Shown: one piece after another, positions 1 to 46,097 of the stretch | Numbering within the stretch: the first letter of the stretch is position 1 | How the letters are laid out: every line of letters starts with the position of its first letter | Source of the DNA: Bacteroidales bacterium | Lineage (GTDB): Bacteria > Bacteroidota > Bacteroidia > Bacteroidales > GCA-2748055 | Assembly: GCA_021740585.1 (NCBI GenBank) | Contig: JAIOZM010000028.1 | Coordinates: 1-46,097 of the forward strand | Reading direction: 5' to 3' | DNA: 46,097 nucleotides | Translations under genes and position numbers: made by a program | The notes under the pieces: generated by a model | What the model saw: the letters and a program-made list of their open reading frames with translations, nothing else | Told to the model about the DNA's origin: nothing | Database searches by the model: none

Positions 1-5
1 CTCAA

Positions 6-32
6 CGTCATTGAGCGAAGCGCGGCAATCTG
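6..32. repeat. Copy of a dispersed intergenic repeat
   Basis: A 27-base stretch begins CGTCATTGAGCGAAG and ends GGCAATCTG. It closely resembles a short intergenic repeat that I recall as scattered through many bacterial genomes. Only one copy lies in this window, so its repetitive nature is from memory and not shown here. No gene overlaps it. Confidence 0.4.
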
Positions 33-94
33 TTTCGCTTTTATAAGTTTTACCGGACACTACTGAGCATTAATCATTTCAAATATCAGGATAA

Positions 95-173
95 TTCACG
101 GATTAAATTTCTTCAATTTAATAAAACCCCGTTTCAAATGCTTTATCAAGCAATAGATTTTATAATCCGTGAA
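95..173. repeat. 11-bp perfect inverted repeat beyond sulfatase stop
   Basis: TTCACGGATTA at 95-105 and TAATCCGTGAA at 163-173 are exact inverted copies separated by 57 bp. The inner arm ends 3 bp beyond the stop codon of the sulfatase at 177. The AATCCGTG core recalls another dispersed intergenic repeat of Bacteroidota. The long loop and missing U-tract make an ordinary intrinsic terminator unlikely, although the arms could fold in the mRNA tail. Confidence 0.45.
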
Positions 174-176
174 GTT

Positions 177-1766
177 CTATTCTTCCCTAACCAGTTTTCT
201 GTTTTTAACCCCTGCAGCTAATGGAGATTTTACATCTTCCAAATAAGCTACAAGTTTTGTACGTAATTCTTCTGCCTTTTGTTTGTATTCAAATCGTTGA
301 GGATTTGTACCTAAAAGATTATTCAGTTCAAGGGGATCGTTTTTTAGATCAAAAAGAACTTCAACATTTTTTCCGCCACTTCGATGGGTGGTCATTAGCT
401 TCCAATCTTTTGTCCTTATCATAATTGATGGGACACTTTCATTTTTCCATTGCCATTCAGAAACCGCAAAATCATATTTTGGATCATCTGTCCCTTCCAT
501 GAGACCTCTAAGAGAATAACCATCAGTAGGTATGTTTTTCTGGCCCGCAAAATCAAGTATTGTAGGGAAAATATTAAGAATAGAAACCGGATTTGAAATT
601 GTTTGACCCGCATTAATTTTGCCGGGATAACGAATAATAAAAGGTACACGCACGGATTCCTCAAAGAAATTAAATTTCCCACGCATTCCATGTGCTCCCA
701 GCATCTCGCCATGGTCTGAAACAAACACCACAAGGGTATTTTCTGTCAGGTTTAATTCATCTGCTTTATCCAGAATTTTTCCAAGCCAGTCGTCTATTTC
801 AGTTACAAAAGCATAGTAATTTGCAGTCATATATTTAACCATCTCCCTGTCGCTGTATGGATATATTTCTTTACCGGGACTGTAGGGTGAATTTTCTCTT
901 CTGTCTTCAATTGATCCAGATGTAATCATATCTTCCGTTTTATACAAAGATGCATATGGCTCAGAAGGTGTGATTGGTACATGTGGACAATGAAACGAAC
1001 AAGTCAGGATGAACTTTTCATCCTTCAGTCTCTCCAATGCCCCGATAGCTTGTTTTCCCTGTATTGCAGTAATTGTATATTCTGCCGGAAGGTCAAGAAC
1101 CCCATGAATATCGGCCTGGCTTAGACTTTTTTTACTTTCCTCGACAGGAATTATTCCTGTATCCATGTATTTATAGTAACGATCTGTTGGATCAAGTTTG
1201 TATGGTACTGTCCCTCCATAAAATGTTGTTTCGTACAACTCACCCTTTTTTAAGGGCCTTTTTTTAAAATTATCCTGAATATATTTTACATAAATGGGTT
1301 CCCAGCGAACAATTTGTTCTGTGCCTTCCAATCCTTCAATTGGAGGATTCATATATACCCTTGCCATTTGTTCAGGTGAATGAAATTTGCCATAATATTC
1401 TGATTTGTATCCCTGACTCACTAATATTTCATCAAAGCTGGGGTATTTGCATTCACCGGTTTTAGAGTCATTGTTTTCTCTTATGGTTGTTGACTCGGTT
1501 AACCGTCCGGTTAATATTGAAGTGCGTGCAGGTGCGCAAACGGGGCAAGGAGTGATAGCATGACTAAAATTCACTCCCTCTCTTGCCAGCCTGTCTAGGT
1601 TTGGGGTTTTGATTATATCATTGCCGGCATAGCCCGCTGCATCCCAGGCCTGCTGGTCGGTCATAATAATCAGGATATTGGGTTGCTTTTCCGACTGGGC
1701 ATTAGCTGATAAAGAAATGCTCAGTAAAACTGTTGCGGTAAGAATTATTGAACTATTTATTTCCAT
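177..1766 (-). CDS. Secreted family S1 sulfatase (Cys-type)
   Basis: This 529-residue formylglycine-dependent sulfatase has a signal peptide of about 23 residues ending SANA. The alkaline-phosphatase-like fold begins with ILIIMTDQQ, where the acidic residues bind the metal. The active-site signature is CAPAR followed by TSILTG, with Cys77 as the residue matured to formylglycine and Arg81 as its partner. A later VFVSDHGEMLG segment supplies further metal and sulfate ligands. The length is normal for S1 enzymes. It is the last of three minus-strand genes with short gaps, probably one transcript with the 1086-residue sulfatase and the phosphatase-fold protein. It acts outside the cytoplasm on sulfate esters. 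The exact substrate cannot be told from sequence. Confidence 0.93.
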   Translation of the reverse strand: MEINSSIILTATVLLSISLSANAQSEKQPNILIIMTDQQAWDAAGYAGNDIIKTPNLDRLAREGVNFSHAITPCPVCAPARTSILTGRLTESTTIRENNDSKTGECKYPSFDEILVSQGYKSEYYGKFHSPEQMARVYMNPPIEGLEGTEQIVRWEPIYVKYIQDNFKKRPLKKGELYETTFYGGTVPYKLDPTDRYYKYMDTGIIPVEESKKSLSQADIHGVLDLPAEYTITAIQGKQAIGALERLKDEKFILTCSFHCPHVPITPSEPYASLYKTEDMITSGSIEDRRENSPYSPGKEIYPYSDREMVKYMTANYYAFVTEIDDWLGKILDKADELNLTENTLVVFVSDHGEMLGAHGMRGKFNFFEESVRVPFIIRYPGKINAGQTISNPVSILNIFPTILDFAGQKNIPTDGYSLRGLMEGTDDPKYDFAVSEWQWKNESVPSIMIRTKDWKLMTTHRSGGKNVEVLFDLKNDPLELNNLLGTNPQRFEYKQKAEELRTKLVAYLEDVKSPLAAGVKNRKLVREE

Positions 1767-1863
1767 TTAATATTTCTATTTTTTGAATTTATTGTCATAA
1801 TTTTTATGGTTATATAATCTGAATTCCAGAAAAATATTCCTAAATGATACATAAATTAAGGAG

Positions 1864-4800
1864 TTATGTCAATATAAATTTTCGTGATGTGCATTCACCA
1901 CCGTTTGTGACTTTTATTATATAGACGCCTTTTTTTAAATGTGAAAAGTCAAAATTTGCCACTTCTTTACTACATGTTTTTTTTAGTAAATTTCGTCCTT
2001 GCATATCGAAAAGCTGTATGATTACCTCATCGGCTACCGGGTGGAACTTTATTTGAATATATCCATCACTTGGATTAGGTTGCAGACTAAAGCCTGTATT
2101 TTTAGAGATCAGAGTTTGGTCGATAATTTCAGTGGAAACAGATACAGATGGGTCCACTATCTGAAAACCATCAATTCGTGTAGTCATGGTATCGGTTTTC
2201 CAATGGTAGATTCGGATCCAGTTGATGGCACCCAAATCTGGCGACGCTCCTGCCGGTGAAATGCCTGCATCCCTGAAGTATAATTTTAACAGGTTCCAAC
2301 CATTGTTTAATTTACCATTCAGGTTCCAGTTGAATTCATCAATATCATTTTTACCCCCACTGCCTATTTCAACCTGATTTGCTACATCAAACTTACTTAT
2401 ATCTGAAACATAGTACCAAAACTGCAGGTATCCGTGTTCTTTTGTAGCTATAGTTTCAATTGGGGGATTAAATGATTTTTGAAATTCGTTGGTTTGATTT
2501 CCTGCTATTTCCAAACATGCACCCCATTCCTTGTGATACTCATTATTCAGGCTTAGTGCATTGTTTGATGACCAGCCAGTTGATTCATCGCAATGATCTA
2601 TCATTTTTCGGTATATAGCTGGTTGAGTTTCTTCTGACTGAAATGTGATGGTATCGGTTCTTATTTGGTTTACTATCTCAATAAATGCGGTGTGATTTCC
2701 ACCACTTGTACCCGGATCGTAACTTAGGGTAAAAGTTTTTTTACTCATCGGGCTTAATGAAGAACCCGATACCTCATCTTTTTTGATTTCAAAAAATTGA
2801 GCATCACCCCCTGATACATTGATATTTGAGACATTTACATTTTGTGCTGTATAATTCACAATTTCAAATTCCTGATCGTGAACTTTATTACTAATTGCAT
2901 CTGTATAAATAAATTTCTTAATCGGTAATATCAGACTTTCTTTATTTGTTTTTAAGGCTGTTATTTGAATATCGCTAAATGGAAAATCGGATACCTTTAA
3001 GGCACTACTTAGTGAATTATGGTTTATATTTTTATAGCGGTACAGGGTCGGACTGGCATCCGAACTGTTTTGCCATATCACTGAGCGAACCGTTCCATCA
3101 CTTTTCCGAATCACAATATTATCAAGGTAAAAATGATAGTAGCCTTGAGCTCCGTTACGAAATACAATATAGTTTATCGTGCTGGATCCCGGACAAATAG
3201 TACCTGTACCAACAACATTTCTTATCCACTTGCCTTTTTCCAGGCTTTGATGGTGAATCATGATTCCATCCTGGTTTATTCCATTTTTAGAATTAAACAC
3301 CGGAGTCCAACCACTGCCTGTACTATAGTAGATTCCTTTTGAGTTTTCACTGTCTTCAGCAACATATATATCGTATTCAACACGGTCGCCGGGTTCAATA
3401 TAATGACCTATTTTTCCGTTTATGAAATCGCCTTGAGCGAACCTGATATAAACTCCGCTATTATTTGTCTTATTCTGCCATGCTTTTAATTCCAGTATCT
3501 CGCCCTCAGGATCAGGATCAGTTGAGTGTAGATTTGAGGGATCCAGCTTTACAAAGGGAACAGCTAGTTTATTGTCTGTGAGCCATCCCTTATATTGAGT
3601 AACAAGCTCATTTGTGATTTCAATATTAGAATTTGCAACATTAGTGGATTCGGCTATATCCGTTCTATATCGGTATAGCTCTGTCCTATTGTCTGATTCA
3701 GAGTAAATTAGTTTCCATTCATCCGTACGAACAAAACCATGATCGTCCCAAATTTCGAAGAAGGGATTCTCGTTTCCCTGCCTGACTTTTGTGTTGGTTT
3801 GCAATCCATCCCAAAAATTTATCCCGTCCACTTCCGTGGCATTGAAGGAATTATTGGACATAGCCATAAGAGTTGGATAGATATCATAATAACCCACATT
3901 ACCAGTGTATTTGTTATTTCCGGGACTATAGGGCAGTGTACTGGAATCGAAGGTTCCCGGCCACCAAATGGCTGCGGGTACGTGAACGCCTCCTTCCCAG
4001 ATGGAGTGTTTTCCACCCTGGAAAGGTAAACTACAACCTTCGGGCAGTCCTCCGTTATCCGATGCAAATACTATGATGGTGTTCGTCATTAGCCCCATTG
4101 CCTCTATTGATTCCAGAATACGTCCGACACTTTTATCGAGTGAATATATGTAGGCTGCAAATATCAAATGGTTGAATTGGGTTTTGTTCGGATCGATTAT
4201 TGTCAGATCGAACTCATCACCAATCCAGCATTTTATTTCTTCTCCAGCCTGCTCAATGGTTCTTCCGGTTGTGGGACTTTTAATATTTTTCACATAATCC
4301 CATTGTCCCGATATCCCTCGCTCGGTATCCAGTTTTTCGCAAAACTCAATTAAATCAGTTTTCTTTACCTGTATTGGGTGATGCACTGCCTGCTGGGGAA
4401 CATAACATAAAAAATTATTGTCTTTGTTGTTTTGGATAAAATCAATGGCGGCATCGGTGATCAGGTCGGTTGTGTAACCTGTAACTGCTCCCATATAAAG
4501 TGAATCGATCCACCAATTTGACTGATTCTGCTGAGCTGCAAACCTGTGAAACAAGTCGGGGCCACCACCATAATAACCGGCCCACTTGTCAAAGCCATAC
4601 TTGTTAACACCAATCCCAAAATGCTTACTGGCCTCATATTCGTAGATGTCATTGTCAATAATTATATCATCCCCACTGCCAACTAGAAGACCGGTATTGC
4701 TGGCGGGTAAATTGGGTTCACTATTGTGCCATTTTCCAAAGCAGCCTGTTTTGTAACCGCTATTTTGAAAATCTTGTCCCATGGTTAAGGTATTTTCATA

Positions 4801-5124
4801 AGGTAGTTCGCCTCCGGTTTGCGGTCCTGCCATTACTTTAGCAAAATGTTTGGCAGTGAGCAATCCAGCTCTGGAAGGACTACAAACACAATGGGTTGTG
4901 TAATTATCTAAAATTACTCCCTGATTGAAAATCTTATCAATATTTGGAGTGTGCCGGAAGAACTTATCATCCTTATTATTAATACTCAAATCGCCCCAGC
5001 CGAGGTCGTCGGCATAGAATATAAGGACATTTGGCTTTTCCAAAGCTTGTCCAGAAGATAGGGAAGAGGGGAGAAAAATATTGGCCGCCAATAAAGCCGC
5101 CATCTTTGCGCTAATGTTTTTCAT
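1864..5124 (-). CDS. Large T9SS-exported multidomain sulfatase
   Basis: The protein has 1086 residues, about twice the usual sulfatase length. An N-terminal signal peptide is followed by an S1 sulfatase domain (about 30-527) with YADDLGWGD, the active-site CSPSR (Cys81, Arg85) and SDNG at 355-358. In the signature the usual TG is TA (LLTAK). A jelly-roll, carbohydrate-binding-like region follows (about 545-675), then a beta-sandwich of the ASPM/choice-of-anchor kind (about 735-830) and a second binding-like region starting at HCDESTGW (844-851). The C-terminal type IX sorting domain (about 1015-1086) carries PNPSDGYI, LFDMQGR and GVYIIKV. The enzyme should be exported by T9SS and attached to the cell surface. 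Domain limits for the accessory regions are approximate. Confidence 0.92.
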   Translation of the reverse strand: MKNISAKMAALLAANIFLPSSLSSGQALEKPNVLIFYADDLGWGDLSINNKDDKFFRHTPNIDKIFNQGVILDNYTTHCVCSPSRAGLLTAKHFAKVMAGPQTGGELPYENTLTMGQDFQNSGYKTGCFGKWHNSEPNLPASNTGLLVGSGDDIIIDNDIYEYEASKHFGIGVNKYGFDKWAGYYGGGPDLFHRFAAQQNQSNWWIDSLYMGAVTGYTTDLITDAAIDFIQNNKDNNFLCYVPQQAVHHPIQVKKTDLIEFCEKLDTERGISGQWDYVKNIKSPTTGRTIEQAGEEIKCWIGDEFDLTIIDPNKTQFNHLIFAAYIYSLDKSVGRILESIEAMGLMTNTIIVFASDNGGLPEGCSLPFQGGKHSIWEGGVHVPAAIWWPGTFDSSTLPYSPGNNKYTGNVGYYDIYPTLMAMSNNSFNATEVDGINFWDGLQTNTKVRQGNENPFFEIWDDHGFVRTDEWKLIYSESDNRTELYRYRTDIAESTNVANSNIEITNELVTQYKGWLTDNKLAVPFVKLDPSNLHSTDPDPEGEILELKAWQNKTNNSGVYIRFAQGDFINGKIGHYIEPGDRVEYDIYVAEDSENSKGIYYSTGSGWTPVFNSKNGINQDGIMIHHQSLEKGKWIRNVVGTGTICPGSSTINYIVFRNGAQGYYHFYLDNIVIRKSDGTVRSVIWQNSSDASPTLYRYKNINHNSLSSALKVSDFPFSDIQITALKTNKESLILPIKKFIYTDAISNKVHDQEFEIVNYTAQNVNVSNINVSGGDAQFFEIKKDEVSGSSLSPMSKKTFTLSYDPGTSGGNHTAFIEIVNQIRTDTITFQSEETQPAIYRKMIDHCDESTGWSSNNALSLNNEYHKEWGACLEIAGNQTNEFQKSFNPPIETIATKEHGYLQFWYYVSDISKFDVANQVEIGSGGKNDIDEFNWNLNGKLNNGWNLLKLYFRDAGISPAGASPDLGAINWIRIYHWKTDTMTTRIDGFQIVDPSVSVSTEIIDQTLISKNTGFSLQPNPSDGYIQIKFHPVADEVIIQLFDMQGRNLLKKTCSKEVANFDFSHLKKGVYIIKVTNGGECTSRKFILT

Positions 5125-5179
5125 TTTAGTATCTCATATAGTTTTCTGGGTGGATAGTTTAATTTTTAATTATTCATTA

Positions 5180-6085
5180 TTAATCCACAATTTCAACTTC
5201 CACATAAATTGGTTTATGATCGGAAGGATACACTCCCTCTACATTATAATCAACTTCTTCATAATGGAGGACTTTTACCGATCCTTTGTACAAAATCCAG
5301 TCAATATCATTGTGGTCTTTTGAAGTATCGAGCATCAGACCGGTGGTTCCGGTCACCGCATCCCCCGTAAGTTCCTTATATGGCGGGCTACCGGGTTTGC
5401 AATTGAAGTCACCCATCAAAAAAACAGGTCTCTCATCCGTCCATTCTCCGAAGCGATCAAGCTCAGCGATGCGTTCACTGATTAATTTCGAAGCATTATA
5501 TCTGGCCAAGCCCTGACTACTTCCGTTAAAGTAATGAGTATTGAAGAGATAAAACTCCTGCGTATTTTCCCAGTGGCCGCGATAATCTTCAGGGTAGGGA
5601 CTTTTTTCATCTTTTCCTGTACTGTTTATTATTGCCAATCTGACCCAGGTAACCATCCGTGGATTCACATCAGGACCGCTTCCGATGATCTCAGGAGTCT
5701 TGGATAATTGAAAGCTCTGCAATTCACGCAAACGAAATTTATCCTTCCTGATGAAGATTGCCATATGCTCGTCATCGTCGCCTCCCTTCCGTCCTTCTCC
5801 CACAACAATATATTCAGGAAGGTGATCGGCCAGATAGTCGATTTGCTCTTTAAGCCCTTCCTGTGTGCCAATAATATCCGGATCGTATTTGCGAATCAGA
5901 TCAACCTGCATTTCCCTCCTTATTTCCCATGATGGTTGGTAGGTTGGACTCGCAAATTTGAGATTGTATGTCATCAATTTTAATTGTATTCCATCGCCTT
6001 TATCATTATAAGCTTGCCCATGCAAAAAAGGAATAAGGACCATTATTATGGTCATCGTACAAAATGATTTATAGATGTACTTCAT
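5180..6085 (-). CDS. Secreted endonuclease/exonuclease/phosphatase-family protein
   Basis: This 301-residue EEP (DNase I/sphingomyelinase-like) fold protein has an N-terminal signal peptide ending near HGQA. The family motifs are all in order: TYNLK (Asn41), QEG (Glu76), FNTHY, GDFN, DWIL and the C-terminal SDHKP (His290). These supply the Mg2+ and catalytic residues, so the enzyme is probably an active metal-dependent phosphodiesterase or phosphatase outside the cytoplasm. It is the first gene of the minus-strand group with two sulfatases, the next start lying 55 bp downstream. The context suggests removal of phosphate or phosphodiester groups from a glycan, or phosphate scavenging. A nuclease role cannot be excluded. 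Confidence 0.9.
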   Translation of the reverse strand: MKYIYKSFCTMTIIMVLIPFLHGQAYNDKGDGIQLKLMTYNLKFASPTYQPSWEIRREMQVDLIRKYDPDIIGTQEGLKEQIDYLADHLPEYIVVGEGRKGGDDDEHMAIFIRKDKFRLRELQSFQLSKTPEIIGSGPDVNPRMVTWVRLAIINSTGKDEKSPYPEDYRGHWENTQEFYLFNTHYFNGSSQGLARYNASKLISERIAELDRFGEWTDERPVFLMGDFNCKPGSPPYKELTGDAVTGTTGLMLDTSKDHNDIDWILYKGSVKVLHYEEVDYNVEGVYPSDHKPIYVEVEIVD

Positions 6086-6572
6086 AAAAATATAATACTA
6101 TTGGCTCATTATTTATTAATAATCTGTATTAATTCAAGTCCTTATAATGAAAAAATATATTGTTAAAAGACCCGATAACAGATATGTTTGGCATGCATTG
6201 AAAGTATCCGTTGAGAAGTAAATATATGATTTTCAGTTAAAATTTTTCTTAATAAATGATTAATTGAGAGGTGATATTTTTATTAGTTACAATCTACCTC
6301 ACTTTTTGATTAAAAAATATGTTTAATATATAATTCCTTATAAAAAATAAACTCTTGTACGCCTAAAATATATTTATCTGATTAAAAGTATTTTGGCTGC
6401 TTATCCTCCTGATTTTTATTGAAAATATCGGTCTATAATAAATAATAGCTCAATTCTAATATTCATATTAAGTATTTGTTAAGATAAAATTCATTCTGCA
6501 AACCTATATTGACCTTAGATAATGTATTAATTATCGTATCAGGGTTCACACCAAAGTTAAATGAATTGTTAA
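6086..6572. other. AT-rich intergenic region, no gene seen
   Basis: About 490 bp lie between the divergently transcribed phosphatase-fold gene and the transposase remnant. All frames are broken by frequent stops. I see no structured RNA, no clear promoter motif and no convincing protein remnant here. Confidence 0.6.
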
Positions 6573-6944
6573 AAAACTTTATCTCCGCCTCAATATTACT
6601 ACCCAATACATCAAAGAACTGAACTTGAACACAGGCTCATAGTTTTGTTGCAAGCACAAATCTCTGAACACATGAAAGAGGTTCGTTTTTTCCATAAACG
6701 AATGAACAAGTACAAAGACTATATCTTCACTTTTCTATACCATCCTAAAGTGCCTCCCGATAATAATGCTTCGTAAAGGGCAATCCGCAATAATAAAGTC
6801 AAACAAAAGGTATCAGGCCAGTTTAAAACTCAATGCGGAGCTGAAATCTATGCAATTATACGATCTATTATCGATACCTGCATAAAAAATAACCAGAATA
6901 TCTTGTCCGCCTTTCATACTATTGCTATATTAGTACCTGAATAG
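6573..6944 (+). pseudogene. IS66-family transposase C-terminal remnant
   Basis: One frame encodes a recognisable IS66 transposase tail. It has KRMNKYKDYIFTFLYHP, then VPPDNNAS, then an in-frame TAA at 6774-6776 where the family has Glu, then RAIRN, KVKQKVSGQFKT, GAEIYAIIRSIIDTCIKN and a stop at 6942-6944. The frame is open upstream only to a TAA at 6570-6572. The rest of the roughly 500-residue transposase, the small IS66 accessory genes and the inverted ends are missing. This is an old, truncated insertion now upstream of the isomerase/sulfatase pair. The family call rests on the conserved PPDNNASERAIRN-type block. Confidence 0.85.
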
Positions 6945-6971
6945 TTACACAAATTATAATAAAAGGAACTT

Positions 6972-8069
6972 ATGAACAGACGAGAATTTTCGAAAATTTC
7001 TGCTCTGGGCGCTCTCGCTTTTCAGACTTTTCCTGTGGGTGCAGTGGCAAATCTTGAAATTCTGAAAAATACCGACTCACTGCAAATCCCCTTAGGTATT
7101 GGAAATCACTCACTCCGGGCTATGAGACCAAACGCTCAGGAACTGATAGATTTCGCTATTAACAATAAGCTCGATTCAGTTCAGTTCAACACACTTCAAC
7201 CTTTTGAAAATCTGGATGAAAATTATCTCACAAGTCTAAAAAAACTTGCAAAATCGAATGATGTAAGTATTTATGTGGGGGTTGGAAGTATCTCTGAAAA
7301 ATCGGTAAGTTTCTCTGACAAGTATGGAGATGCCAGATCCTTAGTTGCAGAGGGAATTCGTGTTGCTAAAGTTTTGGAATCTCCAGTTCTTGGTGTTCGT
7401 ATAGGTGTTCTTGACGACAGATACTCACCAGGTGGCATTAAGCCTAAAATGGATGAAGTGTCGGCGATAATGAAAGCCTTTAAGGGGCCAATATCTGATG
7501 CAGGAGTAAAATTTGCCTTTGAGAATCATGCAGGGGATATGCGATCTGAAGAACTGCTTGAGTTAATAGACCAGACAGGTAGTGAAATTTGCGGCGCATT
7601 TTATGATCCTGGTAACGCTATTTACGCCATGGAAGATCCTATGCTGGCTATGAAAGCACTTGGCGAACATATTATCTGCAGTCAGGCGCGAGATGTTGTA
7701 ATCTGGCCCACAAATGAAGGCGCAACTTTCCAGTGGACAGCATTAGGGGAGGGAATGATGGATTTCAGGTTCTACACTGAATTTTTAAGCCTGAACTGTC
7801 CAGGTGTACCTATTCATATTGAGACCATATCAAATTCACCCCGCACTATTCCTTATTTAAGGGATGATTATTGGAAAGGATTTCCGGATTTGAAAGCTAC
7901 TGATATAATTGATTTTCTTAAGCTGGTAAGAGTGGGACATCCTGTAGAAGTAGCCATAGCTCCACCCGGTGCAGATAAAAAAGCATTTGAAATGGAAGAT
8001 CAGAAAAATGAATTTCTAAAAAGTATAAAATATCTTAGAGAGGAATTTGGAGTTGGGAACAAAAAATAA
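6972..8069 (+). CDS. Tat-exported sugar isomerase/epimerase-like TIM barrel
   Basis: This 365-residue protein of the xylose-isomerase-like TIM barrel (AP endonuclease 2) superfamily begins with a twin-arginine leader, MNRREFSKISALGALAF. Barrel strands carry the expected metal ligands: FENH (Glu184), FYDPGN (Asp212), QARD (Asp241) and HIET (Glu284). It should act in the periplasm on a monosaccharide or keto-sugar. The serine-type sulfatase starts 12 bp after its stop, so the two form an operon. The truncated ORF at 22242-22388 has a very similar N-terminus, ending with a matching VPLG/IPLG segment. The exact reaction cannot be assigned. Confidence 0.88.
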   Translation: MNRREFSKISALGALAFQTFPVGAVANLEILKNTDSLQIPLGIGNHSLRAMRPNAQELIDFAINNKLDSVQFNTLQPFENLDENYLTSLKKLAKSNDVSIYVGVGSISEKSVSFSDKYGDARSLVAEGIRVAKVLESPVLGVRIGVLDDRYSPGGIKPKMDEVSAIMKAFKGPISDAGVKFAFENHAGDMRSEELLELIDQTGSEICGAFYDPGNAIYAMEDPMLAMKALGEHIICSQARDVVIWPTNEGATFQWTALGEGMMDFRFYTEFLSLNCPGVPIHIETISNSPRTIPYLRDDYWKGFPDLKATDIIDFLKLVRVGHPVEVAIAPPGADKKAFEMEDQKNEFLKSIKYLREEFGVGNKK

Positions 8070-8081
8070 ATAATTTAAAAA

Positions 8082-9611
8082 ATGAGAATTTTGAATAAAA
8101 CCAGATTAACCAGTTCTCCGATAATTATTATCGGTATGGCTGGTGCTGTATCATTATTATATAGTTTCTGTACCAAGCCTAAAAGTAAACCTAATGTAAT
8201 TATGTTCGTGACAGACGACCTCAACGATTGGGTCGGTCCACTCGGTTATAAGCAAACGATTACACCAAATCTGGATAAACTGTCACGCGAAGGTGTCACT
8301 TTTTCTAATGCACATGCACCCGGTGTTTACAGCGCTCCTTCCCGCACTGCGATATGGACAGGGTTGCATGCTTCGACAACGGGTTGTTACGGTGATCATG
8401 TATTTCATTACGATTATCCGGATATAGTGACTTTGCAAATGGCTTTCCAGCAAGCAGGGTATAATACTTACGGCGCTGGAAAATTATATCATCACCGTTC
8501 GGGTTATCTTGATCTTCGCGGTTGGAACGAGTACTATTCACGAAGTCAACAGGTTAAAGACATGGCCTGGGAGATGAATGGCTACCATATGAATGATGTT
8601 CCTCTTCCTGATCCGTATCCTTATAGTCCATATTATACTGAAACGGATCGGGAAGGATCGTCCGCCTTGCATCTTGAATGGGGACCTATAGCCAATGAAC
8701 AAGAAAAGGACATGGTAGATACCAAACGAACTAAATGGGCTTGTGAGATTATTCAAAAAGAGCAGGAGGAACCATTTTTTCTTGCTGTGGGTATGTATTC
8801 TCCGCATTATCCGAATTATGCCCCTCAAAAATATTTCGACCTGTATAACCGGGATTCAATTCAACTTCCTGCCTATAAAGAAGATGATCTTGACGACTTG
8901 CCGGAGGCTATCCGCAAACAAATGCTGGGGCGCAGTAAGCAGCATCAGGAACTGGAAAAATACGGTGCCCTGAAGGATGCCGTTCAAGGCTATCTTGCTG
9001 CCATTTCTTATGCCGACAGCAATCTGGGTCTTGTATTAGAGTCACTGGAAAGAAGTGGAAAGAAAGACAATACCATCATCATTTTTTGGAGTGATCAGGG
9101 ATTTCATCATGGTGAAAAGGGCCATTGGGGTAAGCATACGCTATGGGAGCGAACTTCCCATGTTCCATTTATCTGGGCGGGAAAAGGAATTGCAAAAAAT
9201 CAAAAAGTTGGAACCACGGTGAGTTTGATCGATATATACCCTACGCTTGCAGAAATTTGTGATCTGACAACCGTCGATTTACTTGATGGTGTTTCATTAG
9301 CTTCTGCTCTTAAGAACCCTTCAATGGCAAAAGAGCGTAATGTTCTGCTGCCCTATATTGAGGAGAATGCTTATTCCATAATCAATATGAATTGGAGGTA
9401 TATCCATTATGCGGACAGTACAGAAGAATTATACAATGTAAAGGAAGATCCAAATGAATGGAATAATCTGGCAGAGCATGATAAATATCGTCCTATCATA
9501 CATGAATTACAACAGTCGGCTCCAATAATATTTGCGCCAGAAGCAACAGATAGAAAAAGCCTCAGCTTAGTGATAGAAGGTGATGGGTTTTACTGGAAAA
9601 AGAAAGAATAG
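8082..9611 (+). CDS. Serine-type S1 sulfatase lipoprotein (iduronate-2-sulfatase-like)
   Basis: This 509-residue family S1 sulfatase resembles iduronate-2-sulfatase-type enzymes. A hydrophobic leader ends in LLYSFC, with Cys30 the likely lipidated residue. The metal-site start is MFVTDDLNDW. The active-site signature is SAPSR followed by TAIWTG, with Ser84 (AGC codon) in the place of the usual Cys. Serine-type sulfatases are matured by the radical-SAM enzyme anSME, which is not encoded in this window. The conserved WSDQGFHHGEKGHWGKHTLWE segment supports an intact fold. It is co-transcribed with the preceding isomerase-like gene and converges on the beta-helix gene at 9658, with no clear terminator in the 46-bp gap. 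Confidence 0.92.
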   Translation: MRILNKTRLTSSPIIIIGMAGAVSLLYSFCTKPKSKPNVIMFVTDDLNDWVGPLGYKQTITPNLDKLSREGVTFSNAHAPGVYSAPSRTAIWTGLHASTTGCYGDHVFHYDYPDIVTLQMAFQQAGYNTYGAGKLYHHRSGYLDLRGWNEYYSRSQQVKDMAWEMNGYHMNDVPLPDPYPYSPYYTETDREGSSALHLEWGPIANEQEKDMVDTKRTKWACEIIQKEQEEPFFLAVGMYSPHYPNYAPQKYFDLYNRDSIQLPAYKEDDLDDLPEAIRKQMLGRSKQHQELEKYGALKDAVQGYLAAISYADSNLGLVLESLERSGKKDNTIIIFWSDQGFHHGEKGHWGKHTLWERTSHVPFIWAGKGIAKNQKVGTTVSLIDIYPTLAEICDLTTVDLLDGVSLASALKNPSMAKERNVLLPYIEENAYSIINMNWRYIHYADSTEELYNVKEDPNEWNNLAEHDKYRPIIHELQQSAPIIFAPEATDRKSLSLVIEGDGFYWKKKE

Positions 9612-9657
9612 AATAGGCTTGTCCATGAAAAGCTATCAGTAATCTTGAATTGGATCC

Positions 9658-11484
9658 CTATCTCATTAGCATGATTTTCATTGTCTCCATTCTGTTTTCT
9701 GTGGAAATTTGGCAAAAATACAGTCCATCAGACAATTCCTGCCTGTTAAATATGTACGAATAATGATTGGGGCGTTGTATTTCATTCACCAGTATAGCAA
9801 CTTCTCTCCCATTCAGGTCAAATACTTTCAAAATGACCCGGCTGTTTGATGTTAATTTATATTCAATACGAGTCGCCGACTGAAAGGGGTTTGGATAAGT
9901 TGTAAGCATCGATTCCGTATTTGCCTGGCTTAGGTAACTGTTTGGCGCCTCCGTTATTATACTTACCTCATTTGAATACTCACTGAATCCGGAGATGTTG
10001 AACGCCTGGATGCGGTATGAATATTTCGTGTTCTCTGCTAAGTCAACATCGCTGTATGAACTGAAATCTTTCGACACTCTGCCAATCACGATGTAAAACT
10101 CTCCCTCTTTCCTCTCAATAACAAAACCTTCTGTATTTTCAAACACAGGAGTCCAGCTTAGATTAATCTGACTGCTGGAAACTACATCGGCTGAGAGTGC
10201 TGTCGGTGGAGGAGGCAATGGAGGAATTTGGGCGCCACAATATTCATACTGGCACCATGCTTTCAGTTGATCTGAACATTTAAAATCGTGTACTGTAACT
10301 GTATTGTTATTACTACTATTATTATCCAGAACAGGAATGTTTTCGGATTCGGGATGGTATACTTTTATTATGCAATTATTTCCGCCTGTGGTATTTACAT
10401 CAATTCTGTTGCCATAACAGACAACAGATCCTGTGATATTTTTAATTAAATTATGACTGGAACTGTTATCATTTTCCATCCCTAATCCACCAGCCATGGT
10501 ACTAATGTCACCGTATGATTTCAGGCCTTTATTTTCATAGCAAACAATATCCACCACATTATTTTCTATAATACCAAGTTCAGCCTCATCCTTATTTCTG
10601 AAGAATACACCGCTTCCCTGATTGTTATAACAAACCGCCTGTATAAAATTATCTTTGATAATGGCAGCGGGGCAATTCGAGGAGATATTAAAACTAAATC
10701 CGGAACTATTTGCACTTCCATAGGATACACAATCTATAAATTTATTACCGATTATAGAGTCTCCCACATCTTGATTATTTGGATAGCCTTCCTCACGTGC
10801 ATAAATTCCAAAGCCTGGGCCGACATTATCTGCGGCGATACACCTGATGAATGTACTATATTGACATTTTGGTGTCCATCCATCGCTTCCACAATTGGAT
10901 GCCACACAATCAATCCACATGTTGTGATCTCCTTTATCTGTCATAGCATTTCCGCCCATGGCAAACGATCCAATCAGGTTCATGCATACATTATTATTAC
11001 ATCCCGGTCCCAGAGTGAAATTATCGTCCGTGACTTCGGTAATATTCATGTCATAAAATCTGGAGTTTGTTACACGCCCAAAATTGATATAACGCATACT
11101 TTTTGGATAGTGAGCAGAATTGCCGTAATAGATGCCACCTGACATATCAATGTTTGTTGCACCACCTGTTTTTTCGGTAATTCCTGTTCGCCGTCTGGCG
11201 TCGATATATGAATCGAAATAGCCGGCCAAGTCAAGATTAGCATCGGCTGCCAAGGTAATTGACCCTTTAAGTATCCAGGTAAAATCAGACCCAAGGTAAA
11301 TGGTTCTCCCTTGCACAAAATTCCCATTAAGAATAAGTGTATCACCATTTGCCAACCCATCGAGAGCGGATTGAATCAGTTGACTATCATCATTAGTTCC
11401 TGTAGGGGTAATAGTAACTTCAGTTGAATATAATCTGAACGCCCAGAATAAGAGCACAAATGTAAAAATTAATTGATTCTTCAT
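9658..11484 (-). CDS. T9SS-exported right-handed beta-helix protein with FnIII domain
   Basis: The 608-residue protein has an N-terminal signal peptide and a long parallel beta-helix region (about 30-410). The helix has many short repeats rich in Asn, Gly and Cys, as in pectate-lyase-like or GH28-like proteins. A proline linker (PPLPPPP) leads to a fibronectin type III domain (about 427-512) and a type IX sorting domain (about 525-608) with YPNPF, VFDLNGREV and SDGLYFCQIS. It is probably a surface lyase, hydrolase or glycan-binding protein. No catalytic set can be assigned. It is the last gene of the PUL strand, separated from the sulfatase upstream by 213 bp that hold a hairpin. Confidence 0.85.
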   Translation of the reverse strand: MKNQLIFTFVLLFWAFRLYSTEVTITPTGTNDDSQLIQSALDGLANGDTLILNGNFVQGRTIYLGSDFTWILKGSITLAADANLDLAGYFDSYIDARRRTGITEKTGGATNIDMSGGIYYGNSAHYPKSMRYINFGRVTNSRFYDMNITEVTDDNFTLGPGCNNNVCMNLIGSFAMGGNAMTDKGDHNMWIDCVASNCGSDGWTPKCQYSTFIRCIAADNVGPGFGIYAREEGYPNNQDVGDSIIGNKFIDCVSYGSANSSGFSFNISSNCPAAIIKDNFIQAVCYNNQGSGVFFRNKDEAELGIIENNVVDIVCYENKGLKSYGDISTMAGGLGMENDNSSSHNLIKNITGSVVCYGNRIDVNTTGGNNCIIKVYHPESENIPVLDNNSSNNNTVTVHDFKCSDQLKAWCQYEYCGAQIPPLPPPPTALSADVVSSSQINLSWTPVFENTEGFVIERKEGEFYIVIGRVSKDFSSYSDVDLAENTKYSYRIQAFNISGFSEYSNEVSIITEAPNSYLSQANTESMLTTYPNPFQSATRIEYKLTSNSRVILKVFDLNGREVAILVNEIQRPNHYSYIFNRQELSDGLYFCQISTENRMETMKIMLMR

Positions 11485-11499
11485 TTTTTTTGGTTTAAT

Positions 11500-11529
11500 A
11501 ATTGGAGGGAAATTTGTTTCCCTCCAATT
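11500..11529 (-). promoter_or_regulatory. Perfect 13-bp stem-loop in the beta-helix gene leader
   Basis: AATTGGAGGGAAA at 11500-11512 and TTTCCCTCCAATT at 11517-11529 form a perfect 13-bp stem with a 4-base loop. In the minus-strand transcript it ends 15 bases before the ATG at 11484 and is followed by ATTAAACC and an A-run, not a U-tract. It is therefore more likely a leader structure or RNA-stabilising or processing element than a terminator. Confidence 0.6.
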
Positions 11530-11697
11530 AATTATTAACTACTAAAAACTAAACACATGAAAAGTAACTTATCAGGATGATATATTAATTCAAAGCCAGC
11601 CAATTAAATATACAATTTCTTTATTCATATATGTAAAAGTTGAGGTTGAAAAGTGTCAACTACATTAAAGTATTTTTCAATTTTAAAAATTTTGGTT

Positions 11698-13062
11698 CTA
11701 TTTATCCAATGTATTATACCAACTTTCATACTCCTCCAATAATTCCTGAACTTTCTCAGGCATTTCTTCAGATAAGTCGTTTGATTCTGTTATATCTTCT
11801 TTCAGGTTAAATAATTGAAATTTTTTCAAGGGTTTTTTCGGAATTAAACCCGGATATTGTTCGGGTCTGGCTTGCTCATAGGGGGCAATAATAGTTTTGC
11901 CATCCGGAGCTCTGGAATCAACCCAGTCAGAAGGCAGTTTTTGATATCTGGGGATCTCAAGAAACAATTTATAATCTCCTTTTCTTATGGATAAAACTTT
12001 ATCATTATGCAGACTAAAAACCGGGTCATGTTCAAAGCTTTCCCCTTGCAAAATTTTTGTAATATTCTTTCCATCTAAATAATTGCTTTTCTCGGGGCTT
12101 ATTTCTGCCAGCGCCAACAAGGTAGGAAATATATCAGGCGACCAACATGGAATTTTCACAACAATGTTTGACTCGAAGGCTTTTGGATAGCGTATTATAA
12201 AGGGTACCCTTATTCCACCTTCCCAGGTTGTGGCTTTCATCCCCTTAAGACCACCTGTATCCCCACCATAATAAGGTCCGTTATCTGACATAAAAATTAA
12301 AATGGTATTGTCCAGGATATCCAGTTCTTTCAGTTTTTTCACCACCTGACCTACAGACCAATCCAGCTCTCGAATAACATCGTCGTATAAATCATCTTTT
12401 GTTTCCGGGGTATAAAATCCTTCAGAGGCAGCCAGAGGCTTATGGGGCATCGCATGACATAAATGGAGAAAGAATGGATTATCTTTGTTTCTTGTAATAA
12501 AATCGAGGGCCTGAGTGGTATATTTTTGTGTTAGAAGGCTTTGATCTACCGGATATTCTACAGTATCCATATTTTCAATAATTTGGACAGGCCTCATATC
12601 GTTTGAATAGAGAATGCCATAATACTCATCAAAACCATGCTTCACCGGGAAGAATTTCTCTATGTGTCCGAGGTGCCATTTCCCGATACACTTTGTTTTG
12701 TAACCTGCATCCTGCAAGACCTCTCCTATAGTGATTTCTTCGGACGAGATTCCAATATCATTAATTCCTACGTCAGGTGTAGGGTTTTTAATAAGTTGAT
12801 GTCTCAGTGGAAAACGTCCGGTAAGAAGTGTTGCTCTGGATGGGGCACAATAGGGAGTGGGGACATAAAAGTCTGTACACATAACTCCCTCTTCTGCCAG
12901 TAAATCTATTTCGGGAGTCCTGGTATTATTCTGATTATAACAGGAAAGATCCCCATATCCCAAATCATCAGCAAGGATGATTATAATATTTGGTGATTTT
13001 GATAACTCATTGGAACAAGAAATCAGACTTCCCAGCGCAATTATGCTTAGAAAATGTTTCAT
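11698..13062 (-). CDS. Cys-type S1 sulfatase lipoprotein
   Basis: This 454-residue arylsulfatase-like S1 enzyme has a lipobox ending LISC (Cys16), so it is membrane-anchored. The metal site is ILADDLGYGD. The active-site signature CAPSR is followed by ATLLTG, with Cys72 and Arg76, then GKWHLGH and SDNGPYYGG. It follows the mannose-6-phosphate isomerase gene by 49 bp in the same direction, which ties sulfate removal to the mannose pathway. The specific sulfate position it attacks is unknown. Confidence 0.92.
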   Translation of the reverse strand: MKHFLSIIALGSLISCSNELSKSPNIIIILADDLGYGDLSCYNQNNTRTPEIDLLAEEGVMCTDFYVPTPYCAPSRATLLTGRFPLRHQLIKNPTPDVGINDIGISSEEITIGEVLQDAGYKTKCIGKWHLGHIEKFFPVKHGFDEYYGILYSNDMRPVQIIENMDTVEYPVDQSLLTQKYTTQALDFITRNKDNPFFLHLCHAMPHKPLAASEGFYTPETKDDLYDDVIRELDWSVGQVVKKLKELDILDNTILIFMSDNGPYYGGDTGGLKGMKATTWEGGIRVPFIIRYPKAFESNIVVKIPCWSPDIFPTLLALAEISPEKSNYLDGKNITKILQGESFEHDPVFSLHNDKVLSIRKGDYKLFLEIPRYQKLPSDWVDSRAPDGKTIIAPYEQARPEQYPGLIPKKPLKKFQLFNLKEDITESNDLSEEMPEKVQELLEEYESWYNTLDK

Positions 13063-13111
13063 ACTTATTAGTGCTTAGTATTTAAAAGTCATAATCGATT
13101 ACCGGGCGCTA

Positions 13112-14188
13112 TTATGCCGGAGGAAAGCTTGTTATTATTTCCATACTATCTTCAGATTCAAATTGCACAGAACCGGTCTGATAGGGGATAAAAAACTTCA
13201 TTCCCTCTTTAACAGGCCAGGATTGTTGATTAATTCGTATTGTGCCGGATCCTTTTGTTATTATTCCAATATAGAAGGTTTCAGATTCTTTTACATAACG
13301 GTCCTTAACTTCTATACGATTCACGCTAAAGCAGGGTGTTTTTTCTGCATCAATCAATATGTACTCAAGACTTTGATTTTGTTTTTTTAAGATACGGGGC
13401 TCACAAAAATAATTATTTTTAACCGAGGTAATGGATGTAGGATTGTATGTGAACATAGAAAGTGCAAAATCAATCCCCCGGTTCATGAACCGCGATTCTT
13501 CAGGTAAAACATAGCCACCCCTTTCAAATTCAATACGAACGGCAAAATCTGTAGGCTCCATGACCTCAATCATAAAAACACCTTCACCGATTGCATGAGG
13601 CATTCCTCCGGGAACTATAAAAACATCACCGGGTTTTATTGGAATCTTTTCAAAACATGCCAAAATTGCTTTTTCATCCTGTTCTTCTATCATTCGCTTA
13701 AAATCCTTTATATCCGGAGGATTCTGGAATCCCATAAAGATATATGGCTCACTCACTTCATCACGAAATCCAAGAATAATGTAAGCTTCTGTTTTTCCTG
13801 AGTTACTGTGGAGGTATTTTTGAGCAAAGGGAATGGTTGGGTGACATTGGATATGAAGACGGATTGCTGAGTCGAGAAACTTTAGCAAAAACCGGGTGTT
13901 AGCACCATATTTTTCAAAGTGTTGTTTTCCGAGTATGGCTAAAGGAGCTTTTTCACATAGTGATTTTAGAGTCATAGTTTCATCATCGATCTTAACTTTC
14001 GATAAGCCTTCCTCTATTAAGTGTTCACGTCCTTTGTTTACAGCGCGGGTGGTAGAGCCGATCCAATCTTCAGGAAAATGTGAATCCTTAGGATTATCAA
14101 TTCCTGCCATCTGGTCGAGTATCATACCTCCAGGATACGTTCTCCATACACGATTGGGTTCTAAGAATAGTATAGCTGGTAGTTTCAT
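13112..14188 (-). CDS. manA: Class I mannose-6-phosphate isomerase
   Basis: A cytoplasmic enzyme of 358 residues that interconverts mannose 6-phosphate and fructose 6-phosphate. Zinc ligands of the type I cupin fold are visible as Gln114 and His116 (IQCHPT), Glu134 (GKTEAY) and His198 (PGGMPHAIG). The EVMEPTDFAVR segment is also typical. The start lies 2 bp after the stop of the Nramp-fold transporter gene, so translation is probably coupled. A dedicated isomerase inside the PUL is good evidence that mannose is a released sugar. No mannokinase is encoded in the window. Confidence 0.9.
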   Translation of the reverse strand: MKLPAILFLEPNRVWRTYPGGMILDQMAGIDNPKDSHFPEDWIGSTTRAVNKGREHLIEEGLSKVKIDDETMTLKSLCEKAPLAILGKQHFEKYGANTRFLLKFLDSAIRLHIQCHPTIPFAQKYLHSNSGKTEAYIILGFRDEVSEPYIFMGFQNPPDIKDFKRMIEEQDEKAILACFEKIPIKPGDVFIVPGGMPHAIGEGVFMIEVMEPTDFAVRIEFERGGYVLPEESRFMNRGIDFALSMFTYNPTSITSVKNNYFCEPRILKKQNQSLEYILIDAEKTPCFSVNRIEVKDRYVKESETFYIGIITKGSGTIRINQQSWPVKEGMKFFIPYQTGSVQFESEDSMEIITSFPPA

Positions 14189-14190
14189 TT

Positions 14191-15447
14191 TTATCCTGTA
14201 ATTAGTTGCATTACGCCCTTGATACCCATTATAGAGGTGAAAATGGAGAAGATTAGAACAGCTATTAAGAATATATTAGCACCCAGACCGTTTTTATGTT
14301 CTCCCATCAGATCCTTTCTATTCGTAAGATACAAAATGCTGGCAACGGTTACCGGAAGAATAATAGAGTTAAAAGCCTGTGAGATGATCATCACAAAAAC
14401 AGGTCGTGCATCAAAAATGGGAACCACCAGTCCAAGTAAGGAGATGACCAATACCATGATCCGGTATTTTGCCAGAGTCATTTTGCGTTCGGTCTGGTTA
14501 TAGTCGCATAACAACCAGGGCAGCATCAAAACATTTGGAAACTGGGAAGACACTCCTGCTGCAATAATCCCAACGGCAAAGACAGCAGTGGCAAATTTTC
14601 CTGCAAGGGGTTCGAGCAGGGTAATCATCTGGGAAGCTTCTGTCATGCCAAGGCCCTCGGCAAAGAGAGTGCCTGCTGCTGCTGCCATTATTGCTGCACT
14701 TATAATGAACATAAGCGAGACAGAAATGATGGCGTCATTACGCTGTTTTTTGAGATCTACGATGGTCCATCCGGCTTCCTTCACTAAAGTGGTTCTGATA
14801 ATAAACAAGCCTGAAAAAACGGTGGTTCCAACCATGGAAGCGATTACAAGGAATGGTCCATTTCCCTGATCAGCCGGTACCTCGGGCAGATTAGGAATCA
14901 TTCCTTTCAATATATCGATGGGAGGGGGCATCATTATAAAAAAGTTAAGCAGAAAGGATGCAGCCATGATAGCCACAATAACTGCAAGTGCTCTTTGAAA
15001 GAACTGAGTACTTCCATCCCAGAAAATATAGTAAACCAGAGCTATAAAGAAGCTGGCGAAGTATACTGGATGAATGCCTCCCTCAATTACGGTTTTTGAC
15101 CATTCAAAACAGATGTCAGCCACTATACCCATTACGCCTATCACACTTCCGGAAACTCCGGCGGTTAAGGCGACAATAAAGAAAATACCCACAGCAGGAT
15201 GAATGTGCTTGCGAAATGCCTGCAATGCTGTTTCTCCGGTTTTTAAGGTATACTTTCCATATAGATTGATCAGGAAGTAGGTGGTAAAGCATGAAGCCAC
15301 GATTGTCCATAGAAGTGACATGCCATAAGTAGCTCCGGCTTTTGCCATTGCTGTCACACTACCTGTTCCAATATTGAAGCCGAGCAGGAATATTCCCGGG
15401 AGGATTAGTGCCAGTGCTTTGGCGAATTTTTGACGAGCTTGTGTCAT
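14191..15447 (-). CDS. Nramp-fold transporter lacking metal-binding motifs
   Basis: This 418-residue, about 11-helix membrane protein is recognisably of the Nramp (SLC11) family by its first helices and YGMSLLW segment. The helix-1 metal site that is DPGN in true Nramp transporters reads GTGS (27-30). In helix 6 the VMPHN block is replaced by VFSGL, so the metal-binding Met and the His are gone. It sits between hexose mutarotase and mannose-6-phosphate isomerase, 2 bp from the latter, in a PUL with no other inner-membrane sugar transporter in view. A function in monosaccharide or other non-metal uptake is an inference from context. Automated pipelines would name it a divalent metal transporter. 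Confidence 0.8.
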   Translation of the reverse strand: MTQARQKFAKALALILPGIFLLGFNIGTGSVTAMAKAGATYGMSLLWTIVASCFTTYFLINLYGKYTLKTGETALQAFRKHIHPAVGIFFIVALTAGVSGSVIGVMGIVADICFEWSKTVIEGGIHPVYFASFFIALVYYIFWDGSTQFFQRALAVIVAIMAASFLLNFFIMMPPPIDILKGMIPNLPEVPADQGNGPFLVIASMVGTTVFSGLFIIRTTLVKEAGWTIVDLKKQRNDAIISVSLMFIISAAIMAAAAGTLFAEGLGMTEASQMITLLEPLAGKFATAVFAVGIIAAGVSSQFPNVLMLPWLLCDYNQTERKMTLAKYRIMVLVISLLGLVVPIFDARPVFVMIISQAFNSIILPVTVASILYLTNRKDLMGEHKNGLGANIFLIAVLIFSIFTSIMGIKGVMQLITG

Positions 15448-15510
15448 AATCTGATCCTGTTTTATTTATTAATACTTTTTTGTTTATGTATAAACTTTAA
15501 TACGTTCCGT

Positions 15511-16392
15511 TTAATGGTTCCGGGCTGATATCTGAAGATTCATTTTGTGTGTTTCTCCAGATGCCAGTGCTACAGCATTAGGTCCGCAATTAGCAGTTTC
15601 AACACAAAGCATATTCAGAAATTCACTGGTGCCAAAATCTGGCATACGTATGGATTTGTCTATCCAGGGATTCCAAACCACCGTTGAAAGACTATTTTCT
15701 TTGCTAATATGAATGCTTCGTTTGAAAACTTCGTCAACAATGGTAGTGCTATGAGTGGTGTTTATATATATGCGATCGGTTTCTGCTGAAAACTCTATTG
15801 GACCCTTTTGCTTCTGAGGGGATAAATCGTGAGAAAGTTTGTCGATATAGTATTGTCCTTCGAGTCCGGAAACCTTTACCGCATGGATATTCTGGATAAA
15901 AAAATAGGAGTGGAGTGCTTCACTATAATTAAAATCGCTTCCTGAGTTATTTGCCGTTGTGAGCGAAACCAAAAGCTTATCACTTAACTCCAATGTAAGC
16001 TGCAGAGATATTCTCTGGGGACAGCTTGAAGCAGGCAATTGCAGGGTCACACAAGTTGCCTCATCTGTTACTGAATTACTTATCGGCTCCCATTCAGTTA
16101 GGCGAGCAAAACCATGTGCAGGCTGATCAGAGTCATTTGGATGTGGGCCAAACCAAGGCCAGCAAATGGGAATGCCCCCACGAATCGGTTTGTCAGTTTC
16201 AAACCAGCTCGCTTCACTATGCCATAAAACCGGCTGCTGTTCAGCAGGCTGATAATGCAAAATATGGGCACCATGTAAATAGATATGGGCTTCGGCACCA
16301 TTCCAGCGGAGTTCAAGAAAACGCAATCCGCCATGCCCTTCTTTCAGACTAATGCGATCCTGTATTAAAATTTCTTTACTTATTTGTATCAT
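15511..16392 (-). CDS. D-hexose-6-phosphate mutarotase / aldose-1-epimerase-like
   Basis: This cytoplasmic galactose-mutarotase-fold protein has 293 residues and no signal peptide. The conserved RGGIPICWPWFGPH segment, catalytic His93 (PAHGFAR) and Glu265 (CVETAN) match the YeaD-like hexose-6-phosphate mutarotases. It interconverts alpha and beta anomers of a hexose or hexose phosphate. It lies upstream of the transporter and mannose-6-phosphate isomerase genes in the same direction, so the three look like the intracellular end of the mannose route. Confidence 0.88.
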   Translation of the reverse strand: MIQISKEILIQDRISLKEGHGGLRFLELRWNGAEAHIYLHGAHILHYQPAEQQPVLWHSEASWFETDKPIRGGIPICWPWFGPHPNDSDQPAHGFARLTEWEPISNSVTDEATCVTLQLPASSCPQRISLQLTLELSDKLLVSLTTANNSGSDFNYSEALHSYFFIQNIHAVKVSGLEGQYYIDKLSHDLSPQKQKGPIEFSAETDRIYINTTHSTTIVDEVFKRSIHISKENSLSTVVWNPWIDKSIRMPDFGTSEFLNMLCVETANCGPNAVALASGETHKMNLQISARNH

Positions 16393-16482
16393 AATCTACT
16401 ATTAATTTCATTGCTCCTACCAATTCGCCAAAGATGGGGCAAGAAATGGTTTTGTTCGAACTTATATTTTTTTTTCAATGGC

Positions 16483-19400
16483 CTAAAAATGACTAAAACG
16501 TTCAATGAAAGCATCATCCCGACTCAGGTCTTCAAAAGGCGACTGCAGAGCTTTTGCGTTGCCTTCATCGCCAACGCTCATGGCAATAATACGAACGAAT
16601 CGTGAATCAGGAAGCGTAATACCTGTTGCTCCTTCAGGTATTTCTATACGATATGCGAACAGATAGCCATATTCATAAAGTGCATCACCGGCAGGCAGAT
16701 GTCGGTGTGAGGCCGACCAGGCTATTCGATGATTGCGAATATAAGCAGGATGAATGGATTTTAGTTCATTACGCATAGAATAAGATAATTCAGCGACAAA
16801 ACCTTCAAATTCACGATTATCCCATAAGCCCATATATCCCGACCAGCCGCCTATAGTTATGGGAAACTCTTGCAGGCCAGATTTGAAAGTAACTTCCGTA
16901 TCAAGGTCTGCTGCTGCCAGTATATGTAAAACCTTTGTTTCTTTCGGAAGATCAATAGTTTGTCCAAGACATGCAAGGGCATTATATTCACCTTCCTCAC
17001 GGGAGCCAATCGTAAAGGAAACATTTCCCAATTCAACCTTATCATTAATCATTTCAGCCGGAAATGTCCCGCCCTTGCCATCAAGACTTCCACGATGGCC
17101 TTCAGACCTTGGTACGCGATCTATATAACCGTCTTCGCGATTGCTGTTATAGCTGAACACATCAGTATCATAATCCAGTTCTATAACTTCTGTGAGCTCA
17201 GGCATAGCATTGGCCTCCTGTATTTTTAACTTTATAGTTTTTAATTCGTAAGGCTTGAAGTCTAAGCTAAGCTTAGCTTTTTTTGTTTCAAGCTGAATAC
17301 TAAGCGGACGCTCAGCTCCATCAAGTTGTTCTGCTGCAAGAATGGGTTTTATTGCAGAAAGTTTTGCTCCGGTGCATGCTTCACCATTTAATTCCTGAAG
17401 TCTTATTACCACGCCGGATTGGTCCTCTGCCATTTTTACAGCTTGTATATTCACCTGGTCATTGTCAATATTAATTAAAGAGAATGAACTTACTTCGCCT
17501 GTATGTTTTGGAACCGCAAAAGCTGCAAGCCGGTTATCAAAACGCATCGCTTCCCAATGAGTTTTCCCTTCCCGCCAATCGCCTTTGTGACCAGTAATAG
17601 CATAAGTAAACTGATGACGACCCCAGTCCTGCCATCTCATTTCACTCATACTGCCATCGTCAAGCACTTCCTGTTCACTATCCTTGGTATCCGGTCCGTG
17701 AATTAAGGTTAGTCGTAAGGTATTGTCGTCAACTTTATCACTCCCGTATTTTGCACCTGTTAATATAGAAACGCCGTATTCACCGGAGTTATCCGTTAAA
17801 TCCATCCAGGCATGCTGAGGCACCTCATATTGCACTTCATTTCGGTTTCCACGTTTGATGGTACCAAGATCCAGGTTGTATGTTGCTTCAGGAGCTTCGG
17901 CGGTTAAATGAAATGCGGCCTTTAGTAAGGTTCCCCGACTTTTCCAATCAATCAGATTTTCCACCTCCACCCGGCTTCCGTCAGCTCCCGCCGAAAGTTT
18001 TATTCTTTGTACCATTTTTGATCCTTCATTCTCACGAACTATTTCAATAGCCACACGAAGCGGACCATTTTCAACCACCTTAACTGATACAGGGTTGGCA
18101 GCAACACTGCGTGCCGCTTTTTTTATATCTTTCCAATAGATTCGCCACGCCGGTTTTATATCAGGGAAATTTTCTCCGAATTCAAGTTGTATGGGCTTTT
18201 CGAGAAGCTCTTTTTTTATTCTTTTATCGATAATGCTTGATACATCACCATTGCTATCAATGCTTACTTTGAAATTATTATTTTCTAAATAAGTATCACT
18301 AACAGTTAACTCGGAGTCATTTATATTTGATTTAGCTTGCCGAAAGGAATAAACAGCTGCTCCTACAGGTGGCAGATCAGACTGAAAAAGAATTCGACGT
18401 TCACCATCAAAGGATTTTGTAATTTGAGAAGGGACTTCTTTACCCTTAGCATCGAAAACAGCAATAAATTCTGTATTTTTTAATTCATTTGGAATAAACG
18501 CTTCAACAATATCCTTGCGTGGAATTGAAAGTGGATTAAAAACCACCACGGGTACCCCGGGAACGTCTGTGTTAAGAGATTGAGCCAAAGTGCCAATTGC
18601 ATCTTGATATACACCGGAAAATAAATTAAGCGCAATTATTCCGTCATTCCATCCTTGTTCATGAGCTTTTGGTATACTGGTTCCGGGCAGGTTATCATGG
18701 AATTGATTACGGAGCATTAATCCCCAGGCATTATTAAGTGTTCCAAAAGGGTATCTGGCACCATTTAACAGATGAGCAGCAACGGCTGCTCGTTCACTGG
18801 CATCAGCCAATATTTCAGCATCTCGGTTTATTTTTTTTGTATAGGCCTGAGATGTAAGAACCCCTGTTGAATGTTGAATAAGCAATAAATCGCTGTTATG
18901 TGTTGGAAATTTCGATGCCTGCTCATCTGTAATAGCTTGGAACATCAGGTCGGCTTTTCCGGCAATTACATTAACCGGGCCAGGTGTTTCCTGAGCCGCT
19001 TTAAGCGTTTCGAGCGAAACCTGCTGAATAACGCCACCCCGGTCGGCATTGTTTTTATCACCTCCTCCCATGTAGAAAAAGTCTATTGGAAGACCACCTT
19101 TTTCCTGATTTTCCTCAAGGCGTTTTAGAGTTTTTTCATCAGTGGTATAAACGGAAGTATGCGGTGCAGCATAGTTTCCGGCATTAAGTGCTGCAATCAC
19201 CGATTCACCATCGGGGCCAATCCAACGACCTACATTGAAAGGAATTCCGTTTGCAGATCCCCATGTTAATTTCTGTGTTGAAAATCCGCGAATTCCACAA
19301 TGATTTAAAACCGAAGGCAATGAATATGGGAACCCGAAACAATCAGGAAGCATAAATTCACGGCTTTCTTTTCCAAATTCATTCTCGAAAAATTGAGTCC

Positions 19401-19878
19401 CCATGAGGATTTGACGAACAACGGATTCTGTGGAGGGAACATTCACATCATTTTCTACCCAAGAACTACCACTCGGGTACCAGCGACCTGCTGCTACCCA
19501 TTCTTTGAGTTCCTCATATCTTTCCGGATAATACTCGCGCATCATTTGATAGCGACTTGCTCCCGACCAATTAAAAACATAATTCGGATATTCTTCAAAA
19601 GCCTGAAAGTTCTCATCCATTGTACTCTTCAGAAAATCACGAATGGTTTGAGGATAAGCCCATCGCCACATATCATCGAGATGGGTGTATGGCACAATGA
19701 AGAGAGTTGGTTGGGAGAGGTCTATCGACGATGGATCGATAGGTTTAACTTCAGTTTTTGGCAACTTAGCTTGTTGTGCATTGACCGTTATGGTCGTCAA
19801 CCCAAAAAAAATACAGGCCAATAGATTGATCCTTATTTGCGGAAAATTATATTTTTTTTTCACTATCTTCATTTTCAA
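16483..19878 (-). CDS. Secreted GH38 alpha-mannosidase
   Basis: The 1131-residue protein has a signal peptide (about 1-34, ending TVNA). The GH38 catalytic domain shows the zinc motif HLDDMW (His66, Asp68), the nucleophile in MLPDCFGFP (Asp179) and RNQFHDNLPGTS. Long beta-sandwich domains follow, as in class II alpha-mannosidases. It should remove alpha-linked mannose in the periplasm. Many bacterial GH38 enzymes are cytosolic, so the leader is worth noting. It is followed by the mutarotase and preceded by GH92 in a continuous minus-strand series. Confidence 0.93.
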   Translation of the reverse strand: MKMKIVKKKYNFPQIRINLLACIFFGLTTITVNAQQAKLPKTEVKPIDPSSIDLSQPTLFIVPYTHLDDMWRWAYPQTIRDFLKSTMDENFQAFEEYPNYVFNWSGASRYQMMREYYPERYEELKEWVAAGRWYPSGSSWVENDVNVPSTESVVRQILMGTQFFENEFGKESREFMLPDCFGFPYSLPSVLNHCGIRGFSTQKLTWGSANGIPFNVGRWIGPDGESVIAALNAGNYAAPHTSVYTTDEKTLKRLEENQEKGGLPIDFFYMGGGDKNNADRGGVIQQVSLETLKAAQETPGPVNVIAGKADLMFQAITDEQASKFPTHNSDLLLIQHSTGVLTSQAYTKKINRDAEILADASERAAVAAHLLNGARYPFGTLNNAWGLMLRNQFHDNLPGTSIPKAHEQGWNDGIIALNLFSGVYQDAIGTLAQSLNTDVPGVPVVVFNPLSIPRKDIVEAFIPNELKNTEFIAVFDAKGKEVPSQITKSFDGERRILFQSDLPPVGAAVYSFRQAKSNINDSELTVSDTYLENNNFKVSIDSNGDVSSIIDKRIKKELLEKPIQLEFGENFPDIKPAWRIYWKDIKKAARSVAANPVSVKVVENGPLRVAIEIVRENEGSKMVQRIKLSAGADGSRVEVENLIDWKSRGTLLKAAFHLTAEAPEATYNLDLGTIKRGNRNEVQYEVPQHAWMDLTDNSGEYGVSILTGAKYGSDKVDDNTLRLTLIHGPDTKDSEQEVLDDGSMSEMRWQDWGRHQFTYAITGHKGDWREGKTHWEAMRFDNRLAAFAVPKHTGEVSSFSLINIDNDQVNIQAVKMAEDQSGVVIRLQELNGEACTGAKLSAIKPILAAEQLDGAERPLSIQLETKKAKLSLDFKPYELKTIKLKIQEANAMPELTEVIELDYDTDVFSYNSNREDGYIDRVPRSEGHRGSLDGKGGTFPAEMINDKVELGNVSFTIGSREEGEYNALACLGQTIDLPKETKVLHILAAADLDTEVTFKSGLQEFPITIGGWSGYMGLWDNREFEGFVAELSYSMRNELKSIHPAYIRNHRIAWSASHRHLPAGDALYEYGYLFAYRIEIPEGATGITLPDSRFVRIIAMSVGDEGNAKALQSPFEDLSRDDAFIERFSHF

Positions 19879-19963
19879 TTTATAAAAAAGCAGTCAATAA
19901 ATTAAGATTCTTGTGGACTTTTAACTCCACCAACATAGAAAATAAAAGGCAGTTCACTCTTGA

Positions 19964-22231
19964 TTAATAAACCGGTAGCTGAACATCCTTTCCCCACAAC
20001 TTATTTGGGTATTCTCCCAGCTTCAATTCAAGTGTAGCTCCCTCCATAATCTGTTTGTGGGTTATAAAGGGGCTAAAAATCTCTTCACCATTAATAAATG
20101 CACTTTGGATATACTTTTTTGTTTTACTAGCTCCCCTGGCAATTACAGTAAATTTTTTACCGTTTTGCAGTTTAATGCTTGTTTTTTCAAATACGGGACT
20201 CGTTATATTATAAAAGGCTAAGCCCGGTGTTACAGGATAAATACCCATTGATGAAAAAACCACAAAGGCTGTCATCCCACCCCCGTCTTCATCACCCGGC
20301 ATTCCAAAAATATTGTCCTTAAACCATATATCCAATAAAAAGCGAGTCCTCTTTTGTGTTTTCCAGGGTGCCCCAACATAATTATAAAGGTAGGGAATAT
20401 GGAATGATGGCTCATTTCCCATGCTGAATTGGCCTACCATTCCTGTTGAATTTGAACCATCCACATAAAACAGATTCTTTTTCATTCCCAGGGGTTCTCT
20501 AAAAAGCTGATCTAAAAGGGCTTCAGTATTTTCTTTTCCGCCTAATAGTTTGGTTAATCCACTTATATCATGTTTCACATCCCAGGCATAGGTCCAGCCA
20601 TTATTTTCATCATAATATTCTCTATATCCAGGCCCGCCATCTGCTTTTGGATCAATGTCCACCCAGTTACCCATCTCATCTTTTGGCATAAATAAACGAT
20701 GTTCCGGATGCCATAGATTTTGGTAGTCCTTAGCTCTTTCTGCGTAAGATTCATATTCATCCTCTTTCACAAGTTCTTTGGCGATCTCAGCCAAAGCCCA
20801 GAAATCGTAGCTTATCCCAAGAGTGACAGCTACTGGTTGGCGTTTTTCAAAACCATCCATTTGTGGCTCTGTTTCTTCCTTGCCAATTTGGAGAGAAGGG
20901 AAATATCCATTTTGATGATAAAAATCATCAATGGGACGCTTGGGAGTTCCCTGACGCCAGGGGATAAAAGTGCCTTCAGTTAGATTTTTTTTAATTCCTT
21001 CGTAAGCTTTTTCTATATCATAGTTTTTTAATCCTTTTCTAAATCCATCAATGAAAATGGCAGATGAATGATAAGCATTCATGCACATATGATTGCCGTG
21101 TAATTGAGGAAACGTGGGCATCCATCCACTTTGTTCATACATTAAAGTATAGGAATTAAGAACATTATTTTCCATTTCAGGATTTAGGATGGTTCGTAAT
21201 GGATGTTGTGCCAGATAGGTATCCCAAATCCAGTCGTCAACATAAAAGGGGCGATCACTTTCGTGAACTTTTGCATCGTATCCACTGTAATACTTACCGT
21301 ACTCATTGATATCAACCATACGTTCATAAGTTCGATAAAGTGAAGTGTAGAAGGTTCTCTTCTGTGCCTCGCTACCACCTTTAGTCTGGATTTGATCAAT
21401 GGTTTCTTTCCATACTTTTTTACTGCTTTTAGTCAATTCATCAAAATTCAGCTGGTTTAATTCCTGATTGAAATTATATTCTGCTTGCTCCTTACTGATA
21501 TATGAAACTGCGTATTTTATATAGATATTTGAAGGGGCATCATTTGGTATTGAAAAGGCTAATTTCCCCTTTACATTCTGAAATTCAACTCCTTTTATCA
21601 GTACCCCTTTCTCATCTGTTATCAAAGCATAGGCATATACACTCATCTCTCTGACAACTGAATTGATCCCTCTAGTTTTATATACAATTTTATCTTCGAA
21701 GCTTAAATCTCCATCTTCATTTAATGAACCAATTAGTTGTTGTGTACCCTGAAATAATAGTTTTCTGTTGTCGGTTTTAGAGAAATCTATTTGAAAAATA
21801 GCGGCTTTTTTTCCTGGAACAAAGCTTATACGAATTTCATCTTCAATTAAATAGGTAGAGTAGTACCATGGATGCACTTTTTCCAACCCATGATCTATAA
21901 TCATCTTTTTTTCCCAGGATTCTTTTGTGATTTCCCCCACAAAAACCTTCATCTGAAAAAGTCCGTCATTTCGATGAGCAGCTACCTGTAATGGAAATGC
22001 ATCTATCTCATCAGAAATATAGGTCCGTTTTTCAGGAACCATTCGTAACATTTGGTTTGGCAAATGAAATGTTGGATAAGTTGGCACCAATAAATGAGGT
22101 TCATTCCCAATTGTTGGATCGATATAATCGATATTGTCCTTTTTTATAATAATGCCTATTATTGGGATTAATATTACTGCTAATGTTAGTATAGCGATCT
22201 TAAAGAATCTACGTGCGCTATTTTTTATCAT
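19964..22231 (-). CDS. GH92 exo-alpha-mannosidase, probably membrane-anchored
   Basis: GH92 enzymes are calcium-dependent inverting exo-alpha-mannosidases. The signature GNEPSFHIPYLYNY (acid Glu about 607) and PGDEDGGGMTAF (about 645-656) are present, followed by GIYPVTPG. The second motif differs from the common GNDDCGQMSAW form. I chose the internal ATG at 22231 (755 residues), since the upstream extension lacks a leader and the region just before encodes another short ORF in a different frame. The N-terminus has a long hydrophobic helix followed by KK and no clear cleavage site, suggesting an uncleaved anchor facing the periplasm. The previous ORF ends 10 bp upstream. Confidence 0.92.
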   Translation of the reverse strand: MIKNSARRFFKIAILTLAVILIPIIGIIIKKDNIDYIDPTIGNEPHLLVPTYPTFHLPNQMLRMVPEKRTYISDEIDAFPLQVAAHRNDGLFQMKVFVGEITKESWEKKMIIDHGLEKVHPWYYSTYLIEDEIRISFVPGKKAAIFQIDFSKTDNRKLLFQGTQQLIGSLNEDGDLSFEDKIVYKTRGINSVVREMSVYAYALITDEKGVLIKGVEFQNVKGKLAFSIPNDAPSNIYIKYAVSYISKEQAEYNFNQELNQLNFDELTKSSKKVWKETIDQIQTKGGSEAQKRTFYTSLYRTYERMVDINEYGKYYSGYDAKVHESDRPFYVDDWIWDTYLAQHPLRTILNPEMENNVLNSYTLMYEQSGWMPTFPQLHGNHMCMNAYHSSAIFIDGFRKGLKNYDIEKAYEGIKKNLTEGTFIPWRQGTPKRPIDDFYHQNGYFPSLQIGKEETEPQMDGFEKRQPVAVTLGISYDFWALAEIAKELVKEDEYESYAERAKDYQNLWHPEHRLFMPKDEMGNWVDIDPKADGGPGYREYYDENNGWTYAWDVKHDISGLTKLLGGKENTEALLDQLFREPLGMKKNLFYVDGSNSTGMVGQFSMGNEPSFHIPYLYNYVGAPWKTQKRTRFLLDIWFKDNIFGMPGDEDGGGMTAFVVFSSMGIYPVTPGLAFYNITSPVFEKTSIKLQNGKKFTVIARGASKTKKYIQSAFINGEEIFSPFITHKQIMEGATLELKLGEYPNKLWGKDVQLPVY

Positions 22232-22241
22232 TCGATTAAAA

Positions 22242-22388
22242 TTAAAATATAGTAAACCCATTTCCCAATGGAACATTCAGAGCTACAATATTGTCATTCT
22301 CAAAGATCATGGCAGATGATACTTGTGAGAAGGAATGCATAGCAATTGTACTCATAGCTGTCATTTTTGTGAATTCGTGTCTTTTCAT
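22242..22388 (-). pseudogene. Truncated Tat-leader ORF, remnant of a sugar isomerase-like gene
   Basis: A 48-codon ORF fits exactly into the operon, 38 bp after the GH115-like stop and 10 bp before the GH92 start. It begins MKRHEFTKMTAMSTIAMHSF, like the twin-arginine leader of the isomerase-like protein at 6972 (MNRREFSKISALGALAFQTF), and ends with ALNVPLGNGF where that protein has SLQIPLGIGN. I infer an internal deletion that left only the first 45 or so codons of a paralogue. The twin arginines are now Arg-His. It could still be translated as a short peptide. Confidence 0.6.
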
Positions 22389-22426
22389 CCCTTTTTCAGG
22401 TTATAGAATTTGAATTTTTACAGTAC

Positions 22427-24589
22427 TTAGTGACTGTAAGAAAACTTCTCTTCCAAACTGGAACTTATATAGGTGATTTTAAGAGCTTGTTCTCTAAGTT
22501 CCTTAATACTATTTTTCAATTTATCAATCTGGAAAGTTCTTGTTAGCGGATCGGCATTAGAATACCAGGTTGAGAATATCCCATGCTGAGATTCAAATAG
22601 ATACTGTTGAGCACGATCTGCCTCAGCATAGGCAAGATCAAGGTTTCTAATCAACACTTCTTTATCAGCCTGATTCTTGTATGCATATATGAAATGATAA
22701 AGGGTTTTACTAAGGTGGGTCATATAATAACTGTAGACCCTGAGATTATCGTTAAAAAATATTTGTTTATCATTATCCAGCTTAATCATCATTTCAGAAC
22801 ATTTTGCTGCCACTGATTCAAATTTCGGTATGGTTTTTTGCAACCCATTTAGAATGGCATCTACCTGATTTTCAGCATTATTATATTCTAAATCAATACG
22901 AAAAGTGCGCCCGGGAACACTCTCATATCCTATTTTATGTAAAGGATTAAGATTCAGTTCAGCATCAGTAGAGTAAAAATTCTCGAGAACATGATCAAAT
23001 GCCCTTGCATACCTTAAATCCTGAAAAACAAACTGACGCTCGAGTCCTTCCAATTCACTTTCTTTGGGTATCCAATAAGCATGATAGAATTCCTCAAAAA
23101 GCTTTGCTATTTCAGCTGCATATTCTGAGCCAAAATATTGACTACAATAATCTTCCATATATTCATCAGTGCTGTAACTATCAAAATCCCAAAGCATTTT
23201 CGCATTAGCCGAAAGTTCAAGAACAAATTCCCGAAAATTTCCAACATTCACTACTGAGAAATAGAGTGGTGCTTTGCTATTCACATAACGATAATTGAAT
23301 TCCATTTTCCAAGGACTTTCAGCCGGAGCAATATGAGCTCCGGTTGAAGCAAATCCAAAATTCATGTAATATCCCAGCTTACCGGTATTGTCGGCTTTGA
23401 AATTTACAATATCATCATAAGGATAATGGTCTCGTCGGCCGGCAACAAAGGTTAATATCATATTTTCACTGACCGGAGGATTTAAATAGCCTTTGGCCAT
23501 AAGAATTGCAAGCTCATCATAGAAGGTTATTCGGGCATATGGCTCCTCTTCCCCGGTCATCTCCTTTACCAGATCATACTGGATTTGCAACATTTTATTT
23601 ATTACATCAGCTCTTTCTTTATCCCCCTCAGGCGCATCTTTAAAAATACTCCAGTATGGCTGATCCACTTCTCCCCGAAAGGCTATAGTCCATAGATTTT
23701 CTATTCCGCTTTTTTTTACGGTTTCAGCATTGTAACGAAAAAAATCCAGAATTGCGCTTTCATTTGAAAGAAGGTATTCAGGGGGGGGCATTCCACGAAC
23801 TTCTCTCCAATAGTTCGCCCATGTTCCGAAGGAAGTATTCAACCCGCTGGTATGATGGGAGGTAATGACCAAACCGAATTTATCAATAAGGTAGGCATAG
23901 TTGGTAAGTTTATAATCAGGAATTATAGTGGAATAGGTTTCAATAGTATTAAGTTTTAAACGAAGGGCTGTTTCAAGCCAGATGTTATCGTTAACTTCTG
24001 CCTCTTTTCTCCAGGGGTTGAAAAAATCCTGATCACCCGGCAACAGGCTTCTATATCTAACCTGGGGCGTCTTGAAATAGATATCCAAATTGGCTGGAAT
24101 ATTGACTATTTCTTTCTTTATCGGTGTCCATGAGCTCCAATACTTCAATGGAGGAACACCTAGCACCTTTTCTGAAAATGTATAGATTGCATAGATGGTG
24201 CCACGCAAATCATTTCCCAATAGGTAAATTCTGTTTGTCTCCTGGTTTGCATATACTCTGTGCGACTCAAATCCATCCAGCTCCTTTAGATGTTTGGAGG
24301 GAAGTTTTATATTCCCTGAAGCCAGATTCACGATTACAATTTCGGTTTGGATTTTCTCCCGATCCATTTTCCTGGCCACCTCAGGCTTAGAGCCAATAAT
24401 CTGGTAAATGTCATTCTCCAGTGCCTCAAGGGCAATCTTCAGTGGTCCCTCCTCATTTTCGGAAAATACAATCCTGATACTATTCTTCTCAAGGCTCATA
24501 TCTCCATCCCTGCCAGCTAAGCTGGTAAATAAAAATACTGATAATGTCAGTATGATTAGAATTCTATAGTTAGATTTATATAGCATCAT
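22427..24589 (-). CDS. Divergent GH115-like glycoside hydrolase
   Basis: A secreted protein of about 720 residues, with an ATG start at 24589 preferred over the upstream TTG. The leader is followed by an N-terminal alpha/beta domain of the GH20/GH115 type (LLGNDLRGTIYAIYTFSEKV). A GH115-like barrel follows, with PQVRYRSLLPGDQ, then ITSHHTS, LWTIAFRGEVDQPYW and YYMNFGFASTGAH. Known GH115 enzymes are exo-alpha-glucuronidases. Here the usual RGDGD and LLW-type blocks are altered (FRGEVD, LTFVAGRRDHYPYDD), and the protein is shorter than typical members. Substrate specificity may therefore differ. It lies between the GH99-like and GH92 genes. Confidence 0.78.
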   Translation of the reverse strand: MMLYKSNYRILIILTLSVFLFTSLAGRDGDMSLEKNSIRIVFSENEEGPLKIALEALENDIYQIIGSKPEVARKMDREKIQTEIVIVNLASGNIKLPSKHLKELDGFESHRVYANQETNRIYLLGNDLRGTIYAIYTFSEKVLGVPPLKYWSSWTPIKKEIVNIPANLDIYFKTPQVRYRSLLPGDQDFFNPWRKEAEVNDNIWLETALRLKLNTIETYSTIIPDYKLTNYAYLIDKFGLVITSHHTSGLNTSFGTWANYWREVRGMPPPEYLLSNESAILDFFRYNAETVKKSGIENLWTIAFRGEVDQPYWSIFKDAPEGDKERADVINKMLQIQYDLVKEMTGEEEPYARITFYDELAILMAKGYLNPPVSENMILTFVAGRRDHYPYDDIVNFKADNTGKLGYYMNFGFASTGAHIAPAESPWKMEFNYRYVNSKAPLYFSVVNVGNFREFVLELSANAKMLWDFDSYSTDEYMEDYCSQYFGSEYAAEIAKLFEEFYHAYWIPKESELEGLERQFVFQDLRYARAFDHVLENFYSTDAELNLNPLHKIGYESVPGRTFRIDLEYNNAENQVDAILNGLQKTIPKFESVAAKCSEMMIKLDNDKQIFFNDNLRVYSYYMTHLSKTLYHFIYAYKNQADKEVLIRNLDLAYAEADRAQQYLFESQHGIFSTWYSNADPLTRTFQIDKLKNSIKELREQALKITYISSSLEEKFSYSH

Positions 24590-24629
24590 CAAATCTCTAT
24601 TTTTGTTTAACAATAACTCCTTTAGTCCT

Positions 24630-25895
24630 TTATTTTCTTTGAGGAATCGTCTTAGTAAAAGGAATCTCGCCTCGCAGCATCTTCCCCCCCATTCCTGTCA
24701 ACCATAGGTAATGATCGGAAGGAACTTCCTTCTCATAAGGAACAAATACGCTTTTTCCTACAGGAACATTATGCGCACATTTCATAATGGCTGTTCCCTC
24801 ATCTATCTCATCGAACATTGCAACATAAAGCATCTCAGCTCCACTTTCTATGGCTCCTGAAATTTGCATCCATAAAAAATCACCCTGATTTCTTGGAATT
24901 TTATCAGATTTATCCCCTTTCATATTATGCCATGAAAAACCGGGATAAACGGTTGGCGCATAAGACTTTCCATTTTCTTTGCACCATTCAATATCTCCAA
25001 TAATATTTTCTTTCCTGTAGTCTTCGTATTCTTCTTCATTATATCTACCTACAAGCCAGGGATGGATTACATCTGCCTGTTTCAGCACGTCATGCAATCT
25101 GGGATCCCCTTTTGTATCATAGCCTAATGTTCTCCATCGGGAAGGAATGCCCAGATGAACAGAACAGCCACCATAGACAGGATCATTCTTTACAAAATCA
25201 ATGATATCATATATCTCAGGAATATGGCCTGATTCCCTTGTCCCTGCACTAATTCCCCAAAAAGCAACCAAGGGTTTATTGTTATGGAATAGGTATGTAG
25301 TCTTTTCTCCCTGATTGGTCAATTTTAGATCATCGACCAAATGCTTCCAGTCGTCGAAAATGAGTGTATACTTACTATCATCCATGCTTCCAATATCATA
25401 CATCATGCATATGGCTATACCATACTTATTTGCCGCTTTAATAGCCGAATGAAGTACTTTATCGTTATGATTTAGTCGCTCTGAGCTAGTCAATACGGAA
25501 AAGAAACGCTGTATAAAAACCCCGTCAATTCCATATTCCTTCATCCATTTGAAGTGCAGGTCAACAGTACTTTCATCATAAGAGCTGAATACATAAGCCG
25601 GAGAACCATCCGCATATTTGAAAGCTGTTTTATACTGAACCTCATACTCATCCATTTCCGGCCAGTAATCAATGGTGCAGCTTCCGTCTTTAAAAATGTT
25701 ATTTTTAGAATAGTGAGTCCACCCGCGGTTGGCTCCATCCCCCTCACAATTAAACCACCCCTGATAACCAGCCATCACCAGACCTTTGTAAGTCATAAAC
25801 TTACTCTTGGGCGCATGTTTACTCTGAGCACTTACTGTTAAGTTAAGTAAAAGCAGAATGATTGCTGACAAAAACAATTTATTCTTCATATACAT
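24630..25895 (-). CDS. Secreted GH71/GH99-like glycoside hydrolase
   Basis: This 421-residue protein has a signal peptide (about 1-23, ending VSA). An alternative start two codons later is equally good. The barrel begins KGLVMAGYQGWFNC (37-50), then GWTHY, YWPEMDEY and YGIDGVFIQRF (121-131), with a late MFDEIDEGTA segment. This pattern is that of the GH71/99-like proteins common in Bacteroidota PULs. True GH99 enzymes are endo-alpha-mannosidases or endo-alpha-mannanases. An endo role on alpha-mannan would fit the GH92 and GH38 neighbours, but the activity is inferred. Confidence 0.82.
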   Translation of the reverse strand: MYMKNKLFLSAIILLLLNLTVSAQSKHAPKSKFMTYKGLVMAGYQGWFNCEGDGANRGWTHYSKNNIFKDGSCTIDYWPEMDEYEVQYKTAFKYADGSPAYVFSSYDESTVDLHFKWMKEYGIDGVFIQRFFSVLTSSERLNHNDKVLHSAIKAANKYGIAICMMYDIGSMDDSKYTLIFDDWKHLVDDLKLTNQGEKTTYLFHNNKPLVAFWGISAGTRESGHIPEIYDIIDFVKNDPVYGGCSVHLGIPSRWRTLGYDTKGDPRLHDVLKQADVIHPWLVGRYNEEEYEDYRKENIIGDIEWCKENGKSYAPTVYPGFSWHNMKGDKSDKIPRNQGDFLWMQISGAIESGAEMLYVAMFDEIDEGTAIMKCAHNVPVGKSVFVPYEKEVPSDHYLWLTGMGGKMLRGEIPFTKTIPQRK

Positions 25896-26033
25896 TAATA
25901 GCTTAGCTGGTTAATTTTAATTAAGTAAAAAAAAAGAGTTTTGCTTGCATTTGGAACAAAAAAACTAATGCTATTCAATGGAATCAGCACAAATATTGAG
26001 CATAACTATTTAAGAGCAATAATTATAAATTGT

Positions 26034-27113
26034 TTATTCTACAGGTGGTGCAAACCATTCTATCACCGTTCCTGTATTTCTGAATACAAGAGTATCATAA
26101 ACCTCATGAGAGACTATGCCATCCATATAATTATAATGCAAGTAAAATGCTTTTCTTCCTTCCTTTCCCCAAACTTCACCGCTTTCTTCCCTTGACAAGA
26201 AGGTACCTGTTCCACTTACCTGATAAACTGAATCTGGTATGGATCCAATATTTACTGAGCCTGACGCATCTATTTCCAGCTCGAGAGAATTGTTCCCGGT
26301 AGAAGATATTTTACTCCCAATGTTATTGGTATAGATTTGGGATAGTCCTGAGGTTCTTAATTCAACAATTTTGTTATCGGTAAGATATTTAGTACTGTAG
26401 ACTAAAGTATCAATTCTATTATTTGTAGCGTCAAGAGTATAATCAACACCCCTGAGTAAATAATCACCATGATAATTATTAATATATTTTACCATAAACA
26501 AAGTAAAATCACGGGCTGGAGCACTGGGATCCCAGTCTGCAGGGCTAGTTCGAACCGGATCTGCCACAAGGGGTAACCCGCTAAGGATTGAATCAACATT
26601 TGATGCTTCTGTAATCAGTAATGGGATTACAAAGGTATTTTTGTATGACAATGGATCAGCAAAAAACTCATCCTTAAGCTGAATCTCAATTAATCCACTA
26701 TACTTCTGAGTGGGAATAGTAAGGAATGAACCACTGGAAGGTGTCATTTCATAGTAGTTAGAAGGCAAAACTATTAACGTATCCAGGGTACTTCCCAAAC
26801 TGGTAACCGGTTTAAAAGAATCGGGTAGAAGATAGGGTGCGTATTCAAACTTAACTTCTCTGTTCTGTTGATTAGTGTATACTCCTCCAATAGATATTCC
26901 AATATGAAATTTATGATCCAGATCATTAGAATTATCAATACGTGCATCCGTGGCCAGGTCGATGGTGCGGATGGGGTATTGTATTGGAAAGTAAACAGCG
27001 GTATAATCAAAATCAGGAAATTCGTTTTCTTTACTTTGAATAAAGGGTTCGTATTTGTCACATCCTGACAACACCCAGAAAATGATTAAACTTAGTATCG
27101 TTAGATTTTTCAT
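26034..27113 (-). CDS. PUL surface lipoprotein (DUF1735/SusE-position)
   Basis: This lipoprotein of about 359 residues uses the ATG at 27113, giving a leader MKNLTILSLIIFWVLSGC with lipidated Cys18. The upstream extension is hydrophilic and unlikely. The beta-rich N-terminal region resembles DUF1735/BT_3987-like domains of PUL lipoproteins, and the C-terminal part is another beta domain. It directly follows a SusD gene, the usual site of a surface glycan-binding protein. It likely presents glycan to the SusCD complex. No catalytic motif was seen. Confidence 0.75.
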   Translation of the reverse strand: MKNLTILSLIIFWVLSGCDKYEPFIQSKENEFPDFDYTAVYFPIQYPIRTIDLATDARIDNSNDLDHKFHIGISIGGVYTNQQNREVKFEYAPYLLPDSFKPVTSLGSTLDTLIVLPSNYYEMTPSSGSFLTIPTQKYSGLIEIQLKDEFFADPLSYKNTFVIPLLITEASNVDSILSGLPLVADPVRTSPADWDPSAPARDFTLFMVKYINNYHGDYLLRGVDYTLDATNNRIDTLVYSTKYLTDNKIVELRTSGLSQIYTNNIGSKISSTGNNSLELEIDASGSVNIGSIPDSVYQVSGTGTFLSREESGEVWGKEGRKAFYLHYNYMDGIVSHEVYDTLVFRNTGTVIEWFAPPVE

Positions 27114-27183
27114 AGTATTATATTTAGAAACAATCTGCATAATTTTATTTATCTCAACAATTTGATCACTCAATTATCAGGAT

Positions 27184-28875
27184 CTACCATCCGTCATTTT
27201 GCTTAATTCCCATTTTTAGATATTCATCAAAAGGCACAGGACCATATATCATATGTGGACCATACTTTAATTGCCCAAGCTTTTGAACATTGAAAACTGA
27301 ATCCCCCTGAATATAAACTCCACTTACCTCCTGATTCATTTCTTCAACAAGATTCCACCGCCTGATATCCCAAAACCTATGGCCTTCGAAGCATAATTCA
27401 ATTCTTCTTTCATTTTGAATAGCTTCCTGCAAGTCAGCTTGATTTAGGCCATCGATATAGCTATGATTTGTAATGCCGGCCCGCTCACGTAAAGCATGCA
27501 TTACATCCAAAGCAGATATCCCAGATACAACATTATAGCCTGGACCGCCAAATTCATTGGCTGCTTCAGCAAAATTCAGAAATATTTCAGTTGCACGTAT
27601 ATATGTATAGAAATGATCATTATTTGACACAGGATCAAGTAATACCGACTCGTTCATAAACTTTCGAAGATAGTATCCTGTTCTGGTCGACGTTTCCTGT
27701 GCATTTATCCCATTAATAGGATCTGCTGTATTGGTAACAATCGTACTTTTCTTAAATTGGGATTCATTATACACTACATAGCTTGCTAGTCTTTTGTCCC
27801 TGTTTACATATGGCTTTTCAGGATCATAAACCAAAGATAGGTCAATAGGGTATCCGTCAGAGGCCGGGAAAATGTCAACAAATTCCTGAGTCGGATTTAG
27901 TCTTCCTTTTCCAAAAATGGAAGGGGGAAAATTGTCGGCCTCCATTGAAGAGGATCCTGCAAGAACGCTATACCAAATAAGCTCTGATTCTTTTTCCTGT
28001 GTACTTGGAGAATTTCTATTATAAAAGTCAGTCCCTTTTGAAGACAGATTGCCCAGTCCTCCAAGTGAATCTATCAGATCTCCCGTAATATTCAAAGCCA
28101 ATTCCCATTTAGATACATCATTGGATGGATTGTATGCAGGACTTGCAGCATAAAGCGCCGTCCTTGATTTTAGTGCAAGAACCGCAAGTCCATTTATACG
28201 ATTATTAAACTTAACGCCCATCGCATTGTCTACCTCAGAATCTCCTGTATTTTCATGAATAGTAGGAAGTAAGGCTATAGCCCTGTCACAATCAGCAAAA
28301 ATTGTATCCACGCAGGCTTGAAAGCTTCCTCGTGGAATTCTAAAATCTTCAACATCCATCACAGAAGTTACAATTGGAAAAGCTAATAAATCACCATTAG
28401 CAAGTCCACTAAAACCTTGCAAAAGCTGAAACTGGAACCAGGCTCTTAGTCCATATGCCTCACCCCTTAGTCTTTTTGCGTGAAGCTGACTGGTTGTTTC
28501 ATTGGTATATGACCATTGAACTTTGTCCATGTTTTCCAGGAAAGTATTGATATAATATATTCCTGAATAAGCATCCGACCATTCAGAAAGTGGATTGAAC
28601 TGCGAAGACCATTCGCCATCAGAAAGCCTGTTGGCATTATCTCCTTTTAAATTGCTTATAGCATCACCGGATGCCATATCCGAAGTGAAATTATATAATG
28701 TTGGCAGCTCTCTATAAGCAGAAAGCAAAACACCTTCGGCATAAATCGGGTTGCTCCATAACATCTCATCAGAGATGCTATTATCGAAAGCCGGCTCCAG
28801 TAACTTTTCGCAAGAACTGGTAAATAGTCCGAATACTATTATTGCAATTAAATAAATGTCTTTTTTCATTTTCAA
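27184..28875 (-). CDS. SusD-like glycan-binding lipoprotein, second pair
   Basis: The 563-residue protein has a lipobox ending LFTSSC (Cys22). The TPR-based SusD fold is indicated by RGEAYGLRAWFQFQLLQGFSG, VNAMG/NRINGLAVLALKSR and the C-terminal NERRIELCFEGHRFWDIRRW, which is diagnostic of the RagB/SusD family. It forms the extracellular lid of the SusC-like transporter whose gene ends 10 bp upstream. Confidence 0.94.
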   Translation of the reverse strand: MKMKKDIYLIAIIVFGLFTSSCEKLLEPAFDNSISDEMLWSNPIYAEGVLLSAYRELPTLYNFTSDMASGDAISNLKGDNANRLSDGEWSSQFNPLSEWSDAYSGIYYINTFLENMDKVQWSYTNETTSQLHAKRLRGEAYGLRAWFQFQLLQGFSGLANGDLLAFPIVTSVMDVEDFRIPRGSFQACVDTIFADCDRAIALLPTIHENTGDSEVDNAMGVKFNNRINGLAVLALKSRTALYAASPAYNPSNDVSKWELALNITGDLIDSLGGLGNLSSKGTDFYNRNSPSTQEKESELIWYSVLAGSSSMEADNFPPSIFGKGRLNPTQEFVDIFPASDGYPIDLSLVYDPEKPYVNRDKRLASYVVYNESQFKKSTIVTNTADPINGINAQETSTRTGYYLRKFMNESVLLDPVSNNDHFYTYIRATEIFLNFAEAANEFGGPGYNVVSGISALDVMHALRERAGITNHSYIDGLNQADLQEAIQNERRIELCFEGHRFWDIRRWNLVEEMNQEVSGVYIQGDSVFNVQKLGQLKYGPHMIYGPVPFDEYLKMGIKQNDGW

Positions 28876-28885
28876 TATTTTTTAT

Positions 28886-31800
28886 CTAGAATGAAGCGTT
28901 TAAACCTATAGTGAAAATACCTCTCATTTGAGGACCGCTTGTGGTATTCAATAATAATTTTTCCTTTTCCTTTGCAATGGTAAGCAGATTATTCCCTCTT
29001 AAGTAAACCTGCGCACTTTTAACCCAGCTAAGATTTTGAGCCTGAATATTGTAGCTTAATTGCAGAGCATGCAAGGTGAAAGCGTCCGTATCATAAAGCC
29101 AGAAAGTGGAGTTTCTGAAATTATTTGAATTACTTAATGTTGTCAATTTAGGATAGCTTGCATCCTGACCACTGCCTGGAGTCCATCGCTCCTTGATTAC
29201 ATCAGAATACTTATCATCCCCATCTACCCAGTAATAATCACCGCTTGTATAGCTTGTAGCTCCAAACTGAGCTGATCCGAGTGCGAAAAGTTCGAAATTT
29301 TTATATTTCAATTGTATTTCTAATGCCAGCTGCTCATCCGGAGCACTTCCTCCAATAATCTTTCTATCATTATTATCAATATATCCATCTTCGTTCAAAT
29401 TTCTATATTTAAGGTCGCCTGGAGATACCTTTCCAAAAACAGGAATGGCTTCACCTGCGAGTAAATCTCCATTTGTATCGAAATCTGATTCAGTATAAAA
29501 ACGGTCAAATTCAAGGCCAAATCTGGCATCAGAAATCTGTCCTTCCTGTTTCAGGTAATCATCTTCATAATTAGGTTCATCGATTTGTTTTACCATTTGA
29601 GAAACTGTCAGAAGAGTAGCTCCCACTTTATATTCAAGATTTCCTATTTTGTTGGAAATCTTTAGTCCCAACTCAAGACCCTGATTCTGGAAACTATTGT
29701 AATTATCGTATGGGTAAATTCCACCAAGGATCATCGGATAATATTCTGTTCTTTTAATTAAATTCTCATCAGAAGAGCTGATATAATAGGTAGTTTCAAA
29801 CCATATGCCTCCTGCTAATAAGGCATCCAAACCAAAAGTCATCTCATTTCGCTGGGGGAACATCAAATTACTATTACCTAATGAACTAAATCTTACGCTC
29901 CGATTATATGAGGTTCCGTTACCATAGTAATAATTACTGCTAGTTCCTGTTATAGTTTTATAGAGGTAATAATCTGACACAGATTCGTCTGTATTGATTC
30001 TTCCCCATGAGGCTCTTGCTTTCAGAAAATTCAGGAATGAGTTCCCTGAAAGAAAACTCTCCTCGCTCAGGATCCATCCCAGAGAAACACCCGGTGAGAA
30101 TGAAAACAAGGCATCCTCACTGATTTTTGATGATCCTGCATATACCCCTGTGAATTCAGCAGAATATTTGTTTTTGTACAAATAATTTGCACGAATTCCA
30201 AAATGAAGATTTTTCTGTGGATAATAAACACCAGTTAGGGTCAGATTATCATAATATGTCATTGCCACTGCGCTAATCTGGTGATCAGAGAAAGTCCTGT
30301 CGTAATTAATACTCCCATAATATGTATATCTGCTATACATAGAAGCATCTCCTACGGTTTTGTTGTCTTTCTTTTCATCGATACCATATTTTGTTACCTC
30401 AAGACTTTCATTTCCCATACTGTCTTGCACAAAGTTCGGCTGGTAGATGGAATATGTATTGTCCTGATAAGTTTGTATAACATTATTCATATCAAGAGCC
30501 ATATAAACCTTAGCTTTCAGTCCTTCGGTAATCTTATTCAGATCAAAGTCCAATCCAGGTTTAACCTGCAGTGTCCGGTTTGTCGTGCTGGATACTCCGC
30601 CAAGAAATAAATCCCCGTAAATATTTGAACGGAACTGATTGGTGCCTCCTAATAAATTGTTGCCATTCACAAATGTTGCCGCGTCCAGTAATGATGAATC
30701 CTTTACCAAATTGGACGGGATTAGCAGGGGGAAATAATTCGGGTGGTAGGTAGAGGCAATATCCCAGTAATCCGGACCTGTATAATTCGGCCTATTATCA
30801 ATATCATAAATTACCAGCGCAGACATATCCATCTGAATCATATCATTCACTTTGTAATTTACATTTCCGCGAATATTGAATACATCACTTTTCTGTTCGG
30901 AACCATTACCTAAATTCAATAAACTACTATTGCGTCGCCAACCAAAATTTGAATAATAACTTACATTTTCATTACCCCCTGAGGTTTCACCAAAGAAAGA
31001 GAAGCGCTTTGTATAGCTACTTAGATAATCGGAACTATAATAGTCTTCATTTGGATATTTATACTTGTTAACATTCGCTCGGCTACTGTCTATGACATCC
31101 TGACTATAAAAGTGATTGTTGTATTGGTCTATTGAAATATTACCATAAAGAGTATCGTTTGCCAGTGCTTCATTATGGTAGGTCATATAGTCAGCGGAGT
31201 TCATAAAACCAGGATAGCTAATGGGTTGTTCTATCCCTGTTTCAAATTTGAAATTCATAACTTTTTTAAAGGCTTCTCCCTTTTTTGTGGTGATCAAAAT
31301 TATTCCCTTATCAGCCTGAACACCATACAACATTCTTGACGAAGCATCTTTTAACACAGTTATTTGCTCTACATCATTCAGATTAAACAGGTTGATGTCT
31401 TGCCTCGGAATACCATCAACAATAACCGTAGCTCCACCAATTCCATGGATGTTACTTGACCCCATAACACCAGGAACCCTACCACGAACAGCTTCAAGCA
31501 CACCCTGTCTTGCATCATAACTAAGTATATCAGAAGGATCGAGAGTAGTAACAGCTCCAGAAATTTGTCGCTTATGGAGTGTGCCAAAAGGAAGGTTTAC
31601 CAAATCCTTTTCCCTCATTTGATAAGGCAGTTTTTTGAGATTGAATGTCTGTCCATTCATCCCCAAGGGATTATTGACTATCAGAGTTTCGCATTCCTCT
31701 GATTCAATTACAATCGATACACCCGACAAAATTTCAATTGAAAAATTACCATCAGCATCAGATATTCCGGATTTAGATCCTTCAGCGCTTATTATAGCCT

Positions 31801-31930
31801 CACTTACAGGAATTCCTTCGTTATCCAACAGTATTCCACTTATGATCGACTTTGATTCTTCCTGGGCAAAAATGCTAAGGGAAAAAAGCAGACTTAAGCA
31901 AGTTATTAATGTCTTAATATTATTTCTCAT
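28886..31930 (-). CDS. Divergent SusC-like TonB-dependent transporter, second pair
   Basis: An outer-membrane TonB-dependent transporter of about 1014 residues; the ATG at 31930 gives a normal signal peptide (MRNNIKTLITCLSLLFSLS...AQ). A carboxypeptidase-regulatory-like domain (about 30-95), plug and beta-barrel follow. The segment after the first domain reads LPFGTLHKRQISGAV, where classical SusC proteins have VVVGYGTQKK. The plug retains IVDGIPRQD, ITVLKDASS and ILITTKKG. This marks a distinct SusC subgroup paired with the SusD at 27184. It should import oligosaccharides, perhaps of different size or decoration from the first pair. Confidence 0.93.
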   Translation of the reverse strand: MRNNIKTLITCLSLLFSLSIFAQEESKSIISGILLDNEGIPVSEAIISAEGSKSGISDADGNFSIEILSGVSIVIESEECETLIVNNPLGMNGQTFNLKKLPYQMREKDLVNLPFGTLHKRQISGAVTTLDPSDILSYDARQGVLEAVRGRVPGVMGSSNIHGIGGATVIVDGIPRQDINLFNLNDVEQITVLKDASSRMLYGVQADKGIILITTKKGEAFKKVMNFKFETGIEQPISYPGFMNSADYMTYHNEALANDTLYGNISIDQYNNHFYSQDVIDSSRANVNKYKYPNEDYYSSDYLSSYTKRFSFFGETSGGNENVSYYSNFGWRRNSSLLNLGNGSEQKSDVFNIRGNVNYKVNDMIQMDMSALVIYDIDNRPNYTGPDYWDIASTYHPNYFPLLIPSNLVKDSSLLDAATFVNGNNLLGGTNQFRSNIYGDLFLGGVSSTTNRTLQVKPGLDFDLNKITEGLKAKVYMALDMNNVIQTYQDNTYSIYQPNFVQDSMGNESLEVTKYGIDEKKDNKTVGDASMYSRYTYYGSINYDRTFSDHQISAVAMTYYDNLTLTGVYYPQKNLHFGIRANYLYKNKYSAEFTGVYAGSSKISEDALFSFSPGVSLGWILSEESFLSGNSFLNFLKARASWGRINTDESVSDYYLYKTITGTSSNYYYGNGTSYNRSVRFSSLGNSNLMFPQRNEMTFGLDALLAGGIWFETTYYISSSDENLIKRTEYYPMILGGIYPYDNYNSFQNQGLELGLKISNKIGNLEYKVGATLLTVSQMVKQIDEPNYEDDYLKQEGQISDARFGLEFDRFYTESDFDTNGDLLAGEAIPVFGKVSPGDLKYRNLNEDGYIDNNDRKIIGGSAPDEQLALEIQLKYKNFELFALGSAQFGATSYTSGDYYWVDGDDKYSDVIKERWTPGSGQDASYPKLTTLSNSNNFRNSTFWLYDTDAFTLHALQLSYNIQAQNLSWVKSAQVYLRGNNLLTIAKEKEKLLLNTTSGPQMRGIFTIGLNASF

Positions 31931-31963
31931 TTTATTGTGTTTACCTGTTATCATTTGAATGAA

Positions 31964-33799
31964 TTACCAGCCCGGATTTTGATACATATCCTTGTATATA
32001 AATGTCTCATCCTGAGGCAATGGCATCCAATAGTGGTTGGGTTTAACAAATACGCGGGTTTGCACACTCACCCTTTGAAAACTTGTGTGATCCACATCAA
32101 AACTCAAATCCAACAAATCTTTCGACAATGTATGAGCCGTGTACCAGCGTCTTGTATCGAACCAATAATTTGACTCAAAGCAAAGTTCCACAGCTCGTTC
32201 ATTTTGCACAAGTTCTCGGAAATTTTCGTATCCGGTGGCAGCAGCAGTTATCGAAGGCATACCTGCTCTGGTTCGTACCCGATTTACAGCATCCACTGCG
32301 GTGATGCCACCTGGCGCGGAACCCCCTGGTCCATAGGCTTCATTTACTGCTTCTGCATAAATAAGGTATACTTCAGCCAGACGCATTTGAGGTGTTGAAA
32401 AATTGCAACCGTCGTACTTTCCATCAGCTTCATTAATTCCTAATGGCCAATATTTATGTACAATATAAGAGGTTGGACAATTAGAACGATCTCTTTTTGT
32501 TCTTCCTCCGTCGTAAAGATGTAGTTCGGTTATTGGAGCAATTCCTCCCATATCCCGATCGACATAAATCGACTTTCTGAACCTCGGATCACGATCGTCC
32601 CAGCGACGTAAGTTATCATTATCGTACTCCTCCTTATATCGTGTACCGTCTGCCATTTCAAATAAGTCCACATAGTTTTGGGTCACTCCTTCATTAAAGC
32701 CGGAAGTTTGACCCTGGCCTCCAAAAATAGTTACATCGGGTACAAAAGCGCGGGCAAGTCTTTTTCTAAAGGCATAATTGCCAATAATTGCATTGCTACT
32801 TGTAAAAATATCATCATTGTATGATCTGGGCTTATAAAAAATAATCTCTTCTGTGTATGGAGCTGATCCATCATCTCTCTGGAACATAGTTAAGTAGTCA
32901 GCCCATGGTGTCAGCCCATATACATTGCCGCCTTCACTATAACTCATTTCTAAAACCTTCCATGCTAAATCTGCTGCCTGAGCCATTAATTCAACATCTA
33001 CTTCCGGGCCTTTACCGGAATAATCTGACATTAATGGACTAGCACCATACAATAGTACTTTTGAAGCTAATGCCAATGCAGCTCCTTTGGTTGCTCTTCC
33101 CCAGTTTGTTGCTAGTCTAAGGCGACCCGGACCGGTCTCATCCCAATCAGTCGGCAATAATGCGGCCGCGGCTTCAAAATCTTCTGCTATTTTCAATGCA
33201 TCGGCTTGCCATCCCTCCCTATCTTTGTATTCAATATACCTCTTCTGTCTGAACTCATCGGTAGAAGCACCCGTTAACACTTCGTCGATATAAGGCATGG
33301 GCCCAAAAGAGCGTATAACTTCCCAATGATAATATGCTCTAAAGAAGAGTGCCTGACCTTTTATAAGCTCTTTTTCCTCCTGACTGGCATCGGTTAGAAA
33401 CTGGAGGTTTTGAAGTGCAATATTACATATACGAATTCCCGGCCAGGCACTATTCCAAACGCCATTTCCTTCACGATTATTAAATGGTGAATAATCGGTT
33501 CCTCCCTGCACCAGAAAGCGATAATCTCCAGCTATAGCTTTTGTTGTTGCATGCCTTTCCCAAACATATAAACATTCCCCTCCCCAATCTAAAGTAAGCC
33601 CATTAAAATCCCTGTTATAGTCTATAACATCATCGTAAAGGGGATCAATAAAACCCTGGAAATCGTTATAAGTAGAAAAAACATCCTTCTCGGAAGCACC
33701 TGCTTCAGGGCTTCTTTCAAGGTAATCTTCGCAACCTGAACATGCAATAAATGCAATGATTGCTAATAGACTAAAATATTTTTGCTTATTCATTTTCAT
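31964..33799 (-). CDS. SusD-like glycan-binding lipoprotein, first pair
   Basis: The 611-residue SusD/RagB family lipoprotein has candidate lipidation at Cys20 or Cys23 (FIACSGCEDYLE). The characteristic KGQALFFRAYYHWEVIRSFG, MRLAEVYLIYAEAVNE and NERAVELCFESNYWFDTRRW segments are present. It begins 14 bp after the first SusC gene and is its lid partner at the cell surface. Confidence 0.95.
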   Translation of the reverse strand: MKMNKQKYFSLLAIIAFIACSGCEDYLERSPEAGASEKDVFSTYNDFQGFIDPLYDDVIDYNRDFNGLTLDWGGECLYVWERHATTKAIAGDYRFLVQGGTDYSPFNNREGNGVWNSAWPGIRICNIALQNLQFLTDASQEEKELIKGQALFFRAYYHWEVIRSFGPMPYIDEVLTGASTDEFRQKRYIEYKDREGWQADALKIAEDFEAAAALLPTDWDETGPGRLRLATNWGRATKGAALALASKVLLYGASPLMSDYSGKGPEVDVELMAQAADLAWKVLEMSYSEGGNVYGLTPWADYLTMFQRDDGSAPYTEEIIFYKPRSYNDDIFTSSNAIIGNYAFRKRLARAFVPDVTIFGGQGQTSGFNEGVTQNYVDLFEMADGTRYKEEYDNDNLRRWDDRDPRFRKSIYVDRDMGGIAPITELHLYDGGRTKRDRSNCPTSYIVHKYWPLGINEADGKYDGCNFSTPQMRLAEVYLIYAEAVNEAYGPGGSAPGGITAVDAVNRVRTRAGMPSITAAATGYENFRELVQNERAVELCFESNYWFDTRRWYTAHTLSKDLLDLSFDVDHTSFQRVSVQTRVFVKPNHYWMPLPQDETFIYKDMYQNPGW

Positions 33800-33813
33800 A
33801 CTATATGAATTGA

Positions 33814-36800
33814 TTAAAAAGTAATTCTGGTTCCTAATTGAAAGCTGCCTCCTAATGGAAAGGTTTGTCTCTCAAACCTTCCAACTTCCTGATCCTGTCT
33901 CTGTTTCGACCAAAATAAAAGATTGGATCCGTTTATAAAAAACCTCCAGCCGGCGACGTTCATCTTTTGGGTTGCCTTTTGACTCAGGCTATAGGCAATT
34001 TCTGCATTTTTCAATCTTGTGTATGCACCATCCATATAACTACCATTACCCTGATATTGACCAAATGTGTTTTTTGACCAATCATACCTTAACTGATGGT
34101 AAGTGGCCTGATCCAAGACTCCCAATTCAGGTGAGTAGGCTTCATTAAGTCTTTCAAGGTAAACTAAAGAAGACTCGTTTATAAGATCATAAAGGCCCTC
34201 ATTTCTGGTAATGTTAAATACTCCATAAAAGAAAACAAATGCTTCAAGTCCTTTATATTTTGCCCCTAAACGGAAAGAATAGGTGTTTTGAGGCCTCTGA
34301 GGATAACCATAAGGGGTACCGTCATTATTGTCAATTATTCCATCAGCATTATAATCGAGATGGCGGAAATCGCCAGGGAGTGTATTGCGTAAATAGGCAT
34401 CATCATAATTCAATACTCCTGTATAAAGATCATCCCAATTTTGAATCACACCAGTATTGTTTATTGGTCTAGGTTGACCAATAGCATAACCAACGTCTTT
34501 TCTGTAATCCGGTAATAATTCCGGTTCTTCCCTTTTCAGGACTTCATCTGTGACATGGGTATATGATATTCCTCCGAATAGATGTACTCCACTTTCAAAT
34601 TGCTTGGACAGTTTTACTTCAATTTCGTATCCTTGCGATTTGGTCTCACCTAGGTTTCCTGATGGGGGCTGTGTGGCACCATAATAAAAAGGAATTATCC
34701 TATCATCAGCCTCCATAAAAATATCGTATCTATGATCCCAGAAGTAATCCGCCGTAAAGGAGACAAGATTATTCAAAATTCCGGCTTCAATGGCAATGTT
34801 TTGCTTTTGTACTTCTTCCCAATGCAGATCCGGATTTGCGATTAAGCCCTCTCTTCTCCATGGATATATTGAATTTACTTCACCACTTGGACTTCCAAAT
34901 TCAGACGTGTGATCCAAAAGATTCCAATCGCTAATGTACTGCCATGGTGGGGGAGCTTCGTCAACACCAACTCTACCATTTGAATATCTCAGCTTCAAAG
35001 TATTCATAAAGGGTACATTGTTTTTAAAGAAGTCCATATTTGAGATCATTAATCCTGCAGCCATTGATGGAAAAAATCCGAATCGATAACTTTTGTTTGC
35101 GGTTCCATTCTCAACCTGTGTTTTCCCGGCAAATTTCTCTGATCCATTATAAGCTCCGTTGGCCTCAAACAAATATATTTTTTTATAATCGTAGGTAAAC
35201 CTTCCTACCCAATCTTCACGATAACGAGTGAAATCACTTCCTCTGGTTGTTTCCTGACGACTCATCAAAGCCAGGGCTCCCAAACTGTGATCTCCAAAGG
35301 TTCTGCCATAATCCAGCGAAAACTGATAATATATTTGCCTCCTGATATTGTCTTTATCACTTCCAGAAACATTCTCCGTACTTTGAGTAACAGCACTTTC
35401 ATAAAAATCAAAGTTTTGTTCGGGCCTATACGTATTTGGATAAATATATGTTGTGTAATCCTGAATGTCTGCATCAGGTCCTGCATCGAGGAAAGCAGGG
35501 TCAACATTTTTTGTAAGGACTTCATCGTCATTAATATCCGGACCGCTACTATAAAAACTATTGTCGTATGATAACTTTGCTCTAAATGACAAACCTTTTG
35601 TCAACATATCCAGATCCTGACTCAAAATAAAGTCATTGTTTAATTGTGAACGTTTATCTACATTCTGCCCTTTGAAATTCATCTCTACGAAAGGATGGGT
35701 GGTCATATAATTTCCCGAAGGAATTGCGGCACCGTATACCCCATCGTCATATTGAAAAATTGGATCATCTCCGGGTTTTTCAAAGAAACCTATATAAATA
35801 TCCTGAGATCCGGGGGGTTGTTTTTGCACTCCCAAATAACCTCCCAGCTGGACAGAAAATACTGTGGTATTTGTCAAATTAAAATCAAGGTTTGTTCTGA
35901 AATTAAATCTTTGATAATTAAAATCAGGTACATAGCCCTGTCCAACATCCTCGGAATTTGCCAGCGATCCCTCATACTGATATCCAATTGAAGTAAAATA
36001 TTTGACAAATTTTGTTCCTCCTGATGCATCCATATTAAATCTATGAGACTTGGCAAAGTCCTTAAGCATTCTATCTTGCCAGTCGTAATCCTGGTAAAAT
36101 TGCGGATATTGACCCGTTCTGTAATACTCCAGAATTTGATCAGGAACATAATTGCCCCACTTATTATTTACAGGTAGTTCATTTATAATTGCATAGTTTC
36201 TATTTGTAATTCCATCGTATGAATCAGCTATCTCAGGTAATCTTGAAAGAAAACCGAATGTTGATTCTGCCTCAAAAGAGAGCTGTGGCTTCCCTACTTT
36301 TCCCCTTTTAGTTGTTACCAAAATTACCCCGTTTCCACCTTTAACACCGAAAACTGCTGTTGCAGATGCATCTTTTAAAACTGAGATTTTGTCAATCTCG
36401 TTTGGGTTGACTTCGCTTAACTCCCGTTCAACGCCATCAACTAGAACAAGAGGCGATGAGCTATTCCACGTGTTCTGTGCACGGATTAATATTTCAGTAT
36501 TGAATTCACCCGGTTTTCCCGATCTTTGAAGAGTCACAACCCCGGGCAATAATCCTGATAAAGAATTAGTAAGATTGGAACTACCAACCGTAGATCGCTT
36601 TATATCATCACCACTGGTTTGCACAATAGCTCCAACAACACTTTCCTTTTTTTGACTTCCGTAACCCACTACCACTACGTCTTCTAGTTCTAAAACATCG
36701 GGTTGCAGAACAATTGACAGGTAAGTCTGATTTCCCACACTAACTGTTTGGGAAGTAAACCCAACATAGGTAAATGTTAATTGATCATCCGGATTAGCAT

Positions 36801-36993
36801 TAATAGCAAAATTACCTTTTACATCTGTTATTGCACCGGTAGTAGTTCCTGCAATAATTACACTTACTCCAATTAAAGGTTGTTTTTCATCATCCAAAAC
36901 CAATCCCTGAATCGTTTGCCTTCTTTCCTGAGCTAAAATATTCTGGCTAAAGAGAAATATCAGCAACGGCAGTATCAAATAAATTCTTTTCAT
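33814..36993 (-). CDS. SusC-like TonB-dependent transporter, first pair
   Basis: This outer-membrane transporter has about 1059 residues with the start at 36993 (MKRIYLILPLLIFLFSQ...AQE). The upstream in-frame ATG at 37026 would add eleven residues that lack leader character. It has a CarbopepD_reg-like domain, the VVVGYGSQKKESVVGA segment, a plug with LVLVDGVERELSEVNP and ISVLKDASATAVFG, and a 22-strand barrel. It is the first gene of the PUL transcript. The promoter region carries the heptamer array at 37056-37136, and a divergent membrane regulator starts 651 bp away. Confidence 0.95.
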   Translation of the reverse strand: MKRIYLILPLLIFLFSQNILAQERRQTIQGLVLDDEKQPLIGVSVIIAGTTTGAITDVKGNFAINANPDDQLTFTYVGFTSQTVSVGNQTYLSIVLQPDVLELEDVVVVGYGSQKKESVVGAIVQTSGDDIKRSTVGSSNLTNSLSGLLPGVVTLQRSGKPGEFNTEILIRAQNTWNSSSPLVLVDGVERELSEVNPNEIDKISVLKDASATAVFGVKGGNGVILVTTKRGKVGKPQLSFEAESTFGFLSRLPEIADSYDGITNRNYAIINELPVNNKWGNYVPDQILEYYRTGQYPQFYQDYDWQDRMLKDFAKSHRFNMDASGGTKFVKYFTSIGYQYEGSLANSEDVGQGYVPDFNYQRFNFRTNLDFNLTNTTVFSVQLGGYLGVQKQPPGSQDIYIGFFEKPGDDPIFQYDDGVYGAAIPSGNYMTTHPFVEMNFKGQNVDKRSQLNNDFILSQDLDMLTKGLSFRAKLSYDNSFYSSGPDINDDEVLTKNVDPAFLDAGPDADIQDYTTYIYPNTYRPEQNFDFYESAVTQSTENVSGSDKDNIRRQIYYQFSLDYGRTFGDHSLGALALMSRQETTRGSDFTRYREDWVGRFTYDYKKIYLFEANGAYNGSEKFAGKTQVENGTANKSYRFGFFPSMAAGLMISNMDFFKNNVPFMNTLKLRYSNGRVGVDEAPPPWQYISDWNLLDHTSEFGSPSGEVNSIYPWRREGLIANPDLHWEEVQKQNIAIEAGILNNLVSFTADYFWDHRYDIFMEADDRIIPFYYGATQPPSGNLGETKSQGYEIEVKLSKQFESGVHLFGGISYTHVTDEVLKREEPELLPDYRKDVGYAIGQPRPINNTGVIQNWDDLYTGVLNYDDAYLRNTLPGDFRHLDYNADGIIDNNDGTPYGYPQRPQNTYSFRLGAKYKGLEAFVFFYGVFNITRNEGLYDLINESSLVYLERLNEAYSPELGVLDQATYHQLRYDWSKNTFGQYQGNGSYMDGAYTRLKNAEIAYSLSQKATQKMNVAGWRFFINGSNLLFWSKQRQDQEVGRFERQTFPLGGSFQLGTRITF

Positions 36994-37055
36994 TATAGAA
37001 ATTTTAAATTGTATCTGAATTGTCAATCATAGTAATTTTAAAAAACGAATTTCTA

Positions 37056-37136
37056 GATTAACTGCAAATTAATGGCAGACAGATAAACAAAAGATTAACA
37101 AAAAGATTAACAGTATAAAAAAATGGCTTGATAAAC
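37056..37136 (-). promoter_or_regulatory. PUL promoter with phased GTTAATC heptamers (candidate SARP-type operator)
   Basis: On the transcribed (minus) sense, heptamers GTTAATC (37111-37105), GTTAATC (37099-37093) and GTTTATC (37088-37082) are spaced by 5 and 4 bases, an 11-12 bp period. A further GTTTATC lies upstream (37136-37130) and another GTTAATC downstream (37062-37056). Nine bases after the central three comes TTAATTTG (37072-37065), one mismatch from the Bacteroidota -7 consensus TAnnTTTG, followed by 71 bases to the SusC ATG. No TTTG lies at the usual -33 spacing, which fits activator dependence. The layout matches that described for SARP activators. Confidence 0.65.
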
Positions 37137-37644
37137 AAAATTATTTTATCTCTGAATATTCGATGTATGCAGTTGTATGTAAGATGCTTGATTATATTAC
37201 AAGAACTTTATTAAAAAAAAAGCATTTTAAAATCAACAATAACTTTTATTTTTTTTCTTTCACATTACTCAAAGTGGACATCGTTTTTATTATAAAAAAA
37301 GTGAATTATTGTCTAGAATTAAATAGTTACTTCTTGCATTTTAAAAAAGTAATGATGTTTGAATGAACAAAATTTAAATAAAAGTCAAATCAAGATATCA
37401 GAAATCATTTGAGTTCTTTAATACTTCAAACTCTGCATTAACTGTTTTTGATGGTCTACTATAATTTTAGTATATTTATCATGAAAAAAGAACTCATGGG
37501 TTAGTTTGAGTCAGGATCTTGAATTATTAACTTTTTGAAAGCTAAATCAAAAAAACTATTAAAGATTTTTCATTAGATTTGACAATTATTAAACACGTAT
37601 CCGTTTATAAATACTAAGAATATTAGTAAATTCTGATATCCGCA
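37137..37644. other. Intergenic region between the PUL promoter and regulator gene
   Basis: About 500 bp of very AT-rich DNA contain long A and T runs near 37211-37260. A promoter for the regulator must lie here. TTTGACA at about 37577 and TATAAATAC at about 37605 are possible elements but do not match the Bacteroidota consensus well. No GTTAATC pair and no protein remnant was seen, so self-regulation through the same motif is not evident. Confidence 0.4.
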
Positions 37645-40263
37645 ATGATAAGTTGTAAAGAAAACTGTAATTTATTCAATATCAGAGGCATATCCTCTTC
37701 AATATGTTTATATGTTTTATTCTTTACAGGATTAGTATTCTTGAATCCCGCAGTTATTCATGCCCAAGAATATGGCTTAGAGTTTGTCGGGCAACCGGAA
37801 TTAAAGGATAATCGTACAAAACTTGATCTTAATCCGGAAGACTTCTATTCTTTTAACGATGAATTCGAATTAAGATTTAGCATAAAGCTTCGTCCTACTA
37901 TACCGGAATCTTTTGGTTATATAGCCAGAATCATTGATAAAGAAGATAGGAATATTGACATTATTTATAATGGCCCAGGCTCGCACAGCCTGCAAGTTGT
38001 TTGCGGTCAGGATATTACAAACATTTCCGTGTCCGCTGACTTCCTGAGAATCTATGATGGCTGGGTGGAAATAGGACTAAAAATAGATTTAAGAAAGCAG
38101 TCACTCAGTTTTTATACTGCAGACACCTCCTTAATTTATTCAAACATTGACTTTGACAGAAAGGTTAAAATTTTATTTGGAGCTAATAATTATGCTCCTT
38201 CTAAGACTACTGATGTTCCTTCAATGAATATCAGGGACATCAAAATCTTCCAAAAAGACAAATGCTTGCAACATTTTCCTCTTGATGAAAAGTCGGGTGA
38301 TATCGCGAATGATGTTGTTTCCAGGAAGGAAGCCTTAGTTCAAAATCCAATCTGGATTAAACCCAAATATTATGACTGGGTCAAATCTTACAATACAAAA
38401 ATACATGGATTTGCTGCGATAGGTTATGATATGAAGAATGATAAAGTTTATATGGTCGGTGATGAGAAAATGACAATTTTTTCGGTTGTTGAAAATAATA
38501 CCACAAGTCTGACTTACAAAACTACATTTTCAGGTCTTCAGAGAGGAAGCCAGATTTTTTTTGATACAATAGAAAATACACTCTTCTGTTATAGCCTTAA
38601 GTTTAAAACAGTTTACTATTTCAATTTATCTTCACAAAACTGGGAATTAATTTCTACGGGGACTCGCTCATCAACTGTATTATGGTTTCACAATAAATAT
38701 TATTCCAGTCTGGATAGTTCACTTTATACTTTTGGAGGCTATGGACAACACAAGTATTCTAATTTGATTCAGAAGTATGACTTTCGTAATCAACAATGGG
38801 ATACACTTCAGACCGGTGGTGAAATTTTTCATCCTCGTATGCATGCAGCTATTGGAAGTTTTGAGGATACGATATATATACTAGGTGGATTTGGAAGTAA
38901 TACAGGTGATCAGATTCAGAAACCTCACCACTATAAAGATTTACTTGCTTATTCTATAAAGGATAAAATATTTTTAGATAAATATGAATTTCAATCTCCT
39001 CTGGAGGATATTGATTTTGCTCATTCGATGGTGATTAATAAGAAGGACAGGTCATATTATGTTCTTGCGTCAACAATATTTGAATATGAAACATATTTGC
39101 AACTGTTAAGAGGAAATTTAGCGGATACTGAACTTGAAATGCTGGGCAATAAAATTCCTTATCTATTTCATAATGAGAATTCTTATTCTGATTTATATTT
39201 TTCAAATAGCAGTCAAAAGCTTATTGCGGCTACATTTTTAGCCGATACTGAAAAGGATTCAACTGAAATTTCTATCTATTCTATACATTTCCCCCCACAC
39301 ATTACAGAAATTGAAAAAAGTGAACCAAGTCATACCTCATTGAAAATATTATTGGGATTTATACTTCTATTAATCGCAGCATCCCTTTTTAACCTACTGA
39401 TAAGGTACTTCCGGAAAAGAAAAAAACCTAAGGGTAGGGTTGAAACAGGTGCCATAGTTGATAATTCAGAATCTAATCTGACGCTAAAACAAGTTAGTAT
39501 TAGGGATGAAGGTGGGCCAAATTTTGCCAATTCCTTTATATTTTTTGGGGGATTTCAATTTATCAATCGGAATGGAGAAGATATAACTAAAAAGTTCACC
39601 CGACTTTTAAAAGAACTTTTTCTCGTTATATTTCTTTACTCCGTAAAAAATAAAGGGATATCCGTACAAAACCTTACCGAATTTTTATGGTTTTCCATGG
39701 ATACAAAAAGCGCCAAAAACAATCGTGCCGTTAATATTGCAAAATTAAAAAATCTCTTATCTGAAATTGATGGCTGCGATTTAAGCCGAAAAACAGGTTA
39801 CTGGCGAATTGTATTTAATGATTCCATTGTTTATAACGATTATTGGACCTGTCTTAAAACGATTACTCAAAAGAATTCACTATCTAAAGAAGAACTTCTG
39901 CAAGTTCTAAAAATAATAAAAACCGGACCCTTACTTGGAAGCGCAAATTATGAATGGCTTGATGAAATTAAATCTGAATGTTCAAATCTGATTATTGATA
40001 AACTATTAAATTATTGTGCTCAAGACATGGAAGAAAATGATTTTGAGCTAATGATTAAGTTGGCCGACGCTATTTTGATTTTTGATATTTTGCATGAAGA
40101 GGCAATTGGTTTAAAATGCAGGGCATTGACAGCAATTGGAAAACATAATATTGCAAAAGATACCTTCAAAAGATTCACCAAGGAATACGAAATTTTATAT
40201 AATGAGCCCTATGAAAAATCATTTCTGGATGTAATCAATCAAAAAGTGGAACCTGGTCAATAA
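37645..40263 (+). CDS. Transmembrane one-component regulator: LamG/Kelch-like sensor fused to SARP-like DNA-binding and BTAD domains
   Basis: The protein has 872 residues. A leader or anchor (about 18-40) is followed by a LamG/concanavalin-like domain (about 43-235) and a Kelch-type beta-propeller (about 250-545) with repeated YTFGGYG and YILGGFG motifs. A single transmembrane helix (about 565-587) is followed by a basic stop-transfer (RYFRKRKKPKGR). The inside part has a winged-helix domain (about 630-730) starting FGGFQFINRNGEDIT, with LKELFLVIFLYS, TEFLWF and NNRAVNIAKLKNLL. A helical, TPR/BTAD-like domain (about 735-865) ends ALTAIGKHNIAKDTFKRF. It lacks histidine kinase, SusR or anti-sigma features. 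Transcribed divergently from the PUL, it is the obvious candidate regulator. Confidence 0.85.
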   Translation: MISCKENCNLFNIRGISSSICLYVLFFTGLVFLNPAVIHAQEYGLEFVGQPELKDNRTKLDLNPEDFYSFNDEFELRFSIKLRPTIPESFGYIARIIDKEDRNIDIIYNGPGSHSLQVVCGQDITNISVSADFLRIYDGWVEIGLKIDLRKQSLSFYTADTSLIYSNIDFDRKVKILFGANNYAPSKTTDVPSMNIRDIKIFQKDKCLQHFPLDEKSGDIANDVVSRKEALVQNPIWIKPKYYDWVKSYNTKIHGFAAIGYDMKNDKVYMVGDEKMTIFSVVENNTTSLTYKTTFSGLQRGSQIFFDTIENTLFCYSLKFKTVYYFNLSSQNWELISTGTRSSTVLWFHNKYYSSLDSSLYTFGGYGQHKYSNLIQKYDFRNQQWDTLQTGGEIFHPRMHAAIGSFEDTIYILGGFGSNTGDQIQKPHHYKDLLAYSIKDKIFLDKYEFQSPLEDIDFAHSMVINKKDRSYYVLASTIFEYETYLQLLRGNLADTELEMLGNKIPYLFHNENSYSDLYFSNSSQKLIAATFLADTEKDSTEISIYSIHFPPHITEIEKSEPSHTSLKILLGFILLLIAASLFNLLIRYFRKRKKPKGRVETGAIVDNSESNLTLKQVSIRDEGGPNFANSFIFFGGFQFINRNGEDITKKFTRLLKELFLVIFLYSVKNKGISVQNLTEFLWFSMDTKSAKNNRAVNIAKLKNLLSEIDGCDLSRKTGYWRIVFNDSIVYNDYWTCLKTITQKNSLSKEELLQVLKIIKTGPLLGSANYEWLDEIKSECSNLIIDKLLNYCAQDMEENDFELMIKLADAILIFDILHEEAIGLKCRALTAIGKHNIAKDTFKRFTKEYEILYNEPYEKSFLDVINQKVEPGQ

Positions 40264-40279
40264 TAATTTTACTAAACAC

Positions 40280-40387
40280 ATGAAAATAATTAAGGTTTAC
40301 TTGTACATAAATCTTTATTCTTATTGGATTTTGGTTGTACGCCAAAAGTTTTCTGAAGAATTCTACTTGGGTGGAAGACCAGTTTAA
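40280..40387 (+). other. Short 35-codon ORF, doubtful
   Basis: An ATG-started frame of 35 codons begins 17 bp after the regulator's stop. It has no recognisable leader, motif or similarity. The first half is hydrophobic and rich in Tyr. It may be noise in AT-rich DNA. Confidence 0.15.
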
Positions 40388-40455
40388 TTTTAATTAATCA
40401 GATTTCTCAAATCCCGGTCAAAAAAGTTCGATAATTGTTCCGTCTGCTTCATAAC

Positions 40456-40482
40456 AAAGCGCTCATTATTAGCGCTTTTTTT
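40456..40482 (+). terminator. Intrinsic terminator downstream of the regulator
   Basis: AAAGCGCT at 40456-40463 pairs with AGCGCTTT at 40471-40478 across a 7-base loop, and the stem runs into a T-rich tail. It lies about 190 bp beyond the regulator stop on the plus strand. Confidence 0.75.
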
Positions 40483-40487
40483 GTTTT

Positions 40488-40509
40488 GAGGTACAATTTG
40501 GGGTACAAT
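40488..40509. repeat. Tandem GGTACAAT repeat, possible integrase-arm remnant
   Basis: GAGGTACAAT (40488-40497) and GGGGTACAAT (40500-40509) form a near-perfect direct repeat with a 12-bp period just after the terminator. Similar GGGGTAC repeats occur, from memory, next to tyrosine-recombinase genes of Bacteroidota elements. No integrase or intact tRNA is present here. Confidence 0.3.
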
Positions 40510-40590
40510 ATCTTGAGTCTTTCAAAGTTTTTTTAAAGAAAAAATTAGACATTTAAAAATGAATATAGTCTAAAAATCTAAAACAAAGAG

Positions 40591-40626
40591 AAGGAGCCCA
40601 CCCAATCGGGATTGAGTCGGCTCTTT
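40591..40626 (-). terminator. Long hairpin terminator of the beta-helix/Big2 gene
   Basis: On the minus strand GAGCC, one unpaired base and ACTCAATC pair, across a CC loop, with GATTGGGT, an unpaired base and GGCTC. The stem then extends outward by about three pairs. It sits 28 bp beyond the stop codon at 40655 and is followed by a pyrimidine-rich CTTCTCTTTGTTTT tail. Confidence 0.75.
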
Positions 40627-40654
40627 ATAAAAATTCAAGTTTACTTACAAATCA

Positions 40655-42403
40655 TTATCTAACGACTAATCTCTTCGTACTAGATTGATCATCGTTACTT
40701 ATTCGCAGGATGTAAAGACCTTTTGCTGAGTCAGTCATATTGATATATGACTTATCTCTACTAATGATTCCTGATTTAACAAGGTTTCCGGTAACTGAAT
40801 ATACTTCATAACTCATCTGCTTAACTTCACTAGACATGTTTATCTCAAACACTCCACTTGAAGGATTTGGGAATACTCTGATAGACATATTCTGATCAGC
40901 ACTTATACCAACAGTTCCGGTAATTGTAATAGCAAGAGTTCCGCTAACACCAGAACCGTCTTTTGCTGTTGCTTTAACAGTTACTGTTCCCGAAGTAACT
41001 GGTGTAAGAAGTCCACTGTTGTCAATTGTTGCCGATCCTGTACCAGGTTCAACAGTCCAGGCTACAGCAGGATTTGTTGCATCTTCAGGAGCAATACTTA
41101 GGTTAATTTGAAGGGTTGAACCTGGATCTACAGTTGCTGCGGCAGATGTTAAAGTAATAGCTGTTACCATAACAGTGCCAAGATCACCACCATCACCAGT
41201 ATAGTCAACATGACCAATTCCAAATTCATCTGGTGTCAATTTAGGTAAATCCCCATCCATAGTAAAATTGATATCTGCATGTGTATAGGTATAACCGGGG
41301 AATATTTTACATCCATCCACAGCAATATCATCATAAGAAGTTTCAGTTTTAGTTACAACCCTGTTAAGAATATTACCTGAATTTGTTAAAGTAATATTAG
41401 TAGTTCCGGAGATCAACATATCCACATCATCTGGATAACCAGTGCGCCTGTTTTCCATTATGATATTATTGGTCAAAGTTACTTCGACGGCAACAGTATC
41501 CTTTGTGTTAATATGAACAGCTGCATAAGTTGAATCTAAAGATGTCGGTATCACAAGATTATTGATGATTGCAGTATTCTCCATAACAAATATAAGTGGT
41601 GAGTATACCGGGGGATCCACCATACTATTGGTGCCATCCTTTAAACTTATCACTCCACCTCTTCCTGCTCCAACATCTATTGGATTACTTGGGTCTGCTC
41701 TGTGATCCCAAGGATTACCCTCGTTATTCATAAAGGTACAGTTCTTAATGGTCACTTTTCCGCCATTCCCTATTGCTACCATTCCTGAATAGGCAGATCC
41801 GCCATAGGCCAAACAAGCTGTAACAAGACAATTTTCCATAAAGAATTCATGTGTAGCATTAGCACCATGAAAAATAGCTCCCTGTTTTGCAACACAGCTG
41901 TCAATAACACAATTTATCAGTGAAACCTTAAGATTCTCACCAGCACTTGAGGATGTTGAAAACATTCCACCATTATCATTGTCCCCTCTACCAAAATATC
42001 GAAATGTTATGTCCTTTATAATAATTTCAACATTAGCAACATCTTTAGTAAGTTCCATAAATCTTATTGAGAGAGCATCAGGTTCACCGGCAATAGGTCT
42101 GCCACCCCTGAAGGATTCAATAAAAGTTTTGTCGGCGCCAGCTCCCTGAAGAGTCACTTTTACGGGCATGGTCCAACCTCTTGAGCGATCTAATTCAACG
42201 ATTGTTCCCTCTGCAATATTAATAATAGCATCAGCAACCAAAGGAGGATCGACTACAAGATCTGCTTCAATTGCATCACAAGCATCCTTAACAGTAGCAT
42301 AGTCACCAGGTACATTATACTCCTTTGTCTGCGACATAACTGCGCTTGCGAATATGAAGAGACAAAAAATCGTAAACATAAAAGATGTAAATGTTTGTTT
42401 CAT
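40655..42403 (-). CDS. T9SS-exported beta-helix protein with Big2 domain
   Basis: This 582-residue protein has a signal peptide (about 1-24, ending VMS) and a right-handed beta-helix region (about 30-395) with repeats such as VSLINCVIDSC, VTIKNCTFMNN and VTLTNNIIMEN. A bacterial Ig-like Big2 domain (about 410-490; SIAPEDATNPAVAWTVEPG) and a type IX sorting domain (about 505-582; RVFPNPSSGVF, GLYILRIS) follow. It resembles DUF1565/pectate-lyase-like surface proteins. The catalytic identity is unclear. It is monocistronic, with its own terminator and a candidate heptamer-type promoter upstream. Confidence 0.85.
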   Translation of the reverse strand: MKQTFTSFMFTIFCLFIFASAVMSQTKEYNVPGDYATVKDACDAIEADLVVDPPLVADAIINIAEGTIVELDRSRGWTMPVKVTLQGAGADKTFIESFRGGRPIAGEPDALSIRFMELTKDVANVEIIIKDITFRYFGRGDNDNGGMFSTSSSAGENLKVSLINCVIDSCVAKQGAIFHGANATHEFFMENCLVTACLAYGGSAYSGMVAIGNGGKVTIKNCTFMNNEGNPWDHRADPSNPIDVGAGRGGVISLKDGTNSMVDPPVYSPLIFVMENTAIINNLVIPTSLDSTYAAVHINTKDTVAVEVTLTNNIIMENRRTGYPDDVDMLISGTTNITLTNSGNILNRVVTKTETSYDDIAVDGCKIFPGYTYTHADINFTMDGDLPKLTPDEFGIGHVDYTGDGGDLGTVMVTAITLTSAAATVDPGSTLQINLSIAPEDATNPAVAWTVEPGTGSATIDNSGLLTPVTSGTVTVKATAKDGSGVSGTLAITITGTVGISADQNMSIRVFPNPSSGVFEINMSSEVKQMSYEVYSVTGNLVKSGIISRDKSYINMTDSAKGLYILRISNDDQSSTKRLVVR

Positions 42404-42485
42404 AATTAAAATTTTTAGTTAGTATTAAACATTCTGTGTAAAAATAGATATTCATATTACAAACTGAGTAATGAATAATTATTAG

Positions 42486-42521
42486 CTAATATATGTCAAT
42501 GGAGATTAATAGAAAATTAAT
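42486..42521 (-). promoter_or_regulatory. Weaker heptamer-type promoter for the beta-helix/Big2 gene
   Basis: On the minus strand ATTAATT (42521-42515), TTCT and ATTAATC (42510-42504) have an 11-bp period. Ten bases later comes TATATTAG (42493-42486), one mismatch from TAnnTTTG, and the ATG is 82 bases further on. The boxes are degenerate and the background is AT-rich, so this is weaker than the SusC and Gfo/Idh sites. Confidence 0.35.
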
Positions 42522-43020
42522 GGTTTAATTAATATAAGAAAGCATCCTGATATATTTAAAAATTCCTTATATGAATGATTATTTGGATATTACGCTCATC
42601 ATGTTAATATGGAAAAAACATTCAGGTAAGTAGAAAAATTTATTTTAAACTTGAAAGGGATATTTAATAAATATGCTGTTATAGACTGTTTTTCTGATTG
42701 TTAGATCATTTCATATCTCGAATATTTGGATAAATAAAAGATTAACAGATTATCAATTGTAAAATTTTTCCACCTCATCAGAAAATTAGTATATTCTACA
42801 GTATTATTTTCTCATATATGACATGAAAGAATTGGTTGTAAGAACTATGTAACAGACATAATTCTCACGTTCTCCAAAACTTAAAAACTAATTTTTCACT
42901 ATTTACAAATTTGTATACGCGACCTTCCCCCAACTTTCTTCAACATAAAGAACCAATAGAATTAAAAAAATCTTTCATTAAGCATGAATTCCGGCAATCA
43001 TTTATCCTCTATTAAATTTT
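42522..43020. other. AT-rich intergenic region
   Basis: About 500 bp lie between divergent promoters. Apart from the heptamer pair at 42729-42746, I see no gene, structured RNA or protein remnant. Confidence 0.5.
42729..42746 (-). promoter_or_regulatory. Isolated GTTAATC-N4-ATTTATC pair
   Basis: Minus-strand GTTAATC (42746-42740), TTTT and ATTTATC (42735-42729) closely match the central part of the SusC operator (18 of 19 bases over GATAAAYAAAAGATTAACA on the plus strand). No TAnnTTTG element follows at 9 bp, and the nearest start on this strand is 326 bp away. It may be an auxiliary binding site. Confidence 0.4.
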
Positions 43021-43055
43021 GTTAACTCTTTGTTAATTCTTAACTACTATTTTTC
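43021..43055 (+). promoter_or_regulatory. Heptamer-type promoter before the truncated ORF at 43100
   Basis: GTTAACT (43021-43027), CTTT and GTTAATT (43032-43038) have an 11-bp period. Nine bases later comes TATTTTTC (43048-43055), one mismatch from TAnnTTTG, then 44 bases to the ATG. Order, gap and orientation are the same as at the SusC promoter. Confidence 0.55.
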
Positions 43056-43099
43056 AATTTTAATCTGTCCCAAATAGTTTTTCGAGCAACAATCTAATT

Positions 43100-43225
43100 A
43101 TGAAAAAAGTAATTGAACATTTAATTTTTTTTGTCTTCCTGCCATTTCTATTTATTGACGGTGGCATAAATGCACAAATTGTATTTCAACGTTGTGATGT
43201 CACTAATCGCTGGCAAGGATCTTAA
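43100..43225 (+). pseudogene. Truncated secreted-protein ORF (41 codons)
   Basis: MKKVIEHLIFFVFLPFLFIDG begins a clear signal peptide, ending near INAQ. It is followed by IVFQRCDVTNRWQGS and a stop. The CD-x-x-x-x-W arrangement resembles HCDESTGWSS, which opens a binding-like domain in the sulfatase at 1864. I infer the beginning of a larger surface protein cut short by deletion. It retains a good promoter, so a transcript is likely. A genuine 16-residue secreted peptide is possible but less likely. Confidence 0.5.
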
Positions 43226-43249
43226 TTAGTGGCTGCATAGTTTGAATTG

Positions 43250-43282
43250 AGAGTTTAGATAATTCTTTTGCTGCTAAACTCT
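43250..43282 (+). terminator. Possible hairpin after the truncated ORF
   Basis: AGAGTTTAG (43250-43258) and CTAAACTCT (43274-43282) form a 9-bp stem with a 15-base loop, 24 bp after the stop at 43225. The following bases are only moderately T-rich, so termination is uncertain. Confidence 0.35.
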
Positions 43283-43303
43283 TATTAATCCTTTCTATTC
43301 GTC

Positions 43304-43338
43304 ATTAATAAATTGTTAATCCAACTTCAGTAAGTTTA
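43304..43338 (+). promoter_or_regulatory. Heptamer-type promoter before the Gfo/Idh gene
   Basis: ATTAATA (43304-43310), AATT and GTTAATC (43315-43321) have an 11-bp period. Exactly nine bases later comes TAAGTTTA (43331-43338), one mismatch from TAnnTTTG. The distance to the ATG at 43410 is 71 bases, identical to that at the SusC promoter. An additional ATTAATC is at 43284-43290. Confidence 0.58.
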
Positions 43339-43409
43339 CTTTATGATCTGAAAATATCAGTTTATTGACGACAATTAGTTAATAAAAACAAACTTAAAAA
43401 TATTTAAAA

Positions 43410-44750
43410 ATGCAAAACTCCAGAAGAAAATTTATAAAGAAAGTAGCCATTGGTTCTTCCGCAATTGCCATTGGCGGTATTGGAGCTGGGTTTTCAGCTT
43501 CAAGTTATTCACGAATCATGGGAGCAAATGATCGTATTGTAATGGGAATTATGGGCACCAATGGCAGAGGGAAAGGTATGGCTGCCAATTTTGCCCTTCA
43601 AAAGAATACTGAGGTTCGGTATATATGTGATGTGGAGGAAAAAGCTTTGGCAAAGGGTATAGACGCTGTAAATAAGGCGGTAGGTATATCTCCAAAGGCA
43701 ATAACAGATATTCGCAAGATGCTTGAGTTAAAAGATATGGATGCTGTTTATCTGGCGCCTCCCGACCATTGGCATGCTCCTGCAACCATTATGAGTTGCG
43801 TGGCAGGTAAACATGTTTATGTTGAAAAGCCCCTTAGTCATAACCCTGCAGAGGGTGAGATGGCTATTAGGGCTGCAAGAAAATATGACCGGGTTGTACA
43901 AATGGGTTCTCAGCGACGCTCGTGGAAATTGCTGACAGAAGGTATCAATGAATTAAAAAATGGAGTTATTGGCAAAGCCTATATGGCAAAAACCTGGTAC
44001 ACGAATAATCGAAAGTCTATTGGTATAGGGAAAGTAGTACCGGTACCATCAAACCTTGATTATGAACTTTGGCAAGGGCCTGCACCGCGTCTTCCCTACA
44101 AAGATAACCTAATCCATTACAACTGGCACTGGTTCTGGAATTGGGGAACCGGAGAAGCACTTAATAACGGTACTCATGAAATTGATGTAGCACGCTGGGG
44201 TTTAGGTATTGATTTTCCTGCCAAGGTATTCTCTGTGGGTGGGCGTTATCATTATAAGGACGACTGGGAAGCTTTTGACACCCAATTAATAACCTATGAA
44301 TCTGATAAAGGAGCCTCAATAATATGGGAAGGAAGAAGTTGCAATGGAAACAAGGTAGAAGGTCTCGGCCGGGGTGTAATCTTTTATGGTGAAAATGGAA
44401 GTCTTCATACAGGGCATGATGGCTATACAATATATGACATGGACGATAAGCTTGTTAAAGAAGTAAGTTCCGATGTGGTGATTGATGGAAGAGATACTTC
44501 AAGTCCTGCGGCAAGTCTTGACAGTGTACATATAGAAAATTTTCTAAATTGCATACGAACAGGAGGAAAACTAAATGCAGATGTGGAAACCGGGCATAAG
44601 AGTACTACATGGGTACAACTTGGAAATATCTCTCAGAGAGTTGGACGAGGTCTCGCAATAGATCCGAAAAATGGTCATATTAAGGGAGATGATGAAGCAG
44701 AAAAACTTTGGGGTCGCGAATATGAGCCCGGTTGGGAGCCTAAATTTTAA
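43410..44750 (+). CDS. Tat-exported Gfo/Idh/MocA-family oxidoreductase
   Basis: This 446-residue NAD(P)-dependent sugar oxidoreductase homologue begins with a twin-arginine leader (NSRRKFIKK and a hydrophobic stretch to about residue 32). The Rossmann motif is GIMGTNGRG (46-54) and the family EKP triad is at 139-141. Downstream it has GTHEIDVARWGL, typical of the PF19051-type C-terminal domain. It should act in the periplasm, oxidising a sugar, possibly at C3, or acting in a GH109-like fashion. The DUF1080 lipoprotein starts 34 bp downstream, so the two form an operon. Confidence 0.9.
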   Translation: MQNSRRKFIKKVAIGSSAIAIGGIGAGFSASSYSRIMGANDRIVMGIMGTNGRGKGMAANFALQKNTEVRYICDVEEKALAKGIDAVNKAVGISPKAITDIRKMLELKDMDAVYLAPPDHWHAPATIMSCVAGKHVYVEKPLSHNPAEGEMAIRAARKYDRVVQMGSQRRSWKLLTEGINELKNGVIGKAYMAKTWYTNNRKSIGIGKVVPVPSNLDYELWQGPAPRLPYKDNLIHYNWHWFWNWGTGEALNNGTHEIDVARWGLGIDFPAKVFSVGGRYHYKDDWEAFDTQLITYESDKGASIIWEGRSCNGNKVEGLGRGVIFYGENGSLHTGHDGYTIYDMDDKLVKEVSSDVVIDGRDTSSPAASLDSVHIENFLNCIRTGGKLNADVETGHKSTTWVQLGNISQRVGRGLAIDPKNGHIKGDDEAEKLWGREYEPGWEPKF

Positions 44751-44784
44751 GAAGTTAAAAAAATCATAAAAGCCAATCAAAGCA

Positions 44785-45513
44785 ATGAAAACAAAAATTA
44801 TAATTCTAATTGGAATTACTATGCTGCTTGCTCAATGTGTTAGCAATACAAAGCAAAAGGATACGGAGAATAAAGCTGAAAAAAATTGGATATGGTTATT
44901 TGACGGATCCAGTACCGACAACTGGAGAGATACAAAATCAGATCAATTTCCTGAGCATGGATGGGTGGTTGAGGGTGATGCTTTAACTGTATTGGGTAAG
45001 ACGGAAGAGGAACCTGGAGGACATGATATCATCACGAAACAACAATATTCCAACTTTGAATTGGAACTTGAAGTAAAACTTACTGAAGGAGCCAATTCTG
45101 GGATTAAGTACTTTGTTACGGATTCTTTTCCTGGAAATGAAGGAAAATTCCTTGGTCTTGAATACCAGCTCATCGATAATGAGAGACACCCTGATGCTCA
45201 ACTGGGCAGAGATGGGAATCGTAAGATGGGAGCTCTTTATGATTTAATTCCCCTTATTGAAAACTATTCTATTAATCCTCCGGGTGAATGGAATAAAGTA
45301 AGGATTATTGTTGACAGTAATCAAGTGGAACATTGGCTCAATGATAAAAAAATTATAGAATTTGACAGACATAGTCCTTTTTTCAAGGATCTGGTCTTAG
45401 CAAGCAAATACAAAGATTTGGAAAAATTTGGAGAATTAGATCAGGGTAGAATTCTACTCCAGGGACATGGCAATGATGTTTCGTTCAGAGCCATTAAGAT
45501 CCGAACATGGTAG
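44785..45513 (+). CDS. DUF1080 (3-keto-disaccharide hydrolase-type) lipoprotein
   Basis: The 242-residue lipoprotein has a lipobox LLAQC (Cys18) and a single LamG-like beta-sandwich of the DUF1080/3-keto-disaccharide hydrolase family. WLFDGSSTDNWR, GWVVEGDAL, NFELELEVKLTEGANSGIKYF and GEWNKVRIIV are family features. Members cleave 3-keto-glycosides or bind glycans. Pairing with a Gfo/Idh oxidoreductase suggests an oxidise-then-cleave route for a glycosidic bond that ordinary hydrolases do not attack. Confidence 0.9.
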   Translation: MKTKIIILIGITMLLAQCVSNTKQKDTENKAEKNWIWLFDGSSTDNWRDTKSDQFPEHGWVVEGDALTVLGKTEEEPGGHDIITKQQYSNFELELEVKLTEGANSGIKYFVTDSFPGNEGKFLGLEYQLIDNERHPDAQLGRDGNRKMGALYDLIPLIENYSINPPGEWNKVRIIVDSNQVEHWLNDKKIIEFDRHSPFFKDLVLASKYKDLEKFGELDQGRILLQGHGNDVSFRAIKIRTW

Positions 45514-45922
45514 AACTCAGTACAACTTGCTCAAATATAGGAATAGTTAATATGACCATATCCAGTCAGGGAATTTTACATGTTTAATATTTCATAGTTG
45601 TGCACCATTCCCCACATCAGGAGCACTTCCAAAATAATTGAATATAAAAATGTCTATTTCTCCAGAACTGATTAATTCCTTAAGCTAACGATAAATATTA
45701 GAGTTTTTTTGCTTTTTATTCAGTATGATTTGAGGGAAAGTATTGTGAATAAAAACTTTAGGGATGAATATGATTAATCTTACCGTTAGTCAGGAAAAAT
45801 AGCATAGACAAACCTAGGAATAGCTTTGTGTGTGATTTTATTATTGCTTTATTCATATATTGACGTTTATTGTAGGTGTAATATTTCAATATTCTCTTTC
45901 CTGTTTCCAAATAAAACGAATA
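45514..45922. other. Intergenic region without visible genes
   Basis: About 410 bp of AT-rich sequence lie between the DUF1080 gene and the hairpin that serves the convergent gene. No coding remnant, RNA or clear terminator for the plus-strand operon was found. Confidence 0.5.
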
Positions 45923-45951
45923 GCTGAAATTTTTGTTTTAAAAATTTCAGC
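45923..45951 (-). terminator. Terminator of the right-edge oxidoreductase gene
   Basis: GCTGAAATTTTT (45923-45934) and AAAAATTTCAGC (45940-45951) form a perfect 12-bp stem with a 5-base loop. On the minus strand it lies 27 bp past the stop at 45979 and is followed by TATTCGTTTTATTT. It may act in both directions. Confidence 0.7.
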
Positions 45952-45978
45952 AAATGGACTATCCCAGAATCCTATCGC

Positions 45979-46097
45979 TTATTGTTTTAGCTTAATTCTC
46001 CTGCCGGTTTTATAACTTTTCTTTGCAGCTTCCAGTATTTCAACAACAGTCATATTTAGTTCAAGAGAGGATAAATCGGTAGCTTCAACAATAGTTT
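45979..46097 (-). CDS. 3' end of a Gfo/Idh/MocA-family gene (partial)
   Basis: The last 39 codons before the stop read ATDLSSLELNMTVVEILEAA, then KKSYKTGRRIKLKQ. This is the usual tail of Gfo/Idh/MocA sugar oxidoreductases, in which VVEILEAA and TGRRI recur. The rest of the gene lies beyond the window's right edge. It converges on the Gfo/Idh-DUF1080 pair. Confidence 0.7.
   Translation of the reverse strand, partial: TIVEATDLSSLELNMTVVEILEAAKKSYKTGRRIKLKQ

Follow-up and report, generated by a model that had tools for sequence, protein, structure and literature searches.

A predicted SARP-type operator at the susC promoter beside a membrane-bound kelch regulator of Bacteroidales

We propose that three phased heptameric boxes ahead of a Bacteroidales susC promoter form the operator of the transmembrane regulator encoded next to it, which would activate the promoter in the manner of a SARP; from the sequence comparisons and the predicted protein fold described below, we consider this quite probable. 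The boxes lie in a window (the whole stretch of DNA analyzed, 46,097 nucleotides) that its gene content assigns to a Bacteroidota and that carries a PUL with two SusC/SusD pairs and with GH92, GH38, GH115, and GH99-like enzymes, together with genes for an aldose epimerase, a cupin-type mannose-6-phosphate isomerase, and sulfatases, an enzyme set that points to mannan or N-glycan as the likely substrate. An Nramp-family metal transporter gene (14191-15447, minus strand) sits inside this glycan locus, between the genes for the aldose epimerase and the mannose-6-phosphate isomerase. The susC-type TonB-dependent transporter gene occupies 33814..37026 on the minus strand (ORF from a TTG at 37026; likely start ATG 36993) and is followed by a susD-type lipoprotein gene (31964..33799, minus strand) in a putative operon, and the regulator gene (872 aa; 37645..40263, plus strand) diverges from susC across a 618-bp gap.

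The first-pass annotation had described five heptamers in one orientation within 81 bp of this gap, three of them exact GTTAATC, and all five are found on the minus strand: GTTTATC at 37136-37130, GTTAATC at 37111-37105 and 37099-37093, GTTTATC at 37088-37082, and GTTAATC at 37062-37056. Their start-to-start spacings are 25, 12, 11, and 26 bp, so phasing is limited to the central three, for which the described arrangement, spaced 12 and 11 bp and ending 9 bp before a -7 element, is confirmed. Read on the susC strand, the array is GTTAATC-12-GTTAATC-11-GTTTATC, 9 bp, and then TTAATTTG, which conforms to TAnnTTTG except at one position. With this predicted -7 element (37065..37072, minus strand) placed at -12 to -5, as the TAnnTTTG element is in Flavobacterium psychrophilum (PMC9723704, in part), box 1 (37105..37111) is predicted to span -51 to -45, box 2 (37093..37099) -39 to -33, and box 3 (37082..37088, 9 bp 5' of the -7 element) -28 to -22, all on the minus strand, and transcription of susC is predicted to start near 37060. 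The family boxes on the same scale lie at -50 to -44, -39 to -33, and -28 to -22, box 1 of the window being 1 bp off this norm because of its 12-bp spacing. An operator of all five boxes was rejected, as neither outer box is visible at the ortholog locus L011; the one at 37130..37136 (minus strand), out of phase and 25 bp upstream of box 1, probably lies outside the conserved operator, and the one at 37056..37062 (minus strand), also out of phase and spanning the predicted start site, is probably a chance match. The conception of phased repeats thus stands, with a conserved unit of three boxes rather than five and a core of [AG]TTAATN rather than GTTAATC; likewise, phasing by one helical turn holds for the family, with its 11-bp period, but the first spacing at the window's susC promoter is 12 bp.

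The heptamer GTTAATC/GTTTATC is not over-represented in the window (18 found against 16.4 expected); what stands out is its clustering. When the 618-bp gap was simulated 40,000 times with a Markov-1 model, no run produced five boxes within 81 bp, and none produced three phased boxes. Across the 4,232,295-bp draft assembly, GTTWATC N4-5 GTTWATC has 2 matches, both within the susC array, but the same pattern read backwards likewise has 2, so pairs alone are weak evidence, and the case rests mainly on the triple array and on its conservation. Against the operator reading counts a TTTTG at about -32 to -28 of the susC promoter, a possible -33 element.

Two further operators are predicted in the window. 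One (43285..43338, plus strand) has TTAAT at 43285, 43305, and 43316 (spacings 20 and 11 bp) and a -7 element TAAGTTTA at 43331-43338, with a weak scored first box 11 bp above 43305, and precedes oxidoreductase/3-keto-disaccharide hydrolase genes at 43410 and 44785. The other (6219..6263, minus strand), reading TTAATCATTTA TTAAGAAAAAT TTTAACTGAAAATCA TATATTTA, lies before a phosphatase-family gene (5180-6085); a mirrored match is present on the plus strand at 6237-6282.

The regulator is encoded on the plus strand as a predicted periplasmic beta-sandwich (residues 45-233; 37777..38343), which we guess to be LamG-like and which matches no profile, followed by a kelch beta-propeller (residues 246-548; 38380..39288), a predicted transmembrane helix (residues 564-590; 39334..39414), and a predicted cytoplasmic SARP-fold domain (residues 629-865; 39529..40239). 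That this neighbor is SARP-like had already been suggested, and the predicted fold of its C-terminal domain supports the idea: the model (pLDDT 94) shows an OmpR-type winged helix followed by BTAD-like helices, the order typical of the SARP family, and its significant structural matches are SARPs only (EmbR and AfsR), the best Foldseek match being Mycobacterium EmbR (E 1.3e-5), with a sequence identity of about 12-13% in the structural alignments. Profile families found in the protein are of the kelch/propeller type only; neither Trans_reg_C nor BTAD was matched even at E<=1, an NCBIfam scan gave no match, and no PDB chain was found by sequence or by sequence profile. In a set of 49 relatives, 6 match Trans_reg_C (best 8.2e-5) and 2 match BTAD (best 7.9e-4). 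Three of the domain's five invariant columns (N68, N69, and V72) fall in helix 63-81, which would by its position be the recognition helix; this accords with a single box core throughout the family. The SARP domain is usually N-terminal (PMC10936776, in part), but here it is C-terminal (629-865) and follows a predicted transmembrane helix, and the regulator is therefore not a standard SARP.

Conservation was assessed at loci of homologous regulators. Scanning genome contigs with the single regulator protein found no locus, and with an alignment as the query it found 24. We kept 55 nonduplicate loci, 53 of which gave 293 upstream regions (122,114 bp) as defined by a simple ORF caller; L082 and L084 were left out of the counts as duplicates of L011 and L010, and no other pair of loci has long common DNA. 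The motif search at related loci that the first-pass annotation had proposed was favorable: the boxes turn up again at the same distance from the -7 element, though not at every locus. In L011, where the regulator is 55% identical and the SusC orthologous (1765 bits), the region reads GTTAATC tttt ATTAACT tttt ATTTATC, 10 bp, TAAATTTA, and in L012, L016, and L029 (regulators 42-43% identical) three boxes at exactly 11 bp end 9 bp before TACATTTG. These last three form a subclade variant upstream of susC, with common ATTAATAGA and ATTTAGG boxes and a box 3 consistently unlike box 2. Three operators are predicted at L024, from the cultured Ochrovirga pacifica S85.

To count arrangements over all 293 regions, we scored sites with at least 13 of 15 matches to three TTAAT boxes plus TWnnTTTR, at periods of 7-16 bp and distances of 9-21 bp (box 3 core to -7 octamer). 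Of 60 counts in 130 cells, 17 fall in the cell of period 11 and distance 15, the next cell holding 6, and the row of period 11 takes 39; the reversed regions give 17 counts in all on the same grid and 0 in that cell. With a flexible score, 43/293 regions reach at least 17 (5 when reversed) and 36/293 at least 17.5 (0 reversed), and 49/293 lie at the floor of p 0.005 against their own Markov-1 simulations. By locus, a site of at least 17 is present in 25/53 (4 reversed) and of at least 17.5 in 21/53 (0 reversed). Chance in an A+T-rich region was rejected as the explanation on the Markov and reversed controls. Upstream of box 1, 12 of the 43 sites have a possible fourth box at 9 bp and 9 have one at 22 bp. 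At one locus (L092, 8860-8885) a three-box operator on one strand overlaps another on the opposite strand, as though a single set of boxes served both directions.

No site of at least 17 is present at 28/53 loci, some of which are truncated and some of which have sub-threshold sites. Before the divergent gene of L010, the closest homologue (58%), no boxes are seen by eye, a gap that was read in this way rather than scored because the predicted ORFs overlap; one site lies 7.3 kb away (L084). Four Dyadobacter loci (L023, L028, L032, and L033) have no site of at least 17 in the fetched stretch, the susC promoter lying beyond its end; these four have a similar downstream gene order. The divergent genes at paralogue loci of the window's own genome stay below 17 as well (L007 16.0, L008 15.0, L009 16.0). 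By eye, L008 has four ATTA boxes spaced 11, 11, and 11 bp, then 15 to TAATTTTA, and L009 has ATTA boxes spaced 11, 11, and 12 bp, then 15 to TATATTTG, which is no more than suggestive of the same operator. The score was fixed after inspection of these loci, so a later set of eight is the sole later test: with regulators mostly more distant, 2/8 loci have a site (3/54 regions of at least 17, 0/54 reversed), or 1/7 without L206, whose site was already known, and L200, a good full-length regulator match, has none.

The layout follows the regulator rather than SusC genes at large. Among genes with an upstream gap of at least 60 bp, 11/16 SusC promoters at regulator loci reach 17, compared with 1/35 like-filtered controls (1/11 in the window's own genome and 0/24 in others); Fisher values treat related loci as independent. 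The own-genome controls were chosen regardless of distance to paralogous regulators, and the others came from 12 genomes without a regulator match, 2 loci being without a long ORF. Without the gap filter the control counts are 1/29 and 0/28, 18/30 own and 4/30 other loci being operon-internal or tight. At the regulator loci themselves, sites of at least 17 precede 14/32 genes divergent from the regulator (2/32 reversed), 6/9 other SusC genes (0 reversed), and 23/203 other genes (1 reversed). Autoregulation was rejected, the regulator gene's own promoter having 0/49 sites against 2/49 when reversed. The single own-genome exception among the controls is a SusC on contig C63 (751 bits to the window's SusC), whose gene order, SusC-SusD-SusC-SusD-DUF5627, is that of the window and whose operator (6978-7022) reads GTTAATC-11-ATTAAAG-11-ATTAATC, 9 bp, TATATTTA. 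There is no regulator on this 18.8-kb contig, and its SusC operon could plausibly be a second target, in trans, of the window's regulator. On a wider scale, a strict pattern has 29 matches in 23 of 393 genomes of the order against 10 when read backwards and is thus a weak genome-wide test, one that misses the window's own operator on account of a 12-bp spacing and a third box with TTTA. It occurs in 5/24 genomes with a regulator (match E<=1e-60) and in 18/369 others (p 0.009), a mild enrichment; of its 7 matches in the 24 genomes with a regulator, 4 are less than 10 kb from one.

OmpR/PhoB-type proteins likewise bind direct repeats spaced by one turn, and the boxes might serve another regulator of that type while the kelch protein acts elsewhere. 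We regard this as unlikely, given the contrast between 11/16 and 1/35 SusC promoters and given that a scan of the 23 main window ORFs turned up no further family of transcription factors. Nor do the repeats resemble the operators of the established PUL regulators: an HTCS type was rejected on the repeat period (11 bp, not 21) and on the domain set, only kelch/propeller families being found in the regulator in place of a histidine kinase, receiver, and AraC-type domain, and a SusR type on the conserved unit, which is three boxes at 11 bp and not two sites 67 or 77 bp apart.

We hold it to be very unlikely that the repeats lack a dedicated regulator and simply form, at highly expressed genes, an A+T-rich promoter or UP-like element. 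Regions with sites are indeed lower in GC (0.288 against 0.343 in those without), but reversal, which leaves the composition unchanged, brings the sites of at least 17.5 down from 36 to 0 and those in the cell of period 11 and distance 15 from 17 to 0, the peak is specific to a period as well as to a distance, and own-genome control SusC promoters that are equally A+T-rich (GC 0.274) have the layout in only 1/11 cases. A repressor bound to the boxes and released by glycan could draw on the outer box at 37062-37056, which covers the predicted start site; that box is not seen in L011, however, the conserved boxes occupy the positions, upstream of the -7 element, from which AfsR activates, and SARPs are described as activators (PMC10936776, in part), making repression highly improbable.

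Under the preferred reading, SARP-type activation by the neighboring regulator, the periplasmic beta-sandwich and kelch propeller would sense a mannan or N-glycan fragment, and the signal would cross through the transmembrane helix. Two or three SARP domains could then lie side by side on one face of the DNA, from about -50 to -22, covering the place of a -33 element and keeping RNA polymerase, with the primary sigma factor, at the -7 element, so that the susC/D operon and the two further window promoters would be switched on together. A -33 TTTG is described for B. fragilis and is not identifiable in F. johnsoniae (PMC7366714, in part).

We judge the membrane sensor, the box, and the phylum to be new for a SARP-type operator, which is not itself of a new kind. 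Among the matches listed in a literature search of titles and abstract openings, with subscription journals and preprints mostly outside its range, none concerned SARP-type or kelch regulators of Bacteroidota PULs. It seems likely, if less firmly so than the operator itself, that the PUL regulators of Bacteroidota include, besides HTCS and SusR, a third class: membrane-spanning kelch-SARP one-component activators that work by SARP-type sigma adaptation from an 11-bp-period operator of three TTAAT boxes fused to the TAnnTTTG promoter. The choice of polysaccharides that Bacteroidota digest depends on their PULs, whose regulators have known or predicted operators in only some cases. With three TTAAT boxes at 11 bp, and 15 bp from the core of box 3 to TWnnTTTR, a fixed motif would make the regulons of this regulator class readable from sequence, and it predicts start sites to within a base or two. 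If the reading is true, one activation geometry is common to Actinomycetota and Bacteroidota despite differing sigma promoters, boxes, and cellular roles, and it offers a test of SARP-type activation, as in Streptomyces antibiotic control, with the sigma factor of Bacteroidota, an unusual one with an ill-defined -33 element.

Among known systems, the regulator has the predicted winged helix and BTAD fold in common with the Streptomyces SARPs, which besides AfsR include ActII-ORF4 and DnrI, and with EmbR of Mycobacterium, which, unlike the window regulator, is soluble and carries a C-terminal FHA domain. ToxR, TcpP, and CadC have an N-terminal DNA-binding domain and a C-terminal sensor, the opposite order to that of the window regulator, and no BTAD. 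The parallel with SARP operators drawn by the first-pass annotation is borne out, the Bacteroidota layout being equal to theirs within a base or two. At SARP promoters in general the repeats are spaced by 11 or 22 bp, and the last of them lies at 8 bp from the -10 element (PMC10936776, in part); here the family period peaks at 11 bp, with spacings of 12 and 11 bp in the window, and 9 bp separate the last heptamer from the predicted -7 octamer, so that 11-bp direct repeats with the last one 8-9 bp before the -10 or predicted -7 element are common to both. The AfsR box consists of two 11-bp repeats centered at -29.5, the upstream one at -40 to -30 (PMC10936776, in part), and would overlay boxes 2 and 3 if the octamer lies at -12 to -5. 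The main PimR operator has three heptamers with 4-nt spacers (PMC5930380, in part), as this operator also does, but the boxes here are [AG]TTAAT and those of PimR are of the CGGCAAG type. In contrast to the Streptomyces SARPs, the SARP domain here follows a periplasmic kelch sensor and a transmembrane helix at the C-terminal end of the protein, the promoter has the Bacteroidota form (TAnnTTTG), and the targets are glycan-uptake genes rather than antibiotic clusters. HTCS proteins have AraC-like DNA-binding domains, three HTCS_Man regulators handling alpha-mannan, and the DNA-binding domain of SusR has been described as unlike any known one; the distance between repeats averages 21 bp for HTCS and is 67 or 77 bp for SusR, with two sites each (PMC3878776, in part). 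With both of these the kelch-SARP regulators would have in common a membrane-linked sensor beside susC/D and an operator predicted as direct repeats (PMC3878776, in part).
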